From: Aquirufa aurantiipilula
GTDB taxonomy: Bacteria; Bacteroidota; Bacteroidia; Cytophagales; Spirosomataceae
DNA length: 64,000 nucleotides
Direction of reading: 5' to 3'
Assembly (NCBI RefSeq): GCF_019923745.1
Contig: NZ_JAANOG010000004.1
Coordinates: 1 to 64,000 of the forward strand
Each line of letters begins with the position of its first letter. Position 1 is the first letter of the stretch. The notes beneath the pieces were generated by a model. The model searched no databases and was not told the origin of the DNA. It saw nothing but the letters and a program-made list of their open reading frames with translations. The position numbers and the translations under genes were made by a program. This document shows positions 1 to 64,000 of this stretch, piece after piece.

Positions 1-115
1 TGACCTGAAGATGAGTATTCCATGAAGGGTCCGTGTAGACGACACGGTCGATAGGCTACAGATGTAAAGGCAGTAATGTCAAAGTCGAGTAGTACTAATT
101 ACCCGAAAGCTTACT
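1..115 (+). rRNA. rrl: 23S ribosomal RNA, 3' end (partial)
   Basis: The window opens inside a large-subunit rRNA gene. The stretch around 80-112 carries the conserved 3'-terminal block of bacterial 23S rRNA (GTCGAGTAGTACTAATTACC and the following CGAAAGCTTAC). The 5' part lies outside the window. The 3' boundary is approximate because it depends on helix 1 pairing with the missing 5' end. No tRNA gene lies between this and the 5S gene. Confidence 0.9.
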
Positions 116-183
116 TTTATAAAAAAAATGCAACGACTGTTTATTTTATCTCACAATATGGAAAAAGGCTAAAACCTTGCAAG

Positions 184-298
184 ATTTATGGAGCCGATAG
201 GACGGGTGTTCACCTCTTCCCATCTCGAACAGAGAAGTTAAGCCCCGCACCGCTGATGATACTGGGATCAAACCCGGGAAAGTAAGTAAGCTCCAAGT
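184..298 (+). rRNA. rrf: 5S ribosomal RNA
   Basis: The conserved 5S core CACCTCTTCCCATCTCGAAC followed by AGAGAAGTTAAGCCC is at about 211-245. GGAGC near the 5' end (190-194) can pair with GCTCC near the 3' end (290-294), forming helix I. It follows the 23S gene by roughly 70 bases and is followed by a strong terminator, so it is the last gene of the rRNA operon. The ends are accurate to a few bases only. Confidence 0.88.
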
Positions 299-311
299 TA
301 TTATTATCAAG

Positions 312-343
312 CCCGCTAGTCTTCTAGTGGGCTTTTTTTATTA
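312..343 (+). terminator. Rho-independent terminator of the rRNA operon
   Basis: GCCCGCTAG (314-322) pairs with CTAGTGGGC (327-335), one G-T wobble, around a TCTT loop, followed by a run of seven T (336-342). It sits directly downstream of the 5S gene. Confidence 0.9.
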
Positions 344-511
344 TTAGGGTTTAGTGATTAGGGAAATGTAGAATGTAGAATGAATCTATTTATAATTCAT
401 CATTAACCATTTACCATTTACATTTCTCCCCTCTTGTCTATATTTTTAAATACCTTACCTTTTAATCAATTCATTTAGAGCCTTATTTTATTTATTTAAT
501 ACATTTACGGT
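344..511. repeat. Intergenic stretch with a degenerate inverted repeat
   Basis: This AT-rich spacer contains GGGAAATGTA (361-370) facing TACATTTCTCCC (419-430), an inverted repeat with one inserted base, and a weaker inner pair TGAAT (381-385) / ATTCA (395-399). It also has short direct iterations (GTAGAAT twice, CCATTTA twice). It resembles a decayed palindromic repeat rather than a gene. I see no convincing promoter consensus in front of the next gene. Confidence 0.4.
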
Positions 512-1957
512 ATGAAGCATTGCTGCCTCTTATTGTTTCTTTTTATTTTCCCTTCTTATATCAGGGCTAATCAATTCGCCTATTATTTAAGTAATGTAGA
601 CCATCAAGCATACCGTATTGATTTATACAAAAAAGAAATCGCTCGATTAGATTCCAATTCAATTTGGGTTTTCTATCACAGCCTTAGCACTGATTCCACC
701 TATCACCCTGATTTTATGAAGACCGCTGAATTTACGGTCTTACAAAAGAAAAACACCAACCGTATTCATATCTTTCAGGAATGTACCAATCAAATTTATG
801 TGGTTGATCTTACGGATTTTCAGTTGAAACGAAAAGACGATACCTATTACCGTGGCGACAATTGTTTGGCATACCGCTTTTTTAGAGGAGATGAGATATT
901 TTCTTTAGGAGGATATGGTTTCTGGAGAACTAACAACCATTTGATTTATTTTGATAAAAAAACCAAAGAATGGGAAGCTACTAATTCAAAGGGTCAATCT
1001 CCCGCTGGTATGTACCACGGGTTCGTCTCTTTTATTCCTGAAAAAGATGTTATCGTATCATTTTCTAATTATTTCACGGATGTAAGTGATGATTATGGAA
1101 AATTGAAACTGGATCAAACAATTTACCAATTTTCATTTTTCACTAAAACCTGGAAAAAATTGGGAGAAATTACTCATCCTATCATTAAGCAAATTTTGGA
1201 AGAATACAGCTATGATGATAGACAACATTTATTCTATACCGGTAAGTATTTTGTATTTGAACCTTCTAGTAACAAAAATGGCATTCATAAATATTATTTT
1301 ATTAACCCCCGTAATTTTGAGGTATTAGAATATAATGATCTCGAGCTTAAGTATGCACGTATTGCCTTGGGAGTTTCTCAACCGCAAAATCCAAGTACCT
1401 TTAGAAATGGGCCTTTATTATTAACGGTTTTGCAAAATCCCAATCCTACTTCTTCTGATACTTTTTTACTTATAAACTTTGATGAATTAGCTTCTCGTGC
1501 CACCTTTATCGGTTACTTGACAGATTTGCCTTGGTATCAAAGCGACTGGTTTTATGGTGTTATTTTACTCCTTTTGGCCTCTATTCTTATTCTATTCATG
1601 AAGAGAATTAAACCAAAGCGCAAGAAAGCTATGGCAAGCGATTCTCCCATTCAAGATGCCAAATTGGACATTGATCTTACCTCTTTACGTTTACTGAAAT
1701 CAATTCTTGAAAATCAAAAAGAAGATGGATTAGCCATTGATGAGGTTAATCGGATTCTGGATATTGAGAATTTGGCATTTGATACGCAACGCTATAGAAG
1801 AAGTGCCATGATTAACCAAGTGAATCAAACACTTACTTTATTAACAGGGGAAAAGAATAGCATCATTCGAGTGAATTCTGAAGAAGATCGAAGACAGAAG
1901 CGTTACAAAATTAATCCTAATTGTCTCGAACTACTTCAAAAGAAACTAGCTAATTAA
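512..1957 (+). CDS. Membrane-anchored kelch-like protein with cytoplasmic C-terminal helical domain
   Basis: The 481-residue protein starts with a signal peptide (about residues 1-19). A long extracytoplasmic region of beta-rich segments follows, with kelch-like phrases such as IFSLGGYGFWRTNNHL and a WKKLGEI strand. One transmembrane helix lies near residues 345-366 (VILLLLASILILF), then a basic stop-transfer KRIKPKRKK. The last ~100 residues form a charged helical domain (LTSLRLLKSILENQ to the end) that looks like a winged-helix or HTH-type output domain. This architecture suggests a one-protein sensor that carries an envelope signal to the cytoplasm, but that is inference. The ligand and target are unknown. 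It stands alone between the rRNA operon and the convergent fur-like gene, overlapping the latter by 4 bp. Confidence 0.75.
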   Translation: MKHCCLLLFLFIFPSYIRANQFAYYLSNVDHQAYRIDLYKKEIARLDSNSIWVFYHSLSTDSTYHPDFMKTAEFTVLQKKNTNRIHIFQECTNQIYVVDLTDFQLKRKDDTYYRGDNCLAYRFFRGDEIFSLGGYGFWRTNNHLIYFDKKTKEWEATNSKGQSPAGMYHGFVSFIPEKDVIVSFSNYFTDVSDDYGKLKLDQTIYQFSFFTKTWKKLGEITHPIIKQILEEYSYDDRQHLFYTGKYFVFEPSSNKNGIHKYYFINPRNFEVLEYNDLELKYARIALGVSQPQNPSTFRNGPLLLTVLQNPNPTSSDTFLLINFDELASRATFIGYLTDLPWYQSDWFYGVILLLLASILILFMKRIKPKRKKAMASDSPIQDAKLDIDLTSLRLLKSILENQKEDGLAIDEVNRILDIENLAFDTQRYRRSAMINQVNQTLTLLTGEKNSIIRVNSEEDRRQKRYKINPNCLELLQKKLAN

Positions 1958-2379
1958 GCTTGATTGCACAAATTGCAAATTCCCTGTATCAGTAGATTAC
2001 TTTCTTTTTTTGTAAAATTGGCTGGTAAACTAATGCTAGGTATATGTACCAATTCCAAACATGTAGTTTGCCCACATTGGTCGCATTTGAAATGCACATG
2101 ATCATGTTGATGAGCATGTCCTCCCTGATGACATAACTCTTTACACAGCGCATATTTGATACCTCCAATATCATCTAATACTTTATGGATTAGTCCTTGA
2201 CTTAGGAACGTTTTAAGTGTACGATACACCGTAACACGATCAAATTGACTACTTAATTCCTGTTCAATATCTCCCTGACTTAAAGCATAATCATGTGACT
2301 GCAATAAACCAAGTACCTCCATTCGACAAGGAGTAGGTCGAAGGTCAAAGTCAGATAGACTAAGTGCTTTTTGCTCCAT
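1954..2379 (-). CDS. Fur family metal-responsive transcriptional regulator
   Basis: This is a protein of about 141 residues with a Fur-type winged-helix N-terminus (RPTPCRMEVLGLL, then FDRVTVYRTLKTF as recognition region). A metal-binding C-terminus follows, with the His-rich stretch HAHQHDHVHFKCDQCG and a second CNLC pair near the end. The two CxxC pairs are the structural zinc site of this family. It could sense zinc, iron or peroxide; the sequence does not decide. I chose the internal ATG at 2379 because the longer form starting at 2430 would overlap the upstream ABC transporter, and homology begins only after this Met. It is the last gene of the leftward valS-gldB-ABC block, 4 bp after the transporter, so co-transcription is likely. 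Confidence 0.85.
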   Translation of the reverse strand: MEQKALSLSDFDLRPTPCRMEVLGLLQSHDYALSQGDIEQELSSQFDRVTVYRTLKTFLSQGLIHKVLDDIGGIKYALCKELCHQGGHAHQHDHVHFKCDQCGQTTCLELVHIPSISLPANFTKKESNLLIQGICNLCNQA

Positions 2380-2383
2380 CGTA

Positions 2384-4183
2384 TTAGATATGATCAGACT
2401 GCAATTTGACCATTTTTTGATAAATTCCATCGTTCAAGTTCATCAATTCCTCATGATTACCTGTTTCAACGATCTGACCTTCTTGCATCACTATGATTTT
2501 ATCAGCAGAACGAATGGTCGATAAGCGATGTGCAATGATCAAACTGGTACGATTCTTCATTAACTCTTCCAAAGCGGATTGAACCCACTTTTCCGACTCT
2601 GAATCTAAAGCACTCGTTGCTTCATCCAACAATAAGAACTTAGGGTTTTTTAAAATGGCTCGAGCGATTGCAATACGCTGCCTTTGCCCACCAGATAATT
2701 TAACTCCTCGTTCTCCAACCATCGTATCCCATTTTTCTGGAAAGGATTCAATGAATTGTTTAGCAAAGGCTAATTCTGCAGCTTTCTCAATTTCTTCCAT
2801 AGATGCTCCTGGCTTACCATAAGCAATGTTTTCACGGATACTTCCTCCAAATAATAAAACTTCTTGTGGTACCAATGCCACTAATTTTCTCCAATCACTC
2901 ACGTCAAATGATTGTATCTCTTGATTACTCAAGGCAATTGTACCAGAATTTGGTTCATAAAAACGCATGAACAACTGAGCCAAAGTGGATTTACCAGTTC
3001 CTGAACTACCTACAATGGCCACTTTTTCTCCTGGTTCAATGGAGAAAGTAATTCCTTTTAAAATAGGGACATTGGGTCTGCCAGGGTAGGTAAAATGTAA
3101 ATCTTTTACGTCAATCTTGCCAAAAGGAATTTCTAGGTCAGATTCCTTTTCCATGTTTATTTCCGATGGATCATCTAAGATTTCTAAAATTCGTTCTGAT
3201 GCCCCAATGGTTTTTTGTAACTGAGCATAAATGTCACCCAGTCCACCCACAGAACCTCCAATGAATGCCGTATAAAATATAAAAGTTAATAATTCCGCTA
3301 AAATTAAATCTCCAGATGAAACCAATTGCGCGCCATACCATACTACGCCAACGATACCACCAAATAGGGCAAAAATGATAAAGCTAACAAAGCCTCCCCG
3401 GAAGGTTGCAGCCTTTAAAGCCTGCTCAACTACTAAATTTAATGATTGGGTATACCGATTAACCTCCCATTTTTCATTGGTAAAGGACTTAACTGCTTGA
3501 ATGGATTGAAAAGTCTCCTCCACAATGATGTTGGTAGAGGCTAATTCATCCTGAGATTTTTTGGAAACTTTGCGGATAAATCGACCAAAAACTAAAGCCG
3601 CAATCACCAATACGGGAAATGTTGCCAACATGAATAAGGTAAGCTTCCAAGAGATATAGGTTATCAAGGCTATCCCTCCAACAAGTGTAAAGATTTGTCT
3701 GAAAAATTCTGCCAATGTAATGGAAAGTACATCTTGTAATTGAGTAATATCAGAGGTTATTCTACTCATCATTTCACCCACCCGGCGTTTTTCAAATTGA
3801 AAGATAGGGAGCGTAATGATTTTGGAATACAGATGTTGACGAACATCACGCATCGCTTTTTCCGACACTTGAGCAAAGGTGTAAATCCTAAAAAAAGATA
3901 AAACTGCTTGTACAACTAGTATGGAAAAAAAGAAGATGGTTACCTGATTGATGGAAAACTGCGATTTGCCTTCCATTACCTTGGTCATTTCTCCAATCAA
4001 TAACGGGAAACTCAAGGTGGTTAAATTGGAGAAAAATAAAAAGAACATTCCTGCTACGAAAGTCCATTTATACGGTAAAATAAATTTGTATATACGTAAT
4101 GCTTTGCGAATTCCTTCTTTATTGACTTTTTTGGCATCTTTAGGATCAGCTCCTTCTCCAAATTTCTCGTGTCTCTTAGCCAT
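2384..4183 (-). CDS. ABC exporter, fused permease and ATPase (MsbA/multidrug type)
   Basis: The 599-residue half-transporter is expected to act as a dimer in the inner membrane. The N-terminal ~330 residues hold six membrane helices. The C-terminal nucleotide-binding domain has Walker A GSSGTGKST, signature LSGGQRQRIAIARA, Walker B FLLLDEATSALD and the H-loop IIAHRLST. The family exports lipids, lipid A precursors or drugs; the substrate cannot be read from sequence. The start at ATG 4183 is preferred over 4240, which would overlap the upstream gldB by 53 bp. It follows gldB by 4 bp and precedes the Fur family gene by 4 bp. That suggests an envelope or metal-related operon, but MsbA-like function is equally possible. 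Confidence 0.9.
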   Translation of the reverse strand: MAKRHEKFGEGADPKDAKKVNKEGIRKALRIYKFILPYKWTFVAGMFFLFFSNLTTLSFPLLIGEMTKVMEGKSQFSINQVTIFFFSILVVQAVLSFFRIYTFAQVSEKAMRDVRQHLYSKIITLPIFQFEKRRVGEMMSRITSDITQLQDVLSITLAEFFRQIFTLVGGIALITYISWKLTLFMLATFPVLVIAALVFGRFIRKVSKKSQDELASTNIIVEETFQSIQAVKSFTNEKWEVNRYTQSLNLVVEQALKAATFRGGFVSFIIFALFGGIVGVVWYGAQLVSSGDLILAELLTFIFYTAFIGGSVGGLGDIYAQLQKTIGASERILEILDDPSEINMEKESDLEIPFGKIDVKDLHFTYPGRPNVPILKGITFSIEPGEKVAIVGSSGTGKSTLAQLFMRFYEPNSGTIALSNQEIQSFDVSDWRKLVALVPQEVLLFGGSIRENIAYGKPGASMEEIEKAAELAFAKQFIESFPEKWDTMVGERGVKLSGGQRQRIAIARAILKNPKFLLLDEATSALDSESEKWVQSALEELMKNRTSLIIAHRLSTIRSADKIIVMQEGQIVETGNHEELMNLNDGIYQKMVKLQSDHI

Positions 4184-4187
4184 ATGT

Positions 4188-5225
4188 TTATTCTTTCGCT
4201 TTACCTCTATATCCTGAGGCCTGGAATAGTTGATTGGCATCTGGTTTTGCCATTACTTCTGCCAAATTTTCTTTTGGATGATTACTTTGATAAGCATCAA
4301 TGATTTTCCAACCTAACCATCGACCAATAGAGCCTGGACATGCTGGACCTATTTCAATGGTTTTAGGTCTTTCTCCTAGGTATTTAGCTTTGGTGAATTC
4401 ATCCTGTTTGTACAACAAGGATTGATCAATAAAATGTTCCCAAATTTCTTGTTGGAACATTTCTGATTCAGCTAATTCCGTTTGTGTATACCCAAATAAC
4501 AAGCTATCCGCTAAGGCTGGAGCCATATTTTTGGCAAATGCATAGCTTTTCCCATACCAAATCATATCACTGAGCATGGTGGCATTTTCTGCCTCGTGTT
4601 GATTGAAATATCCTGCATACAATAGTAAAATTTGACCCACTAGTGCTCTAGGCTCTAAGCGCCTTAATTGGTAGTCATATACATTCTGTGGGAGATACAA
4701 CCCATTTTTTCCCATGAAATAATCTAAACCAATGACAATTAGACTATCACTAACTACTAAATGTTGCGTTTTGAAATTTCCTACAGCACCAAATCCAGTA
4801 AATACAGTTCTGATTTTTGGGATTTTAGCTTGTGGAAACTCATTCTTTATTTCTTGAAATGCAGCTTGCAATTCTTTTTCCAATACTTTGCCTCCAAAAT
4901 AGGCTGCCTCTTGGCTCTGTTCATAAAACTTCCGAAGGGCAGGGTTTTGGAAAAGAGCAAAGAAATTTTTTGCTAATTCTGAAGATCGATTTGTTCCAAC
5001 AGAAAAATAAGCCTGTAAAACCTCAGGATGCTTACGAAGGATGCTGTCAATTTGCTGGACATTTTGACTATTTGCAATCGATTGATCTAAACGCTGAATA
5101 TCCAACTGAATGGCAGGGGCCTTGATTTTAATTTCCTTATTTTCATCCTTGCTTCCACAAGAGCCCATGAAAAAAGAGGAAATCAATAGCAATAAGAATC
5201 CCAAACAACGTTTATGGTTTTTCAT
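4188..5225 (-). CDS. gldB: Gliding motility lipoprotein GldB
   Basis: This is a 345-residue lipoprotein with signal peptide and lipobox FFMGSC (Cys23). The body matches my recollection of the GldB family: the N-terminal IQLDIQRLDQ segment, the central LVVSDSLIVIGLDYFMGKNG block, a QLRRLEPRALVGQILL helix and the C-terminal CPGSIGRWLGWKII signature. GldB is required for gliding in Bacteroidota and is tied to the type IX secretion/gliding machinery at the cell envelope; its biochemical role is not established. The start codon directly abuts the valS stop, so the two genes are very probably co-transcribed. Its presence, with the T9SS-type cargo encoded at 38788-39597, implies a functional gliding/T9SS system elsewhere in the genome. 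Confidence 0.85.
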   Translation of the reverse strand: MKNHKRCLGFLLLLISSFFMGSCGSKDENKEIKIKAPAIQLDIQRLDQSIANSQNVQQIDSILRKHPEVLQAYFSVGTNRSSELAKNFFALFQNPALRKFYEQSQEAAYFGGKVLEKELQAAFQEIKNEFPQAKIPKIRTVFTGFGAVGNFKTQHLVVSDSLIVIGLDYFMGKNGLYLPQNVYDYQLRRLEPRALVGQILLLYAGYFNQHEAENATMLSDMIWYGKSYAFAKNMAPALADSLLFGYTQTELAESEMFQQEIWEHFIDQSLLYKQDEFTKAKYLGERPKTIEIGPACPGSIGRWLGWKIIDAYQSNHPKENLAEVMAKPDANQLFQASGYRGKAKE

Positions 5226-7850
5226 CTAGCTTAAACGGGCTAATAACTCTTTCAAGGATTTGATTTTATTTTCAGCATCCGAAAGTTTTTGTCTTTCTCT
5301 TTCAACCAAATCCGCTTTCGCATTCTGAACGAATTTTTCATTAGCTAATTTTGCTTCTACCGATTTTTTAAATCCTTCTAAATAAACTAACTCCTTTTCA
5401 GATTCTTCTTTTAATACTGCAGGATCCTCGTCGTTGGCTAATGGAACAAAGAACTGATCCGATTTTACTACAAAAGTTTGAGCCTCTGAAATAGATTCTT
5501 GAATGAATACGACCGAATCTAAATTCGCCAATTTAACCAGTATAGCTTCAAGTGAAGCATAGGCTTGTGGCTGTTCCGACTTAATGCATAAACTCAAAGC
5601 CACTTTAGGTGAAATTTGTTTGGAATTTCTGATTTCACGGATTTTAGTCACAATCTCAAACAAAGCATCAAACTGAGCAATGATGGGAGCTTGGACAGGT
5701 TTCGCTTTCGGGAATTCAGATTTACAAATACTGATTCCACCTTTTCTTTCTTCCATATTTTGCCAAATTTCTTCTGTAATAAATGGCATATATGGATGTA
5801 ATAAACGCATCAATTGATCAAACAAACCTAAGGCCGTAGCTAAGGTTTCTGATGCAATAGGACTTTGGTATGGAGGTTTGATAATCTCCAAATATTTGGC
5901 ACAGTAATCATCCCATACCAAATTATAAATGCTTAATAGGGCATCCGAAATACGGAATTTTTGAAAATGATCTTGTACATCTAGTATCGTTTGAGATATT
6001 TTAGACTCAAACCATTCTGTAGCCAACACATGTTCTGGCAAGGATGGCCCATCCTGAATTTCTAATCCTTTTAAAAAACGGAAGGCATTCCAAATTTTAT
6101 TAGAGAAATTTCTCCCTTGTTCGCACAATTTATCATCAAATAATAAATCGTTTCCTGCTGGCGCAGAGAACAATAAACCCGAACGTACTCCATCTGCTCC
6201 AAATTTCTCAATCAATTCCAATGGGTCCGGTGAGTTGCCCAAAGACTTAGACATTTTACGGCCCTGTTTATCGCGTACTATACCCGTTAAATACACATTT
6301 CTGAAAGGTAATTCACCTCTCCACTCATATCCTGCCATGATCATACGAGCTACCCAAAAGAATAAGATATCGGGACCTGTAACTAAATCATTGGTAGGGT
6401 AGTAGTAGTTGATTTCTTCATTATCTGGATTTTCGATACCATCAAAAACAGAAATTGGCCATAACCAAGAAGAGAACCATGTGTCCAATACATCCGGATC
6501 CTGGGTTAAATCATCTTCTACCAAAGCAAATAGCTGGTATTTATCTCGAGCTATGCGTAAGGCTTCTTTCTTATCTTTCGCCACAATCAGCGTTCCATCT
6601 TGCAAGTAAAAAGCGGGGATTTGTTGGCCCCACCACAATTGACGTGAAATACACCAATCGTGCACATTTTCCATCCAAGAACGGTAGGTATTTTTAAATT
6701 TGGCTGGATGCAATTGGATGTTGTCATTCATGACATTTTCCAAGGCAGGTTTCGCCATATCCTCCATTTTCAAAAACCATTGCAAGGAAAGCTTCGGCTC
6801 AATAACCGCTCCAGTACGTTCAGATGTACCAATAGTGGACTTGTATTCTTCAGTTTGAATTAAATAACCTTCTTCCGTTAATTGTTTAACAATGCGTTTT
6901 CTGGCTTCAAAGCGATCCACGCCGACAAATAAAACGGCCTTTTCATTTAATGCACCGTTGTCGTCAATGATATCAATAACAGGTAATTTATGCTTAATGC
7001 CTAGTTCATAGTCATTTAGATCATGTGCCGGTGTTACTTTAAGGCAGCCAGTACCAAAGTCTGTACTTACATACTCATCAGGTATGATGCTGATTTCACG
7101 ATTGATTAAAGGAATAAAAACTTTTTTACCATGCAGGGAAAGGTAGCGCTCATCTGTTGGATTGACACAAATGGCGGCATCAGCCATGATGGTTTCTGGT
7201 CGAGTAGTCGCTATGGTAACATGTCCTGAACCATCTACCAATGGATATTGGATATGATATAATTTGGCTTGAACGTCTTTGTAGATAACTTCTTCATCAG
7301 ACAAAGCTGTTTTACCTTGAGGGTCCCAATTGACCATTCGCACACCCCTGTAAATCAAGCCTTTGTTGTATAAACGAACAAAAGTATCGATAACAGCCTT
7401 ATATAATTTGGGCTCCATGGTGAAACGAGTACGGTCCCAATCACAAGAAGCACCTAGTTTTTTTAATTGATCAAGAATAATTCCGCCATACTTATCTTTC
7501 CACTCAAAGGCATATGTTAGAAATTCTTCTCGACTAATATCTTTTTTCTCTATGCCTTTTTCTTTCAACATCGCTACCACTTTGGCTTCGGTGGCGATGG
7601 AGGCATGGTCTGTTCCTGGTACCCAACAAGCCTCTTTTCCTTCCATACGTGCTTTACGAATTAGCACGTCTTGGATGGTATTGTTTAACATATGCCCCAT
7701 GTGCAAAACTCCCGTAACATTGGGTGGAGGGATGACAATGGTATAGGCTTCTTTATTCGGATCGGGTTTAGAAGCGAATAGCTTATTTTCCAACCAGAAG
7801 GCATACCATTTTTGCTCTATTTCTTGGGGGGCGTAATTTTTGTCAATCAT
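5226..7850 (-). CDS. valS: Valyl-tRNA synthetase
   Basis: This 874-residue class Ia aminoacyl-tRNA synthetase charges tRNA-Val. The HIGH motif appears as GVLHMGH (about residue 50) after PPPNVT, and KMSKS as GRKMSKSLGNS (about residue 530). A large editing insertion lies between them (ATTRPETIMAD), with an anticodon-binding domain and a C-terminal coiled coil (EKELVYLEGFKKS to the end) after them. These features are standard for ValRS, and the length matches the family. It heads the leftward block valS-gldB-ABC-fur with no gap to gldB. I see no T-box; a short hairpin in the leader (ACCGTT 7865-7870 with AACGGT 7878-7883) has no recognised role. Confidence 0.98.
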   Translation of the reverse strand: MIDKNYAPQEIEQKWYAFWLENKLFASKPDPNKEAYTIVIPPPNVTGVLHMGHMLNNTIQDVLIRKARMEGKEACWVPGTDHASIATEAKVVAMLKEKGIEKKDISREEFLTYAFEWKDKYGGIILDQLKKLGASCDWDRTRFTMEPKLYKAVIDTFVRLYNKGLIYRGVRMVNWDPQGKTALSDEEVIYKDVQAKLYHIQYPLVDGSGHVTIATTRPETIMADAAICVNPTDERYLSLHGKKVFIPLINREISIIPDEYVSTDFGTGCLKVTPAHDLNDYELGIKHKLPVIDIIDDNGALNEKAVLFVGVDRFEARKRIVKQLTEEGYLIQTEEYKSTIGTSERTGAVIEPKLSLQWFLKMEDMAKPALENVMNDNIQLHPAKFKNTYRSWMENVHDWCISRQLWWGQQIPAFYLQDGTLIVAKDKKEALRIARDKYQLFALVEDDLTQDPDVLDTWFSSWLWPISVFDGIENPDNEEINYYYPTNDLVTGPDILFFWVARMIMAGYEWRGELPFRNVYLTGIVRDKQGRKMSKSLGNSPDPLELIEKFGADGVRSGLLFSAPAGNDLLFDDKLCEQGRNFSNKIWNAFRFLKGLEIQDGPSLPEHVLATEWFESKISQTILDVQDHFQKFRISDALLSIYNLVWDDYCAKYLEIIKPPYQSPIASETLATALGLFDQLMRLLHPYMPFITEEIWQNMEERKGGISICKSEFPKAKPVQAPIIAQFDALFEIVTKIREIRNSKQISPKVALSLCIKSEQPQAYASLEAILVKLANLDSVVFIQESISEAQTFVVKSDQFFVPLANDEDPAVLKEESEKELVYLEGFKKSVEAKLANEKFVQNAKADLVERERQKLSDAENKIKSLKELLARLS

Positions 7851-7897
7851 AAACGAAGGGTCTGACCGTTTTCCTCGAACGGTTTCATTATAGCCTA

Positions 7898-7905
7898 CAA
7901 AGATA
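7898..7905 (-). promoter_or_regulatory. Candidate -7 promoter element for valS
   Basis: Read on the minus strand this is TATCTTTG, a full match to the Bacteroidota -7 consensus TAnnTTTG. It would start transcription near 7891, about 40 bases before the valS ATG. I see no good -33 TTTG at the usual spacing, so this is tentative. Confidence 0.45.
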
Positions 7906-7982
7906 ATTGATTTAGCTCAAAGAGGAAGGTGGAATATTAAAACAATTCGATGTAATTTCGGTTGAAATTGAAAACGGAAATC

Positions 7983-8414
7983 ATGGAAATACTATTGTGG
8001 CTAGGAACTTTTTTATTCATGGAGGGAATGGCCTGGTTTACCCACAAATACATCATGCACGGTATCATGTGGAATTGGCATGAGTCGCACCATGTCCATC
8101 ATAAAAATGTGTTGGAAAAAAATGATTTGTTTTCGGTGGTATTTGGCGTCATGTCAACCTTAACCATTATCATAGGTGCTGAAATGGAAGCTTATAGACC
8201 CTTATTGTGGATTGGCTTAGGGATAGCAACCTATGGGTTATGCTATTTCATCTTTCATGATATCATCGTACACAGAAGAATCAAAATCAAGTTTAAGACA
8301 AAAAATACCTATTTAAAACGCTTGATTAAAGCACATTATGTACACCATGAAGTGCATGAAAAAGAGGGCGCAGAAGCTTTCGGTTTCTTGTACGCCCCCA
8401 AAAAATACGAATAG
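7983..8414 (+). CDS. crtZ: Beta-carotene hydroxylase, CrtZ type (fatty acid hydroxylase superfamily)
   Basis: This is a 143-residue integral membrane di-iron hydroxylase. The histidine clusters that bind the two irons are all present: HKYIMH, HESHHVHH, HDIIVHRR and HYVHHEVH. Three to four membrane helices lie between them. CrtZ adds hydroxyl groups to beta-ionone rings, giving zeaxanthin from beta-carotene. The ATG at 7983 is used because the upstream extension begins at a TTG and adds nothing recognisable. A one-mismatch -7 element (TAATTTCG, 7953-7960) lies upstream. The gene is single, divergent from valS and convergent with cysN. No other carotenoid gene is in the window, so the rest of the pathway is elsewhere. 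Confidence 0.85.
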   Translation: MEILLWLGTFLFMEGMAWFTHKYIMHGIMWNWHESHHVHHKNVLEKNDLFSVVFGVMSTLTIIIGAEMEAYRPLLWIGLGIATYGLCYFIFHDIIVHRRIKIKFKTKNTYLKRLIKAHYVHHEVHEKEGAEAFGFLYAPKKYE

Positions 8415-8416
8415 GT

Positions 8417-9667
8417 TTATTTGACGAAACCTACTCCGACAGTTGAGTTCGAGAACTCATCAATTAATATAAAAGCGCCATTAGAAGGATTTTCTGCATA
8501 GACATCAGCCATGATAGGCTGGGCAGTCCGTAACTGAATTCCTCCAATTTCATTGAGTTTCATGGAATCCACATCTTGGCTAGATGTTTGTGCCACTACA
8601 TCCAATCGCTCAGTAATTTGTGAGATTTTGGCTTTGGTCAAGTTGACTCCGTGTTGTAATAAGTAGGTTTTCCCAGGACTTAATGCTTGATGGTCCAACC
8701 AGCATATATGAGCTGCAAAATCTTTTAATTGTGGAGCTTGGGTATCAGAGGCTAATACCAAAGAGTTTCCGCGTGAAATGTCAACATCAGTCGTTAAGGT
8801 AATAACAACCGAATCACCTGCTTCGGCACGCTCTAATTGCTCACCAAATTTTTCAATGGATGCAATGGTGCTTTCTTGTCCTGTAGGCAATGCTTTGATT
8901 ACATCCCCAACTTGAAAAGTTCCTGAACTAATTTTTCCAGCATAACCTCGGTAGTCGTGGTATTCTTCTGTTTTAGGGCGTATTACCCATTGAACAGGAA
9001 AACGGGCTGGAGCATGGGCGAGGCTTTCAGCAAATTCAAATGCTTCTAATTCCCCTAACAAGGTGTTTCCTTGATACCAAGGCATTTTATCTGCTGCTTG
9101 GGTGATGTTTTGTCCAAACAAAGAAGAAATAGGTAAAAAGCTAATTTCTTGACCTACAAAGGTGGTTTGGGCAACTAAAGAACGTAAGCTTTCTTTGATG
9201 GCTTCAAATTTGGCTTCATCGTATTGAACCAAATCCATTTTATTTACACAAATGATGACTTTGGGAATTCGTAGTAAAGCCGCAATGGATAGATGCCTGG
9301 CGGTTTGTTCTACAACACCTTGACGAGCATCCACTAAGATTAAAGAGACTTTGGCATTCGAAGCACCCGTAACCATGTTACGCGTATATTCTACGTGACC
9401 AGGAGTATCTGCAATGATGTATTTGCGCGTGGGTGTGGAGAAATAAATGTGCGCCACATCGATGGTGATGCCTTGTTCTCTTTCCGCTATTAAACCATCT
9501 GTTAAAAGAGAAAGATCTAAAAAATCTAATCTTTTTCTTTTGGAAGCACTTTCCAATGCTTCAATTTTATCTTTAGTAATTGAATTGGTTTCATACAATA
9601 ATCGACCAATCAATGTACTTTTTCCATCATCTACAGAACCTGCAGTAGCTATGCGTAAAATATCCAT
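8417..9667 (-). CDS. cysN: Sulfate adenylyltransferase subunit 1 (GTPase)
   Basis: This is a 416-residue EF-Tu-like GTPase. G1 is GSVDDGKST, the switch region EREQGITIDVAHIYF, G3 DTPGHVEYTRNM and G4 NKMD, followed by two beta-barrel domains. With CysD it forms ATP sulfurylase, which activates sulfate to adenosine 5'-phosphosulfate (APS) at the cost of GTP hydrolysis. The protein ends after the barrels, so it lacks the fused CysC APS kinase domain found in NodQ-type proteins. That agrees with the neighbouring reductase being an APS reductase, which needs no PAPS. It is the third gene of the cysH-cysD-cysN operon, 18 bp after cysD. Confidence 0.95.
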   Translation of the reverse strand: MDILRIATAGSVDDGKSTLIGRLLYETNSITKDKIEALESASKRKRLDFLDLSLLTDGLIAEREQGITIDVAHIYFSTPTRKYIIADTPGHVEYTRNMVTGASNAKVSLILVDARQGVVEQTARHLSIAALLRIPKVIICVNKMDLVQYDEAKFEAIKESLRSLVAQTTFVGQEISFLPISSLFGQNITQAADKMPWYQGNTLLGELEAFEFAESLAHAPARFPVQWVIRPKTEEYHDYRGYAGKISSGTFQVGDVIKALPTGQESTIASIEKFGEQLERAEAGDSVVITLTTDVDISRGNSLVLASDTQAPQLKDFAAHICWLDHQALSPGKTYLLQHGVNLTKAKISQITERLDVVAQTSSQDVDSMKLNEIGGIQLRTAQPIMADVYAENPSNGAFILIDEFSNSTVGVGFVK

Positions 9668-9685
9668 ATTCCTTTCTCTCTCCTA

Positions 9686-10606
9686 TTAAAAATATCCCTG
9701 TTGCTTTCTTTTTTCCATGGCGGCCTCGGAGCGCTTATCGTCGATACGGGCCCCGCGTTCTGAAATTTCCGCTGATAAAATCTCTTCAATGATGATGTCA
9801 ATTTCTACTGCATCTGATTCGACAGCAGCAGTACATGTCATATCTCCGACTGTTCTAAAGCGAACAGTGGCTTCAAATGGAATTTCATCGGCTTCTTTAT
9901 TCAAGTATTCTGAATCAGCCCAAAGCATCCCATCGCGCTCAATAACTTGGCGTTGGTGTGAGAAATAAATGCTTGGGATTTCCATTTTTTCTTCTTTAAT
10001 GTAATTCCACACGTCTAACTCTGTCCAATTGGAAATAGGGAAAACACGTACATTTTCGCCAACAGCAATACGACCATTTAACATATCAAATAGTTCAGGT
10101 CTTTGTCTTTTGGCATCCCATTGGCCAAAATCATCGCGAACAGAAAAGATACGTTCTTTAGCTCTCGCTTTTTCTTCATCTCTTCTGGCTCCACCGATAC
10201 AGGCATCGAATTTAAATTCTTCGATAGTATCTAATAAAGTGACTGTTTGTAGCACATTACGGGAGGCATATTTGCCTGTTTCTTCTTTGGCTTTTCCCTG
10301 GTCAATGGAATCTTGTACATAACGTACAATTAGCTCAGCTCCTGTTTCCTTGGCCAGCCAATCTCTAAACTCAATGGTTTCAGGGAAGTTATGTCCCGTA
10401 TCTATATGTACCAAGGGGAAAGGAATTTTCCCTGGGAAAAATGCTTTTTGGGCTAATCTAACTAAGGTAATGGAATCTTTACCTCCAGAAAATAGTAAAG
10501 CGGGACGCTCAAATTGGGCGGCAACTTCACGCATAATATAAATAGATTCATCCTCCAATTTTCTTGGAAACTGTCCTATTTTGTCCTTAATGGTTGAATT
10601 TGTCAT
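9686..10606 (-). CDS. cysD: Sulfate adenylyltransferase subunit 2
   Basis: This is a 306-residue adenylyltransferase of the PP-loop superfamily. The pyrophosphate loop is LLFSGGKDS (about residues 37-45). Other family blocks present are HIDTGHNFPET, CIGGARRDEEKARAKER and FPISNWTELDVWNYI. The C-terminus carries the typical RGARIDDKRSEAAMEKRKQQGYF. It catalyses APS formation together with CysN. Length and ends match the family. It lies between cysH (15 bp upstream) and cysN (18 bp downstream), all leftward. Confidence 0.97.
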   Translation of the reverse strand: MTNSTIKDKIGQFPRKLEDESIYIMREVAAQFERPALLFSGGKDSITLVRLAQKAFFPGKIPFPLVHIDTGHNFPETIEFRDWLAKETGAELIVRYVQDSIDQGKAKEETGKYASRNVLQTVTLLDTIEEFKFDACIGGARRDEEKARAKERIFSVRDDFGQWDAKRQRPELFDMLNGRIAVGENVRVFPISNWTELDVWNYIKEEKMEIPSIYFSHQRQVIERDGMLWADSEYLNKEADEIPFEATVRFRTVGDMTCTAAVESDAVEIDIIIEEILSAEISERGARIDDKRSEAAMEKRKQQGYF

Positions 10607-10621
10607 AAAATGGATAATAAA

Positions 10622-11314
10622 TTAGGCGTGTAAACCACATTCTTTTTGGGAGTTTTCCCACCACCATCTTCCTGCCCTTGGATGCTCTCCTTCAGCAATG
10701 GCTCGAGTACAAGGTGCGCAGCCAATGGAGATAAATCCTTTTTTGTGCAATGGGTTTTGCGGTATTTTATGGTCAACTAAATATTGATTTAATTCATCAA
10801 ATGTCCAATCAATCAAAGGGTTAATTTTGATCAATTTTCTTTGTTCATCCCATTCTACAATAGGCATATTGGCTCTGTTTTCAGATTGCTCAGCTCGTAA
10901 TCCAGTAATCCAAACTTTTGCTCCTTGCAAAGCTCGGGATAAAGGTTCCATTTTACGAATAAAGCAACATTCTTTTCTGTTTTCTACCGAACTATAAAAT
11001 GAGTTGAAGCCCTTTTCCTTGACTAGTTTCTCTACCGATTCCGTTTTTGGGAAATAAGTATCAATCGTAATTTGATACTTTCTGCTTGTCAAATCCATTA
11101 ACTCATAGGACTCTTGAAATTGACGGCCTGTATCTAAAGTGAACAGGTGAATGGGAAGAGATTGGCTAGCAATGGCATATAAAATAGCCTGATCTTCTTG
11201 TCCAAAAGAAGTAGAAAATACAATTTTCTCCTGAGGGAATAATTGAGTTAATACCTGCAATCGTTCTTCTAGGGAGAGATTTAATAAGGCTTTTTCAATG
11301 GTTGAAATATCCAT
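10622..11314 (-). CDS. cysH: Assimilatory APS reductase (CysH family, iron-sulfur type)
   Basis: This is a 230-residue thioredoxin-dependent reductase that converts APS to sulfite. It has the PP-loop-like FSTSFGQEDQ, the fingerprint ITGLRAEQSENR and the C-terminal catalytic motif ECGLH. Two cysteine pairs are visible, CC in RKECCFIRK and CxxC in GCAPC. These pairs mark the [4Fe-4S] APS reductases and are missing from PAPS reductases. The enzyme therefore probably uses APS directly, which explains the absence of an APS kinase here. The ATG at 11314 is preferred over 11341, since the extra nine residues are not part of the fold. It is first in the sulfate operon; sulfite reductase is not in the window. 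Confidence 0.93.
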   Translation of the reverse strand: MDISTIEKALLNLSLEERLQVLTQLFPQEKIVFSTSFGQEDQAILYAIASQSLPIHLFTLDTGRQFQESYELMDLTSRKYQITIDTYFPKTESVEKLVKEKGFNSFYSSVENRKECCFIRKMEPLSRALQGAKVWITGLRAEQSENRANMPIVEWDEQRKLIKINPLIDWTFDELNQYLVDHKIPQNPLHKKGFISIGCAPCTRAIAEGEHPRAGRWWWENSQKECGLHA

Positions 11315-11441
11315 ACTCTTAAAATTTTCACAAAAATACACAATGTCTATTGAATTGCTATACTTGATTTTAAAAAGATTTACAAGACTTCATATGAAGG
11401 AAATAAATCTTTTGTAAATTCATCACAATAAACAAAGTAGG

Positions 11442-12137
11442 ATGTATCAAGGCTCAGAGATTTGGATGAATGAGGGAATGGAGGATGATAAATCTCCTTT
11501 TTTGGACTTGAAAGCAATAAAAAGCTTGGTAAAGCAAGGTGAAGGGCATCGCTTGGAGTTTAAAATGAAAGTTAAATTTCCAGAAAAGATTATCAAGGAA
11601 ATGGTAGCTTTTGCCAATACAGACGGAGGGACGCTCTTAGTTGGGGTAAGTGATGAGGGCCAGGTACAAGGAGTGAAGTTTGTGGATGAAGAACAATTCC
11701 TATTAGATCGTGCCATTGAGAAGTATTGTTTTCCTGTTTTTTCCTATACCAATTATCGAGTTGAAATTGATTCTCAAAGAGCTATTTTAGTTTATCATAT
11801 ATTTCCTAGTATCGATAAACCGCATTTTGTGCAATTATCCGATGAACCACAGCCTAAGTGTTATGTGCGCATTAAAGATCGTACGGTACAGGCGAGTAAG
11901 GAAATGAAACAAATATTGAGACGGGAAAATGAAGAGGGAATTCAATTTAATTTTGGTCCATCTGAAAAATGGTTGATGGAGTATTTGCATGAAAATCAAC
12001 AGATTACATTAGCTTTGTTTGCAGAGAAGCAATCCTTACCACTTTGGCTAGCTTCAAGAAAATTAGTTCTATTAGTTTTGGCACGTGTTTTACGTATTTT
12101 GCCAGGCGAAGTATACGATATTTATACCTTACGATGA
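11442..12137 (+). CDS. AlbA_2 (Schlafen-like) domain protein
   Basis: This 231-residue protein has an AlbA_2-type domain in roughly residues 30-160. The defining core is present: EGHRLEFKMK, then KEMVAFANTDGGTLLVGVSDEGQVQGV, and CYVRIKDRTVQAS. The domain occurs in putative nucleic-acid-binding regulators and, in eukaryotes, in Schlafen nucleases. The C-terminal part (GPSEKWLMEYLHENQQITLALFAEK) resembles a small winged helix. The function is unknown. Its stop codon overlaps the ATG of the next gene (ATGA at 12134-12137), so the two are probably translationally coupled. ATG 11442 is used; an ATG at 11466 is an alternative. Confidence 0.8.
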   Translation: MYQGSEIWMNEGMEDDKSPFLDLKAIKSLVKQGEGHRLEFKMKVKFPEKIIKEMVAFANTDGGTLLVGVSDEGQVQGVKFVDEEQFLLDRAIEKYCFPVFSYTNYRVEIDSQRAILVYHIFPSIDKPHFVQLSDEPQPKCYVRIKDRTVQASKEMKQILRRENEEGIQFNFGPSEKWLMEYLHENQQITLALFAEKQSLPLWLASRKLVLLVLARVLRILPGEVYDIYTLR

Positions 12138-13507
12138 AAAACAGTTATTGGGCATTATTTGCTTTAATCATGCTTTTTTCTGCTTGCACCAAGCAATCAG
12201 TTGAGCCTGTTAATTCACCCAATCCAGCTAGTTCGCTGACCTCTTCATTTGATTTAATTCAGGATCGCATATTTACGCCAACTTGTGCCACTTCGGGATG
12301 TCATCTTTCTAATACTGATGCTTCTTTTGCACAGCACGGTTTAATACTAGCAAAATCTTCTTCATATGCACAGTTGGTAGGAGTGGCTTCTAAAAACCCG
12401 AATGCCGTTCTCAATAAAATTTTACGAGTTACCAAGTTTCAGTCTACCCAAAGTTTACTGTATCATAAATTAAATTGGGATGTAGCGCATCATTCTAGTA
12501 TTGATTATGGTGTACCCATGCCCTTGGGAGGGAAGCCCCTTTCTGTTGGTCAATTGAAATTTATTCAAAATTGGATTGAGGCTGGAGCCCCAGAAAAAGG
12601 GGAAGTTGCCGATGCCAAATTATTAGATGATACCACCCCGAGTTATGCTGTTAGTTCCGATTTTAGTCCTTTAATAGAACCTTCTGCTGAAGGAAAGGAA
12701 GGGATTCAATTGAAAGTTGAGAAATTTTCTGTGGCACCAAATTTTGAACGTGAGTTGTTTGTGCGCAAGCCATTGAATAATTCTGCACCTGTGTATGTTT
12801 CGCGGATCAAGTTAAAGTCAAGACCTAATAGCCATCACATGGTCTTGTACGATTTTGAAAGTAAACAGTCTTTACCAAATCTGAATGAAGTAAGAGATTT
12901 ACGAAACAGTGATAATAGCATTAACGTGTTTACTTTCCTGCAGATGCAAAACCACATTTTTTTAGGGGGAGGTACGGATCCTAATTCAGATTATTCTTTT
13001 CCTGAAGGAACTGCTCTACTGCTTCCTGCCAATAGTTCGATTGATTTGAACCCACATTACTTTAATAAAACCAACGAAGTAATCTTTGGAGAGAACTATG
13101 TCAATCTATATACCGTGAAAGCCGATCAGGTGAAAAAAGTGGTACAAATGATTGATTTTAATAATACCAATTTGACGATACCTGCCAATCAAAAGACCGT
13201 TATTTCTAAAGATTTTATTTTTGATAAAGCAGTAGCCATCGTTTCATTAACCTCTCATACCCATCAGTGGGGCAAGTTATTTCAGATTAAAATCAAAGGT
13301 GGTGCCCGGAATGGAGAGGTGATTTATGAAAGTACAGACTGGGCGCACCCTACTGTCATTAATTTTCCCAAAGTGATTGAGCTAAAAGCAGGAGAGGGAT
13401 TAACTTCGGTGGTTACCTATGAAAATAATACGAATCGCATCATCCGTTTTGGTTTAACTTCCGAAGACGAGATGAACATCATATTTGGATATTACTACGC
13501 ACTTTAA
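12134..13507 (+). CDS. Lipoprotein joining a cytochrome c-like domain to a PHM/DBM-type copper monooxygenase module
   Basis: This is a 457-residue lipoprotein (lipobox LFSAC, Cys18). Residues ~40-155 look like a cytochrome c domain: a CX4CH heme site (C51, C56, H57) and a distal Met region GVPMPLGGKPLS followed by FIQNWIEAGAP. Residues ~190-457 follow the two-domain copper type II ascorbate-dependent monooxygenase fold. Every copper ligand position is filled. CuH would be H234-H235 (SHHMVLYD, compare VHHMLLFG of PHM) and H308 (NPHYF). CuM would be H375 and H377 (HTHQWGK, compare HTHHLGK) and M447 (DEMNIIFGYYY, compare DEMCNLYIMYY). The comparison is from memory of animal PHM. The substrate is unknown; the heme domain may replace ascorbate as electron donor (inference). 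The ATG at 12134 is chosen because it starts the signal peptide and overlaps the upstream stop. Confidence 0.85.
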   Translation: MKNSYWALFALIMLFSACTKQSVEPVNSPNPASSLTSSFDLIQDRIFTPTCATSGCHLSNTDASFAQHGLILAKSSSYAQLVGVASKNPNAVLNKILRVTKFQSTQSLLYHKLNWDVAHHSSIDYGVPMPLGGKPLSVGQLKFIQNWIEAGAPEKGEVADAKLLDDTTPSYAVSSDFSPLIEPSAEGKEGIQLKVEKFSVAPNFERELFVRKPLNNSAPVYVSRIKLKSRPNSHHMVLYDFESKQSLPNLNEVRDLRNSDNSINVFTFLQMQNHIFLGGGTDPNSDYSFPEGTALLLPANSSIDLNPHYFNKTNEVIFGENYVNLYTVKADQVKKVVQMIDFNNTNLTIPANQKTVISKDFIFDKAVAIVSLTSHTHQWGKLFQIKIKGGARNGEVIYESTDWAHPTVINFPKVIELKAGEGLTSVVTYENNTNRIIRFGLTSEDEMNIIFGYYYAL

Positions 13508-13555
13508 GACAGAGCCCATAATACATATTCACTCACATGCTTAAATGAAAAAAAG

Positions 13556-14416
13556 ATGGATCAGAAAATTATTAACCTGTTTGATGAGTACACCCACAAA
13601 CCATTAAAAAGGGAAGTGTTTTTAGCTAAGTTGAGCAAATTAGCTGGTGGAACAGCGGCGGCATTAGCTATTTTACCTATGTTAGAAGGCAATTATGCCA
13701 TGGCCAATCAAGTATCTGTACAAGATGCCGATTTATTGATGGAGGATGTTTCATATCCTTCAAAAAACTGTACCATGAAAGGGTATTTGGTACAGCCTAA
13801 ATTATCCAAAGGGAAATTAGGCGCTGTATTGGTTATCCATGAAAACAGAGGATTAACCCCACACATCAAAGATGTTACCCGTCGAATTGCTAAAGCAGGA
13901 TACATTGCTTTAGGTATTGATGCGCTTTCTCCTTTTGGAGGAACACCAGTCAATGAAGATGAAGGACGCGCTTTGTTTGCTAAATTAGACGCAGTTCAAA
14001 ATTTAGAAAATATTAAGAGCGGTCTTGATTATTTACGAGGATTGAAAAACAGCAATAAGAAAACCGGTGTCGTTGGATTCTGTTGGGGTGGAGGCATGGT
14101 CAATTCCATGGCTGTGATGGATCCTGAGTTAACTGCTGCGGTGGCTTATTATGGTCGACAAGCCGAAGTGGCTGATGTGCCAAAAATAAAAGCCAAGTTA
14201 ATGCTTCAATATGCTGGTTTAGACGAAAGAATAAATGCTGGAATTCCTGCATTTGAAGAAGCATTGAAAGCCAATAAGAAGGATTATCAAATCTTCGTAT
14301 ACGAAGGAGCGCAACATGCTTTTAATAATGATTCTTCACCTGCACGCTACAATGCAGAAGTGGCCAAGTTGGCTTGGACAAGAACCATGGGTTTATTTGA
14401 CCAAACATTGAAATAG
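13556..14416 (+). CDS. Dienelactone hydrolase family protein, exported
   Basis: This is a 286-residue alpha/beta hydrolase. The catalytic triad of the family is visible: the nucleophile Cys in GVVGFCWGGGM, Asp in AGLDERINAG and His in GAQHAFNND. An N-terminal hydrophobic stretch after KREVFLAKLSKLAGG (about residues 30-47) suggests export or membrane anchoring, with a weak Tat-like look but no twin arginine. Homologues hydrolyse lactones or esters; many are of unknown substrate. It follows the copper-monooxygenase lipoprotein by 48 bp and is closed by a terminator, so it is likely the last gene of that transcription unit. A shared pathway is possible but unproved. Confidence 0.87.
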   Translation: MDQKIINLFDEYTHKPLKREVFLAKLSKLAGGTAAALAILPMLEGNYAMANQVSVQDADLLMEDVSYPSKNCTMKGYLVQPKLSKGKLGAVLVIHENRGLTPHIKDVTRRIAKAGYIALGIDALSPFGGTPVNEDEGRALFAKLDAVQNLENIKSGLDYLRGLKNSNKKTGVVGFCWGGGMVNSMAVMDPELTAAVAYYGRQAEVADVPKIKAKLMLQYAGLDERINAGIPAFEEALKANKKDYQIFVYEGAQHAFNNDSSPARYNAEVAKLAWTRTMGLFDQTLK

Positions 14417-14426
14417 TCATAAATGG

Positions 14427-14452
14427 GGGAAGCAAAAAGCTTCCCTTTTTTT
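14427..14452 (+). terminator. Rho-independent terminator after the dienelactone hydrolase gene
   Basis: GGGAAGC (14427-14433) pairs perfectly with GCTTCCC (14439-14445) around an AAAAA loop, followed by seven T (14446-14452). Confidence 0.88.
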
Positions 14453-14737
14453 GTAGTCCAAATGAATGCTTTCTCCCACTTAATCGGTATTTATCAGGCA
14501 TAGCTAATTTTATTTCTTTTGAATATGTGCGAATTAAGCGCTGTAAATCAATTTTTTAAGTCATTTTTAAGAAAATGAAAAATAGCTGTTTTTTATATCA
14601 AAATTGAAGGTATATTTGCTGCCGTTTCTTGAAATATGTCAAGAAATTAACCAATAATAGTACAATTTTTTGCAATTTTTGCATTCTTTCGATAAACAGA
14701 TTCGCTTGGTAATAATTTTACGCTCCCACACATTATA
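14453..14737 (+). promoter_or_regulatory. Leader region of kup with a candidate promoter
   Basis: No gene is visible in this AT-rich gap. TATATTTG at 14611-14618 matches the -7 consensus TAnnTTTG and would give a leader of about 110 bases before kup. A weak inverted pair TTTCTTGA (14625-14632) / TCAAGAAA (14639-14646) lies just after it and could form a stem-loop in the leader. I see no recognised riboswitch. Confidence 0.4.
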
Positions 14738-16699
14738 ATGGAACAAAAACACAAAAACACGGCTACTGCTGCTGGACTGCTGGTAGCCATGGGTATCATC
14801 TACGGAGATATTGGGACATCTCCTTTGTATGTTATGCAGGCCATTATTGGAAATGATCCAATTAATGAGCTGATGATATTGGGAGGATTGTCATGTATTT
14901 TTTGGACACTGACTCTCCAGACCACTCTCAAGTACGTTATTTTAATTTTACGTGCCGATAATAAAGGAGAAGGTGGAATTTTTGCCTTGTTTGCTTTGGT
15001 TCGTCGACATGCCAAATGGTTGACACTTCCTGCCATCATCGGGGGAGCAACACTGTTAGCAGATGGTATTATTACACCCCCCATTTCAGTTTCTTCAGCT
15101 GTAGAGGGTTTGAAAATGCTTAAGACCAAAGAAGGCTTGCCTTACGTTACAGACACAGTACCGATAGTTATTGTCATCTTAACCGGATTATTCATTTTTC
15201 AAATTTTAGGTACCAAAGTTGTAGGTAAACTGTTTGGTCCTATTATGCTACTTTGGTTTAGCATGTTAGCCGTAACTGGATTATTATGGATTGAGCATGA
15301 TTGGAGTATCCTACGCGCGGTTTCACCTCATTATGCATGGGAACTATTGACTTCTCATCAAGCAGGAACTGCTGGATTCTGGACTCTCGGAGCCGTGTTT
15401 TTATGTACTACAGGAGCGGAGGCATTGTATTCCGACCTAGGACATTGCGGCCGAGATAATATTCGTATCAGCTGGATTTTTGTTAAAATTGCTTTGTTGC
15501 TTCAATATTTTGGACAAGGGGCTTGGTTATTGCACCATCAAGGTATGTTGCTTGGTGGCAGAAAACCTATTTTCGAATTATTACCTAGAGAGTTCTTGTT
15601 TACAGGTATTTGTATCGCAACGGCCGCTGCAGTGATTGCTAGTCAGGCCTTGATCTCAGGATCATTCACCTTAATTTCCGAGGCCATCCGTTTGAACTTT
15701 TGGCCCAAGGTGCGCTTGATTTATCCATCCGATCAAAAAGGTCAGTTGTACGTTCCTTCCATCAATATCTTTTTATGGTTAGGCTGTGTCGGGGTGGTGC
15801 TTTGGTTCAAAGAATCCTCCAATATGGAAGCAGCTTATGGTTTGGCAATTACCTTAACCATGTTGATGACTACTTCCTTGATGGCATATTATTTGCACAT
15901 TAAGAAGATTGACATGTGGTGGATCCTCTTGTTTTTGGTGGTTTATATTTCCCTAGAAGGGGCATTTTTAGTCGCTAATTTGCAGAAATTCTCTCACGGT
16001 GGTTATGTATCCTTATTCATTGCTGGAGTCATTTTATTAGTTATGTATGTCTGGTTTAGGGCCACTCGTATTAAAAAGGATTTGACGGAATACGAAAAGC
16101 TATCGGATTATGTAGAACCACTAAAAGAGCTTAGTCGCGATGAAACCATTCCTAAATATGCCACACACTTGGTATTTATGTCCAATGCAGGTAGAGTTTC
16201 AGATATAGAGTCCAAGATTATTTATTCCATCTTCCAACGTAGACCTAAGCGGGCAGATATTTATTGGTTTGTACACGTAGATACCTTGGATGAGCCCTAT
16301 ACCATGGATTACAAGGTGACCGTAATAGAGCCAGATGATATCATCAAAGTGAATTTTAAATTGGGTTTCCGAGTGGAACAAAGAATCAATTTATACTTTA
16401 GAAAAGTTGTGGAGGAAATGGTTGCCCGCGGAGAGGTAGATATCACGTCACGTTATAAGTCTTTGAATGAGCAAAATGTAATTGGTGATTTCCGATTTGT
16501 GGTATTGGAGAAATTCTTATCTTTTGATAATGAATTGCCATTGATGGACAGACTGGTGATGAAGTTTTATTTCTTCTTAAAGCAGTTTATGAATTCAGAG
16601 GATAAATGGTTTGGTTTAGATAGTGATGCGGTGAAATTGGAAAAAGTACCGTTGATTATTAAACCTATTTCAAGATGTAATTTGAGACGTGTAGACTAA
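14738..16699 (+). CDS. kup: Low-affinity potassium uptake protein Kup
   Basis: This is a 653-residue K+ transporter (proton-coupled in the family) of the inner membrane. The family signature GIIYGDIGTSPLYV is near the N-terminus (about residues 20-33). About twelve membrane helices occupy the first ~440 residues, including GGIFALFALVRR and the conserved ALYSDLGHCGRDNIR loop. A cytoplasmic C-terminal domain of ~200 residues follows (from YEKLSDYVEPL), as is usual. The length is normal. The HIT gene starts one base after the stop, so the two are probably one operon. Confidence 0.96.
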   Translation: MEQKHKNTATAAGLLVAMGIIYGDIGTSPLYVMQAIIGNDPINELMILGGLSCIFWTLTLQTTLKYVILILRADNKGEGGIFALFALVRRHAKWLTLPAIIGGATLLADGIITPPISVSSAVEGLKMLKTKEGLPYVTDTVPIVIVILTGLFIFQILGTKVVGKLFGPIMLLWFSMLAVTGLLWIEHDWSILRAVSPHYAWELLTSHQAGTAGFWTLGAVFLCTTGAEALYSDLGHCGRDNIRISWIFVKIALLLQYFGQGAWLLHHQGMLLGGRKPIFELLPREFLFTGICIATAAAVIASQALISGSFTLISEAIRLNFWPKVRLIYPSDQKGQLYVPSINIFLWLGCVGVVLWFKESSNMEAAYGLAITLTMLMTTSLMAYYLHIKKIDMWWILLFLVVYISLEGAFLVANLQKFSHGGYVSLFIAGVILLVMYVWFRATRIKKDLTEYEKLSDYVEPLKELSRDETIPKYATHLVFMSNAGRVSDIESKIIYSIFQRRPKRADIYWFVHVDTLDEPYTMDYKVTVIEPDDIIKVNFKLGFRVEQRINLYFRKVVEEMVARGEVDITSRYKSLNEQNVIGDFRFVVLEKFLSFDNELPLMDRLVMKFYFFLKQFMNSEDKWFGLDSDAVKLEKVPLIIKPISRCNLRRVD

Positions 16700-16700
16700 T

Positions 16701-17093
16701 ATGAGCACAATATTTAGTAAAATTATTTCAGGAGAAATCCCTTGTCACAAAATTGCTGAGAATGAGCATTTTTTGGCATTTTTAGATGTCATGCCTTTGG
16801 TAGAAGGTCATGTGTTAGTGGTTCCTAAAGTGGAGATTGATTATATTTTTGATATGGTACCTGATCAATTGGCTGACATGATGAAGTTTGCTCAATCGGT
16901 AGCTCCGGCCATCAGAAAAGCCATTCCATGCAAAAGGATCGGTGTAGCCGTTATTGGTTTAGAAGTTCCTCATGCGCACGTTCATTTAGTGCCCATGACT
17001 ACGGCCAATGATTTGAATTTTACCCGTGCCAAATTGCAAGTTAGTCAAGAATCTTTGGCAAAAACAGCTGATTTGATTCGCTCTTTTTTGTAA
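16701..17093 (+). CDS. HIT family hydrolase
   Basis: This is a 130-residue histidine-triad nucleotide-binding protein. It has the N-terminal IFSKIISGEIPCHKI and the catalytic triad HAHVHLVP (about residues 96-103). HIT proteins hydrolyse nucleoside phosphoramidates or dinucleotides; the physiological substrate here is unknown. It is one base downstream of kup and convergent with gpsA, whose stop is adjacent. Confidence 0.94.
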   Translation: MSTIFSKIISGEIPCHKIAENEHFLAFLDVMPLVEGHVLVVPKVEIDYIFDMVPDQLADMMKFAQSVAPAIRKAIPCKRIGVAVIGLEVPHAHVHLVPMTTANDLNFTRAKLQVSQESLAKTADLIRSFL

Positions 17094-18119
17094 TTACTTA
17101 AGGAAGCCCTTCAGTTTGTTCATTTCCAACTGAGGGTTAGCTTTCTCATAAACAATCGCATATACTGCCTCTATGATAGGTAATTGGATTTTATGTTGTC
17201 TGGAAATATGGTAAATACTTCTTACGGCATAGTATCCTTCCGCAATCATGTTCATCTCAATCTGCGCTGATTTGACGGAATAGCCTCGTCCGATCATATT
17301 TCCAAAAGTTCTATTTCTAGAGAACTGGGAATAAGCCGTAACAAGTAAATCGCCCAAATACCCTGAGCTATTTAAATCACGATTGGTTTCTGGATATACG
17401 GCATCCAAGAATAGCTTAATTTCCTGCATGGCATTGCTGACCAATACTGCTTGGAAGTTATCTCCAAATCCTAGTCCGCGAGTAATACCACACGCCATGG
17501 CAATGATGTTTTTAATAACCGCACAATATTCCACACCATATAAATCTTCGATGGCATGGGATTGCAAGAAACGACTATTCAATAGGTTGGAGAAAGACTG
17601 TGCTAATGCCAAATTAGGAGAGGCAATGGTCAGGTAAGATTGTTTCTCCAATGCTACTTCTTCTGCATGACATGGACCCGCAATCACGCAGGTTTGACCC
17701 AAGGGTAGATTAAATTCTCGTTCGATCCAATCAGTCACTAGCATGTTTTCATCAGGAATCATGCCCTTAATGGCAGATACTACTTTTTTACCCTCAAAAT
17801 GCTTTTTATTTAGGTCCTTTAAAGTGCTGGGTATAAATGCAGCAGGAACGGCTAAAATGATGTATTCCACTCCATGAAGGGCATCAGACATTTTATGGTA
17901 TGTCTTTACTTTCCGCGGATTTATGGCCACATCTGTTAAATAGCTTGGATTATGGTTGTATTTACGGATAAAATCAACATCTGATTTTCTTCGTATCCAC
18001 CACTTGATTTTCACTTGATTTTCAGACAATATTTTTACGAGAGCGGTAGCCCAACTTCCTCCTCCCAACACCGTAATGTGGGTAGGGATTTTTTTCTTAA
18101 GTTCCTCGATTTGACTCAT
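17094..18119 (-). CDS. gpsA: Glycerol-3-phosphate dehydrogenase [NAD(P)+]
   Basis: This 341-residue soluble enzyme makes sn-glycerol 3-phosphate from dihydroxyacetone phosphate for phospholipid synthesis. The Rossmann nucleotide-binding loop is VLGGGSWATAL (about residues 18-28). Conserved blocks are VSAIKGMI, VIAGPCHAEEVA and the substrate-site YGVEYCAVIKNIIAMACGITRGLGFGDN. It runs opposite to the catabolic glpD at 46380. The length is typical. It follows the barrel/TPR cluster in the same direction but reads away from it, with its own start at 18119. Confidence 0.95.
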   Translation of the reverse strand: MSQIEELKKKIPTHITVLGGGSWATALVKILSENQVKIKWWIRRKSDVDFIRKYNHNPSYLTDVAINPRKVKTYHKMSDALHGVEYIILAVPAAFIPSTLKDLNKKHFEGKKVVSAIKGMIPDENMLVTDWIEREFNLPLGQTCVIAGPCHAEEVALEKQSYLTIASPNLALAQSFSNLLNSRFLQSHAIEDLYGVEYCAVIKNIIAMACGITRGLGFGDNFQAVLVSNAMQEIKLFLDAVYPETNRDLNSSGYLGDLLVTAYSQFSRNRTFGNMIGRGYSVKSAQIEMNMIAEGYYAVRSIYHISRQHKIQLPIIEAVYAIVYEKANPQLEMNKLKGFLK

Positions 18120-18157
18120 AGCGCAAAATTAATTTAAAAAGATGGAATGAGTTTAGA

Positions 18158-19834
18158 TTAAAAGGAATATGTAAGTACACCACCGAAATTATAGCCTAGA
18201 CTTGGGTAATTCAGGTATCGTTGGAAGTTTCTATTCAGTAAGTTATTTAAATTAACTCCTAAGGCAAGCTTTTCATTAAATTTAAAGTTGACATGGCAAT
18301 TTAAATCAAAAATCTCTTCCATAGCCCTCACTTTTGATTCTGTAGGGCTCCAGGCAAATAAGCCATTGATGTATTCAATGGTTGGAATGATGGAAAGTTT
18401 ATTGCCCAATAGAATGGTTCCATTCCAATTGATTTTCCATGCTGGTCGATGGAATGCTTTTTCTACATCTCCCAATGATTCGTAGCTGTCATAATTAAAT
18501 CGAACTGCACTTTTTATAGAACGGCTCACTTGTAAATCGAAGTTGCCAGAAAAGGTAGTCACTTGCACCTTTTTTAAACCTCCAACGTAACTTAAAACAA
18601 ATTGGGTGGGATCTACTAGGGAATTGGAGATGATAGGAAGATCTGTGTATTCCGAATAGGCAATTTTGAATTCAAAGTCGATATCCCCCGCCTTATCTTT
18701 ATCTGTTCTATTCGTTCCTTTAATTCCTGCATAGAGATTTCCTACTTGAGAGGAGTTTTTTAGGAGAATATTGGGAGCCATCCAAGGGTTTTGCTTCACG
18801 AAATTGGCATAGGTGTTAAATTGGACATCCCCGCCTAATCCTGCAAAAAAGTGAATGTAATCTAAGCTAGAAAAGTCGATTAAAAATTGAGGGAAAAAAC
18901 TTGTTTTAGCGGGCTCTGGTCCATCGCTGGTTTCTTGTAAGAAATGGGCTCCAGCAGATACCGTCACAAAATAACTAGAGAAAGTATAAAATGGTCTTAA
19001 CCTAGAAAAACTTCTCGTAAGGGTCATGGCAGGCGTTTTGTACTCTGACAGGATCATTTCCCCACTTAAATTAATGAAGGAGTTGGACTTCAATTTAATC
19101 TTGGAATAGAATGAACCATTGCTGGTTAATTCGCTCACATCACTCAAATTACTGATTCTTGAGACATCGATGCTGGCATTAAAATCAAAAGTTGATTTAG
19201 GTATATTGGTGCCAAATTTTCCGAAAAAATTATAGGTATCATACACCAAACGCTGATCACGGAAACTAGGGATTTTTTGTCCTGGTTCAAATCCATAGTA
19301 ATTTGTACCCAGTTGAGAATAGGCCACATGTGTCTCTAATTCTAATTTGCTATCGGCTCTTGAACGGCTCCAAACTTTGATATTATTCAGTTTTTTCTGA
19401 GAAAAAATATCAGCTACCGGCCCTTCTGCGTAGGCATCATGGGATAAATAAAAGCCCAGTCTTTGATCCGCTTTATTGAGGTTTAAGTTTAAATAAGTAT
19501 ATCCAAAACTTCCAGCCCCAACCCGAATGATGTTGTTGTTTAAGGAGTCCAAACCAAAAACTTCTCCTTCTCTTGGATTGATTTTGGACCATTTTAAGGG
19601 ATGTTCTTCGTGGCTATTCCATTCTAATGGAACTTCTACGGGTTTTTGATTGCTTTTCTTATCTCGAAATGTGGGTAATTTTATTTTCTCTTGCGAAAGT
19701 TTCAGCTCTCCCAAATTGACTTCTCGGTATATACGTATGGTATCTGCCGTTTGTGGAACAAAAGACATGGCCATTTCGGCCTTTAAAATGAAGCCAATGA
19801 AAATAAGGATATAGCGTAGGTATGAATTGCTCAT
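18158..19834 (-). CDS. Outer membrane beta-barrel protein, TonB-receptor-like without plug
   Basis: This is a 558-residue protein with a signal peptide (about residues 1-24) and many alternating amphipathic strands rich in aromatic residues. It ends with Phe after an aromatic-spaced strand (YNFGGVLTYSF), the signal for outer-membrane barrel assembly. Segments such as FSRLRPFYTFSSYFVTVSAG and LGVNLNNLLNRNF resemble the strands of TonB-dependent receptors, but no plug domain or TonB box is visible. It follows the 1107-residue TPR gene by 12 bp and should be co-transcribed with it and with the TonB-like gene. The three may form an envelope complex; this is inference from arrangement only. Confidence 0.78.
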   Translation of the reverse strand: MSNSYLRYILIFIGFILKAEMAMSFVPQTADTIRIYREVNLGELKLSQEKIKLPTFRDKKSNQKPVEVPLEWNSHEEHPLKWSKINPREGEVFGLDSLNNNIIRVGAGSFGYTYLNLNLNKADQRLGFYLSHDAYAEGPVADIFSQKKLNNIKVWSRSRADSKLELETHVAYSQLGTNYYGFEPGQKIPSFRDQRLVYDTYNFFGKFGTNIPKSTFDFNASIDVSRISNLSDVSELTSNGSFYSKIKLKSNSFINLSGEMILSEYKTPAMTLTRSFSRLRPFYTFSSYFVTVSAGAHFLQETSDGPEPAKTSFFPQFLIDFSSLDYIHFFAGLGGDVQFNTYANFVKQNPWMAPNILLKNSSQVGNLYAGIKGTNRTDKDKAGDIDFEFKIAYSEYTDLPIISNSLVDPTQFVLSYVGGLKKVQVTTFSGNFDLQVSRSIKSAVRFNYDSYESLGDVEKAFHRPAWKINWNGTILLGNKLSIIPTIEYINGLFAWSPTESKVRAMEEIFDLNCHVNFKFNEKLALGVNLNNLLNRNFQRYLNYPSLGYNFGGVLTYSF

Positions 19835-19846
19835 TGTTGTTTCAAT

Positions 19847-22800
19847 CTATTTTAATCGACTCTTGGCTATGGTTCTAACATCATTTTCTTTGGCCATGTT
19901 TTGGGATAAAGCCGTATAATATCCCATGGCTTTATCCTTTTGGTCGAGTGCCATTAAATTATCTGCATACAATAAAAGTCCTCTAAAATAGGTTTTTTTG
20001 GTGCGGATATTAGTAGCAATAACTTTACGAATTAAGGTCTTATCCAGTAATTCATCCAATTCTTGGTGTTTCTTTTCTTGGTATAAAATCTGAGCCAATT
20101 TCAGTTCAGCTTCAGCGCCAATGATAATCTGCTGAAGTACCGGACTTAGATGATTATTGACACTGATTCTTTGTAACCATTTTTTGATTAAGTCGGGTTG
20201 CTGTGCCTCCATGGCCAATTGTAGGTAATTTTGGAACAAAGCATTTTTTTCATCTACTTCATACAATTCATCCCAAGTAGAAGTCAAGTTATAAAGTGAA
20301 TCCAGTTGTTTCGATTGTAAGTAAATGTTAACCAATTGATCATTGGCCATTTTTTGATGACGGCTGACTTTGGTAAATGATTTGATAAATTGAAAAGAGC
20401 GAATAGCCGTTTCCATTTGTTTATTCTCTAAAGCGAGCTCTCCTGCTCTTTTGGCTGCACTGATGACTTCTGCTTGCTTAAATTTCTCTTTTTTTAGGAT
20501 AATTTGTTGGTATTGTTCGATAGCACTCGGAACATCATGTAGGCTATCAGAACAAGCGGCAAGATTCTTGAGTAAGGTATTGCTGTTGAGGGATTTAGGA
20601 TAGATTTTTTGGAATTCCAAGAAAGTAGTTCGTGCCACATCCCAGCGTTTGTTTTGATATAATTCTAAACAATCTTCCCAAAATTTCTCTTCGCTACCAT
20701 ATTCTTGATAGTGCTTCTTCACCCATTCTACCTCTAGGTTCAATCGTTTGTATAGGTTTTTAAGCTTATTTACTACACTGACACGAATGGTATCCCCTTG
20801 ACTACTAGCTAATTGTTCTTCTTTGTCTTGAATGGCTAAACGGCCAAAAGACATTTGTTCATCTCCTTGAGCAAGAATGGATAGCTTTTCATAGCTCTGA
20901 GAACGGAAGTCCAACGCTCTTTTATAAGGAACGGAGGTTTTTGCATTTTTTTGCAAAATTTCCGTGAAACCTTTGATGGCTTGAACGTAGTTTTCTCTTC
21001 CTCCTTTTTGGTATAAACTGATCCATTGATTTAATGTAGCGATCTCCTTGTTTTTGGAATTAGGAAACTCTCGTAAGAATTTTCCGTATAAATCACTTAC
21101 ATCATCATATCGACGAAGCTTTTCTAGAATCTTAATTTTGTCCCATAGATAACCTTCTTTTTCCAGAGTACTTCCTTTGTCGTAGGCAATATCCAATAAG
21201 CCAATTGTTTGGGCCAAAATGTTGTTTTCTTGGTACTCCGTTGCCTCTTTGGTAGAGTTGTATTTCCAAACCTCAATGACCTTTTTACGAGTAGAGGCAT
21301 CGGCTAATGGGGAATGAAATAAAAAGGATGCTAAAGCCAATTGTGCTGGTCTCTCTTGATTTAGGTCAATCAAGGCATTCAATAAAGCTGATTTTAGTTG
21401 GTATTTTAAAGCAGAACTATCCAGTGCTAATTCTCTTCCTGGATTGGTTGGGATAGTGCTTTGGTGTAAGGGTGTATAAATGTGAACGAGAGAATTCAAA
21501 TAAAACTGATAAACTTTTTCTTCCTCTTTGTTTAGGGTTTTATTTTTCTTTTGTTGGTAAGCATTTGCCAATAATCCATATGTTTCTCCTTGTAAGACCT
21601 TAGCTAAATAAACTAATTGAGGGTTGTAAGGATAGGCTTTCACTTCCTCGATCAAACCGAACAATTGATCCACTTGGGCAAGGTTATTTTCTTGATCAAA
21701 TAAGGTTACTGCTAAGCTATACGCTCTCTCTTGATAAGCTTTTTTAAATTCTTCTGTTTGTAAGAAATTGAAGCTAAAAAATTCTTTTACTTGATAAATG
21801 CCAGAGGATTGCATACTACTTTCACTGATGCCATGAACAATCATATTGTTCAATTGAGCCAAATGCTTGCTTTGAGGGTACTGCTGTAAAAATCCTTTGA
21901 TTTTACTCAATAAGGTATCCCATATTCCTTGATTTTCTAAGGCCACAAGTTGATTGAAATAAGCGTCTTCGGACAAGGATTTATTCCAATTGATTTGAAT
22001 GGCTTTATCCAAACTGAGGCTTGCCGCGGAATATTCTTTCAAATGAAATTGAGACATTCCAATTTGGTAATAAACCAGTTGACTTAAAGAATCACTTAGG
22101 GTTTCAGTATTGATTACTTTATTCAGCAGACTTACGCTAGCTTGGTATTGGCCAGACTTAAATAAGGAAAATGCTTGTTTCAATGGAACATCTTCAATAT
22201 TACTTTGTAAAACAGACTTTTTGCTTTCATTCAAAGTCAGGTACTTCGCATATATTTCTGCCGATTTGTTGAATTTCCCTTGATTGAAATAAATATCTCC
22301 TAATAGCCTGGCTATGTCGGCCTTTTCCACCTCCCTTGTGTCTAACATGACAATAGGTTCAGCATAAGCTATGAATTCAGCATATTTTTCTGGACCCATT
22401 TGGTAATACGCTTGGCTAATCATGGTAGGGATTTGTCGCTTGATTTTCACCCAAACCGAGTCAGAAAGCGGAACTTGTGCCAATTGGAAAGGTGCTTCAT
22501 CAGCTTTTTTTAGATCAAAAATGGCCGCAGAGAATTGCTTTTGATTGAGTTTTAATAATCCTGAGTAATAGGAAGCCGCGTAAGCTACTGATTCATTATC
22601 ATCATTGCTTAATAATTCAAATAAGCTTTGGGCTTTGGTACTAAGTCCAACTTGCAAATAGCAGATAGCTAACTGAAATCGTATTTCTGGATCTAAAATG
22701 GAAACACGCTGTTCTATGTATTGAATGGCATCTTGGTATTGCCCTGCCTTGTAAAGGAAACTACCTATTTCCTTGACCAGAATAGAGGTCTTCAAGCTAG

Positions 22801-23170
22801 ATGGATGATTGGCAATAAAGCGTTCAACCGCTACTTTAGCTCTCGTAGTATTGATGTAAAAATCACACAAAACGATGAAAAACTCAGCATCTACTATTTC
22901 ATTGGAATTGCGATCAAAGTCTTTCGCATTTTTTTCTAGAAAGATAGAAAATTCCATTCTGGCTGCGGCATAATTGGCTGCATTGTAATAATCTTTGGCT
23001 ATTCTAAATTGCTCGGAAGGGCTTTTATTGATGTTTGAATCTTGTGAATTTGCCTGATAGGGTATCATGCTCCCCATTCCCAATAGGAAGAAGAAAAGAT
23101 ATATGCTAGTATAAAAAAGGGCTGGTTTATTTGCCTTCATCATGTCAATTTTCAATTGGGTATCGCGCAT
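19847..23170 (-). CDS. Large periplasmic TPR protein
   Basis: This is a 1107-residue protein with an N-terminal signal or anchor segment (about residues 17-40, PALFYTSIYLFFFLLGMGSM). Most of the rest is tetratricopeptide-type helical repeats, for example FRIAKDYYNAANYAAARMEFSIFL and LARLLGDIYFNQGKFNKSAEIYAKYL. TPR arrays form scaffolds for protein complexes. Its start overlaps the stop of the TonB-like gene (TAATG at 23168-23172 on the minus strand), which argues for translational coupling and supports the longest start. The barrel gene follows by 12 bp. The function is unknown; a bridge between inner-membrane TonB-like protein and outer-membrane barrel is plausible. Confidence 0.82.
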   Translation of the reverse strand: MRDTQLKIDMMKANKPALFYTSIYLFFFLLGMGSMIPYQANSQDSNINKSPSEQFRIAKDYYNAANYAAARMEFSIFLEKNAKDFDRNSNEIVDAEFFIVLCDFYINTTRAKVAVERFIANHPSSLKTSILVKEIGSFLYKAGQYQDAIQYIEQRVSILDPEIRFQLAICYLQVGLSTKAQSLFELLSNDDNESVAYAASYYSGLLKLNQKQFSAAIFDLKKADEAPFQLAQVPLSDSVWVKIKRQIPTMISQAYYQMGPEKYAEFIAYAEPIVMLDTREVEKADIARLLGDIYFNQGKFNKSAEIYAKYLTLNESKKSVLQSNIEDVPLKQAFSLFKSGQYQASVSLLNKVINTETLSDSLSQLVYYQIGMSQFHLKEYSAASLSLDKAIQINWNKSLSEDAYFNQLVALENQGIWDTLLSKIKGFLQQYPQSKHLAQLNNMIVHGISESSMQSSGIYQVKEFFSFNFLQTEEFKKAYQERAYSLAVTLFDQENNLAQVDQLFGLIEEVKAYPYNPQLVYLAKVLQGETYGLLANAYQQKKNKTLNKEEEKVYQFYLNSLVHIYTPLHQSTIPTNPGRELALDSSALKYQLKSALLNALIDLNQERPAQLALASFLFHSPLADASTRKKVIEVWKYNSTKEATEYQENNILAQTIGLLDIAYDKGSTLEKEGYLWDKIKILEKLRRYDDVSDLYGKFLREFPNSKNKEIATLNQWISLYQKGGRENYVQAIKGFTEILQKNAKTSVPYKRALDFRSQSYEKLSILAQGDEQMSFGRLAIQDKEEQLASSQGDTIRVSVVNKLKNLYKRLNLEVEWVKKHYQEYGSEEKFWEDCLELYQNKRWDVARTTFLEFQKIYPKSLNSNTLLKNLAACSDSLHDVPSAIEQYQQIILKKEKFKQAEVISAAKRAGELALENKQMETAIRSFQFIKSFTKVSRHQKMANDQLVNIYLQSKQLDSLYNLTSTWDELYEVDEKNALFQNYLQLAMEAQQPDLIKKWLQRISVNNHLSPVLQQIIIGAEAELKLAQILYQEKKHQELDELLDKTLIRKVIATNIRTKKTYFRGLLLYADNLMALDQKDKAMGYYTALSQNMAKENDVRTIAKSRLK

Positions 23171-23931
23171 TAATTCAAAATGTAATCTTTTTTTGAAGAG
23201 ACAGCTTGTCCGATCCCCACTTTTTTGGTGTTTTGCAATACAAAACGGTGGTTTTTGAAATAATTAGTTAAAATGCCTTCTACATTGCTCTCACAATCGC
23301 TGTTGGCTTGAATTTCTTTTACGGTTCCATCTGCTTTAATCTTTATCCTAAAATCAATGGAGCAGGCCGTAGAGCCATTGGGAATTAGGCTCTGTAGACT
23401 TTTACCACTAGGCCATTCCCAAATCCCATTGTTTAATGGAAAGGGTACTACAGGAGGTTCTTCCTCAATTTCGGGGCCATCAGGCTGACCTTCATTGACA
23501 TCTCCTATGGCATCAATTCTACCCGGGTTACCTTTGATTTTATCTTGTTCAGGAGGCCTTACCACAGGTGTTGGATCATCATCTGGCCTGATTTCTGGGG
23601 GTAAGAACTTCGTGCTTGTAACTTTCGGAATTTCCTTGGGAGGAGGAGGGGCTAATTCATCTTGTTTTTTAACAGGAGGGGCAGGGGCCAAACGCATGAC
23701 TTCAGCAGTTACTTCTTTACTGAAATCGGTTTTATCTTGTTTTGAATCCAACCATAGATGCACGCAAAACATCAGCAAAATGGCGATGGTAAAAATAGCT
23801 GCACCTTTAATAGCTGATTTATATAGCGTAGAAGGGTAACTGTTCCTTATTTGAAATGCGCCGTATTCTTGATTTCTATGCTGAAATACGATTTCATCTA
23901 AAGTAGTAAGTTCTTCTAAATTTGCTGACAT
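23170..23931 (-). CDS. TonB-like protein, paralogue of the TonB at 61113-61934 with divergent C-terminus
   Basis: This is a 253-residue protein. Its N-terminal cytoplasmic motif (LDEIVFQHRNQEYGAFQIR), single membrane helix (IFTIAILLMFCVHLWL) and Pro-rich linker closely match the window's other TonB. The linker contains EVTAEVM, KEIPKV and TKFLPPEI in the same order in both. The C-terminal ~90 residues are only weakly TonB-like (SIDFRIKIKADGTVKEIQANSDC) and lack the YP and GKVYVQFVV phrases of the canonical domain. It may be a specialised energy transducer for the neighbouring barrel protein, sharing ExbB/ExbD with the main system (inference). The ATG at 23931 is chosen because the homology begins there. 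It is first in the cluster. Confidence 0.83.
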   Translation of the reverse strand: MSANLEELTTLDEIVFQHRNQEYGAFQIRNSYPSTLYKSAIKGAAIFTIAILLMFCVHLWLDSKQDKTDFSKEVTAEVMRLAPAPPVKKQDELAPPPPKEIPKVTSTKFLPPEIRPDDDPTPVVRPPEQDKIKGNPGRIDAIGDVNEGQPDGPEIEEEPPVVPFPLNNGIWEWPSGKSLQSLIPNGSTACSIDFRIKIKADGTVKEIQANSDCESNVEGILTNYFKNHRFVLQNTKKVGIGQAVSSKKDYILN

Positions 23932-24373
23932 AATTAATCTGGCTAACAAAAAATGCTAGGAGGTTGATAAACCGCTTTAACTTATAAAACGACCGCAACC
24001 ATCACATATTTCCTTTGAAATTTTCTTTGTAACATGCCTAAATAATATATAAATTTCTAATGCTCATGAAATGACCATAGACGAAAAGAATTTAGGCTAA
24101 GGTCATTTAATTACCATCAATTCCTTCCTAAAATTCGGATGGTAGGATAAGTCAAGGCTATGGTTATTTTGGTTTTTGTTAAGTTCAAAGTAAAATTACA
24201 TCAAAATACAGCTTTTCGGCCTTAATTGCAAGATGTATAGACCAATGGGACTAAATTTAGTATAGTTCAGTCAGGTAAGTCGGGGAATGAGTTGCAATAA
24301 ATAGTTTCATTTTACCTTAGGATGAAATGATTATTGGAATAATTTCGGAACTTTGGCATGGAAAAATTAATGT
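23932..24373. other. Long intergenic region between divergent genes, two small inverted repeats
   Basis: No coding sequence is visible. AAATGACC (24069-24076) faces GGTCATTT (24101-24108), and TACCATC (24112-24118) faces GATGGTA (24138-24144), so two adjacent stem-loops are possible. They may be operators or a leader structure for the leftward TonB-like operon. I found no perfect TAnnTTTG element on either strand. Confidence 0.35.
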
Positions 24374-24811
24374 ATGTCAGTGAAATTTTTTACCATCTTA
24401 TTGTTTGTATTTAGTGGGGCCTTTTTTTCCATGGGACAAAGGGCCAACGTCAAAGCTCCTCAAGAAAAATTGGGGGGGTATTTAATTTTTGAAAAAGATA
24501 ACCATGGCTTAGTCGCAACGACCAAAGATATTGGCCAATTTGATTATCCCAATGCGAAATCAGCCTGTGAAAATCTGGTTTTGAATGGATTCGATGATTG
24601 GAGATTACCTACTCAGGAGGAATTTGAATTAATTCATCAAAAATTGAATCTCAAAAAAATGAAGTCCAATAATGTCTTTAAATCGGCATGGTACTGGACT
24701 TCCACAGAAATAGATCAAGAACACGCAGTAACGCATAACCTCAATACAGGTATGCAGACCAACTATTTCAAACGCTTGAACATGCGGGTTATAGCGGTTA
24801 GATCTTTCTAA
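24374..24811 (+). CDS. Secreted DUF1566 (Lcl C-terminal domain) protein
   Basis: This is a 145-residue protein with a signal peptide (about residues 1-21, ending near FSMGQ). The mature part matches the DUF1566 / Lcl C-terminal fold: FDYPNAKSACENL, FDDWRLPTQEEFELI, WYWTSTE and the closing VIAVRSF. Such domains are found in extracellular collagen- or glycan-binding proteins and in fibrobacter-type repeats; the role here is unknown. The gene stands alone, convergent with the DUF1569 gene one base away. Confidence 0.75.
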   Translation: MSVKFFTILLFVFSGAFFSMGQRANVKAPQEKLGGYLIFEKDNHGLVATTKDIGQFDYPNAKSACENLVLNGFDDWRLPTQEEFELIHQKLNLKKMKSNNVFKSAWYWTSTEIDQEHAVTHNLNTGMQTNYFKRLNMRVIAVRSF

Positions 24812-24812
24812 A

Positions 24813-25271
24813 TTATACACCAAATTGTTTCAAATGGTGATCTAGGTGCTTATACAGCATGTTATTCCATTCTGTCTCATTCAACATGCCTAAACTTAAG
24901 GATGCTTGCAAGCAAAGTTGTTCAGCACCCATTTTTTCAATAGCTATTATGTAGTTTTTCAGGCGACTTTTCTCCCATTCAAAATCATGTACATCTACTT
25001 TGAGAAATGCGGGTGCTGTCGGGGAATTTTTTTGATAAGGGACCTCATTGGTTAAGATTTTTTTGAGAAAGATTTTTAGTATCAATTTCATGAACCAAGG
25101 AGGCTGCTGGGTATTTTCCCCCTTAATTTGTTCATAAGGAACACAAACATGGGCCAGCATTTGGGCAACATTCATTTTTCCCCATAAAGCTGGAGAATGT
25201 GGATGAAGTGCATCAATTCGGTCAAAAAGCTGTTGACTTGTCTCAGGAGAGAAAATAGATGGATAAGGCAT
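24813..25271 (-). CDS. DUF1569 / DinB-like protein
   Basis: This is a 152-residue soluble protein with the DUF1569 pattern: the N-terminal WGKMNVAQMLAHVCVPYE, a central PPWFMKLILKIFLKKIL, and the C-terminal EWNNMLYKHLDHHLKQFGV. The spaced histidines in AHV and KHLDHH resemble the metal site of DinB-type four-helix bundles. The function is unknown. It is the last gene of a leftward run, 10 bp after the pectin-degrading fusion gene. Confidence 0.75.
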   Translation of the reverse strand: MPYPSIFSPETSQQLFDRIDALHPHSPALWGKMNVAQMLAHVCVPYEQIKGENTQQPPWFMKLILKIFLKKILTNEVPYQKNSPTAPAFLKVDVHDFEWEKSRLKNYIIAIEKMGAEQLCLQASLSLGMLNETEWNNMLYKHLDHHLKQFGV

Positions 25272-25281
25272 ATTAGTGGGT

Positions 25282-27492
25282 TTATTTATCCAATGTTAGC
25301 TCTTTCCCAGAAAATTTCCAATGTTGAACATGATAAAGTTCGCTTTTGATGTTTTTGTTTTTTGTAAATATAACCTGCTCTAAATCAATGCCGTCGGCTT
25401 CAATGGCCCGGTAAGCTTGTTCACATTCCATTTCAATATCCTGTAATTTGATTTGTCGGATGGGCATTTCTGGTAATCCCCGAATGAGCAAGCCTGTGGC
25501 GGCTCCTTTCACACGAATCCGCTCAGCCCAAATAGATCTAAATTGCGGGGTTCCATCGTTGACAGGCATAGCTGCTATAACAGGCTTTTCCTCGCCATTC
25601 CCAAAGGTGCTTAAAGGATCTTTCCCTTGGTAGTACATGTCGAACAGAATAGCTTCTCCAGCAATGTTTTTCATCAGGATATCCCGGATATACACATTTT
25701 CAACAATTCCGCCGCGGCCCCTAGCTGTTTTAAACCGAAGCCCCACATCAGTTCCTAAAAACTGACAATTTGAAACAAATAAATCATGTACACCACCCGA
25801 CATTTCACTTCCCACTACCACACCTCCGTGTCCATGGAATACTTGGCATTGGTCTATCCAGATATGTGCACTTGGTCGAGCTCTTTTTCGACCTTCTTCA
25901 TCCTTTCCTGATTTGAGACAAATCCCATCATCACCTACATCAAAACTGCTATTTTTAACCTTTACATATTCGCAAGATTCAATGTCTATTCCATCTCCAT
26001 TTTGTGCAAACCAAGGATTTTTCACTTTGATTTGGTTAACAGTTACATGCTTACATAGAAGTGGATGAATATTCCACGCAGGGGAATTTTGAAAGGTTAC
26101 ACCCTCCAACAATATTTGCTCACATTCAATCAGGCTGATCATGTTGGGCCTTAAAAATTCTTTTATTTCTTGAGCCTTTTCAATGGTCCAACCTGCTGCC
26201 ACAACTCCAGGTCGGTCTAGATTGGCTGCTTTTAATGCACCTGCCGTTGGGTACCATGTATCTTTTGATTCGTTCAACACTCCTCCTGATTTAACTAAGT
26301 TTGCCCATTCTCCTCCAGTTAATTTACCTTTCTTGACTGGTCTCCATGCTTCACCAGCCCCATCAATGATTCCTGCTCCACTAATGGCGATATTCGTAGC
26401 CTTAAAGGCAGAAATAGGGGATTGTGCTCGAATGGCCTCTACGCCTTCCCAAAATGTTTTAACCAATGGGAAGTCTTTACTTTGATGGCTGAATTGCAAT
26501 AAAGCCCCAGATTCAAGATGCAGATTAACATGAGATTTTAAAACAATGGGGCCACTCAACCAAAACCCTGCGGGAATGTTAACCACACCACCACCTTGGG
26601 CAGAACAGAGATCAATGGCCTGTTGGATGGCACTTGTATTTAAAAAGGTAGGGGAAGATTTTGCCCCATAGGAAACAATTGAAAAGGTATCTTTTTTAAA
26701 TACAGTTCCAGCTACCAGGGGTAATTCATATTGGTATTTTTGACTGAAAGCTGATTTTTTTAAAAAGCTCCTAAGCGCTTCATTGGAATCAAATATAGCG
26801 GAGGCAACAGCCTGAGCCATCCATGAAGCACCATAAACAGAAAAATGAGTGTCATCTACTACCCCTTTCATGAATTTTTTGAAGATGCCAGCAGGGTAGT
26901 GTAGGTATATTTTTTTGGACAGTTCAGGTCCCAGTTTTTCAATTTGTGCCCGACTGATTTTTTCTAAATCGATAAGTAATACTTTTTCTTGTTTGGCAAC
27001 TTCTCGTACTACTTGAGGATATTCCCCATGTTGGTCTACAAAAGTTCCTGTAGAATCAAATTTTCTTCTTTGAATCGAAGTTAACAATACGGGTATTCCG
27101 CCTTTGGAACGGGTTTCCTTTACATAGCGGCTTAAGTTTTCACGGTAATCGGTTTGTGCAGCGGCATAACGGCTTGTGTCTGATATTTTGGCATCATTAT
27201 GCCCAAATTGGATAAAGACATAATCTCCTTTTTTGATTTGTTGAAATACCTTAGCCCACCTTCCTTCTCGACGAAAACTTTTGGTACTTCGACCGTTGTA
27301 AGCGTGGTTTTGTACTTCTACGGCCTCATTGAATAAATGAGCAAATGGCATTCCCCAACCCGTTTCGGGAAAGTCGGCAGGGACTTTGTCGGCCATGGTG
27401 GAATCTCCAATCAGAAAAACCCGCAAAGGTTCTGTGGCTTGAAAGCTAAAAAGAGCTAGGCTCAAAAAAAGAAATAGTAAACGCGTTTTCAT
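25282..27492 (-). CDS. Fused rhamnogalacturonan acetylesterase (CE12-like) and polygalacturonase (GH28)
   Basis: This is a secreted protein of about 736 residues with a signal peptide. The first ~220 residues are an SGNH esterase: block I GDSTMAD, block II GRSTKSF, block III IQFGHND and block V DDTHFSVYG. The rest is a right-handed beta-helix of family GH28. Catalytic blocks are NGDGIDIES, VGDDGICLKSG, GHGGVVVGSE and RFKTARGRGG, so both active sites look intact. The protein should deacetylate and hydrolyse pectin (homogalacturonan or rhamnogalacturonan) outside the cytoplasm. ATG 27492 gives the best signal peptide; ATG 27507 is the alternative, and a near-consensus -7 element (TATCTTTT on the minus strand, 27515-27522) would place the transcript start almost on it. 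No SusC/SusD genes are nearby. Confidence 0.9.
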   Translation of the reverse strand: MKTRLLFLFLSLALFSFQATEPLRVFLIGDSTMADKVPADFPETGWGMPFAHLFNEAVEVQNHAYNGRSTKSFRREGRWAKVFQQIKKGDYVFIQFGHNDAKISDTSRYAAAQTDYRENLSRYVKETRSKGGIPVLLTSIQRRKFDSTGTFVDQHGEYPQVVREVAKQEKVLLIDLEKISRAQIEKLGPELSKKIYLHYPAGIFKKFMKGVVDDTHFSVYGASWMAQAVASAIFDSNEALRSFLKKSAFSQKYQYELPLVAGTVFKKDTFSIVSYGAKSSPTFLNTSAIQQAIDLCSAQGGGVVNIPAGFWLSGPIVLKSHVNLHLESGALLQFSHQSKDFPLVKTFWEGVEAIRAQSPISAFKATNIAISGAGIIDGAGEAWRPVKKGKLTGGEWANLVKSGGVLNESKDTWYPTAGALKAANLDRPGVVAAGWTIEKAQEIKEFLRPNMISLIECEQILLEGVTFQNSPAWNIHPLLCKHVTVNQIKVKNPWFAQNGDGIDIESCEYVKVKNSSFDVGDDGICLKSGKDEEGRKRARPSAHIWIDQCQVFHGHGGVVVGSEMSGGVHDLFVSNCQFLGTDVGLRFKTARGRGGIVENVYIRDILMKNIAGEAILFDMYYQGKDPLSTFGNGEEKPVIAAMPVNDGTPQFRSIWAERIRVKGAATGLLIRGLPEMPIRQIKLQDIEMECEQAYRAIEADGIDLEQVIFTKNKNIKSELYHVQHWKFSGKELTLDK

Positions 27493-27548
27493 AGACAGGG
27501 ATTTCATTGCCTATAAAAGATAATCGAGAATTAAATTTACCCGTTTTC

Positions 27549-28508
27549 CTATCGATTAATCGCGACGCTACTTAAAATAGATTGGATAATCTGAAGCGTG
27601 CTGATATTATCTGCTTCTGCCACATAATTTAAAATGATACGATGATTTAATACATCGGGAGCCATTTCTTTGATATCTTCAGGCAACACATAATCGCGTC
27701 CTTCTAAATAAGCCATCACTTTGGCGGCAAGATTTAAGTGGATACTAGCTCGAGGAGATGCACCAAACTGAATGTAATTAGCTTCTTGAACTAGGCCATA
27801 TTCATCCGGGTTTCTTGTAGCAAAAATAAGTTCAATGATGTATTTTTCTAGCGTTTCACTAATGGTAATTTGATTAATTTCTTTTCTGATCTTCTGAATG
27901 TCTTCCAAATTCATGATGGTTTTCACTTCATATTGGAAATCCATGTTCGACATTTTACGCATCACTTCTAATTCCTGTTCTTTATCTAAATAGTTCAGGA
28001 ATACTTTCAGCATGAAACGGTCTACTTGAGCCTCAGGTAATGGAAATGTTCCTTCTTGTTCTACTGGATTCTGCGTAGCTAAAACCAAAAAGGGTTTATC
28101 CAAAGGGTAGGTGGTATCGCCTATGGTTACTTGTTTTTCCGCCATGGCCTCCAACAAGGCAGATTGAACCTTTGCTGGAGCACGATTAATTTCATCGGCA
28201 AGGATGATTTGCGCAAAAATTGGCCCTTTTTTTACTTCAAACTCGTTTTTTAGAGGATTGTAAATCATGGTACCTACCAAATCAGCAGGAAGTAAATCAG
28301 GAGTAAATTGAATACGGTGAAAATTGAGATCCAGTATCTTGGCCAATGTATTGATGGTCAATGTTTTTGCTAAACCTGGCACACCTTCTAAAAGTACATG
28401 ACCGCCGGTGAATAAGCCCACTAAAAGTCGATTAATCAACCGCTCCTGGCCCACCACCACCTTACTCATCTCGTTTAATAGGGCATTTATTTTTTCTCTA
28501 GATTCCAT
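27549..28508 (-). CDS. MoxR family AAA+ ATPase
   Basis: This is a 319-residue AAA+ ATPase. Walker A is GVPGLAKT (about residues 41-48), Walker B IILADEINRAPAKVQ, sensor 1 ATQNP, and a C-terminal lid follows from ASPRASI. MoxR proteins act as chaperones for metalloenzyme or protein-complex assembly. They are usually encoded next to DUF58 and von Willebrand factor A proteins; none is here, so this copy is isolated. It lies 29 bp after the DUF486 gene and 56 bp before the pectinase gene. Confidence 0.93.
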   Translation of the reverse strand: MESREKINALLNEMSKVVVGQERLINRLLVGLFTGGHVLLEGVPGLAKTLTINTLAKILDLNFHRIQFTPDLLPADLVGTMIYNPLKNEFEVKKGPIFAQIILADEINRAPAKVQSALLEAMAEKQVTIGDTTYPLDKPFLVLATQNPVEQEGTFPLPEAQVDRFMLKVFLNYLDKEQELEVMRKMSNMDFQYEVKTIMNLEDIQKIRKEINQITISETLEKYIIELIFATRNPDEYGLVQEANYIQFGASPRASIHLNLAAKVMAYLEGRDYVLPEDIKEMAPDVLNHRIILNYVAEADNISTLQIIQSILSSVAINR

Positions 28509-28537
28509 CGTATCAGTATTTTATATCCCTTCGGAGC

Positions 28538-28909
28538 TTACCATTTTTTAAAAATAACATAAACTGCCAGAAGTATTAGGCCAAATCCCAAGAAATGATT
28601 CCAAGCTAGTTTTTCGGACTTGACAACTAAAATAAGAAAAAGGGTGAAGACTATCAGGGAAATAGCTTCTTGAATGGTCTTTAATTCGAAAAAGGAGAAC
28701 GGGCCTCCATTTTCTTTAAATCCAATTCGGTTGGCAGGTACTTGCATGACGTATTCAAAAAAAGCGAGTCCCCAGCTAAAGAGAATGATGGCCCAAATGC
28801 CTGCATGCTTCAGCCAGGAACTTTCTTTCCATTGTAAATGTCCATACCAAGCCAAGGTCATGAAGACATTGGAAAGTACCAACAATGCAATGGTGATTAC
28901 GCCTCTCAT
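28538..28909 (-). CDS. DUF486 small membrane protein (DMT-like)
   Basis: This is a 123-residue protein with four predicted membrane helices (from ITIALLVLSNVFMTLAWYGHL, IWAIILFSWGLAFFEY, AISLIVFTLFLILVV and LGFGLILLAVYVIF). The motif QVPANRIG in the loop after helix 2 is the DUF486 signature. It is related to small drug/metabolite transporters; no substrate is known. Its ATG directly follows the stop of ettA, so it is probably in the same transcript. Confidence 0.85.
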   Translation of the reverse strand: MRGVITIALLVLSNVFMTLAWYGHLQWKESSWLKHAGIWAIILFSWGLAFFEYVMQVPANRIGFKENGGPFSFFELKTIQEAISLIVFTLFLILVVKSEKLAWNHFLGFGLILLAVYVIFKKW

Positions 28910-30577
28910 TTAACTTAATTTCTTGTATCGAATACGTTTAGGAATGATGTCATTACCCAAGCGTTTTTTTCTAGCTTCTTCGTATTCCGAATAATTACCT
29001 TCAAACCATGTCACTTGAGAATCCCCTTCAAAAGCTAAAATATGTGTTGCTATGCGGTCAAGGAACCATCTATCGTGGGAAATAACTACAGCACATCCTG
29101 CAAAATTCTCCAAACCTTCTTCTAGGGCACGCAGCGTATTCACGTCCAAGTCGTTGGTTGGCTCATCCAGAAGCAATACATTGGCCCCTTCTTTCAACAT
29201 CATGGATAAATGCACTCGGTTGCGTTCTCCTCCAGAAAGGTTACCAATTTTTTTCTCTTGGTCAGCTCCGTTGAAGTTAAATTTGCTCACATAGGCACGG
29301 GCATTACTTTGCTTTCCACCCAACATGACCCAATCATTTCCATCAGAAATGGTTTCAAAAACGGATTTTTCAGCTTTTAATTGATGGTGTTCCTGATCTA
29401 CATATGCCAATTGTACAGTTTCTCCTACTTCAAAGCTTCCCGTGTCGGGCTGTACTTGTCCAGTGATTAGTTTAAACAAAGTTGTTTTACCCGCACCATT
29501 GGGTCCAATAATGCCCACAATACCTGCTGGAGGTAAAGAAAAACTTAGGTTTTCAAAAAGTAATTTATCTCCATAAGTTTTGGATACACCTTGAACTTCG
29601 ATGACCTTATTCCCCAAACGAGGGCCTGCAGGGATATAGATTTCTAATTTGTCTTCTTTCTGTTTGTTTTCTTCAGAAAGAAGCTTTTCGTAGGCACCTA
29701 TACGTGCTTTCGATTTAGCTTGTCGGGCCTTTGGAGCCATTCTTACCCATTCTAATTCACGCTGTAAAGTCTTCTGACGACGAGACTCTGTTTTTTCCTC
29801 TTGGGCCAAACGATTTTGTTTTTGTTCTAACCAAGAGGAGTAATTGCCTTTCCATGGAATACCTTCACCACGGTCTAGTTCCAAAATCCAACCTGCCACA
29901 TTATCCAAGAAATAACGATCGTGGGTTACGGCAATAACGGTTCCTTTGTATTGGCGTAAATGTTCTTCTAACCACCAAACAGACTCGGCATCCAAGTGAT
30001 TAGTTGGCTCATCAAGTAATAATACATCGGGCTCTTGAAGTAAAAGTCGACATAGCGCTACACGTCTTTTTTCTCCACCTGATAAAGTACTAATCAGGGC
30101 ATCGGATGGAGGACAACGCAAGGCATCCATGGCTTTTTCCAAGCGATTATCCAGTTCCCAAGCATTGAAATGATCCAATTTTTCTTGCACTTCCCCTTGG
30201 CGAGAAAGCAATTTATCAAAGTCGGCATCTGGATCACCAAAGGCTTCATTGATCTCATCAAATTCCTTCAATAAGTTTTTAATTTCAGATACACCTTCTT
30301 CTACTACATCTAGTACCGTTTTATTGGGGTCAAGCTGAGGTTCTTGTTCTAATAAACCCACTGAATATCCGGGTGAAAAGACGACTTCTCCGGTATAGGA
30401 TTTATCGATACCAGCAATAATTCGAAGTAAGGTTGACTTACCTGAACCATTGAGACCGAGTACGCCAATTTTGGCTCCGTAAAAGAATGAAAGGTAAATA
30501 TTTTTTAAAATGGTTTTCTGAGGAGGGATGGTCTTGGAGACCCTTTCCATGGAAAATATGATCGTTTCGTTGCTCAT
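28910..30577 (-). CDS. ettA: Energy-dependent translational throttle protein EttA (ABC-F)
   Basis: This is a 555-residue ABC-F protein with two ATP-binding domains and no membrane part. Walker A sequences are GLNGSGKST (N domain) and GPNGAGKTT (C domain). The signature motifs are LSGGEKRRVALCRLL and LSGGERNRVHLS, with Walker B LLLDEPTNHLD and LLLDEPTNDLD. The arm between them (about residues 95-140) and the linker ending in RQAKSKARIGAYEKL fit EttA rather than other ABC-F members. EttA binds the ribosomal E site and gates early elongation by ATP/ADP ratio. It heads the leftward run ettA-DUF486-moxR. Confidence 0.94.
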   Translation of the reverse strand: MSNETIIFSMERVSKTIPPQKTILKNIYLSFFYGAKIGVLGLNGSGKSTLLRIIAGIDKSYTGEVVFSPGYSVGLLEQEPQLDPNKTVLDVVEEGVSEIKNLLKEFDEINEAFGDPDADFDKLLSRQGEVQEKLDHFNAWELDNRLEKAMDALRCPPSDALISTLSGGEKRRVALCRLLLQEPDVLLLDEPTNHLDAESVWWLEEHLRQYKGTVIAVTHDRYFLDNVAGWILELDRGEGIPWKGNYSSWLEQKQNRLAQEEKTESRRQKTLQRELEWVRMAPKARQAKSKARIGAYEKLLSEENKQKEDKLEIYIPAGPRLGNKVIEVQGVSKTYGDKLLFENLSFSLPPAGIVGIIGPNGAGKTTLFKLITGQVQPDTGSFEVGETVQLAYVDQEHHQLKAEKSVFETISDGNDWVMLGGKQSNARAYVSKFNFNGADQEKKIGNLSGGERNRVHLSMMLKEGANVLLLDEPTNDLDVNTLRALEEGLENFAGCAVVISHDRWFLDRIATHILAFEGDSQVTWFEGNYSEYEEARKKRLGNDIIPKRIRYKKLS

Positions 30578-30796
30578 GCGGGGTTTGAAATTTTAATAAG
30601 CTACAAATATCGGAAAAAGCTGGAAACAGTTTCTTGATTATTTTTGGATTGCCTATATTTTTAAAAAGATTATTAATTCAAAATGTTTAGAGATTTATTA
30701 AAATTTAAATAATTTAGGGCTTTGTTATAAGATTATTTAAACCACACCTAATTTTTGAGCCAGGGCATTTGCCTAAAGCTCACTCAGATCAAAAAG

Positions 30797-32071
30797 ATGG
30801 AAGCAACCACCTCCAATGAATTCGGATTTTGTCGAGACGGCAAAGTCTACATCAAAGCATTTCTAAACTTTCCCGAGCGTGAAATAGGCTTTGTTCGTAA
30901 CACCGAACAAGAAGCACTTCAGTATTTTGTCAATCGATTTGAACTGGCAAAGAAAAAAGTAGCTGACTTATCTAGTGAAGTAAAGGAAGTTCAAAACAAA
31001 GGGTCATTTTTGACAAAGGTAGTTCAAATGAAAGCCTATTTGGCGGAGTTTGATGGTTTGGGTGATTTCAAGCCTTTGTTTGATGAACTAGAAAGAATAG
31101 AAGAGTTTTTACGCTCTTTGATTCAACAAAATCAAGTTAAGAATTTAGAGATTAAACGTGCGCTCATTGAGGATGCTAAACAAGCGGCTCACGGAGAGGA
31201 TGTGTTGTTGGCCACAGAACAATTGGTGGAAATAAAATCTAAATGGGTGAAAACAGGTCCTGTTGATCGCCAATATCAAGATGAATTAACCGATACTTTT
31301 CAAGCTATTTTGGAAGCATTTTTCTTACGTAGAAGAGTGTATTTTGAAGAAAAGAATCGCATTATAGATGAGAAAATTGCCAAACTTCAAGGATTTATCG
31401 ATGGTGTGCACCAGCTAAGGAAAGCACCCGATATCGATGATTCGGTGGGTAAGGTAAAAGATTTACAAAGGGAGTGGAAAACGGTTCTTGGTTTGCCTCC
31501 TAAAAAACAATCGATGCTTTGGAAGAATTTCAAAAAGGCAAACGATATGTTTTTTGAAAAATACAATCGAATTAAAGGTATAGAAGTTAAGCCACGTATT
31601 GACCCTCGTGTTCAAGAGTTAGTGGCTATGACTCAAGAGTTAGAATCTAAATTGAGCGATCAGGTTAATATGCCTGCCATTGCTGATAAGGCGAAAGCCT
31701 ATTTAGTTAAATGGAAAGAAATAACTGCTCAAATGAAATCCTTGGATCGTAGTTTAGCTGAGCGATTCAGAACCATTTGTGATAAGATATTCGAAATGAA
31801 TTACTTATTACGCGTTATCTCCTACCGTCATCCGGCGTTGAATGATAAACCAAGAATTGAGCAATTGAAAATCATGATTAATCAGATGGATTACATGACA
31901 AAAAAAGAGCGCAGTGAATTGGAAAGTTTTATCGCCCAAGCTGAACAAGATCGCCAAATGGAAGAGAAGCCAATTCAAAGTAAGATAAATACGCAAAAGC
32001 GTAAAATCAGCATGAAGGAGATTCTCTTGACTGGATTTAAAACAGAATTAGATCAATTACTCAACGCTTAG
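30797..32071 (+). CDS. DUF349 domain protein
   Basis: This is a 424-residue all-helical, charged cytoplasmic protein. It has the DUF349 pattern, with repeated segments such as EIKSKWVKTGPVDRQYQDELTDTFQ, LQREWKTVLGLPPKKQSMLWKNFKKANDMFFEKY and YLVKWKEITAQMKSLDRSLAERFRTICDKIF. This family is widespread in Bacteroidota and its function is unknown. The ATG at 30797 is used; the earlier in-frame start is a TTG within an AT-rich leader. It overlaps the convergent mpl gene by 15 bp at the 3' ends. The 5' gap to ettA (219 bp) shows no clear promoter. Confidence 0.88.
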   Translation: MEATTSNEFGFCRDGKVYIKAFLNFPEREIGFVRNTEQEALQYFVNRFELAKKKVADLSSEVKEVQNKGSFLTKVVQMKAYLAEFDGLGDFKPLFDELERIEEFLRSLIQQNQVKNLEIKRALIEDAKQAAHGEDVLLATEQLVEIKSKWVKTGPVDRQYQDELTDTFQAILEAFFLRRRVYFEEKNRIIDEKIAKLQGFIDGVHQLRKAPDIDDSVGKVKDLQREWKTVLGLPPKKQSMLWKNFKKANDMFFEKYNRIKGIEVKPRIDPRVQELVAMTQELESKLSDQVNMPAIADKAKAYLVKWKEITAQMKSLDRSLAERFRTICDKIFEMNYLLRVISYRHPALNDKPRIEQLKIMINQMDYMTKKERSELESFIAQAEQDRQMEEKPIQSKINTQKRKISMKEILLTGFKTELDQLLNA

Positions 32072-33427
32072 TCCCATTTGACGGGCTAAGCCTACAAAAT
32101 CGAGTCCATCAAAAGTGCCTGATGACATCATCAACAGGTTGCTTTCTGACCAAGACTGATTTTGTAAATGGGCTAATAAATTAACTGGATTTCTTAGAAT
32201 GAGTAAATTCGGGTGCTCAAAATATTGTTGCACTTGCTCATCTTCCATTCTATCCATCCTTTTTATTTCTCGAGCATGTTCGCTTAGATAGATGACCGCG
32301 GCATCAGCAGCTTGTAGCGTCTTGGCATAATGCGGTAAAAAAGCGGGATTTAAACTGCTGAACGTATGTAATTCTAGGCAGGCAACTAGCTTTCTTTGTG
32401 GATACTGATCTTTAACGGCCTGTGTCGTTGCTTTTACTTTTGATGGAGCATGAGCAAAATCCTTATAGAATAAGCAAGAATCTGATTTCCCAACAAGCTC
32501 TAGTCGCTTGGCAGCCCCTTTAAAAGTTTGTATGGCTTGATAAAAATTACTGGTAGATACGCCTACTTGTTCACATAATAAGCGAGCACCATTCAAATTC
32601 TTCAAGCTATGTTCTCCAAAAATCTGGATTTCGTATTCTTTTCCATCCAAACCTTTTAAAATCGTTTGTCCGTTTTTAATGTAGGAAGGATGTGCCGAAT
32701 AACCAGTTTTATCCGTATGGTCTGGACAAGAATCGGTTAATCGAGCAAGTGTATCATCTGTTTGGTCGTAAAATAAAGTACCAGCTTTTGGCATGGAATT
32801 TATTAATTCCTCAAATGAAGCTGTATAGGATTCAAAAGTGGGGTATACATTAATATGATCCCAAGCAATGCCAGAAATCAAGGCGATATGTGCTTGGTAC
32901 AATAAGAATTTGGCGCGACGGTCTATGGGCGATGCTAAATATTCATCGCCTTCTATGATGATGATAGGGGCATCAGATAGGGATGCCATTAAGTCAAAAC
33001 CTTCAATTCTGGCACCTACTAAGTAGTCGAATTTTTTATTGAGGGTCTTAAGAACATGCAGCACCATAGAAGTAATGCTGGTTTTTCCGTGACTACCCGC
33101 TATGACAATTCGTTGTTTGTTTTTACTATGCTCGTATAGGAAGGAAGGATATGATTCTACACGTAGGCCTAATTCTTGCGCTTTTATTAATTCAGGGTTA
33201 TCTGCACGGGCATGCATACCAACAATCACATAATCTAAATCTGAGGTGATTTTCTCGGGAAACCATCCGAAACTTTCGGGTAATATACCATGTTGAGCTA
33301 GTAAGCTTTTGGAAGGTTCGTAGATTTCATCATCAGAACCTGAAATTTGATACCCTTGAACCTGAAGTGCTAAGGCTAGATTATGCATCGCCGCACCACC
33401 TATAGCGATAAAATGAATTTTTGGCAT
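32057..33427 (-). CDS. mpl: UDP-N-acetylmuramate:L-Ala-gamma-D-Glu-mesoDAP ligase
   Basis: This 456-residue ligase is related to MurC and recycles the wall tripeptide by joining it to UDP-MurNAc. It has the N-terminal IHFIAIGGAAMHNLALAL, the ATP loop VIAGSHGKTSITSM and IIEGDEYLAS. Further on, ISGIAWDHINVYPTF and DFAHAPSKVKATTQA are typical of Mpl. The ATG at 33427 is preferred because the 22 residues upstream do not belong to the fold. It is divergent from the arginine decarboxylase. With the LD-carboxypeptidase at 54674 it indicates active wall recycling. Confidence 0.92.
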   Translation of the reverse strand: MPKIHFIAIGGAAMHNLALALQVQGYQISGSDDEIYEPSKSLLAQHGILPESFGWFPEKITSDLDYVIVGMHARADNPELIKAQELGLRVESYPSFLYEHSKNKQRIVIAGSHGKTSITSMVLHVLKTLNKKFDYLVGARIEGFDLMASLSDAPIIIIEGDEYLASPIDRRAKFLLYQAHIALISGIAWDHINVYPTFESYTASFEELINSMPKAGTLFYDQTDDTLARLTDSCPDHTDKTGYSAHPSYIKNGQTILKGLDGKEYEIQIFGEHSLKNLNGARLLCEQVGVSTSNFYQAIQTFKGAAKRLELVGKSDSCLFYKDFAHAPSKVKATTQAVKDQYPQRKLVACLELHTFSSLNPAFLPHYAKTLQAADAAVIYLSEHAREIKRMDRMEDEQVQQYFEHPNLLILRNPVNLLAHLQNQSWSESNLLMMSSGTFDGLDFVGLARQMGLSVE

Positions 33428-33529
33428 GTAACATTGTATAGAATAGTTTGCAAAGTACATACTTTTATTGCAGTTTTGCACGTTTTTCCACAATTCGAGA
33501 GTACTCGTTTTATAATTTGGTAAGTATCC

Positions 33530-35011
33530 ATGAAAAATTACATCGATCTAATTGATCAAACCATTGAATTCCCCACCCGGGAATTTAATATCAATGAGAA
33601 CAATGAGTTATTGTTTAATAATGTGCCTTTGATGGAGATTATTAAACAGTATGGTACGCCATTAAAATTATCCTATTTACCCAAGATTGGAGAGCATATC
33701 GATAATGCCAAATTATTGTTTAGAAATGCGATCAAAAAGTACAATTACAAAGGGAATTATACCTATTGCTATTGCACCAAATCATCCCATTTTTCCTTTG
33801 TTTTGGATGAGGTAATCAAGCAACATGTGCATTTGGAGACGAGTAGTGCCTTTGACATACCAATAATTCGGGATATGTATGAGCGTGGAAAAATCTCAAA
33901 ATCAACGTATATTTTGTGCAATGGTTATAAGCAACCCTTGTATACTCAATACATCTCCGAGTTTATCAATGAAGGCTTCAATTGTATTCCAATTTTGGAC
34001 AATTTGAAGGAAATTGATTTTTATGAAAAGTCGGTTACTGCGGATAAAGTAAATTTAGCCATTCGTATTGCTACGGATGAGGAACCAGATTTTGCTTTCT
34101 ATACTTCACGTTTAGGGGTACGTTATTCGGATGTTAATTCTTTGTATTTAGAGAAAATTAAGCCAAATCCTCGTTTTAATTTGAAGATGTTGCATTTCTT
34201 CATCAATACGGGAATCAAGGATAGTGCTTATTATTGGTCGGAGTTAAGTCGATTTATTTACAAATATTGTGAGATTAAAAAAATCTGTCCAGAATTGGAT
34301 TCCATCGATTTAGGAGGAGGCTTGCCGATTCAAACTTCTTTGCAATTTAATTACGATTATCAAGCGATGGTGGATGAGATTGTGGAATCAATCTCGTGGA
34401 TTTGTAATAAAAATAATGTGCCTGTTCCCAATATATTTACAGAATTTGGTTCATATTCTGTCGGAGAAAGTGGTGCAGTTTTGTACGAGATTATAGATCA
34501 AAAGTTACAAAACGATAAAGAGCTTTGGTACATGATTGATGGTTCTTTCATTACTCAATTACCGGATTCTTGGGGGATGAACCAAAAGTACATCATGCTA
34601 CCCGTAAATAATTGGGGTTCTCCATACCAAAAAGTGAATTTAGGCGGCTTGACCTGTGATTCCATGGATTTTTATAATACGGAAGCGCATAGTTCTGACT
34701 TATATTTGCCTATTTTTGAGGAAGCTACTGAGCGACAATACGTTGGGTTCTTCCACACAGGAGCATATCAAGAGTCCTTAGGCGGTTATGGCGGAATTCA
34801 ACATTGCTTAATTCCAGCACCTAAACATGTGATTATTGACCGATTGGAAGATGGAACGGTGACAACACGTTTGTTTTCTGAGGAGCAAAATAGTAGTTCT
34901 ATGTTGAATATTTTGGGTTATAACCAAGCGGTTACGATTCAACAAGAAGAGGACTTGAAGGCGAAAATTGAGCTTGAGATTAAATCAAAAACGAAATTAG
35001 CATCTGTTTAA
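33530..35011 (+). CDS. Fold-III PLP-dependent decarboxylase, arginine decarboxylase type
   Basis: This is a 493-residue alanine-racemase-fold decarboxylase. The likely PLP lysine is in YCYCTKSSHF. DLGGGLP, TEFGSYSVGESGAV and the C-terminal HTGAYQESLGGYGGIQHCL correspond to the phosphate-binding and dimer active-site blocks. The length is shorter than SpeA of enterics (~650) and fits the compact form common in Bacteroidota, usually annotated arginine decarboxylase, which would start agmatine/polyamine synthesis. Substrate specificity is inferred. The 40-residue putative lipoprotein gene starts 10 bp downstream. Confidence 0.83.
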   Translation: MKNYIDLIDQTIEFPTREFNINENNELLFNNVPLMEIIKQYGTPLKLSYLPKIGEHIDNAKLLFRNAIKKYNYKGNYTYCYCTKSSHFSFVLDEVIKQHVHLETSSAFDIPIIRDMYERGKISKSTYILCNGYKQPLYTQYISEFINEGFNCIPILDNLKEIDFYEKSVTADKVNLAIRIATDEEPDFAFYTSRLGVRYSDVNSLYLEKIKPNPRFNLKMLHFFINTGIKDSAYYWSELSRFIYKYCEIKKICPELDSIDLGGGLPIQTSLQFNYDYQAMVDEIVESISWICNKNNVPVPNIFTEFGSYSVGESGAVLYEIIDQKLQNDKELWYMIDGSFITQLPDSWGMNQKYIMLPVNNWGSPYQKVNLGGLTCDSMDFYNTEAHSSDLYLPIFEEATERQYVGFFHTGAYQESLGGYGGIQHCLIPAPKHVIIDRLEDGTVTTRLFSEEQNSSSMLNILGYNQAVTIQQEEDLKAKIELEIKSKTKLASV

Positions 35012-35021
35012 AACTAATTAT

Positions 35022-35144
35022 ATGAAAAAAGTATTGGCCATCGTGTTGCTTGCCACTTTTGTTTGTGCTGCATGTTCACAAAATACCAATTGTCCAGCAT
35101 ACGGTACAACCCGTGCTGATGCCCCTAAGGTAAAGAGAGGTTAA
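35022..35144 (+). CDS. Putative 40-residue lipoprotein
   Basis: This short reading frame encodes a 40-residue peptide. It begins with a classic signal sequence, [19 protein letters not shown], where Cys18 is the likely lipidated residue, although the -3 position is Cys rather than the usual Leu. The mature part is about 22 residues ([22 protein letters not shown]). It lies 10 bp after the decarboxylase gene in the same direction and overlaps the convergent glpK stop by 4 bp. The signal sequence, tight spacing and good start make it credible. Similar CPAYG-type mini-lipoproteins occur in Bacteroidota as far as I recall. The function is unknown. Confidence 0.7.
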
Positions 35145-36631
35145 TCCTCCCAGTTAAAGCTTTTTGAGACGGCTTTCTTCCATTGTTTTTTCATGTGGGA
35201 ACGTTGGCTGTCTTCCATTTGGGAGTTCCAACGATGTTGGATGGCCCAATTTTTCTTCAAATCTTCCAAGTTTTCCCAATAGCCTACAGCTAATCCTGCG
35301 GCATAGGCAGCGCCTAGAGCAGTAGTTTCAATAATTTTTGGGCAAATGACTTCTTGTCCCAATATATCTGATTGGAATTGCATCAATAATTGATTGACCA
35401 CCATACCACCGTCAACACGTAAAGAGGAAATGGAGATACCAGCATCTTTTTCCATGGCTTCTAAAACTTCCCATGTCTGAAATGCTGTTGCTTCTAAGGC
35501 TGCTCTTGCGATATGGCTTTTGTTGACGTAGCTAGTAAGGCCGACTAATACTCCACGGGCATCTTGTTTCCAATAGGGTGCATATAATCCTGAGAATGCT
35601 GGGACAAAATAGCAGCCCCCATTATCTTCCACCTCTTTGGCTAAATTTTCAATATCGGGACTGTTTTGAATGAGGCCTAAATTATCACGAAGCCATTGTA
35701 CTAGGGAGCCAGCAATAGCCACAGAACCTTCTAAAGCATAATGTACAGGCTCATTTCCTAATTGATAAGCCACGGTAGTTAATAGGCCAAATTGGGAATG
35801 AATGGCTTGTTTTCCTGTATTCATAAGTAGGAAGCATCCAGTACCATAGGTATTTTTTCCTTGTCCAGGATCAAAACATGTTTGTCCAACTAGCGCCGCT
35901 TGCTGGTCGCCAAGTATGCCTGCTAAAGGTACACCTTCCAAAACACCTGTTGCCTTTCCATAAATCAGGGAGCTGGCTTTAATTTCTGGAAGCATAGCTT
36001 TGGGAATGCTAAGTACCTGTAAAATTTCATCATCCCAGGTGCAAGAAGCGAGGTCCATGAGTTGTGTTCTACTAGCATTGGTAACATCGGTAATGTGAAT
36101 GCCGCCTTCTGTACCTCCAGTTAATTGCCATGAAATGTAGGAATCCATGGTGCCAAATAGGGCCTCACCTTGCTCGGCATCTTCTCTTAAACCTGGCACA
36201 TGATTGAGTAGCCAACGTAATTTTAGTCCACTAAAATAGGTGGCCAAAGGCAAACCTGTTTTAGCTCTGAAACGGTCCATACCACCATCTTTAGCAAGTT
36301 CTGCTAATTCTGATCCAACGCGCGTGTCCTGCCAAACTAGGGCATTGTGGTAAGGTTTCCCTGTTTTTTTATTCCAAACTAGGGTAGTTTCTCGTTGATT
36401 TGTAATTCCAACAGCTGCGATATCGCGGGCTGATAATCCAGCTTTTCCTAAGGCAAGCCCGATTACTTCTTGTACATTTTGCCAAATTTCTACGGCATTG
36501 TGTTCTACCCAACCAGCTTGAGGATATATTTGCTCATGTTCTTTCTGCCCCATGGAGATTATTTCTCCCCCTTTGTTAAATATAATGAATCTAGAACTGG
36601 TTGTTCCTTGATCAATGGATCCGATATACAT
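35141..36631 (-). CDS. glpK: Glycerol kinase
   Basis: This is a 496-residue FGGY-family kinase that phosphorylates glycerol to sn-glycerol 3-phosphate. It has the N-terminal [65 protein letters not shown] and [18 protein letters not shown]. All are standard GlpK blocks, and the length is typical. It lies 6 bp downstream of the aquaglyceroporin gene, forming a glpFK operon. Its 3' end overlaps the small lipoprotein gene by 4 bp. Confidence 0.97.
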
Positions 36632-36637
36632 GAGCTA

Positions 36638-37342
36638 TTATGAGTTTAATGTAAGTAAATAGGCGCCAATTAAAGCACCAGCTGATGGACCTAACACGGG
36701 AATCCAAGCATATTCCCAGTCGCTTTTTCCTTTGTTGGGAATAGGTAAAATAAAATGCATGATACGAGGACCTAAATCTCGAGCAGGGTTAACGGCATAT
36801 CCTGTGGTCCCTCCTAAGGCTAAACCAACTGCCCAAACCAGAATTCCCACTAAGAAGGGTCCCAAGCCATGTTCTATGGTAGAAAATGTACCTAAAGCCA
36901 GAATGATTAAAGCCGAAGCAAAAGCCTCAGATATGAAGTTGAAAGGCCAAGATTTAATAGCTGGATCTGTGCAAAAAGAAGCTTTGATAGCTCCTGGATC
37001 TTCGGTTATTTGATAATGAGGATGATAGTGTATCCAAACCAATAATTGTCCTAGCATAGCACCGAGTAATTGGCCACCCACATAGGTTGTAAAAAGGGAC
37101 CAATCTCCAGATTTAACGCATCCGGCGATGGTAACGATGGGGTTTAAATGAGCTCCGGGGCTACCAAAATAGGTAGAAATAAAGATACCAATGGTAACAG
37201 CAAAGGCCCAAGCAGCAGCTATGGCCAATAATCCGGTTTGATGGCCTTTGGTGCCTTTTAATAAGACATTGGCAACAACACCATTACCTAAATAAATCAA
37301 ACTGGCTGTACCAGCTAATTCTCCAATAAAAATAGAACTCAT
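36638..37342 (-). CDS. glpF: Glycerol facilitator, MIP family
   Basis: This is a 234-residue channel with six membrane helices. The second half-helix motif is VNPARDLGPR; the Asp after NPAR is the mark of glycerol-conducting members. The first motif reads HLNPIVTIA, so NPA is replaced by NPI. It should let glycerol into the cell for GlpK. It is the first gene of the glpF-glpK operon and divergent from ruvB. A -7-like element lies 22-29 bases upstream of its start. Confidence 0.93.
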   Translation of the reverse strand: MSSIFIGELAGTASLIYLGNGVVANVLLKGTKGHQTGLLAIAAAWAFAVTIGIFISTYFGSPGAHLNPIVTIAGCVKSGDWSLFTTYVGGQLLGAMLGQLLVWIHYHPHYQITEDPGAIKASFCTDPAIKSWPFNFISEAFASALIILALGTFSTIEHGLGPFLVGILVWAVGLALGGTTGYAVNPARDLGPRIMHFILPIPNKGKSDWEYAWIPVLGPSAGALIGAYLLTLNS

Positions 37343-37363
37343 TGTTTAAGGTTTAAATACTTT

Positions 37364-37371
37364 CAAAAATA
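37364..37371 (-). promoter_or_regulatory. Candidate -7 element for glpFK
   Basis: On the minus strand this reads TATTTTTG, matching TAnnTTTG. Predicted start near 37357 gives a leader of about 15 bases before the glpF ATG. No -33 match is obvious. Confidence 0.4.
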
Positions 37372-37469
37372 TGAAATTTATCTATAATAAATAGGCTTTT
37401 TTTTAGAGTTCAGTTTATATTTTATGAATTTAATTTTTTTAGAATGGCCATTTATTGCAGGCTAAAATT

Positions 37470-37477
37470 TATCTTTG
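37470..37477 (+). promoter_or_regulatory. Candidate -7 element for ruvB
   Basis: TATCTTTG matches TAnnTTTG exactly and is the same octamer as the element in front of valS. Transcription would start near 37484, so the in-frame TTG at 37475 lies inside the promoter. This supports ATG 37505 as the ruvB start. Confidence 0.45.
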
Positions 37478-37504
37478 ATTAACGATTGTAAATTTTCAAG
37501 TTTT

Positions 37505-38530
37505 ATGCGTGAAGACTATTTGAAGGGAGATTCTGAGTCATTACCTCAGCAAGAAAAAGAGATTGATAAGGCTTTACGGCCTTTAAGTTTCTTTGATTTC
37601 ACAGGTCAAGGAAAGATCGTTGAAAACTTAAAGATATTTGTAGGAGCGGCAAAGGCGCGAGAAGAGGCTTTGGATCACGTGTTATTGCATGGTCCTCCGG
37701 GATTGGGTAAGACAACACTTTCTCACATAATTGCCAATGAATTAGGTTCCACTTTGAAGATTTCTTCTGGGCCAGTTTTGGATAAACCTTCAGATTTAGC
37801 TGGATTATTGACCAATTTACAGCCTTATGATGTGTTATTTATTGATGAAATCCATCGTTTGAATCCGATCGTAGAAGAGTATTTATACTCCGCTATGGAG
37901 GATTATAAAATAGATATTATGTTGGATTCGGGGCCCAATGCAAGAAGTATTCAAATTGGATTGAATCCGTTTACTTTGATTGGAGCGACTACCCGTGCAG
38001 GATTATTAACATCTCCTTTGCGCGCAAGATTTGGGATAAATGCTAGGCTTGAGTATTATGATGCGAAATTACTAACCACCATTGTAAAGCGTTCAGCAAC
38101 TATTTTGAATATGCCTATTGATGAAACCGGGGCTTTTGAAATCGCGAGAAGGAGTAGAGGCACACCTCGTATTGCTAATAATTTATTGAGAAGAACAAGG
38201 GATTTTGCTCAAATCAAAGGTACTGGGAGCATTGATGTGGAGATAGCCAAATTTGCTTTGGAAGCCTTGGATGTGGATATGAATGGTTTAGATGAAATGG
38301 ATAATCGTATCTTATTAACCATCATTGAAAAATTCAAAGGAGGACCAGTGGGATTAACGACCATAGCTACAGCTTGTGGGGAAGAGGCGGAAACTATTGA
38401 GGAAGTTTATGAGCCTTTTTTAATTCAAGAAGGATTTTTGAAGCGTACCTCTCGTGGTCGTGAGGCTACAGAAAAAGCTTACCGACATGTAGGTATTGAA
38501 CCTAGATCACAGACGGGGACTTTGTTTTAA
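37505..38530 (+). CDS. ruvB: Holliday junction branch migration helicase RuvB
   Basis: This is a 341-residue AAA+ ATPase that drives branch migration with RuvA. Walker A is [15 protein letters not shown], Walker [14 protein letters not shown], sensor 1 [19 protein letters not shown], and the arginine-finger/winged-helix C-terminus contains [16 protein letters not shown]. The length matches the family (335-345). It is divergent from glpF and is followed by the palindromic repeat element before the next, convergent gene. RuvA and RuvC are not in this window. Confidence 0.97.
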
Positions 38531-38547
38531 TTTTTGATTTTTTTGAT

Positions 38548-38749
38548 AACGCTGTCAAGGTTTGAAACCTTGACAGCGTTGGTAAAAGTCCACATTTCTC
38601 AGTAACATTTCAATCAGTTTTCTGGTTATTATTACACAATATCAATGAATTGATATTGTGTAAATTATATCAGTTTTTTAAAACTGATTGGTGGGAAGAA
38701 AGAGCTAGATTTGCCTAACGCTGTCAAGGTTTCAAACCTTGACAGCGTT
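38548..38749. repeat. Concentric inverted-repeat element flanked by two 33-bp palindromes
   Basis: The element fills the space between convergent genes. Two 33-bp palindromes (38548-38580 and 38717-38749) each have the 16-bp arm AACGCTGTCAAGGTTT and its complement around one central base. That base is G in one copy and C in the other, so the copies are exact reverse complements. Inside them AATCAGTTTT (38612-38621) faces AAAACTGATT (38680-38689). In the centre TTACACAATATCAAT (38632-38646) and its complement (38649-38663) form a 15-bp hairpin. All three pairs share nearly the same centre (about 38648-38651). There is no T-run after the outer palindromes, so they are not classical terminators. 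A non-autonomous mobile or REP-like element is likely. Confidence 0.8.
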
Positions 38750-38787
38750 GTTGAAACTAGGCGTTTTTACATTAAGCGGATTGAATA

Positions 38788-39597
38788 TTAATCTATTTTT
38801 ACTCGGATGACAGCTCCGTCATTTCCTTGTGTTACTTGTACAAAATATACACCAGTGGCGGCCTTCTTTAAGTCTACTTGACCTAAATATCGACCTTGAA
38901 AATCTTTGACTGTCTCAGATGCTACTTCCTTTCCGTTTACATCTCTTACGGTAATAGCTACATTTCCTTTTTCAGGTGCATGGAAACGGATATTTAATTT
39001 ACCATTAAAAGGATGATTCGGGTTTGCAAACAGCCCTTTGATTGTGCTAGAAGCTTGTCCCCAAGCCAAATTTTGTCCTCCCATTGGGAATCCTTCTTCT
39101 TGAAGTCTTCTTAAGCCACGAAAATCGGGGCCATTCTCATCAAAATCAAATTTGAAATTTTTTCCACCAGGCAAATCCTCTACATGGATTTCCATATCCT
39201 CTGGGCCATGTCGGAAAATACGCACTTGCTTGTCATCCATCTGATTTTTGAATTTTTTCATCATTCGCTTCTCAACGCGTGCCATTCGCTGCTTATCCAA
39301 TTGAGGCATCGGTCCCATAGCATCCATTTGCATTCTGTTTCCACCTCTCTTACGGATATCCATCGTAATGATTTTTGTTTTCCCATCAGATTTTCCCATT
39401 TCCTTGTTTAGGGAATCGTTCAGCTGTTTCATCCCAGCTTCTGCCAATTCTGGATTAGCAAATGTTCTTTCAATAACCTTTTGCTTGCCATTTTCATCTA
39501 CCACAATTTTAATAGTAGATTCCGATTTCGGAGCATCTTGTGCCATGGCTAAGGTTCCCATCGTTCCCAATAGGGCCGATAAAATGAATGTTTTCAT
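38788..39597 (-). CDS. Secreted Met-rich protein with T9SS C-terminal sorting domain
   Basis: This is a 269-residue protein with signal peptide MKTFILSALLGTMGTLAMA. A charged middle region is rich in Met and basic residues (MQMDAMGPMPQLDKQ, VEKRMMKKFKNQM), then an acidic stretch (EDMEIHVEDLPGG). The last ~80 residues (from LFANPNHPFNGKLNIRFH to VRVKID region) match the type A sorting domain of type IX secretion cargo: beta strands with VRDVNGKEV and GVYFVQV. The protein is therefore probably exported across the outer membrane. It is divergent from the kinase/regulator pair at 39735, suggesting control by or interaction with it. The ATG at 39597 is taken, since it starts the signal peptide. 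Confidence 0.8.
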   Translation of the reverse strand: MKTFILSALLGTMGTLAMAQDAPKSESTIKIVVDENGKQKVIERTFANPELAEAGMKQLNDSLNKEMGKSDGKTKIITMDIRKRGGNRMQMDAMGPMPQLDKQRMARVEKRMMKKFKNQMDDKQVRIFRHGPEDMEIHVEDLPGGKNFKFDFDENGPDFRGLRRLQEEGFPMGGQNLAWGQASSTIKGLFANPNHPFNGKLNIRFHAPEKGNVAITVRDVNGKEVASETVKDFQGRYLGQVDLKKAATGVYFVQVTQGNDGAVIRVKID

Positions 39598-39621
39598 AAA
39601 ATTTTGATTTTTGTGATGGCA

Positions 39622-39629
39622 CAAACTTA
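39622..39629 (-). promoter_or_regulatory. Candidate -7 element for the T9SS cargo gene
   Basis: On the minus strand this reads TAAGTTTG, a match to TAnnTTTG. Predicted start near 39615, about 18 bases before the ATG at 39597. Confidence 0.4.
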
Positions 39630-39704
39630 GATAAAGCATTCAATACTTGACTGTTAAAGAATGTTAAGTGGCCTTTGAATAGAAAAATGGACCAATAATT
39701 CGAT

Positions 39705-39712
39705 TAATTTTG
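39705..39712 (+). promoter_or_regulatory. Candidate -7 element for the two-component operon
   Basis: TAATTTTG matches TAnnTTTG. Predicted start near 39719 leaves about 16 bases before the kinase ATG at 39735. A TTTG at 39674-39677 is too far upstream for a standard -33 element. Confidence 0.4.
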
Positions 39713-39734
39713 TTATTACATGGTTTTGTAAGAT

Positions 39735-41630
39735 ATGACCCAAAAGAAAATTCGACTCATTATTGGCTTGATGACATTGGCATTGATTGGCTTAATTTCC
39801 TTTCAATCTTATTGGCTTGGTTTTATGCTGGAAACCAAAAAAGAGCAATTAGCTTCCGACATCCGTGATGGAATGGAAAAAGTAGTTCGTAAGTTAGAAA
39901 AACAAGAACTATATGTCCTTTCCCAAAAGCAAAGAGAATACGAAAGTCAGCAAAAGGAAATTGCAGAGATGGAGAAAAAATTAGCTTCCAAAGCTGTTCC
40001 TACACCTCCTCGTCCTCCTCAATTGAAGGACCCAGCTCTTGCCCAACATGACCCTTTGGACCTACTAACAGAAGATATTTCTCATGAGTTTAAGTTCAAT
40101 CCAGCTGAACTTCAAGCCTTAAAAAGATTCCAACAAAACGAAATGCCAAATGACATTTTGTATGTTCGTAAATCTTTTATGTTACCCAATGGCCAGATTG
40201 CAGAGGTAACAGAAGAATACCAAATCAATGCTGATTTGAAAGCGATTAATCGTCGTTTACGAGAAGAAAAACAACTAAATGATATGATGGGGGCCGTAAA
40301 ACCCCGTGTTTTACAAGAGTTGAATCGAATCAAAGAAGCTAATCGATTGAGGGCTAGAGAAGCTAAGCGAATCAATGAGTTGAACCGAATGCGTCCTAGG
40401 ATTTTGGCCCAATTACATCAAGAAGATCAACAAAAAACCAAGAAAATCAATGCCCTTACCATCAATGCTCAAAAGCTAAAAGAGGAAAAGGCGGAGCTTC
40501 AAAAAGTATTAAAAAAGACCGAAATGGCGAAGGAGGTTTTTGCCGACTTCTTGTTTAAAGAAAGACCTATTACTCAACGGGTTTCTACCAAGCACATAGA
40601 TAGTTTAATCAGGCAAGAATTAGCAGAAAAGGGCATTAATATGCCTTATGTTTTTGGTATAGGTCCAAAAGAATCTGCCAAAAATAAAAACTGGGTGTAT
40701 ACCTCCGCCGGCTTAATGAAAACACCTAGAGCCCAATCCGCTTCGTTTATAACTCCATTGTTTCCAAACGATTTACGTCCGAGCGGTCAATATCTACAAA
40801 TCTACTTCCCTAATCAAGAAGCTTTAGTCTGGGAAGCAATGAGCTTTAGCTTTTTAGGATCAGCTTTATTATTGCTGACCATGTTAGGATGCTTTTATAT
40901 TGCCGTTACCACAATTTTAAAACAAAAGAAACTGGCTGAGGTGAAAAATGATTTCATTAATAACATGACTCACGAGTTTAAAACGCCGATTTCAACTATT
41001 TCTTTAGCCGCTCAATTAATCCAAGAAGAGTCTAATGGTATCCATAATGACTCCATCAATAGGTATGTAGGGATTATCAAAGAGGAAAACATCCGTCTAG
41101 GCCGACAGGTAGAAAGGGTATTGCAAACCGCTCAAATGGAAAAAGAAAGCATTGTATTGAAAAAGAAAGAAGTTAATCTGAACTCCTTAATTCAACAAGT
41201 GGCGGAAATGAACGGTCCTTTAATTCAATCGCAAGGTGGACATTTAAATTTACTACTCGATGCACCTAATGCTGAAATTGAAGTAGATGAAGTGCATATT
41301 TCCAATGTGCTTTTTAATCTTCTCGACAATGCCATCAAATACAGTAAAGAGAAGCCAGAAATTACGATAAGTACAAACTCTAGCCCAACATCTCTCAGTA
41401 TTCGTATTTCGGATCAAGGCATTGGGATGGCCAAGGAGGTACTAGGTTCTGTGTTTGAGCCATTTTATCGAGTTCCAACAGGAAACGTACATAATGTCAA
41501 AGGTTTTGGCTTAGGATTGAGCTATGTGAAAAAAATTGTAGAAGCACATGGTGGTACTGTTCAAGTTTCTAGCCTGCCACAAATAGGAAGTACGTTTGAG
41601 ATTAATTTACCTTTTCACCCAACAGTTTAA
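39735..41630 (+). CDS. Sensor histidine kinase with coiled-coil periplasmic domain
   Basis: This is a 631-residue inner-membrane kinase. The first helix is at residues 7-28 and the second at about 375-395 (FSFLGSALLLLTMLGCFYIAV). The ~340 residues between them are periplasmic and mostly charged coiled coil, with a Pro-rich piece (TPPRPPQLKDP). The cytoplasmic part has the HisKA box NNMTHEFKTPIS (phospho-His near residue 413), the N box LFNLLDNAIKYS, G1 ISDQGIGM, F box FEPFYR and G2 KGFGLGLSYV. The periplasmic sensor matches no domain I recognise. The response regulator follows by 11 bp. The signal is unknown. Confidence 0.93.
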   Translation: MTQKKIRLIIGLMTLALIGLISFQSYWLGFMLETKKEQLASDIRDGMEKVVRKLEKQELYVLSQKQREYESQQKEIAEMEKKLASKAVPTPPRPPQLKDPALAQHDPLDLLTEDISHEFKFNPAELQALKRFQQNEMPNDILYVRKSFMLPNGQIAEVTEEYQINADLKAINRRLREEKQLNDMMGAVKPRVLQELNRIKEANRLRAREAKRINELNRMRPRILAQLHQEDQQKTKKINALTINAQKLKEEKAELQKVLKKTEMAKEVFADFLFKERPITQRVSTKHIDSLIRQELAEKGINMPYVFGIGPKESAKNKNWVYTSAGLMKTPRAQSASFITPLFPNDLRPSGQYLQIYFPNQEALVWEAMSFSFLGSALLLLTMLGCFYIAVTTILKQKKLAEVKNDFINNMTHEFKTPISTISLAAQLIQEESNGIHNDSINRYVGIIKEENIRLGRQVERVLQTAQMEKESIVLKKKEVNLNSLIQQVAEMNGPLIQSQGGHLNLLLDAPNAEIEVDEVHISNVLFNLLDNAIKYSKEKPEITISTNSSPTSLSIRISDQGIGMAKEVLGSVFEPFYRVPTGNVHNVKGFGLGLSYVKKIVEAHGGTVQVSSLPQIGSTFEINLPFHPTV

Positions 41631-41641
41631 TATCAACACAA

Positions 41642-42349
41642 ATGGAAAATAGTCATCCATCAATTTTATTGGCCGAAGATGACCCAAATTTGGGATTATT
41701 GTTGTCTGAATTTTTAAAAAAGAAGGGATACCAAGTACAGTGGGCACAAAATGGAGATGAGGCTCTGGATATGTTCGTCAAAGCTACATTTGATATTTGC
41801 CTTTTGGATGTCATGATGCCTAAAAAAGACGGCTTTTCTTTAGCCAAAGATATACGAGCCACTCACCTAGATGTTCCTATTATTTTCCTAACAGCTAAAT
41901 CCATGGAAGAAGACACCTTACAAGGATTTAAAGTGGGTGCAGATGATTATCTGACCAAACCTTTTTCCATGGATGTGTTGGTTGCTCGTATTGAAGCAGT
42001 TTTAAGAAGAACACATTCCGGAAAATCAGTACCTAGTTTAGCAGATGAAATAGCTTTGGGCGATTTTATCTATGTTCCTCAAAAAATGAAATTGATTTTA
42101 GGTCAAACAGAACAAAAATTCACACCCAAGGAAAATGACCTAATGAAGCTTCTTTGTGAAAATTTGGGAAGACCCGTTAGTCGAAGCTATGCGCTGAAAT
42201 TAATTTGGGGAGATGATACCTATTTCAATGCCAGAAGCATGGATGTATACATGACCAAACTGCGAAAAATGCTGAAAGAAGACCCCCGCGTGCAGCTAAT
42301 GAATCTGCACGGCGAAGGATTTCGATTAAGTGTGGAAGGGCTTAGTTAA
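41642..42349 (+). CDS. OmpR/PhoB-type response regulator
   Basis: This is a 235-residue protein. The receiver domain has the acidic pair in AEDDPNL, phospho-acceptor Asp in CLLDVMMPKKDG, Thr in FLTAKS and Lys in LTKPFS. A winged-helix DNA-binding domain follows (LCENLGRPVSRSYALKLIWGDDTYFNARSMDVYMTKLRKML). It should be phosphorylated by the kinase encoded 11 bp upstream. Its 3' end overlaps serS, which reads the other way, by 8 bp. Confidence 0.96.
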   Translation: MENSHPSILLAEDDPNLGLLLSEFLKKKGYQVQWAQNGDEALDMFVKATFDICLLDVMMPKKDGFSLAKDIRATHLDVPIIFLTAKSMEEDTLQGFKVGADDYLTKPFSMDVLVARIEAVLRRTHSGKSVPSLADEIALGDFIYVPQKMKLILGQTEQKFTPKENDLMKLLCENLGRPVSRSYALKLIWGDDTYFNARSMDVYMTKLRKMLKEDPRVQLMNLHGEGFRLSVEGLS

Positions 42350-43613
42350 TGTATTCAAAGCCGCAATATGGCACGAGTACTTTAGGAATCTTGATTCCAT
42401 CGGGGCCCTGATTATTTTCTAAAATGGCCGCTACGATGCGTGGAAGTGCTAATGCAGATCCATTTAAGGTATGGCAAAGGATGGATTTTCCGTCCACCTT
42501 GGTACGTAATTTCAAGCGATTAGCCTGAAATGTTTCAAAATTGGATACCGAACTTACTTCCAACCAACGGCCTTGTGCAGCTGACCAAACTTCCATATCA
42601 TAGGTTAGAGCAGAAGCAAAACCCATATCGCCACCACAAAGTCGTAATACGCGATAAGGTAATTCCATCTTTTGCAATAAACCTTGAACATGCTGCGACA
42701 TTTCCTCTAATGCTTGATACGAAGTTTCAGGTTTGTGAATCTGTACAATTTCAATCTTGTCAAATTGGTGTAAGCGGTTTAAACCTCTCACATGGGCACC
42801 CCAAGAACCCGCTTCGCGACGGAAACAAGGAGTATGCCCTACGTTTTTAATAGGTAGTTCTTTCTCATTGACAATGACATCCCGATATAAATTGGTGATA
42901 GGCACCTCAGCCGTGGGAATTAAATAAAGACCTTCTTCTTTAGTCACGTACATTTGACCTTCTTTATCTGGTAATTGTCCAGTGCCAAAGCCCGAATCTT
43001 CGTTGATTAAAATGGGAGGTTGAATCTCATAATAACCTGATTTAATAGCTTCGTCTAAGAAGAAATTGATTAATGCACGTTGCAAACGAGCACCTTTACC
43101 TTTATAAACAGGAAAACCAGCTCCTGTGATTTTGTTTCCTAAATCAAAGTCGATGATGTCATATTTCTTAATCAAATCCCAATGAGGTTGCGCAGCATCC
43201 CCTAAATTGGGAATAGAACCCCAGCTCAAAACCACTTCATTATCTTCAGCAGTTTTACCTTCAGGAACTGAGCTATGTGGAAGGTTAGGAAGGGTAACTA
43301 ATAGTTCATATACTTCTTGTTCTGCATTTTTAGCTGCATCTCCTAACTCTTTAATACTGGCTTTTAAAGCTGCTGTTTCCGCTTTTTTCGATTCAGCTAA
43401 ATCAGCTTGGCCATTTTTCATCAAAGCCCCAATTTCCTTAGCAGCTGCATTGGATTTCTCTAATGCTTGCTCCGCCTGTTGCAACAATGTTTTACGTTTG
43501 TCGTCTAAGGTAATTAATTGCTCGACTACCTTTTCAGCTTCAAAAAAACGTTTTTTCTGTAAACCTTGAATGGTTACTTCAGTATTTGCACGGATAAAAG
43601 CAAGCGTTAGCAT
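42342..43613 (-). CDS. serS: Seryl-tRNA synthetase
   Basis: This is a 423-residue class II synthetase. The N-terminal ~110 residues form the long antiparallel coiled-coil arm that binds tRNA-Ser (VVEQLITLDDKRKTLLQQAEQALEKS). Motif 2 appears as HTPCFRREAGSWG and motif 3 as LNGSALALPRIVAAILEN. The ends and length are standard. It lies 10 bp after lysC in a leftward run TPR-ribH-lysC-serS. Confidence 0.97.
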   Translation of the reverse strand: MLTLAFIRANTEVTIQGLQKKRFFEAEKVVEQLITLDDKRKTLLQQAEQALEKSNAAAKEIGALMKNGQADLAESKKAETAALKASIKELGDAAKNAEQEVYELLVTLPNLPHSSVPEGKTAEDNEVVLSWGSIPNLGDAAQPHWDLIKKYDIIDFDLGNKITGAGFPVYKGKGARLQRALINFFLDEAIKSGYYEIQPPILINEDSGFGTGQLPDKEGQMYVTKEEGLYLIPTAEVPITNLYRDVIVNEKELPIKNVGHTPCFRREAGSWGAHVRGLNRLHQFDKIEIVQIHKPETSYQALEEMSQHVQGLLQKMELPYRVLRLCGGDMGFASALTYDMEVWSAAQGRWLEVSSVSNFETFQANRLKLRTKVDGKSILCHTLNGSALALPRIVAAILENNQGPDGIKIPKVLVPYCGFEYIN

Positions 43614-43623
43614 AGGATCAAAT

Positions 43624-44946
43624 TTAGAAGAATAAACCTTCGTTTAAGGCATTTAGGGACTCATTTTTATGTTTGGCATCTACCAAAAGGGAGATATTAT
43701 GCTCAGAGGCACCATAAGAAATCATGCGAATCGGAATGTTTTTCATTGCATTCAAAACTTTGATCGCAATACCTTCTTTATCAGCCCAGAAATTCCCAAC
43801 GATGCAAATAATCACTTGGTCTTTATCTGGATCTTCCAATTCCGCAAATTCTCTCAATTCACTCATGATGGAATCAAGGTGGGTGGTTTGGTCAATAGTA
43901 ACCGAAACAGAAACCTCTGAGGTGGTAATCATATCCACCGGAGTTTTATATTTCTCAAATACCTCAAACACTCGCTTCAAGAATCCATATGCATTCAACA
44001 TACGAGTTGAATGAATGTAAATGGCGGTAATATTATCTTTGGCAGCAATAGCCTTGATTTCAACATCAGTTGATTTCTCCGAGATCAAGGTACCATAAGC
44101 ACTAGGCTCCATAGTGTTTTTTAAACGAACCGGAACACCTTTTAATTTGGCAGGAGTAATCGTACTTGGATGTAAGATTTTAGCTCCGAAATAGGCTAAT
44201 TCAGCTGCTTCAGCAAAAGATAATTCACGGATAGGGAAGGTATTCTTCACAATACGTGGGTCATTGTTGTGCATGCCATCGATATCTGTCCAGATTTGAA
44301 CTTCCTCAGCAGCAATGGCTCCTCCAATCAATGAAGCCGTATAATCCGAACCACCACGTTTCAAGTTATCTACTTCTCCTTGTGGATTACGACAAATAAA
44401 ACCTTGGGTTATATAAATTTGCTTTCCTGGTTGTTTTGCTAAAATAGCGCCTAAATTCTCTTCAATTTTCTTTAAGATAGGCTCATTATCTTCATCAATG
44501 ACCATAAAATCCAATGCTGGAAGCAATAGAGAATTGACGCCTTCCTCTTGTAGATAGGCTTCAAAAATTTGTGTAGACAACAATTCACCAAGAGCAACCA
44601 TTTCTTTTTCCTGCTTTGTGCCATACGGGCTCGTAGCAATTAGTTGATCAATGAATGCAAATTCTTTATCCACAATGGATTTTCCTTTTGCTAAACCTAG
44701 TTCAGTTTGGTATAATTCCGACAAAAATGTATCATAGTGATCACGCAGAGCTTTAGCCTTGGATTGAGCCTCAGCTATTTGACCAGCTAATAATGATTCT
44801 GAAATAGATAATAAGGAATTGGTACTTCCCGAAAGAGCTGATAATACCACAATTTTAGCTTTTCCGTCTTCGGTAATCAATTGACGGATTGACTTCATTC
44901 TTTCTGGTTTTCCAACGGAGGTCCCTCCAAATTTCCAAACTTGCAT
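43624..44946 (-). CDS. lysC: Aspartate kinase
   Basis: This 440-residue enzyme phosphorylates aspartate in the first step of lysine, threonine and methionine synthesis. The N-terminal signature is KFGGTSVG and the active-site block is GFICRNPQGEVDNLKRGGSDYTASLIG. Two regulatory ACT domains occupy roughly residues 300-440. There is no fused homoserine dehydrogenase, so it is the monofunctional type. It follows ribH by 18 bp, too short for a lysine riboswitch. lysC is used here as the generic symbol. Confidence 0.95.
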   Translation of the reverse strand: MQVWKFGGTSVGKPERMKSIRQLITEDGKAKIVVLSALSGSTNSLLSISESLLAGQIAEAQSKAKALRDHYDTFLSELYQTELGLAKGKSIVDKEFAFIDQLIATSPYGTKQEKEMVALGELLSTQIFEAYLQEEGVNSLLLPALDFMVIDEDNEPILKKIEENLGAILAKQPGKQIYITQGFICRNPQGEVDNLKRGGSDYTASLIGGAIAAEEVQIWTDIDGMHNNDPRIVKNTFPIRELSFAEAAELAYFGAKILHPSTITPAKLKGVPVRLKNTMEPSAYGTLISEKSTDVEIKAIAAKDNITAIYIHSTRMLNAYGFLKRVFEVFEKYKTPVDMITTSEVSVSVTIDQTTHLDSIMSELREFAELEDPDKDQVIICIVGNFWADKEGIAIKVLNAMKNIPIRMISYGASEHNISLLVDAKHKNESLNALNEGLFF

Positions 44947-44964
44947 ATGGGTTATATTATGGGT

Positions 44965-45441
44965 TTATATAGCTAGCATTTTGATAGCAGTTATGGCCGC
45001 TTCATCGCCCTTGTTTCCATGTTTTCCTCCCGCACGATCCATTGCTTGTTCCTGAGTATTCGGAGTTAATACACCAAAAATGACAGGCTTATCATATTTT
45101 AAACTCACATCTGTAACTCCTTTAGCCACGGCATCACAGATAAAATCAAAATGTCGCGTTTCGCCTTGAATCACACAGCCTAAACAAATGACCGCATCAA
45201 TCTCTGGTTTTTGGGCCAATTTTTGAGCTCCTAAGCTTAATTCAAAACTACCTGGAACTTGAACTCGGTGAATGAATTCAGGTTTAGCTCCATGGGCTAA
45301 TAAGGTATTCACACAACCTTGGTATAAAGCTTCAGTGACCTCCGTGTTCCATTCTGAAACAACCACTGCAAATTGCTTATCATGAATAGCAGGAAGGCTT
45401 TCCGTAGAAAAATCACTTAAATTTTTATGTTGGGATGACAT
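44965..45441 (-). CDS. ribH: 6,7-dimethyl-8-ribityllumazine synthase
   Basis: This is a 158-residue enzyme catalysing the penultimate step of riboflavin synthesis, assembled as a hollow capsid-like oligomer. Motifs seen are VVSEWNTEVTEALYQG, VPGSFELSLGAQ, CLGCVIQGETRHFDFICDAVAKG and VIFGVLTPNTQEQAMDRAGG. The catalytic His is in TRHFDF. It lies 72 bp after a TPR gene and 18 bp before lysC. No FMN riboswitch consensus is visible upstream. Confidence 0.96.
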   Translation of the reverse strand: MSSQHKNLSDFSTESLPAIHDKQFAVVVSEWNTEVTEALYQGCVNTLLAHGAKPEFIHRVQVPGSFELSLGAQKLAQKPEIDAVICLGCVIQGETRHFDFICDAVAKGVTDVSLKYDKPVIFGVLTPNTQEQAMDRAGGKHGNKGDEAAITAIKMLAI

Positions 45442-45461
45442 CTTGAATGGATTAAAACAAT

Positions 45462-45491
45462 AAGGGATAAAAGCTGTTGCTCTTATCCCTT
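45462..45491 (-). terminator. Hairpin between the TPR gene and ribH
   Basis: AAGGGATAA (45462-45470) pairs perfectly with TTATCCCTT (45483-45491), loop 12 bases. On the minus strand it is followed by ATTGTTTTAATC, a poor T-run. It may be a weak terminator or attenuator after the TPR gene, or an mRNA-stabilising stem ahead of ribH. Confidence 0.5.
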
Positions 45492-45513
45492 CCTGATATA
45501 AAAATTTATCTAA

Positions 45514-46191
45514 TTATTCAGAGATAGAGCTTTCTAATTGAGCTTTATATTTCTTAGCAGGTACAGCTTCTGCCGACTCTGGGAATTTTTCCGTGATATC
45601 TGTATAAGTTGCTAAAGCCTCTTTTCCTTGTTTATTAGCTTCATAAGCAGTAGCTAATTTCAAAAGATAGGTAGGGGTAAAGAAATTGTTTGGCTTATAA
45701 TCAGCAGCTTTTTTGTAATAATCAATGGCTTCACCGAACGATTTCTTTTCTACGTAAGCATCTCCAATTAATGAATACGCTCTTGCCTGAACCAGTAAAT
45801 CACCACTGCTGAAGTTCTTCAATTTTTCAATTGATTGATCAAATTTACCTTGTTTTAATAAAGCAATACCTTGATATAAATCAGCTAAATTTTGTGTATT
45901 TCCACCAAATTCATCAGAAATCTTATTTAATTCCTTGGTAGCTTTTGATAAAGAATCAGATTCAAAAGCATAAACAGCTTTGAATAATTTCTTCTCGCCT
46001 TCTTCATCTTGAGTCTGTGTGTACCACTTATACCCTAAGGTTCCAACGACTAAAGCCACGATGATGGCTCCTAAACCTAACACAGATGTTTTATTTTTTT
46101 CAAAAAATCCAGTGACCTTGGTTAATTCTTGTTGTAGCGCCTCTGGGCTTTCAATAATTTCAATCGTTTCTTTAGTTTCTTTCTTTGCCAT
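45514..46191 (-). CDS. Membrane-anchored TPR protein (YfgM-like)
   Basis: This is a 225-residue protein. A cytoplasmic N-terminus (KKETKETIEIIESPEALQQEL) precedes one membrane helix (SVLGLGAIIVALVVGTLGYKWY, about residues 35-56). The periplasmic part holds three to four TPR units (ALLKQGKFDQSIEKLKNF, AYVEKKSFGEAIDYYKKAADY, ATAYEANKQGKEALATYTDI). The topology is that of YfgM/ancillary SecYEG-translocon or BamD-like proteins. The function is not established here. It is the first gene of the leftward run to serS and has a good candidate promoter. Confidence 0.85.
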   Translation of the reverse strand: MAKKETKETIEIIESPEALQQELTKVTGFFEKNKTSVLGLGAIIVALVVGTLGYKWYTQTQDEEGEKKLFKAVYAFESDSLSKATKELNKISDEFGGNTQNLADLYQGIALLKQGKFDQSIEKLKNFSSGDLLVQARAYSLIGDAYVEKKSFGEAIDYYKKAADYKPNNFFTPTYLLKLATAYEANKQGKEALATYTDITEKFPESAEAVPAKKYKAQLESSISE

Positions 46192-46262
46192 ATTACGTCC
46201 TTATTTCAGGAGTCTAATTGTATTGTCCTTATTTTAATGGGGATAGACCCATCAAAGGTTTG

Positions 46263-46294
46263 CAAAATTATAAAATCTCTTTCATTTATATCAA
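46263..46294 (-). promoter_or_regulatory. Candidate promoter of the TPR-ribH-lysC-serS run
   Basis: On the minus strand TTG (46294-46292), a 21-base spacer and TAATTTTG (46270-46263) fit the Bacteroidota -33/-7 pattern. Predicted start near 46256, about 65 bases before the TPR ATG. Confidence 0.5.
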
Positions 46295-46379
46295 TATTAA
46301 TGGAATCTTTTCGGTTTTATTTTCCTGATTCTTTAGTAAATTCGTCGGATTGCGGATTTTTCAAGCATAAATTTAGTTC

Positions 46380-47963
46380 ATGGCATTTTCCCGGATTGAT
46401 CAATTTCAAAAAATTAAAGCAAATGAATCGGAATATGATATTTGTATCATAGGGGGTGGAGCAACAGGTGCCGGGGTAGCGTTGGATGCGGTATTGCGTG
46501 GTTACAAAGTTTTATTGATTGAAAAAGGGGATTTTGCAGGACAAACCTCCTCGAAATCTACCAAATTAGTACATGGCGGTGTTCGTTACTTAGAGCAAGC
46601 TGTACGGAATGTTGATTGGCAACAATTTAAAATGGTGTATAAAGCTTTACATGAACGTAAAGTGATGTTGCAAAATGCACCACATCTAGCTCATCCATTG
46701 GCATTATTGACTCCCTGCTATTCTTGGTGGGACCGAGTTTATTATGGTATTGGGATGTGGTTATACGATCGAATTTCAGGAGTAAGCAATCTGAAAAATA
46801 GTCAAGGTTTAGGTAATCAGCGTATGGCGAAACTTCTTCCTAATCTGAAAGTGAAAGGGATGTCTGGTGGGATTTTGTATTACGACGGTCAGCTAAACGA
46901 CGCACGCTACGCTTTGGCGATATTACAATCAGCCGAAAAAGAAGGTGCTGCCATATTAAACTATTGTGAATTAAGCCATTTTAGTTTAAGTCCCAAAAGC
47001 TTAAAAATCAAAAAGATACACTTTAAGGATTTAATTTCTGGAGATGAACATGAGGTAAGCTGTAAAGTAGTAGTGAACGCAACTGGACCTTTTACTGATC
47101 ATATCCGCCAATTAGCCAATCTTAAGTTGAAACCCAGAATGAAAGTTTCACGAGGCGCTCATATCGTTTTACCTAATTCCTTTTGGTCAGGAGAAACAGC
47201 TTTATTAATTCCTAAAACAGACGACGGGCGGGTGGTCTTCATTATCCCTTGGAGAGATTATGTGCTTGTGGGTACCACAGATGAGCCTGATGAATTGTTG
47301 GAAGATCCTGCCATCAGAGCAGAGGAAGAAGCTTATTTATTGGATTACTTTAATCGTTTTGCCTTACAAAAGGCTAGCCAAGCAGATGTTTGTTCTGGTT
47401 TTGTAGGTCAAAGGCCTTTATTGCAAGTGGGACTTTCTAATGCCATGCAATCAGATACTAAGTCATTAGTCCGCGATCATGAGGTAGAAGTAGACCAAAG
47501 AAGTAAGTTAGTGAGTATTATGGGTGGGAAGTGGACAACTTATCGAGTAATGGCAGAAGATACGATGAATGTGGTAGAGGAAGAGGTTTTGCACCGTCAT
47601 AAACAAAGCTGTCATACCAAAGATTATCTACTTTTTGGGGGAGATAAAATGGACGAGGAACTATGGAATAAACGAATTAAATCACTGAATATTAGCGAAT
47701 TGAGTGCAAGTCATTTGCGTGAAATTTATGGTTTCACTGCTTTGAAAGTGTTGGAGCATTGTGAAGGAGAAAAAGGAGGATTGGAATTAATCCACAGCTC
47801 ATTACCTTATTTACAAGGGGAGTTGAATTATTTGAAGAATTATGAAATGGCGGAATGTTGGGAAGATATTTTGTACCGCCGTTGGGGGATTAGCTTACGA
47901 GATCAAGCGAAGGGACAATTGATTATGGACATAAAAAAAGAGGCTTTCGCCTCCTTTCATTAA
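46380..47963 (+). CDS. glpD: Aerobic glycerol-3-phosphate dehydrogenase (FAD)
   Basis: This 527-residue peripheral membrane flavoprotein oxidises glycerol 3-phosphate to dihydroxyacetone phosphate and passes electrons to quinone. The FAD loop is ICIIGGGATGAGVALDAVLRGY (about residues 22-43), followed by KGDFAGQTSSKSTKLVHGGVRYLEQ, a GlpD hallmark. IPWRDYVLVGTTDEP and IMGGKWTTYRVMAEDTM are also typical. It completes glycerol catabolism with glpF-glpK, which lie ~9 kb away. A one-mismatch -7 element (TAAATTCG, 46337-46344) is upstream. The 3' end overlaps the DUF2795 gene by 4 bp. Confidence 0.96.
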   Translation: MAFSRIDQFQKIKANESEYDICIIGGGATGAGVALDAVLRGYKVLLIEKGDFAGQTSSKSTKLVHGGVRYLEQAVRNVDWQQFKMVYKALHERKVMLQNAPHLAHPLALLTPCYSWWDRVYYGIGMWLYDRISGVSNLKNSQGLGNQRMAKLLPNLKVKGMSGGILYYDGQLNDARYALAILQSAEKEGAAILNYCELSHFSLSPKSLKIKKIHFKDLISGDEHEVSCKVVVNATGPFTDHIRQLANLKLKPRMKVSRGAHIVLPNSFWSGETALLIPKTDDGRVVFIIPWRDYVLVGTTDEPDELLEDPAIRAEEEAYLLDYFNRFALQKASQADVCSGFVGQRPLLQVGLSNAMQSDTKSLVRDHEVEVDQRSKLVSIMGGKWTTYRVMAEDTMNVVEEEVLHRHKQSCHTKDYLLFGGDKMDEELWNKRIKSLNISELSASHLREIYGFTALKVLEHCEGEKGGLELIHSSLPYLQGELNYLKNYEMAECWEDILYRRWGISLRDQAKGQLIMDIKKEAFASFH

Positions 47964-48181
47964 TATTCGTCTTCGTTGAAGAAGAAGTCGTCTTTTGTTG
48001 GGTAATCCGGCCAAATCTCTTCAATGCTTTCAAAAGGTTGTCCATCATCCTCTAATTCTTGCAAGTTCTCTACTACTTCTAGTGGAGATCCTGTACGAAT
48101 TGCGTAGTCAATTAATTCATCTTTTGAAGCAGGCCATGGTGCATCTTCTAAATAGGAGGCAAGTTCTAGTGTCCAGTACAT
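47960..48181 (-). CDS. DUF2795 protein
   Basis: This is a 73-residue acidic protein. The DUF2795 pattern is YLEDAPWPASKDELIDYAIRTGSPLEVVENLQELEDDGQPFESIEEIWPDYP. The fold suggests a small winged-helix-like domain. The family is near-universal in Bacteroidota and of unknown function, and such small genes are usually highly expressed. It is convergent with glpD (4-bp overlap) and has its own leader with a candidate promoter at 48264-48271. Confidence 0.9.
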   Translation of the reverse strand: MYWTLELASYLEDAPWPASKDELIDYAIRTGSPLEVVENLQELEDDGQPFESIEEIWPDYPTKDDFFFNEDEY

Positions 48182-48232
48182 ATGTTTAATTTTAATTCTT
48201 AAAGATTCAAATTTTGGTCCTATTCTCTTTTA

Positions 48233-48271
48233 GATTCTTAAGAATCAAAGATTTATCGGACTGCAAAAGTA
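48233..48271 (-). promoter_or_regulatory. Leader palindrome and candidate promoter of the DUF2795 gene
   Basis: CAAAAGTA at 48264-48271 is TACTTTTG on the minus strand, matching TAnnTTTG, with a predicted start near 48257. The perfect 14-bp palindrome GATTCTTAAGAATC (48233-48246) follows just downstream, and a related ATTCTTAAAGATTC occurs at about 48195-48208. Together they look like an operator pair or a leader structure. Confidence 0.45.
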
Positions 48272-48361
48272 AAATAAAAAAATATTTATGAAAGATTTAT
48301 TTTTTAAATTTTGAATAAATAAAAATAAACTGGTTTTAACGCTTACAGAGCCCCATTTTTT

Positions 48362-49120
48362 ATGTCAAAATCCCGTACTATCTCGGTTGAAGTTTGTAGC
48401 TATTCCCTATATTCCTGTTTAGCAGCTGACCAGGCAGGAGCAGATCGAGTGGAATTATGTGCCTCCCCTTGGGAAGGAGGAACAAGTCCCTCTGCCGGTT
48501 TAGTGGTAGAAGCATTATCTCAAACTTCTTTGGGAATTCATGTGATGGTGAGAGCTAGAGGTGGCGACTTTTGTTATGATTCGCATGAAAAAAAAACGAT
48601 GCTGGCCGAGATAGATCAATTTATTACTTTGGGTGTACATGGTATGGTTATAGGAGCACTTACACCGACTGGAGATATTGACATAAATTTTTTGAAGGAA
48701 GTCAAATACATTGTGGGAGAATCAGCTGAATTAACCTGTCATAGAGCTATCGATGTTTCCCGAGAGCCCATAGAAGTGATGGAAGCTTTGATTGAATTGG
48801 GCTTTGATCGTATTCTGACTTCGGGTCAAAAAAATAAAGCCATGGAAGGGATCGAGGCGATAGCCACTATGGTAGAAGCTTCCCAAGGAAGAATTCAGAT
48901 TATGGCAGGAAGTGGAGTTAATCCTCAAAATTGCTTGCAACTCGTGGATGCGGGTGTGGATGCTGTTCATCTTAGTGCAAGAACCACACGCGAGTCGGAC
49001 ATGATCTACCGTAGACCAGGAATTTCCATGGGGGGAGTTGCAGAAATATCAGAATTTGAGATCGCTTATTCCAGTCAAGAAATTATCCGAGAAACGGTAT
49101 TGAAAATCAAAAATTGTTAA
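48362..49120 (+). CDS. cutC: CutC family protein
   Basis: This is a 252-residue TIM-barrel protein of the copper homeostasis CutC family. Blocks seen are VEVCSYSLYSCLAADQAGADRVELCA, GGTSPSAGL, VMVRARGGDFCY, GVHGMVIGALTPTGDID, TCHRAIDVS, DRILTSGQ and VDAVHLSARTT. A role in copper handling is traditional but disputed; the enzymatic activity is unknown. It is a single gene, convergent with ftsZ (4-bp overlap). Confidence 0.94.
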   Translation: MSKSRTISVEVCSYSLYSCLAADQAGADRVELCASPWEGGTSPSAGLVVEALSQTSLGIHVMVRARGGDFCYDSHEKKTMLAEIDQFITLGVHGMVIGALTPTGDIDINFLKEVKYIVGESAELTCHRAIDVSREPIEVMEALIELGFDRILTSGQKNKAMEGIEAIATMVEASQGRIQIMAGSGVNPQNCLQLVDAGVDAVHLSARTTRESDMIYRRPGISMGGVAEISEFEIAYSSQEIIRETVLKIKNC

Positions 49121-50403
49121 TCTTCGTATAAAGGAGTTTCAATCCATTCATCTTGTGGAATTCGACTCAAATCATACAAAGGAATTTGATTTCTTTGATA
49201 GGTAGGTATGGCAAAGTCGCTTTCATCTGGCCCGCCTTTTTTATAATGGTCTACCATTTTTTGGAAACGTACTTCTTCACTTTCAGTGGAGGCAGAGCTA
49301 GTAGATCCAAACTCATCAAATTCTACGGTGGCACCTGATGTCAGTGATGCTGGCTTATTAGCTGTTCCGTAGTGTCTAGTATCACTGAATAAGAAATCAT
49401 CCAAAGCATTTTGCTCATGTTCAAATCCTGCAGCTATTACTGTTAAGTACAAATCTTCTCCTAAATCATCGTCAGTAGAGAAACCAAATTTCACCATATC
49501 TGCTTGGTCATTAATACGACCATTTAGGTATTCTATGATGATATTTTGCTCGCTCATAACTAGAGCGTGTTCTGTACTCGTAGACACTGTTACCAATATA
49601 CGTTTGGCCCCTTTAATTTCTTGAGAATTCAATAAAGGAGATTCTAATGCTTCAGCAATGGCCTGAAATGCACGGTCTTCGCCTGTTCCTAAGGCAGAAC
49701 TCATCATGGCTTGGCCTGCATTTTTCAATACCTTTTTTACGTCCATAAAGTCCGTATTGATATCCCCAGGTTTGGCAATAACGTCTACCACACTTTTTAC
49801 CGCTTTGGCCAATACATCATCTGCTTTGGCAAAGGCATCTTTGACAGCTAGTTTCTCATAAATTTGAGCGAGCTTATCATTCATGACAACCAGTACAGTA
49901 TCGCAATACGTTTTTAATTCTTGAATACCCGTTAAAGCATACTGGATTTTTTCACGACCTTCCCAGGCGTAGGGCGCAGTAACTACAGCTACCGTCAATA
50001 AGCCTCTTTTTCTGGCAATTTCGGCCACCACTGGAGCTGCACCTGTTCCTGTTCCTCCTCCCATACCAGCAGTGATGAAAAGCATTTCGGTGCCATTGGT
50101 TAATACCGCATTTATTTTTTCAATACTATCTAAAGCAGCTAATTTACCCACTTCTGGATCTGTTCCAGCTCCTAGCCCCTGTTCTCCTAATTTGATTTTG
50201 GTCTTAACAGGATTCGATGCCAAGGCTTGTGAATCTGTATTGCAAATAATCAAATCCGCTCCTTTGATCTTCATATTATCCATGTGGCGCACCGCATTGG
50301 AGCCGCCACCACCAATACCAATTACTTTGATGATGGATTTGAAGGAAGATTCAGGAACAATTTCCATTTTATGATCGAAAAAGGAAGGGTTCTGGTTATT
50401 CAT
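49117..50403 (-). CDS. ftsZ: Cell division protein FtsZ
   Basis: This is a 428-residue tubulin-like GTPase. The nucleotide loop is [15 protein letters not shown] (about residues 107-121). The first Gly-rich loop reads [13 protein letters not shown], with Ser where most FtsZ have Gly. [19 protein letters not shown] and [11 protein letters not shown] follow. The T7 synergy loop NTDFMDV keeps the Asn and both Asp needed for GTP hydrolysis. After a short linker comes [14 protein letters not shown], similar to the FtsA-binding tail, then 16 more residues. The protein is at the short end for Bacteroidota. It lies 62 bp after an M28 peptidase gene, not beside ftsA, so it may be a relocated main copy or a second FtsZ. 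Confidence 0.93.
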
Positions 50404-50465
50404 AATGTTACAATGCTTTTAGGGAATTATCTACTAATTGAAATCTAAATCTAAATGGTATACTT

Positions 50466-51956
50466 TTAATCCTTACCCCAGCGCCATTCATTACCTAACT
50501 CTAAATCTCTTCTCAAATTTTGTTTGATAAAGAAATCACGAGTGGAGTAAAAATCTAGTTTTTTTGCTGGAATGGAGTTGGCATTGGCCACACCATATAA
50601 CAGCATTGCTGTGTATTTTACGGTATTTTCTAATTCTTTTTTATTGACCAAATCAAATGAGTCACAGTTGGCATGATAGCAATCTAAAACTCGTTTTTCT
50701 AATCTACCCATGGGAGCACTCGCTGGTATTCCTTCTAGTAAAAACGACTGATGGTCAGAATGTAATCCAGCACTGTTGCTAATCTCATTTCCAAAAGCAG
50801 GGTCTATTGCCTTGATTTTATTACCAATTTCTTTCAACAAAGTAAGTAACTCGTCTCTTCCCCCGGCATTAAAACCAGAAACATTATTGGTCATGTCCAG
50901 ATTAATCATATACACGATTTCATCAATTTCTCCCGTCTTTTTGGCTCTTTCAATGTAAGCCTTGGAACCAAGTAAACCCTCTTCCTCACCCATAAAGGCA
51001 ACAAATTCAATGGTTCTTTTGCTTTTTAATCCCAAAGCCTTAAAGGTTCTAGCAATATCAATCACAGAAAAAGAACCAATTCCATTATCAATGGCACCGG
51101 TGGATAAATCCCATGAATCTAGGTGTCCTCCAATAATGATTTTTTCCTTGCGGTATTTTTTGTTATCTCCTTTTAATGTAGCGACCACATTGCGAGCTTT
51201 AATGGGTTTGCTCACATTATGCATTTCAATTAAACTCAAAAGTCCAGGTTGTTCCAACATCCACTTGCGGATTTCAAGTCCACTTTCCCAACTAATGCAA
51301 ACCGCAGGAATGGATATCAAATTACCTGTCACAGAGGCTGTACCCGTTAGTAATACTTGGCCCTTGACCGTATTGACAAATATTACCCCTATAGCCCCAT
51401 ATTGGATAGCTAATGCTGTTTTTTCAGACCGGTGTAAGTTCTTTTGTCCAGGCTTGGGTTCAACCAAACCTATATTCATCACAGCCACTTTACCTTTGAT
51501 TTGATCTTTTTTTGCTTCAAAATCCACATCAAGTCCATTTCCCATGTCCACCATGGTACCCGTAATATTAGCTTCTACCGGCGTCATAGCCAATGAAACG
51601 ACCGGCACTTCTCTGAAATCGTCTGATTTAGGAGGGGCAATAGACAATGTTACTGTATCTCTAGCCCAGGCTTCTACTTGGAAACCTTGGAATTTAGTAT
51701 CGCGAAAACCATATTTTTTAAAGAGGTTAAAAGCAAATTCCTCCGCTTTTTTTCCTTTTTCACTGCCAGTCAAGCGATGACCCAAGGTCTGACATGCCGT
51801 ACCTAATGATGAATAAGCCAATGAATTTTGGTCAACCTCCTCTTTAATGCGCTTAAATACCGACTCTAAACTTTCTTCCCCACCGATAGTTGGTGTGAAT
51901 CCAAAAGAAGTGATTAAGAAAACAAATACAAAGATGGATAATATACTTCTCTTCAT
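50466..51956 (-). CDS. Secreted M28 family zinc peptidase with PA domain
   Basis: This is a 496-residue protein with signal peptide (about residues 1-21). A protease-associated insert (residues ~120-250, including HRSEKTALAIQYGAIGVIFVN) precedes the catalytic part. Zinc-binding and catalytic blocks are GGHLDSWDLSTGAIDNGIGS (His, Asp), FMGEEEGLLGS (Glu pair), NLDMTNN (Asp) and HSDHQSF (His). It resembles carboxypeptidase Q and glutamate carboxypeptidase II-like enzymes that cleave peptides outside the cytoplasm. It precedes ftsZ in the same direction by 62 bp; a functional link is not evident. Confidence 0.92.
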   Translation of the reverse strand: MKRSILSIFVFVFLITSFGFTPTIGGEESLESVFKRIKEEVDQNSLAYSSLGTACQTLGHRLTGSEKGKKAEEFAFNLFKKYGFRDTKFQGFQVEAWARDTVTLSIAPPKSDDFREVPVVSLAMTPVEANITGTMVDMGNGLDVDFEAKKDQIKGKVAVMNIGLVEPKPGQKNLHRSEKTALAIQYGAIGVIFVNTVKGQVLLTGTASVTGNLISIPAVCISWESGLEIRKWMLEQPGLLSLIEMHNVSKPIKARNVVATLKGDNKKYRKEKIIIGGHLDSWDLSTGAIDNGIGSFSVIDIARTFKALGLKSKRTIEFVAFMGEEEGLLGSKAYIERAKKTGEIDEIVYMINLDMTNNVSGFNAGGRDELLTLLKEIGNKIKAIDPAFGNEISNSAGLHSDHQSFLLEGIPASAPMGRLEKRVLDCYHANCDSFDLVNKKELENTVKYTAMLLYGVANANSIPAKKLDFYSTRDFFIKQNLRRDLELGNEWRWGKD

Positions 51957-52058
51957 GGATTAGTTTAAATAGGATGCAGGCGTATGATTCAGAAATTTAC
52001 TTTTTTTTGAGCAAAATACCAATTCGTTTCAACAGGTTTTTACAGAAATAAACATTTA

Positions 52059-53087
52059 TTAAAGCAAGCATTCAGTACTTCCCGGTTTTTTCAAAAGTTT
52101 ACACCAAAACTCCTTTTCTTTTTCTGGAATCGCTTTTTCTCCGTAATAATTTTTAACCCTTACTACTGCTTGGTCAACCTGCTTTTTATCCAAATCAATT
52201 AACACTTCCAAGTAGATAAATCGTGCGGCAATTTGCTGAGGTTTTAATCCTATGGCCTGTAATCCATTTTTCAAACGCTGTAGTCGCTCAGGACTGTAGG
52301 TTCTAGCTCGACCACTGTATAAACTTGTCATGATTGTGTTTTCCGCCGTTTGTTTCACTTCCAAACTATCAAATTTACTTTCGTAGTTTTTTAAATGAGT
52401 GATGAAATGTTGGAAAAGGGCATTATTATCATCCATCATGACTTTTTGAATCAGCAAAAAACTGGTTTGCCCCTCATACTCCTCTGGCTTAATCAATTGA
52501 ACTAAGTCATTGACCAAGGTCACATTTTTCAGCGTATCTAAACTTAAACGTGTGAAATAGGCAGCCGAAATCATGTTTTCTTTATTTCTCTCACCAGCAG
52601 TATATCTTTCGAGTAACTGAGCTTGGTTTTGCATCGGGTTTTTAGCCGCATCCAACAATTGAATTATACCTTTCACGGAATTAGTAGCCTCTCCAACAGG
52701 TTCTATATTCCAAACTTTCCCTTGGGGAGAAAAAACAATAAATGAAGGTGTTGACGGGATGAATATTTTGCGAGAACGTAAAAATGCATTGTTTTCTCGC
52801 TTGCTTAAATCTAACTGATAAGCATGGTAGTTTTTGTCTAAATACGTCTTGATAGCAGGTAAAGCCAAGGTTTTGTCATAGGCGATACAATGCGAACATG
52901 TGGGTAAAAAGGCTTCAAAAAATACCGGCATGTTTTCTTTTGCCGCTTTTTTGAATATTTCATCTAGGGAAATAAATGGTCTAAAAGATTTATTTTGATC
53001 AATTTTTTGTGCTAAAGTCGGTTGCAACAAGCACAAACTGAGAAATAGTATCAAAGAAGATAGGCGCATACACATATTTTTTTTCAA
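52059..53087 (-). CDS. Exported thioredoxin-like protein
   Basis: This is a 342-residue protein. A signal peptide (MRLSSLILFLSLCLLQPTLA) starts at the third in-frame Met, so translation may begin at 53069. The N-terminal ~150 residues are thioredoxin-like with active-site PTCSHC (CxxC), in the same arrangement as DsbD-C or thioredoxin_7 domains. The C-terminal ~190 residues are helical and unrecognised. It likely handles disulfides or thiol oxidation in the periplasm. It follows yifB by 7 bp. Confidence 0.82.
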   Translation of the reverse strand: MKKNMCMRLSSLILFLSLCLLQPTLAQKIDQNKSFRPFISLDEIFKKAAKENMPVFFEAFLPTCSHCIAYDKTLALPAIKTYLDKNYHAYQLDLSKRENNAFLRSRKIFIPSTPSFIVFSPQGKVWNIEPVGEATNSVKGIIQLLDAAKNPMQNQAQLLERYTAGERNKENMISAAYFTRLSLDTLKNVTLVNDLVQLIKPEEYEGQTSFLLIQKVMMDDNNALFQHFITHLKNYESKFDSLEVKQTAENTIMTSLYSGRARTYSPERLQRLKNGLQAIGLKPQQIAARFIYLEVLIDLDKKQVDQAVVRVKNYYGEKAIPEKEKEFWCKLLKKPGSTECLL

Positions 53088-53094
53088 AAATACA

Positions 53095-54633
53095 TCATCC
53101 TGCCCAATTTTCTCTATCTAAATTTCGATAGGTAATCGCTTCTGCAATATGTACTGACAGAATATTCTCCGACTTGGCTAAATCAGCAATTGTTCGAGCC
53201 ACTTTCCGAATTTTGTCAAAGGCCCTAGCGGAAAGTTGAAGCTTGTCCATAGCCACTGCTAATAATTGTTGGGATCCTTCATCCATGGTGCAAAATTCAT
53301 TCACCTGATGACTGGACATCATGGCATTAGAATGGATTTTGGGGTATGGTATGAAGCGATCTTGTTGAATTAGTCTGGCTTCCATGACTCTTTTTCTAAC
53401 GTATTCGCTGGATTCAGAGGCTCGTTCTTGGCTCATTTCCTCAAATTGAACAGGAACAATTTCAATATGCATGTCTATTCGATCCAGCAAAGGCCCAGAA
53501 ATGCGATTCAAATAGCGCTGAACTTGTCCTGGCCCACAAACGCAGTCTTTATTGGGGTGGTTGTAATAGCCACATGGACAAGGATTCATGCTGGCTACCA
53601 GCATGAAATTGGCAGGAAACTCCAAGGACCATTTAGCTCGGGAGATAAAAACTTTGCGATCTTCCAATGGTTGCCTCATTACTTCTAATGCATTTCTATT
53701 GAACTCAGGAAGTTCGTCAAGGAATAAGACACCATGATGAGCTAAGGATATTTCTCCAGGTTGAGGAAAAGATCCTCCTCCGACCAAAGCAGCATTGGAA
53801 ATGGTATGATGTGGACATCGAAAAGGGCGATGGGTTAATAAGGAATGTTTGCCCATTAATTTCCCCGCTACAGAATGAATTTTAGTCACTTCCAAAGCTT
53901 CAGTTAATGAAAATGGAGGGAGAATGGTGGGTAGCCTTTTTGCTAACATGGTTTTCCCAGCTCCAGGAGGTCCAATCATAATGAGGTTATGCCCTCCAGC
54001 AGCAGCAATTTCAAAGGCTCTTTTGACACTTTCTTGTCCTTGTACCTGCGAAAAATCTACATCAAACACATCCTGAGTTTGATTGAATAGAGCATGAACA
54101 TTGACTTGCGTAGGAGCAAGGGTAATTTTACCTCGGATGAATTGGATAGTTTCCCTGAGATGGCTTAGTCCGAATACCTCAATTCCTTCTACCATAGCTG
54201 CCTCTACTGCATTTTCTTCAGGTAAAATAAGCTTGGTAATACCACGACTTTTTGCTTCTAAAGCCATGGGCAATGCCCCTTTTATTGGTCGTATGCTTCC
54301 ATCAAGAGCCAGTTCGCCCATGATAACATATTCATCAAGCCCCTTTAATTCAACTTGTTCTGATGCTTCTAAAATGGACAGAGCAATGGGTAAATCGTAG
54401 GCAGATCCTTCTTTTCGAATATCTGCGGGAGCTAGATTAATGATGACTTTCCTTCGAGGGAAAAAGAAGCCATTATTTTTTAAGGCAGATTCTACCCGTT
54501 GAATGGATTCTTTGATAGTGGAATCGGGTAGTCCGACTAAATAACATTTACTTCCTTGCCCCACATGCGTTTCAATGGTGATTAGGTTGGCAGATACACC
54601 GAATACGGCACATCCATAGGTTTTGGCTAACAT
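53095..54633 (-). CDS. YifB family Mg-chelatase-like AAA ATPase
   Basis: This is a 512-residue protein (ComM/YifB). The N-terminal LonC-like domain spans about residues 1-180 (LVGLPDSTIKESIQRVESAL, INLAPADIRKEGSAYDLPIALSIL). The AAA domain has Walker A GPPGAGKTMLAKRLP, RPFRCPHHTISNAALVGGG, Walker B VLFLDELPEFNR, sensor NPCPCGYY and a zinc-like CVCGPGQVQRYLNRISGPLLDRID. The ComM homologue in Vibrio is a helicase for branch migration during natural transformation; a role here is inferred by homology only. It is 40 bp after the LD-carboxypeptidase gene. Confidence 0.95.
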   Translation of the reverse strand: MLAKTYGCAVFGVSANLITIETHVGQGSKCYLVGLPDSTIKESIQRVESALKNNGFFFPRRKVIINLAPADIRKEGSAYDLPIALSILEASEQVELKGLDEYVIMGELALDGSIRPIKGALPMALEAKSRGITKLILPEENAVEAAMVEGIEVFGLSHLRETIQFIRGKITLAPTQVNVHALFNQTQDVFDVDFSQVQGQESVKRAFEIAAAGGHNLIMIGPPGAGKTMLAKRLPTILPPFSLTEALEVTKIHSVAGKLMGKHSLLTHRPFRCPHHTISNAALVGGGSFPQPGEISLAHHGVLFLDELPEFNRNALEVMRQPLEDRKVFISRAKWSLEFPANFMLVASMNPCPCGYYNHPNKDCVCGPGQVQRYLNRISGPLLDRIDMHIEIVPVQFEEMSQERASESSEYVRKRVMEARLIQQDRFIPYPKIHSNAMMSSHQVNEFCTMDEGSQQLLAVAMDKLQLSARAFDKIRKVARTIADLAKSENILSVHIAEAITYRNLDRENWAG

Positions 54634-54673
54634 GGTTTTTTGTTAGGCAAATTAGCAGGAAAGCATATAGAAC

Positions 54674-55570
54674 TTAATCAGTTAATTGGACATTATCAGC
54701 ATTTACCAATAGCTTGATTTTTTTACCAAAAACTAAGGGGAAATTTTGAGCAATATGTCCCGATGGAAATTCAAAGGCAATGGGATATTGGCTGCCTGCT
54801 GTATGTTCTAATATAATTTGATTGACCGTTTTTCCCACACTTAAGCCCGCTTCTTTGCAGTCGCTAAACCCACCTACAATCAATCCAGCTAAATGATCTA
54901 ACAAACCAGCTCTTTTTAGTTGTAAAACCATGCGGTCAATGTGGTATAAATTTTCTCCTACATCTTCCAATAATAAGATGTTTCCTGCAAAATCTGGAAG
55001 GCTTTTACTTCCAATAAGGTGCACAATCAAGGATAGATTACCTCCTACGATTCCGGCCTCAGCTTGACCTAATTTATTTTCAGGTTCAGAGGGGATTTCA
55101 ATCTGAATTTTTCCTTCAAAAAGTAAACTGCGAAGACTTTCTAGCGCTTCATCTCCACCTACTTGGCAGAAATTATGTGGCATTGGGCCGTGAATACTAG
55201 CGATATCTAGTTGAGCTACATGATTTAGAATCGCAGTAATGTCGGAGAATCCTATTATCCATTTAGGATGATGAACGAATGTATTAAAATTCAAACGATC
55301 TAAAATTCGGCTAGAACCGTAACCTCCTCTAATAGGAAAAATGGCTTTAATATTAGGGTCATCTAGGGCTAGCTGAAAATCGCTAAATCGCTCTTCATCA
55401 CTTCCTCCAAACCCAAAATAGTGGGATAATGCATTGGGAGCAAGACGTACTTTCAAGCCCCAAGATTCTAAAATTTCCACCCCTTGCTTCCACTGATCAC
55501 TCTTTGGATGTGAGGCAGGAGACACTAAAATCACTTCATCGCCAGGACGTAATAAAGGAGGAGTTTTCAT
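54674..55570 (-). CDS. LD-carboxypeptidase (S66 family)
   Basis: This is a protein of about 298 residues in the muramoyltetrapeptide carboxypeptidase family, which removes the terminal D-Ala from recycled wall tetrapeptides. The nucleophile Ser is in IRGGYGSSRILDRL (about residue 110). The catalytic Glu and His blocks are LLEDVGENLYHIDRM and GHIAQNFPLVFGKKI. It is cytoplasmic, with no signal peptide. The ATG at 55570 is chosen; 55591 would add seven residues. It is divergent from the glycosyltransferase operon. Confidence 0.9.
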   Translation of the reverse strand: MKTPPLLRPGDEVILVSPASHPKSDQWKQGVEILESWGLKVRLAPNALSHYFGFGGSDEERFSDFQLALDDPNIKAIFPIRGGYGSSRILDRLNFNTFVHHPKWIIGFSDITAILNHVAQLDIASIHGPMPHNFCQVGGDEALESLRSLLFEGKIQIEIPSEPENKLGQAEAGIVGGNLSLIVHLIGSKSLPDFAGNILLLEDVGENLYHIDRMVLQLKRAGLLDHLAGLIVGGFSDCKEAGLSVGKTVNQIILEHTAGSQYPIAFEFPSGHIAQNFPLVFGKKIKLLVNADNVQLTD

Positions 55571-55657
55571 GTTGGATAGAATGGTAGGCAAATATGAATT
55601 ATTTTTCCCTTTAACCCAAGCCTTAATTTTCGTATTATTGCAAAAAATTATCCCTGT

Positions 55658-56401
55658 TTGACTACTCCAAAGACAAATAAAAGCTTAGACCTGGTTCATC
55701 CATGTTACAACCCTCATTCGGGCTGGGCGGAGGATTTAATTCGTCATTATACTTTGTTTATGTCGCGTATTCCTTCTGATGTGGAGGTGAATGTTTATGT
55801 GGTGGATGATGGAAGTAAGCATGGGGTCAAAGCAGAGGATATAGCTGCTTTGCAACAAACCATTCCACATTTTACCTTTATTCCATTAAGTCAAAATCTA
55901 GGAAAGGGCGGTGCTTTAAGGCATGCCATTCGTCAATGCAAAGGAGATTTGGTTATCTATACTGATGCTGATTATCCTTACCGAATGGAAAATGCTTGGG
56001 AAATGTATCGAAGGCTAGAACAAGGGCAAGCGGATGTAGTAGTGGGTGTTCGAGATGAACAATATTATGATCAATTACCTTTTCGCAGGAAGATTTTTTC
56101 TCTTTCCCTCAAATTGATGAATTACTTATTTTTTCCAAGTCTAAAAGTTAAAGATACTCAGTCAGGCTTGAAAGGATTTAATGCCAAAGGGAAAGCTCTT
56201 TTTCTAAAAACCACCATAGCAGCCTTTCTCTTTGATATGGAATTTTTGGTATTAGTGTCCAAACAAAAGGATATACAGATGGAATGGATATACGTGCAGG
56301 TGCGTGAAGGAATACACTTTTCTACCATGAAACCTAAAACCATTTTAACAGAGTTATTCAATTTTGTTTCCATATTAATCCGAGGCGTCTTTTTTAAATG
56401 A
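55658..56401 (+). CDS. Glycosyltransferase family 2 (dolichyl-phosphate-sugar synthase-like)
   Basis: This is a 247-residue GT-A-fold enzyme. It has VDDGSKHGVKAED, LSQNLGKGGALRHAIRQCKGD and the DxD motif YTDADYPY (metal and sugar-nucleotide binding). The QSGLKGFNAKGKALF block is typical of polyprenyl-phosphate sugar synthases. It probably loads a sugar onto a lipid carrier at the inner membrane. The frame has no ATG at its 5' end, so the start is taken as TTG 55658; the fold begins about ten residues later. It overlaps the deacetylase gene by 4 bp (ATGA). Confidence 0.87.
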   Translation: MTTPKTNKSLDLVHPCYNPHSGWAEDLIRHYTLFMSRIPSDVEVNVYVVDDGSKHGVKAEDIAALQQTIPHFTFIPLSQNLGKGGALRHAIRQCKGDLVIYTDADYPYRMENAWEMYRRLEQGQADVVVGVRDEQYYDQLPFRRKIFSLSLKLMNYLFFPSLKVKDTQSGLKGFNAKGKALFLKTTIAAFLFDMEFLVLVSKQKDIQMEWIYVQVREGIHFSTMKPKTILTELFNFVSILIRGVFFK

Positions 56402-57192
56402 AACAAGCCCCCGCCATTTTATTGACCATTGATGTGGAAGAATGCGATATTCCATTGGAGTACGGTTATTCACTGGATTTAGAGGAGCAATTGGATCAAT
56501 CTAGAAAGGGATTGGCAGAATTCATGTCAGTTATTTCGCAAACACAAGTTCCTTGTACTATATTTTGTACAGGAGTGTATGCTCAGCATAATTCAGAATG
56601 GATCAAAGGACTTGATGCCAAGCATGAATTAGCTTCGCATGGATTTTATCATAGTAAGTTTGAGCCCCAGACAGACTTATTATCTTCACGACTGCTTCTA
56701 GAAGAACTAAGTGGAAGAAAAGTCGTTGGATTTAGAATGGCTAGAATGCAGCATGTGGAAGAAGCCGATATATTGAAAGCAGGATATACCTATCATTCAT
56801 CATTGAATCCAACTTGGATTCCGGGCAGGTATAATCACCTCAAAGCATCTAAACTGCCTTTTTTTGAAAAAGGACTTTGGAACATACCTGCTTCGGTCAC
56901 TCCCAATTTTAGGATTCCTTTATTTTGGTTAGCCTTTAAAAATTTCCCCTTATGGGTTTACAAACAAATGTGCAAGGAAACCTTACTGAAACATGGCTTT
57001 TTGAATTTGTATTTTCATCCATGGGAATTTGCAGATTTATCCAAATATCCATTGCCAGCTCATGTAAGTCGAGGTTCAAAAGGTGAATTGGTATCCAAGT
57101 TGAAATCCTTGATTTTGTATTTGCAAGAAGAAGGACTGGGAGAGTTTATGACGATGGAAAATTTTGTCAAGCAATTAGAAAATGGAAAATAA
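56398..57192 (+). CDS. Polysaccharide deacetylase family protein
   Basis: This is a 264-residue NodB-fold protein. The catalytic Asp is in LLTIDVEECD, and the zinc His pair is in ASHGFYHSKF (HxxxH). The remaining fold is seen in VGFRMARMQHVEEADIL and FLNLYFHPWEF. It should remove acetyl groups from a sugar polymer or glycolipid. It overlaps both neighbours (4 bp and 11 bp), a tight operon with the GT2 and GT87-like genes, which suggests the three build one glycolipid or surface glycan. Confidence 0.88.
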   Translation: MKQAPAILLTIDVEECDIPLEYGYSLDLEEQLDQSRKGLAEFMSVISQTQVPCTIFCTGVYAQHNSEWIKGLDAKHELASHGFYHSKFEPQTDLLSSRLLLEELSGRKVVGFRMARMQHVEEADILKAGYTYHSSLNPTWIPGRYNHLKASKLPFFEKGLWNIPASVTPNFRIPLFWLAFKNFPLWVYKQMCKETLLKHGFLNLYFHPWEFADLSKYPLPAHVSRGSKGELVSKLKSLILYLQEEGLGEFMTMENFVKQLENGK

Positions 57193-58351
57193 ACCTGCAT
57201 TTTATGCTCGCTACGAGTTTTTATTAGGACTATGGCTATTTGCGGGCCTTTTTACTGGGATTAAACAATATAGTCTTGGGGAGATTAATTCCCACATCAA
57301 TAATTTCATCATTTTCAAATCGAGTTACGGTCATTTCTTGCAAAGAATGCCCTTGTATCTAGAGTACCCTAAGGAATATTTCGATTTATACTTGTACGGA
57401 CCCATTTTTGCCATTTTGATGGCTCCATTTGCATGGTTGCCAACTAGCATCAGCGTGACAGTTTGGAATGTTGTCAATGCCTTGGTACTTTTTTTAGCGG
57501 TTTGGAACTTACCGTTGGATGAAAGGAAGCGGGTTGCCATTTCCTGGATAATAATGAACTCGAGCATGACGGCCTTGTTGAATACCCAATTTCACCCATT
57601 GTGCATTGCGTTGATTTTATGGTCATACATCTGCATTCATCGAGGACAAGATGCATGGGCAGCCCTGTGGATAGTCTTAGGAATTTGTATCAAATTATAT
57701 GGGATTGTAGGACTTGCCTTTTTCTTTTTTTCAAAAAAACCACTTCGCTTGGCAGGATATTTGATTTTTTGGATGTTGTTGGTCTTATTTATTCCCATGA
57801 TTTTAGGAGGCTGGGATTATGGAATGTCGACCTACCAAGGTTGGAGAGAGGTGTTGACGCACAAAAATGAGTTAAATATAGACATCCGCAACTTACGTAC
57901 AGATGTCTGCGTGATGGGAATGTTTCGTCGCTGGACAGGGGATAGCACTTTATCTAATTTATGGTTTTTGATTCCATCGATGGCATTGAATGTATTTGTC
58001 TTTTTTCAGGTGAAAAAATGGAAGGATTTATCATTTCAATTAAGAATGCTGGCTTTTGTGAGCATTTATTTGATGTTGGCGAGTACAGGAACAGAGTCAC
58101 CAACCTTGATCATGGCCTTTCCTGGAGTAGGGATTTGGTTTGTATTAGGGGAGAAATCGAGAGCTCGGTGGGTATTGTTATTGATTACATTAATCATTTC
58201 TAGCTTTTCACCAACAGATTTATTTCCAAAATGGCTTAGAAATGAATGGATTAATCCATTGGGACTGATGATTTTACCCCTGTTTATAGTGTGGTTAGCT
58301 ATAGCTTGGGACCTAGTGAAAAAATCACCTACAGAAACACCACATCCTTAA
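57182..58351 (+). CDS. GT87/DUF2029-like integral membrane glycosyltransferase
   Basis: This is a 389-residue membrane protein with about nine hydrophobic helices. The first periplasmic loop, with DLYLYGPIFAILMAPFAWLP, resembles the region after the catalytic Asp in DUF2029 mannosyl/arabinosyl transferases that use polyprenyl-phosphate sugars. LRTDVCVMGMFRRW in a later loop is consistent. It may use the lipid-linked sugar produced by the GT2 upstream (inference). It starts inside the deacetylase gene (11-bp overlap) and overlaps the convergent dciA by 23 bp. Confidence 0.78.
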   Translation: MENKPAFYARYEFLLGLWLFAGLFTGIKQYSLGEINSHINNFIIFKSSYGHFLQRMPLYLEYPKEYFDLYLYGPIFAILMAPFAWLPTSISVTVWNVVNALVLFLAVWNLPLDERKRVAISWIIMNSSMTALLNTQFHPLCIALILWSYICIHRGQDAWAALWIVLGICIKLYGIVGLAFFFFSKKPLRLAGYLIFWMLLVLFIPMILGGWDYGMSTYQGWREVLTHKNELNIDIRNLRTDVCVMGMFRRWTGDSTLSNLWFLIPSMALNVFVFFQVKKWKDLSFQLRMLAFVSIYLMLASTGTESPTLIMAFPGVGIWFVLGEKSRARWVLLLITLIISSFSPTDLFPKWLRNEWINPLGLMILPLFIVWLAIAWDLVKKSPTETPHP

Positions 58352-58658
58352 TTAAATCAGTTTTTGCGTGTTTGTTGATTAGGTCAATCATTTTCTGTTT
58401 AGCCATCATCAGTTCTTTTTTTAAAGGAGCAGAATTGATTTGTAAAAACAGCTTTTGCTGGTGTACATACACTTTCTGGGTACGGGCAGCAATGGGTTTT
58501 CCCATGATTTCTTCCCAATGTGCACTCACAAAAGTTTCATCGTATTTTCCCTGTATTTGATACACTTTGAGCATGGCCTCGATTACCTCCTTTAAAGAAT
58601 GGCTAGATTCTTTGCGAGTGGAGGGTTTAATCCGTTTTGGATAAAAGGGAGAATCCAT
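58329..58658 (-). CDS. dciA: DUF721 / DciA family protein
   Basis: This is a 109-residue protein with the DUF721 core AHWEEIMGKPIAARTQKVYVHQQKLFLQINSAPLKKELMMAKQKMIDLINKHA. DciA is the ancestral replicative helicase (DnaB) loader in bacteria lacking DnaC/DnaI, so it probably serves here in replication. The N-terminus (KRIKPSTRKESSHSLKEVIEAML) is basic. It overlaps the GT87-like gene tail to tail. Confidence 0.85.
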   Translation of the reverse strand: MDSPFYPKRIKPSTRKESSHSLKEVIEAMLKVYQIQGKYDETFVSAHWEEIMGKPIAARTQKVYVHQQKLFLQINSAPLKKELMMAKQKMIDLINKHAKTDLIKDVVFL

Positions 58659-59012
58659 GTGATAAAAGGTTGTTTTGGAGTTTAAAGTTAGAATTTTTAA
58701 GGGGGACTTTCGTCGATTTAGCGGTTTAAATTAATTTTTTTTCATTTTTTTTTAATTTTTTAATTCTCGAAAAAGTACCTAATAAAGGGACATATTTAGA
58801 TTAAAATATCAGGATAGTACAATAGGCCTACATGTGATATGAAAAAAATGAGAACTTTTTAGATAAACCCGTGTAAAAATTAATTAAGAATTGCATTACT
58901 TTTGCCTTTACTGAAAAAAACAGCGGACGCTTAGAAATCTATGAAAACTGCTACGTTGTATTTTCGCGAGTTTTATTTTTAAATAATTCTTTAACCCCAA
59001 ATTACCAAACTA
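58659..59012 (+). promoter_or_regulatory. Leader and promoter region of the exbB-tonB operon
   Basis: No gene is visible in this AT-rich gap. TACTTTTG at 58897-58904 matches TAnnTTTG, giving a predicted start near 58911 and a leader of about 100 bases. There is no clear -33 match. The upstream half has long T and A tracts (58735-58765) of the kind that bend DNA. No Fur-box-like palindrome was recognised, so iron control is not shown. Confidence 0.5.
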
Positions 59013-59849
59013 ATGAGTACACAACAACCAAAGCCAGCTGCTAAGCCAGCTGCACCCGAAAAAAAATCTGGCGGAATTTCTGCAGGTTTAATTCTTGTCA
59101 TTCTATTCGTCATTGCATTATTGATTTTCCAATTCATTATGGGTGATGGCTCTCACTTCGAAGGTGGAACCAATGAAGGTCACCCAATTCCAGGCGATTA
59201 CTTTGGTATCGTGTACAAAGGTGGTGTGATTGTGCCCGTGTTAATGACTTGTTTCTTGACAGCTTTAACATTCTCAATTGAGCGTTTAGTTACAATTGGT
59301 AAAGCAAAAGGAACTGGTGATGTTAACGCATTCGTTCGTGGTATCCAAGCTGCTTTAGACAAAGATGATGTTGAAGGCGCATTGAAAGCTTGCGAAAAGC
59401 AAAAAGGTTCAGTAGGAAACGTAACTCTTTCTGCTGTTAAAAAGTATAAGCAATTGATTTCTGATGGTTCTTTAGATAAAGAGCAAAAATTATCAGCATT
59501 AAGTAAAGAAGTTGAAGAAGCTACTTCATTGGAATTACCAATGTTGGAGAAAAACTTGACTATCATTGCAACTTTAGCGTCAGTATCAACTTTATTGGGT
59601 CTATTAGGAACAGTAGTTGGTATGATCAAGGCGTTCTCTGCATTAGGTAACTCAGGAGGATCAACAGATGCATCTGCTTTAGCAAATGGTATCTCTGAGG
59701 CTCTTGTAAATACAGCATTAGGTATTGGTACTTCAGCTATCTGTATCATCGCTTACAACGTTTTCACATCTAAAATTGATGAGTTGACTTACAGCATTGA
59801 TGAGATTGGTTTGAGCGTTAACCAAAACTATGCTACGCATCACAATTAA
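59013..59849 (+). CDS. exbB: ExbB, MotA/TolQ/ExbB proton channel family
   Basis: This is a 278-residue protein. Four hydrophobic helices are visible: an extra N-terminal one (GLILVILFVIALLIFQF), then PVLMTCFLTALTFSIERLV, LTIIATLASVSTLLGLLGTVVGMIKAF and NTALGIGTSAICIIAYNVF. A cytoplasmic loop of ~110 residues lies between the second and third. With ExbD it converts proton flow to energise TonB. The N-terminus is Lys/Pro/Ala-rich (TQQPKPAAKPAAPEKK). It is followed by two exbD genes and tonB. Confidence 0.95.
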   Translation: MSTQQPKPAAKPAAPEKKSGGISAGLILVILFVIALLIFQFIMGDGSHFEGGTNEGHPIPGDYFGIVYKGGVIVPVLMTCFLTALTFSIERLVTIGKAKGTGDVNAFVRGIQAALDKDDVEGALKACEKQKGSVGNVTLSAVKKYKQLISDGSLDKEQKLSALSKEVEEATSLELPMLEKNLTIIATLASVSTLLGLLGTVVGMIKAFSALGNSGGSTDASALANGISEALVNTALGIGTSAICIIAYNVFTSKIDELTYSIDEIGLSVNQNYATHHN

Positions 59850-59922
59850 TATTTGAACCCATGCGGAATGAGTTTTTCATTCTGATTTATTATTTTTTTC
59901 ACCGTTCAAAATAAAAATTGTT

Positions 59923-60528
59923 ATGCCAAAAGTTAAAGCCAAACGACATAGTGTTTCACTCGATATGACAGCGATGTGTGACGTGGCTTTTCTTCTGCTT
60001 ACGTTCTTCATGTTAACAGCGAAGTTCCGTCCAGAAGAGGCAGTTACGATTACACCACCATCATCTATTTCAGAGAAAGCTTTGAATACGAAAGATGGTA
60101 TGTTAACCATCAGTGTTTCCAATGAGGGAGGGGTTTATTTGGCAACTGATGATCAAATGGCTAGGGAATTTATGTTAGAGCGCATGGCTAATCGCTATGG
60201 TGTAGCTTTAACAGGCGAAATGAAGAAGAACTACATGAGTTCTGAAATCGTCGGATACCCTGCTGGTGCGATGCGTCAGGTGTTGAATATGAAACCTTCG
60301 GAAGCTAAGGATAAAGGATTTGTAAAAGGTATACCTATTGATTCATCTAACAATGAATTATCCTATTGGGTAGGTTATGCCAAATTATCCAATCCCGAGT
60401 TGAAGGTTGCAATCAAAGGAGATCAAAATTCGAGCTACAAAGTATTTGCTGATGTAATCGGTACATTACAAGCTCAGAATATTAACATCTTCCAGTTGAT
60501 TACAGCTCCTGAGAATAAACCAAAATAA
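59923..60528 (+). CDS. exbD: ExbD-family transport protein, first copy
   Basis: This is a 201-residue protein with the conserved single helix and proton-relay Asp: MTAMCDVAFLLLTFFML (Asp near residue 21), then a periplasmic domain with a longer insertion than the second copy. It should partner ExbB in a five-to-two channel complex. It lies 73 bp after exbB and 24 bp before the second exbD. Pairs of unequal exbD genes are usual in this phylum. Confidence 0.93.
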   Translation: MPKVKAKRHSVSLDMTAMCDVAFLLLTFFMLTAKFRPEEAVTITPPSSISEKALNTKDGMLTISVSNEGGVYLATDDQMAREFMLERMANRYGVALTGEMKKNYMSSEIVGYPAGAMRQVLNMKPSEAKDKGFVKGIPIDSSNNELSYWVGYAKLSNPELKVAIKGDQNSSYKVFADVIGTLQAQNINIFQLITAPENKPK

Positions 60529-60552
60529 TTTACATTCTAATTCGAAAAAGAA

Positions 60553-61068
60553 ATGGCAGAAATAGATAGCTCCGGTGGGGGTAAGAAAGGCGGGAAGAAG
60601 CGAAGTAAAAAAATGTCAACCAAAATTGACATGACACCAATGGTGGACTTAGGCTTTCTTCTTATCACTTTCTTTATGTTGACGACTACGTTGGCAAAGC
60701 CCGTTACCATGCAATTAAACATGCCTGATAAAACGGATACAAAGGAAACTTCACCTGTTAAATTGTCGGAAACACTTACCGTGTGTCCAGATGAGAACAA
60801 GGTGTATTACTACCAAGGTATCCCAACTGAAGCAGGCACCAAGTTAGAGGTGACCGATTATTCTGACACGGGAATCCGTAAAGTTATCACGGATTTGAAG
60901 GCTAAAGTTGGAAGCAACTTTACTCTGGTAATTAAGCCAACTAAAAAAGCAAAATACCGTAACATGGTAGATATGTTGGATGAATGTGCAATTACTAATA
61001 ACAAGCGTTATGCATTATTAGAAATTGATCCAGATACAGAAGCCTTAATTAAACGTTCAGGAAAGTAA
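60553..61068 (+). CDS. exbD: ExbD-family transport protein, second copy
   Basis: This is a 171-residue protein. A Lys/Gly-rich cytoplasmic N-terminus (GGGKKGGKKRSKKM) precedes DMTPMVDLGFLLITFFMLTTTL, with the proton-relay Asp. The periplasmic domain follows from PVTMQLNMPDK. It is only distantly similar to the first ExbD, which suggests heteromeric channels. It is 24 bp after copy one and 44 bp before tonB. Confidence 0.93.
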   Translation: MAEIDSSGGGKKGGKKRSKKMSTKIDMTPMVDLGFLLITFFMLTTTLAKPVTMQLNMPDKTDTKETSPVKLSETLTVCPDENKVYYYQGIPTEAGTKLEVTDYSDTGIRKVITDLKAKVGSNFTLVIKPTKKAKYRNMVDMLDECAITNNKRYALLEIDPDTEALIKRSGK

Positions 61069-61112
61069 TTTGGTCAAAAGCCTTTTAAATTAATTTTTAA
61101 ATAACATAAACT

Positions 61113-61934
61113 ATGTCACAAGTAATAAGCCAAGATGCTACATTAGATGACATTATCTTTAAAGATAAGAACCGTGAGTATGGTGCTTTTCTTTTAAGGA
61201 CAACGTATCCTAAGGTCATCAAGCGGTCTGTATTACTAGGCTCAGCACTTTTTGTTGGTGCATTGTTATTGGCAGCATTCTGGAAACAGTTAACTGCCTC
61301 TAATACTGAGAAAACAGAGGTGACAGCCGAAGTAATGAAATTGGACACTCCTCCTCCACAGAAGAAGGTTGAGTTGCCACCGCCACCACCGCCGCCACCA
61401 CCAAAAGAAATTCCTAAGGTGACGACAACTAAATTCTTACCTCCTGAAATCAAGCATGATGAAGAGGTGACTAAGCCTGAGCCACCACCAGAAGAGGTAC
61501 GTGGTAATACAGCTAGTGAAACGGTTAAAGGTGAAACGGAGAATTACGAACCTCCTGTAGATCCAGATGCTAAAGGAAAAGAAGAGCCAGTTGAGCCACC
61601 AAAACCTGCTGAAGAGGAAATCTTTACAGCGGTAGAGCAACAAGCAGAATTCCCTGGTGGACCTGCGGCTTTCGGACGTTTCTTGCAGAAAAACTTGAAG
61701 TATCCATCTGCTGCTCAACGTGCAAACGTAGGCGGTAAAGTATATGTTCAATTCGTAGTAAATACGGATGGATCTATCCAAGATGTTACTGTATTGAAAT
61801 CTGTAGGATTTGGTTGCGACGAAGAAGCGATGCGTGTAATTAAGTCTGTACCAAAATGGACTCCTGGTAAACAATCAGGTCGTGCGGTACGTTCTCGATT
61901 CACTCAGCCGATTACTTTCGTACTTTCCGAATAA
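61113..61934 (+). CDS. tonB: TonB energy transducer
   Basis: This is a 273-residue protein. The cytoplasmic N-terminus (LDDIIFKDKNREYGAFLLR) is followed by one helix (LLGSALFVGALLLAAFW). The periplasmic linker contains an uninterrupted run of nine prolines before KEIPKV, then an acidic part. The C-terminal TonB domain is canonical: FPGGPAAFGRFLQKNLKYPSAAQRANVGGKVYVQFVVNTDGSI, VLKSVGFGCDEEAM and VPKWTPGKQSGRAV. It transmits proton-motive force to TonB-dependent receptors in the outer membrane. It is the fourth gene of the exb operon and is closed by a hairpin. A paralogue with the same N-terminal half lies at 23170-23931. Confidence 0.96.
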   Translation: MSQVISQDATLDDIIFKDKNREYGAFLLRTTYPKVIKRSVLLGSALFVGALLLAAFWKQLTASNTEKTEVTAEVMKLDTPPPQKKVELPPPPPPPPPKEIPKVTTTKFLPPEIKHDEEVTKPEPPPEEVRGNTASETVKGETENYEPPVDPDAKGKEEPVEPPKPAEEEIFTAVEQQAEFPGGPAAFGRFLQKNLKYPSAAQRANVGGKVYVQFVVNTDGSIQDVTVLKSVGFGCDEEAMRVIKSVPKWTPGKQSGRAVRSRFTQPITFVLSE

Positions 61935-61954
61935 TCGATTTACTCTTTATTTTT

Positions 61955-61987
61955 CAGACCTGCTAAGTTTTTAATTTGGCAGGTCTG
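61955..61987 (+). terminator. 33-nt near-perfect hairpin after tonB
   Basis: CAGACCTGC (61955-61963) pairs with GCAGGTCTG (61979-61987), and the pairing continues inwards with A-T and two G-T pairs to a three-base loop, 15 pairs in all. The following bases (ATTGTTTA) are a poor T-run, so it may be a stabilising or repeat-derived hairpin rather than a strong terminator. Its total length, 33 nt centred on one base, equals the palindromes at 38548 and 38717. Confidence 0.6.
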
Positions 61988-62015
61988 ATTGTTTAACCAT
62001 TTTCCGTTTTATAAC

Positions 62016-62258
62016 ATGGCACGTCCAGTTGCAGTTTGGATTAACGTTTTTTTTCGTTTTTTTGCCGCAATAGCTTATTTCTTGTTAGGCTATTACATTG
62101 GATTCTGGTCAGAATTTCAACTCGGTATGTTGATGGACATGCCAACTACTTTTTGGCTTGGGATTTTGTTTATGCTGTACGGTTTATTTCGTATTTGGCG
62201 TGCTTTTTTATATGTTAGTGAAACAAAAGATCCAGATTATGGCAATTATGAAGATTAA
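62016..62258 (+). CDS. Small two-helix membrane protein
   Basis: This is an 80-residue protein with two hydrophobic helices (INVFFRFFAAIAYFLLGYYIGF and TTFWLGILFMLYGLFRIWRAFLY) and an acidic tail (SETKDPDYGNYED). It matches no named family I know. The ATG at 62016 is used, since the earlier start is a TTG in the hairpin region. Its stop overlaps the start of the next gene, so it is probably translated with the PstS-like protein. It may be an accessory to it or to the Exb complex. Confidence 0.75.
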   Translation: MARPVAVWINVFFRFFAAIAYFLLGYYIGFWSEFQLGMLMDMPTTFWLGILFMLYGLFRIWRAFLYVSETKDPDYGNYED

Positions 62259-63192
62259 ATATGTAGGGCTAAGCTTGTTATTATTAGCCAGTATTATTTC
62301 TTGTAGCAAATCCAAGGACAGTAAATTTTCCGATGGACCAGCACAGGGAGAAATTTCAGTAGCTGTTGATGAATCTTTTCAGCCCTTGTTATTAGCTGAA
62401 AAATCCGCCTTTGAAAATAATTATCATTTTGCTAAAATCAATTTTGATTTTCATGCAGAAAATGAAGCTATTGCCGACTTACTAAATGAAAAAGTCCGAG
62501 CAGTGGTGGTCACGCGTGATTTGACCGAAAAAGAAAAGGAAATTTTTACGAGAGAAAAAGTGACCTATCGCAGTTATAATTTTGCTGCTGATGGCTTAGC
62601 TCTATTGGTTCATCCCCAAAATGTGGATACGCTTTTGTCTTTACCTTCTTTGAAGTCCTTATTAACTGGAAAGAATACAACCTGGGAGTCCTTAGGTGCT
62701 AAAAGTCTTCGTGGTGAGGTGGCACTGGTGGTGGATAAAGCGAATTCTAGTAACATTAAATTCTTGGTTGATAAATTTGGCCTTGATATCAATAAACCAC
62801 TACCAATTTTCGCTGCTGGTTCTAATAAGGCTGTGATTGAATACGTAAAAACACATAAAAATGCCTTAGGTTTAATTGGCTCTAATTGGATTAGTGATGG
62901 GGATAATCCAACATCTTTGGGTTTTATTCGTTCTGTTCATGTGATGTCTGTCAGTGAAAAAGATAGCCAATCTGCCACTGATTTTTATCAACCTTTTGGT
63001 TATAATTTGGCATTGAAGAAATACCCATTGCGTCGAGATGTCAAGATTATTCTGAAAGAATCACACATGGGTTTGGGTACTGGATTTGTGAATTATGTGT
63101 GTGGAGATATGGGACAATTGGTCGTTTTGAAAGCTGGACTAATTCCTCTGACCCGCCCTATCACGATTAGGCAGTATCAAATTAGCCAATAG
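62248..63192 (+). CDS. PstS-like substrate-binding lipoprotein
   Basis: This is a protein of about 314 residues. A lipoprotein signal (MKIKYVGLSLLLLASIISC, Cys19) precedes a phosphate-binding-protein-like fold: GEISVAVDESFQPLL, VVVTRDLTEKE, DGLALLVHPQN, VDKANSSNIKFLVDKFG and a long C-terminal lobe. The gene is not beside pstCAB; instead it sits in the TonB operon region, as is common in Bacteroidota, so it may not be a phosphate transporter subunit. ATG 62248 gives the best lipoprotein signal; ATG 62239 is also possible. It overlaps the small membrane protein gene by 11 bp. Confidence 0.83.
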   Translation: MKIKYVGLSLLLLASIISCSKSKDSKFSDGPAQGEISVAVDESFQPLLLAEKSAFENNYHFAKINFDFHAENEAIADLLNEKVRAVVVTRDLTEKEKEIFTREKVTYRSYNFAADGLALLVHPQNVDTLLSLPSLKSLLTGKNTTWESLGAKSLRGEVALVVDKANSSNIKFLVDKFGLDINKPLPIFAAGSNKAVIEYVKTHKNALGLIGSNWISDGDNPTSLGFIRSVHVMSVSEKDSQSATDFYQPFGYNLALKKYPLRRDVKIILKESHMGLGTGFVNYVCGDMGQLVVLKAGLIPLTRPITIRQYQISQ

Positions 63193-63239
63193 GCCATATT
63201 TAATTGGCATTGTCTAATAAAATATTGAAGAATTATAAT

Positions 63240-63247
63240 TAATTTTG
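63240..63247 (+). promoter_or_regulatory. Candidate -7 element for the terminal TPR gene
   Basis: TAATTTTG matches TAnnTTTG, with a predicted start near 63254 and a leader of about 90 bases. The nearest TTG upstream (63210-63212) is too far away for a normal -33 box. Confidence 0.4.
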
Positions 63248-63343
63248 TAGTTCGTAAAAAACTAAACTTTTACGATATTTAATTGAATTATTTCAATTTA
63301 AGGCCTGAGAATTATTAAGAATCGCAATTAATTTAAAATTACA

Positions 63344-64000
63344 ATGAAGAAAATGAAATCGTGGATACTGGGTTTGGGATTATTAGTATCCAATGTGGCC
63401 TTCGGGCAAACAATCCAAGATGGTTTGCATTTTTTAGATCGTCATCAGCCAAGTAGAGCAAAACAAGTATTTGAATCTTTGGTAGCTGCTGCTCCAACAG
63501 GTGAGAATTACTATTTTCTTGGTTATTACTACTTGAATCTACGTGATTGGGATAATGCCAAAGCGGCCTTTGAAAAAGGTAAAGCAGCAGATCCTAAAAA
63601 CTATTTAAATCAAGTAGGTTTAGCATCTATTTTGGTTGGTCAAAACAATGTTTCAGCTGCCAAAGCTGAATTTGATCGTATCATTAAAGAAACGAAAGAG
63701 AAAAATCCTGATGTATTACACCGTATCGCAGAAGCATATGAGATGTTTTATGTTTTAGGTAAAGAAGATAGCTTCAATGCTAACAACAATGATCCAGGTG
63801 AGGCTATTCGTTTGATTGATTTAATTCAAGAAAAAACAAAGAAGGTTCCTAATGCAGCTCAGTACATTGTTAAAGGAGATGCATTCTTGATTAAGAATGA
63901 TGGTGGTAACGCGGTAACCGCTTATGAGCAAGCTTTATTACAAGATCCTAGAAATGTAAAGGCGAAAGTGAAAATCGGTATTGTGTATTTACGTGGTAAA
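63344..64000 (+). CDS. TPR protein, partial (runs off the window)
   Basis: The frame is open from ATG 63344 to the end, 219 codons with no stop. A signal peptide (MKKMKSWILGLGLLVSNVAFG) is followed by TPR units: GLHFLDRHQPSRAKQVFESLV, YYLNLRDWDNAKAAFEKGKAADP, ASILVGQNNVSAAKAEFDRII and GGNAVTAYEQALLQDPRN. Periplasmic TPR proteins follow the exb-tonB-pstS block in many Bacteroidota; the role is unknown. A separate promoter is likely because of the 151-bp gap. The true length is not visible. Confidence 0.88.
   Translation, partial: MKKMKSWILGLGLLVSNVAFGQTIQDGLHFLDRHQPSRAKQVFESLVAAAPTGENYYFLGYYYLNLRDWDNAKAAFEKGKAADPKNYLNQVGLASILVGQNNVSAAKAEFDRIIKETKEKNPDVLHRIAEAYEMFYVLGKEDSFNANNNDPGEAIRLIDLIQEKTKKVPNAAQYIVKGDAFLIKNDGGNAVTAYEQALLQDPRNVKAKVKIGIVYLRGK

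Follow-up and report, generated by a model that had tools for sequence, protein, structure and literature searches.

What supplies the electrons to a bacterial copper monooxygenase of the PHM/DBM type is the question raised by a lipoprotein gene in a 64,000-nucleotide stretch of DNA from the freshwater bacterium Aquirufa aurantiipilula, hereafter the window (host genome 3.08 Mb; Cytophagales, Bacteroidota). PHM (peptidylglycine alpha-hydroxylating monooxygenase) and DBM are textbook enzymes through which animals make hormones and neurotransmitters, and long-range electron transfer between their coppers is debated. In PHM, each copper receives one electron from ascorbate, the coppers lie 11 Å apart in most structures, and O2 is bound at CuM (PMC6123673). 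In the bacterial gene (12134–13507, +; 457 aa), recognized from its open reading frame, a PF03712 match, a predicted model and fold matches, a putative c-type heme domain precedes the copper core. On balance, the product is probably a heme-fed two-copper C–H monooxygenase on an envelope lipoprotein, with the built-in heme replacing ascorbate.

The first-pass annotation had placed the gene at these coordinates, and the open reading frame, stop codon and every residue number it gave are correct. Its reading of a fused protein holds for the PHM/DBM-type core, the six ligands, the lipoprotein and the CXnCH domain, but not for the roles it offered to the neighbouring AlbA_2 and dienelactone hydrolase genes. 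The frame also opens at TTG 12044 in the mechanical list of open reading frames, giving a longer frame; the start is placed at ATG 12134, which forms an ATGA overlap with the stop codon of AlbA_2, because this choice yields a lipoprotein signal sequence common to the homologs. This signal peptide (12134–12187, +) carries the lipobox FSAC, with Cys18 as the predicted lipidation site. The protein contains only three cysteines, at residues 18, 51 and 56. Its nearest named relatives are proteins of Aquirufa species (86–94% identity). No NCBIfam model scored above its cut-off for the protein, and a search of a plasmid collection returned no match.

A search of GTDB species genomes matched 367 stretches, and the 80 best of them were retained for locus analysis; the window protein and homologs from 62 of these loci form a 63-row alignment. 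Cys18, which had been claimed as a lipid tether and is indeed present, is identical in 63/63 rows, as are C51, C56, H57, M129 and all six copper ligands. The 18 loci outside the alignment are mostly near-duplicates, together with L086, L098 and L103 (cut or of unsure start); among these 18, the heme motif occurs in 17, and the copper-ligand motifs occur in all except for the Met of L086, where the contig ends first. The same residues are also identical in 16/16 proteins of a wider alignment of class A, the class of the window protein; the other proteins in it share 36–69% identity with the window protein. One homolog (G509:C12:128296–129641, +) appears as two matches that overlap each other, one to the beginning and one to the end of the profile, a frameshift or sequencing error.

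The ligand role of the HH, H, HxH and M positions is known from PHM and DBH. All six ligands are present in the window protein in the order first claimed (HH234–235, H308, H375 and H377 of HTH375–377, M447). By family resemblance, His234-His235 (12833–12838, +) and His308 (13055–13057, +) would bind CuH, while His375-x-His377 (13256–13264, +) and, through its thioether, Met447 (13472–13474, +) would bind CuM; the first pair is placed from alignments and from class-B homologs compared with DBH, and the others from alignments and a DBH profile match. The two Pfam copper-domain profiles proposed as a check gave a divided answer: PF03712 (Cu2_monoox_C) matches residues 364–455 (13223–13498, +; 28.8 bits, cut-off 23), but PF01082 has no match at E <= 1, either in the window protein or in 16/16 class-A homologs. 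PF03712 matches all 16 class-A rows at E <= 1, and two of the five scanned singly exceed the cut-off. The PF03712 proteins of the phylum with CTSCH...MPPW-type N-termini and about 440–540 aa are referred to as class B; they match PF01082 at E <= 1 in 7/10 rows, and their alignment with DBH covers the HH, HY, HxH and EM positions (E 1.7e-7). A profile of the 16 class-A proteins finds DBH in the PDB at E 0.0038, with H308, HxH and M447 falling on DBH's HY, HTH and EM, and its next matches are non-significant (nicking endonuclease, E 0.054; FoxE, E 0.15). PHM itself was not found in the PDB by the class-A or the class-B profile at E <= 10. Shuffling the mature chain 200,000 times produced a CX2-4CH on 70 occasions and, on 84, a pattern of ligands in this order with loose spacing; the conservation of ligands and motif (63/63, 16/16) is stronger evidence than this test.

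The fold agrees with the ligand pattern. A full-length predicted model built from the 63 sequences (mean pLDDT 86.5, pTM 0.78) is helical in its N-terminal part and strand-rich in the remainder, and it shows the two-domain PHM/DBH fold that the first annotation had called for: the 31 best of 1623 Foldseek matches in the PDB are human DBH or PHM, at E values from 2.6e-13 (4zel, DBH) to 4.8e-9 and rmsd of 4.0–8.2 Å, while rank 32 is a phage capsid (E 1.9e-5). All solved DBH and PHM structures among the 50 PDB matches listed are animal proteins. TM scores by target length are 0.39–0.40 for DBH and 0.58–0.66 for PHM (29 entries, ranks 3–31); those by query length are just 0.40–0.47, which, like the rmsd, counts against the match. 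With PHM, the window protein shares this fold and all six copper-ligand positions. DBH (dopamine beta-hydroxylase, 4zel) is the best fold match and the sole chain with a plausible sequence match, and in both proteins an N-terminal domain precedes the core; however, this is a DOMON domain in DBH and a putative c-type heme domain in the window protein, whose copper core forms the end of the chain. Support for a PHM/DBM core is good, and this core belongs to a known fold family, since a Pfam copper domain already covers such proteins.

The putative heme domain spans residues 36–168 (12239–12637, +), as delimited by a domain model and searches. In a sample of 296 Bacteroidota genomes, PF03712 was matched at E <= 0.001 in 29, with 32 matches, 29 of them above the family cut-off. 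CXnCH is present in 31 of these 32 genes, and the remaining one (L054) is truncated where its contig stops. Fusion of a heme motif to PF03712 is the rule in this sample and no curiosity of the window. Class-B proteins share the domain order of the window protein and are homologous to it throughout: heme domain and core aligned together give a probability of 99.4 (E 2.1e-21), and the heme domains alone give 85 (E 5.8e-6), with the candidate distal Met not aligned. They differ from the window protein in having canonical CXXCH, a type IX sorting tail in 8/10, and a redoxin gene alongside (three loci) or a redoxin domain fused to the protein (one). The adjoining redoxin genes are L172:5065–5655 (−), L177:4677–5258 (+) and L178:5191–5856 (−), at 32.7, 32.6 and 30.5 bits (cut-off 26.6); in L055 the redoxin domain is fused at the N-terminus (29.3 bits). 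By eye, the redoxin-associated class-B proteins have a GC-hydrophobic motif in common at their C-termini. Redoxin is a possible third redox partner of class-B proteins.

A fusion this regular also bears on whether the heme is the electron donor at all. The copper core could be an oxygenase that takes its electrons from a small-molecule reductant, with the heme acting as a sensor or feeding another partner. The heme-like domain does exist on its own in relatives, as stand-alone 171-aa lipoproteins with the CX4CH/MPL domain only (L144:5476–5991, −; L146:5631–6146, +); both end at the domain boundary, and neither of these two stretches, out of five fetched, has a PHM gene beside it. In addition, genomes G407 and G436 each have one family-profile match, which covers the heme domain alone. 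This arrangement is nevertheless unlikely, given that the fusion recurs in 31/32 PF03712 matches and across two divergent classes.

The heme itself is predicted from motif and conservation. The CX4CH motif CATSGCH at residues 51–57 (12284–12304, +) and a distal Met region had been claimed at the outset; both are there and conserved, with the invariant Met129 of MPLGG (12518–12520, +; 63/63, 16/16) as the likely distal ligand. CX4CH occurs in 79/80 of the nearest loci, the remaining one being cut at its contig start. Across the 16 class-A proteins, a single alignment position carries CX4CH in 11, CX2CH in four (L031, L044, L046, L052) and CX3CH in one (L057). This interchange with canonical CXXCH is the strongest sequence argument for heme here and, together with the invariant Met, points to a heme-binding domain. 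Fold comparison does not prove that the domain is a cytochrome: modelled in isolation, it is confidently predicted (pLDDT 90.5) and has no significant fold match in the PDB (best hydrazine synthase, E 0.74), and in the full-length model residues 52–55, within the heme motif, have pLDDT < 50. The cytochrome profile anticipated by the first annotation did not appear either, as the N-terminal domain of the window protein, whether searched within the whole chain or cut out, has no Pfam cytochrome match at E <= 1. The 16 class-A domains, when cut out, yield weak matches to PSCyt1 (two), Cytochrom_C (two), Cytochrom_C550 (two) and Cytochrome_CBB3 (one), the best at 0.0087. PF06934, the fatty acid cis/trans isomerase family (CTI), weakly matches the distal-Met region in 5/16 whole class-A proteins and 8/16 cut-out domains; membership of this family was rejected, with a best score of 18.5 bits against a cut-off of 25.

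The missing profile and fold matches leave room for a site that is not a heme site but a disulfide or another metal site, in a domain that serves for binding or docking. This is improbable. Homologs carry canonical CX2CH or CX3CH at the same position, Met129 is invariant, and class-B N-terminal domains match Haem_bd and Cytochrome_CBB3 in 10/10 and Cytochrom_C in 7/10 at E <= 1. Furthermore, the genome encodes Ccm genes: CcmE (45.1 bits, cut-off 24.6) and two Cytochrom_C_asm matches, one of them within a CcmF-like protein (PF16327, 23.5 bits, cut-off 28.7). It also has 18 matches to Cytochrome_CBB3, 10 of them above cut-off. By eye, the CcmE of the window genome (L142:758–1207, +) carries CPSKY, which is of the CXXXY type as opposed to HXXXY. 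Cytochrome c3 is a Desulfovibrio protein. CX4CH is described as a known variant of the heme motif, two of which occur in cytochrome c3 (PMC10454114), and CcmE of the CXXXY type is reported from archaea and Desulfovibrio (PMC9084895). The co-occurrence of the two in Desulfovibrio parallels the window genome and is suggestive only.

Neither neighbour that had been put forward as a partner is judged a functional part of the system. The upstream gene encodes an AlbA_2 (Schlafen) protein (11442–12137, +; PF04326, 75.3 bits) that overlaps the monooxygenase start codon. A neighbour survey took in the window and the 80 nearest loci; contig ends cut several of these 81, so that counts are lower bounds. 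An AlbA_2 gene lies near the monooxygenase gene in at least 33 loci, and 21 loci have a different upstream gene. AlbA_2 was found in 36/38 genomes of the genus; of the eight genus genomes that gave no monooxygenase match, seven have it (G002, G007, G013, G019, G021, G023 and G030). The proposed role as a dedicated regulator is rejected on this basis, other genes standing upstream elsewhere. Downstream, a dienelactone-hydrolase-family gene (YghX-like; 13556–14416, +; PF01738, 151.3 bits; NF041440, 325 bits, below the cut-off of 460) was suggested as a partner enzyme, yet it stands beside the gene in just 5/80 loci, all from the closest relatives; with the window itself, this makes at least 6/81.

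The wider survey of conserved neighbours recommended by the first annotation revealed no conserved substrate or pathway neighbour. Among 32 further loci (gene found in 31), no cluster common to at least three loci joins distant class-A loci; the one class-A cluster set (L154, L155, L160) belongs to one genus, and three class-B loci share the redoxin gene. It seems that the monooxygenase lipoprotein acts with no operon partner dedicated to it, in keeping with an electron supply of its own. Three opposite-strand genes at 8417–11341 of the window, by eye similar to CysN, CysD and CysH, are found again in 26, 30 and 31 of 81 loci, respectively; this block is lineage synteny, unrelated to the monooxygenase. 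Also by eye, a short His-rich membrane protein at 7962–8414 (+) resembles carotenoid hydroxylase.

Within the genus, a monooxygenase match is present in 29/37 genomes, the window's own included, with some matches being fragments at contig ends; it was not found in eight, of which some are incomplete and three are at least 96% complete. Among relatives overall, a match is present in 35/59 genomes. A profile search of the family sample (E <= 0.001) matched 149/200 genomes and 31/36 genera, both counts including heme-domain-only matches and a few weak ones.

The core departs from PHM in several respects. The peptide-binding residues of PHM, Arg240, Asn316 and Tyr318, are not kept: when matched by their offset from the ligands, the corresponding residues are Thr373, Ile449 and Phe451, of which the first is T in 53 and F in 10 of the 63 rows and the other two are identical in 63/63. 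The window protein is also unlike PHM in its N-terminal heme-like domain and in the absence of any PDB sequence match to PHM. DBH is reported to have two disulfides per copper domain (PMC4846438); core disulfides are impossible in the window protein, given cysteines at 18, 51 and 56 only. As the ligands are all kept while the PHM pocket residues are changed and core disulfides are lacking, the protein is therefore read as a PHM/DBM-type monooxygenase with a different substrate. A copper protein that has the PHM fold but is no hydroxylase, and serves copper storage or delivery, peroxide use or O2 sensing, would accord with the altered pocket, the lack of conserved pathway neighbours and the gene's patchy presence (29/37 genus genomes; not found in three at least 96% complete), but it is very improbable, as the two sets of copper ligands, Met included, are strictly conserved, which catalysis would require and storage would not.

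In the heme-fed reading, the lipoprotein would sit in the envelope, probably facing the periplasm. Its N-terminal c-type heme would take single electrons from the periplasmic cytochrome pool and pass them on to CuH of the PHM/DBM-fold core, and CuM would bind O2 and hydroxylate a C–H bond in a small molecule or a peptide. The binding of heme and of two coppers, the route of the electrons, the hydroxylation and the placement in the envelope are all inferred; a bound heme that supplies the coppers is plausible. Two systems offer parallels. The CDH/LPMO pair has a b-type heme, one copper and a fold unrelated to PHM. There, a heme domain reduces a copper monooxygenase (PMC5987398). As in the proposed scheme, a heme domain acts as reductant of a copper monooxygenase outside the cytoplasm, although CDH and LPMO are two separate proteins. 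The DOMON domain of DBH is the other parallel: in other proteins, domains of this class bind heme or sugar, while a pocket search of DBH's own, as reported in the same source as its disulfides, found none (PMC4846438). By analogy with both, heme-to-copper transfer within the window protein is plausible.

A search of the open-access literature, with subscription journals outside its scope, found no description of a fused heme that serves as electron source or of its near-universality in the phylum sample, and a look for bacteria, prokaryotes or archaea in a PAM review gave no passage (PMC6529398). The copper core fold family is the known part of this finding; what appears new is the heme fusion as a proposed electron source, near-universal in the phylum sample. 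More tentatively, Bacteroidota may possess an extensive and so far undescribed family of two-copper monooxygenases that reduce themselves, with a fused c-type heme as the original electron donor for the PHM/DBM fold, the animal enzymes having lost the heme and adopted ascorbate. Bacteria may feed PHM/DBM-type enzymes from a built-in heme and not from vitamin C. If true, a bacterial heme-fused version would explain how the PHM/DBM fold works without ascorbate, add a family of C–H hydroxylases, and provide a genetically tractable system with an optical handle on electron delivery.
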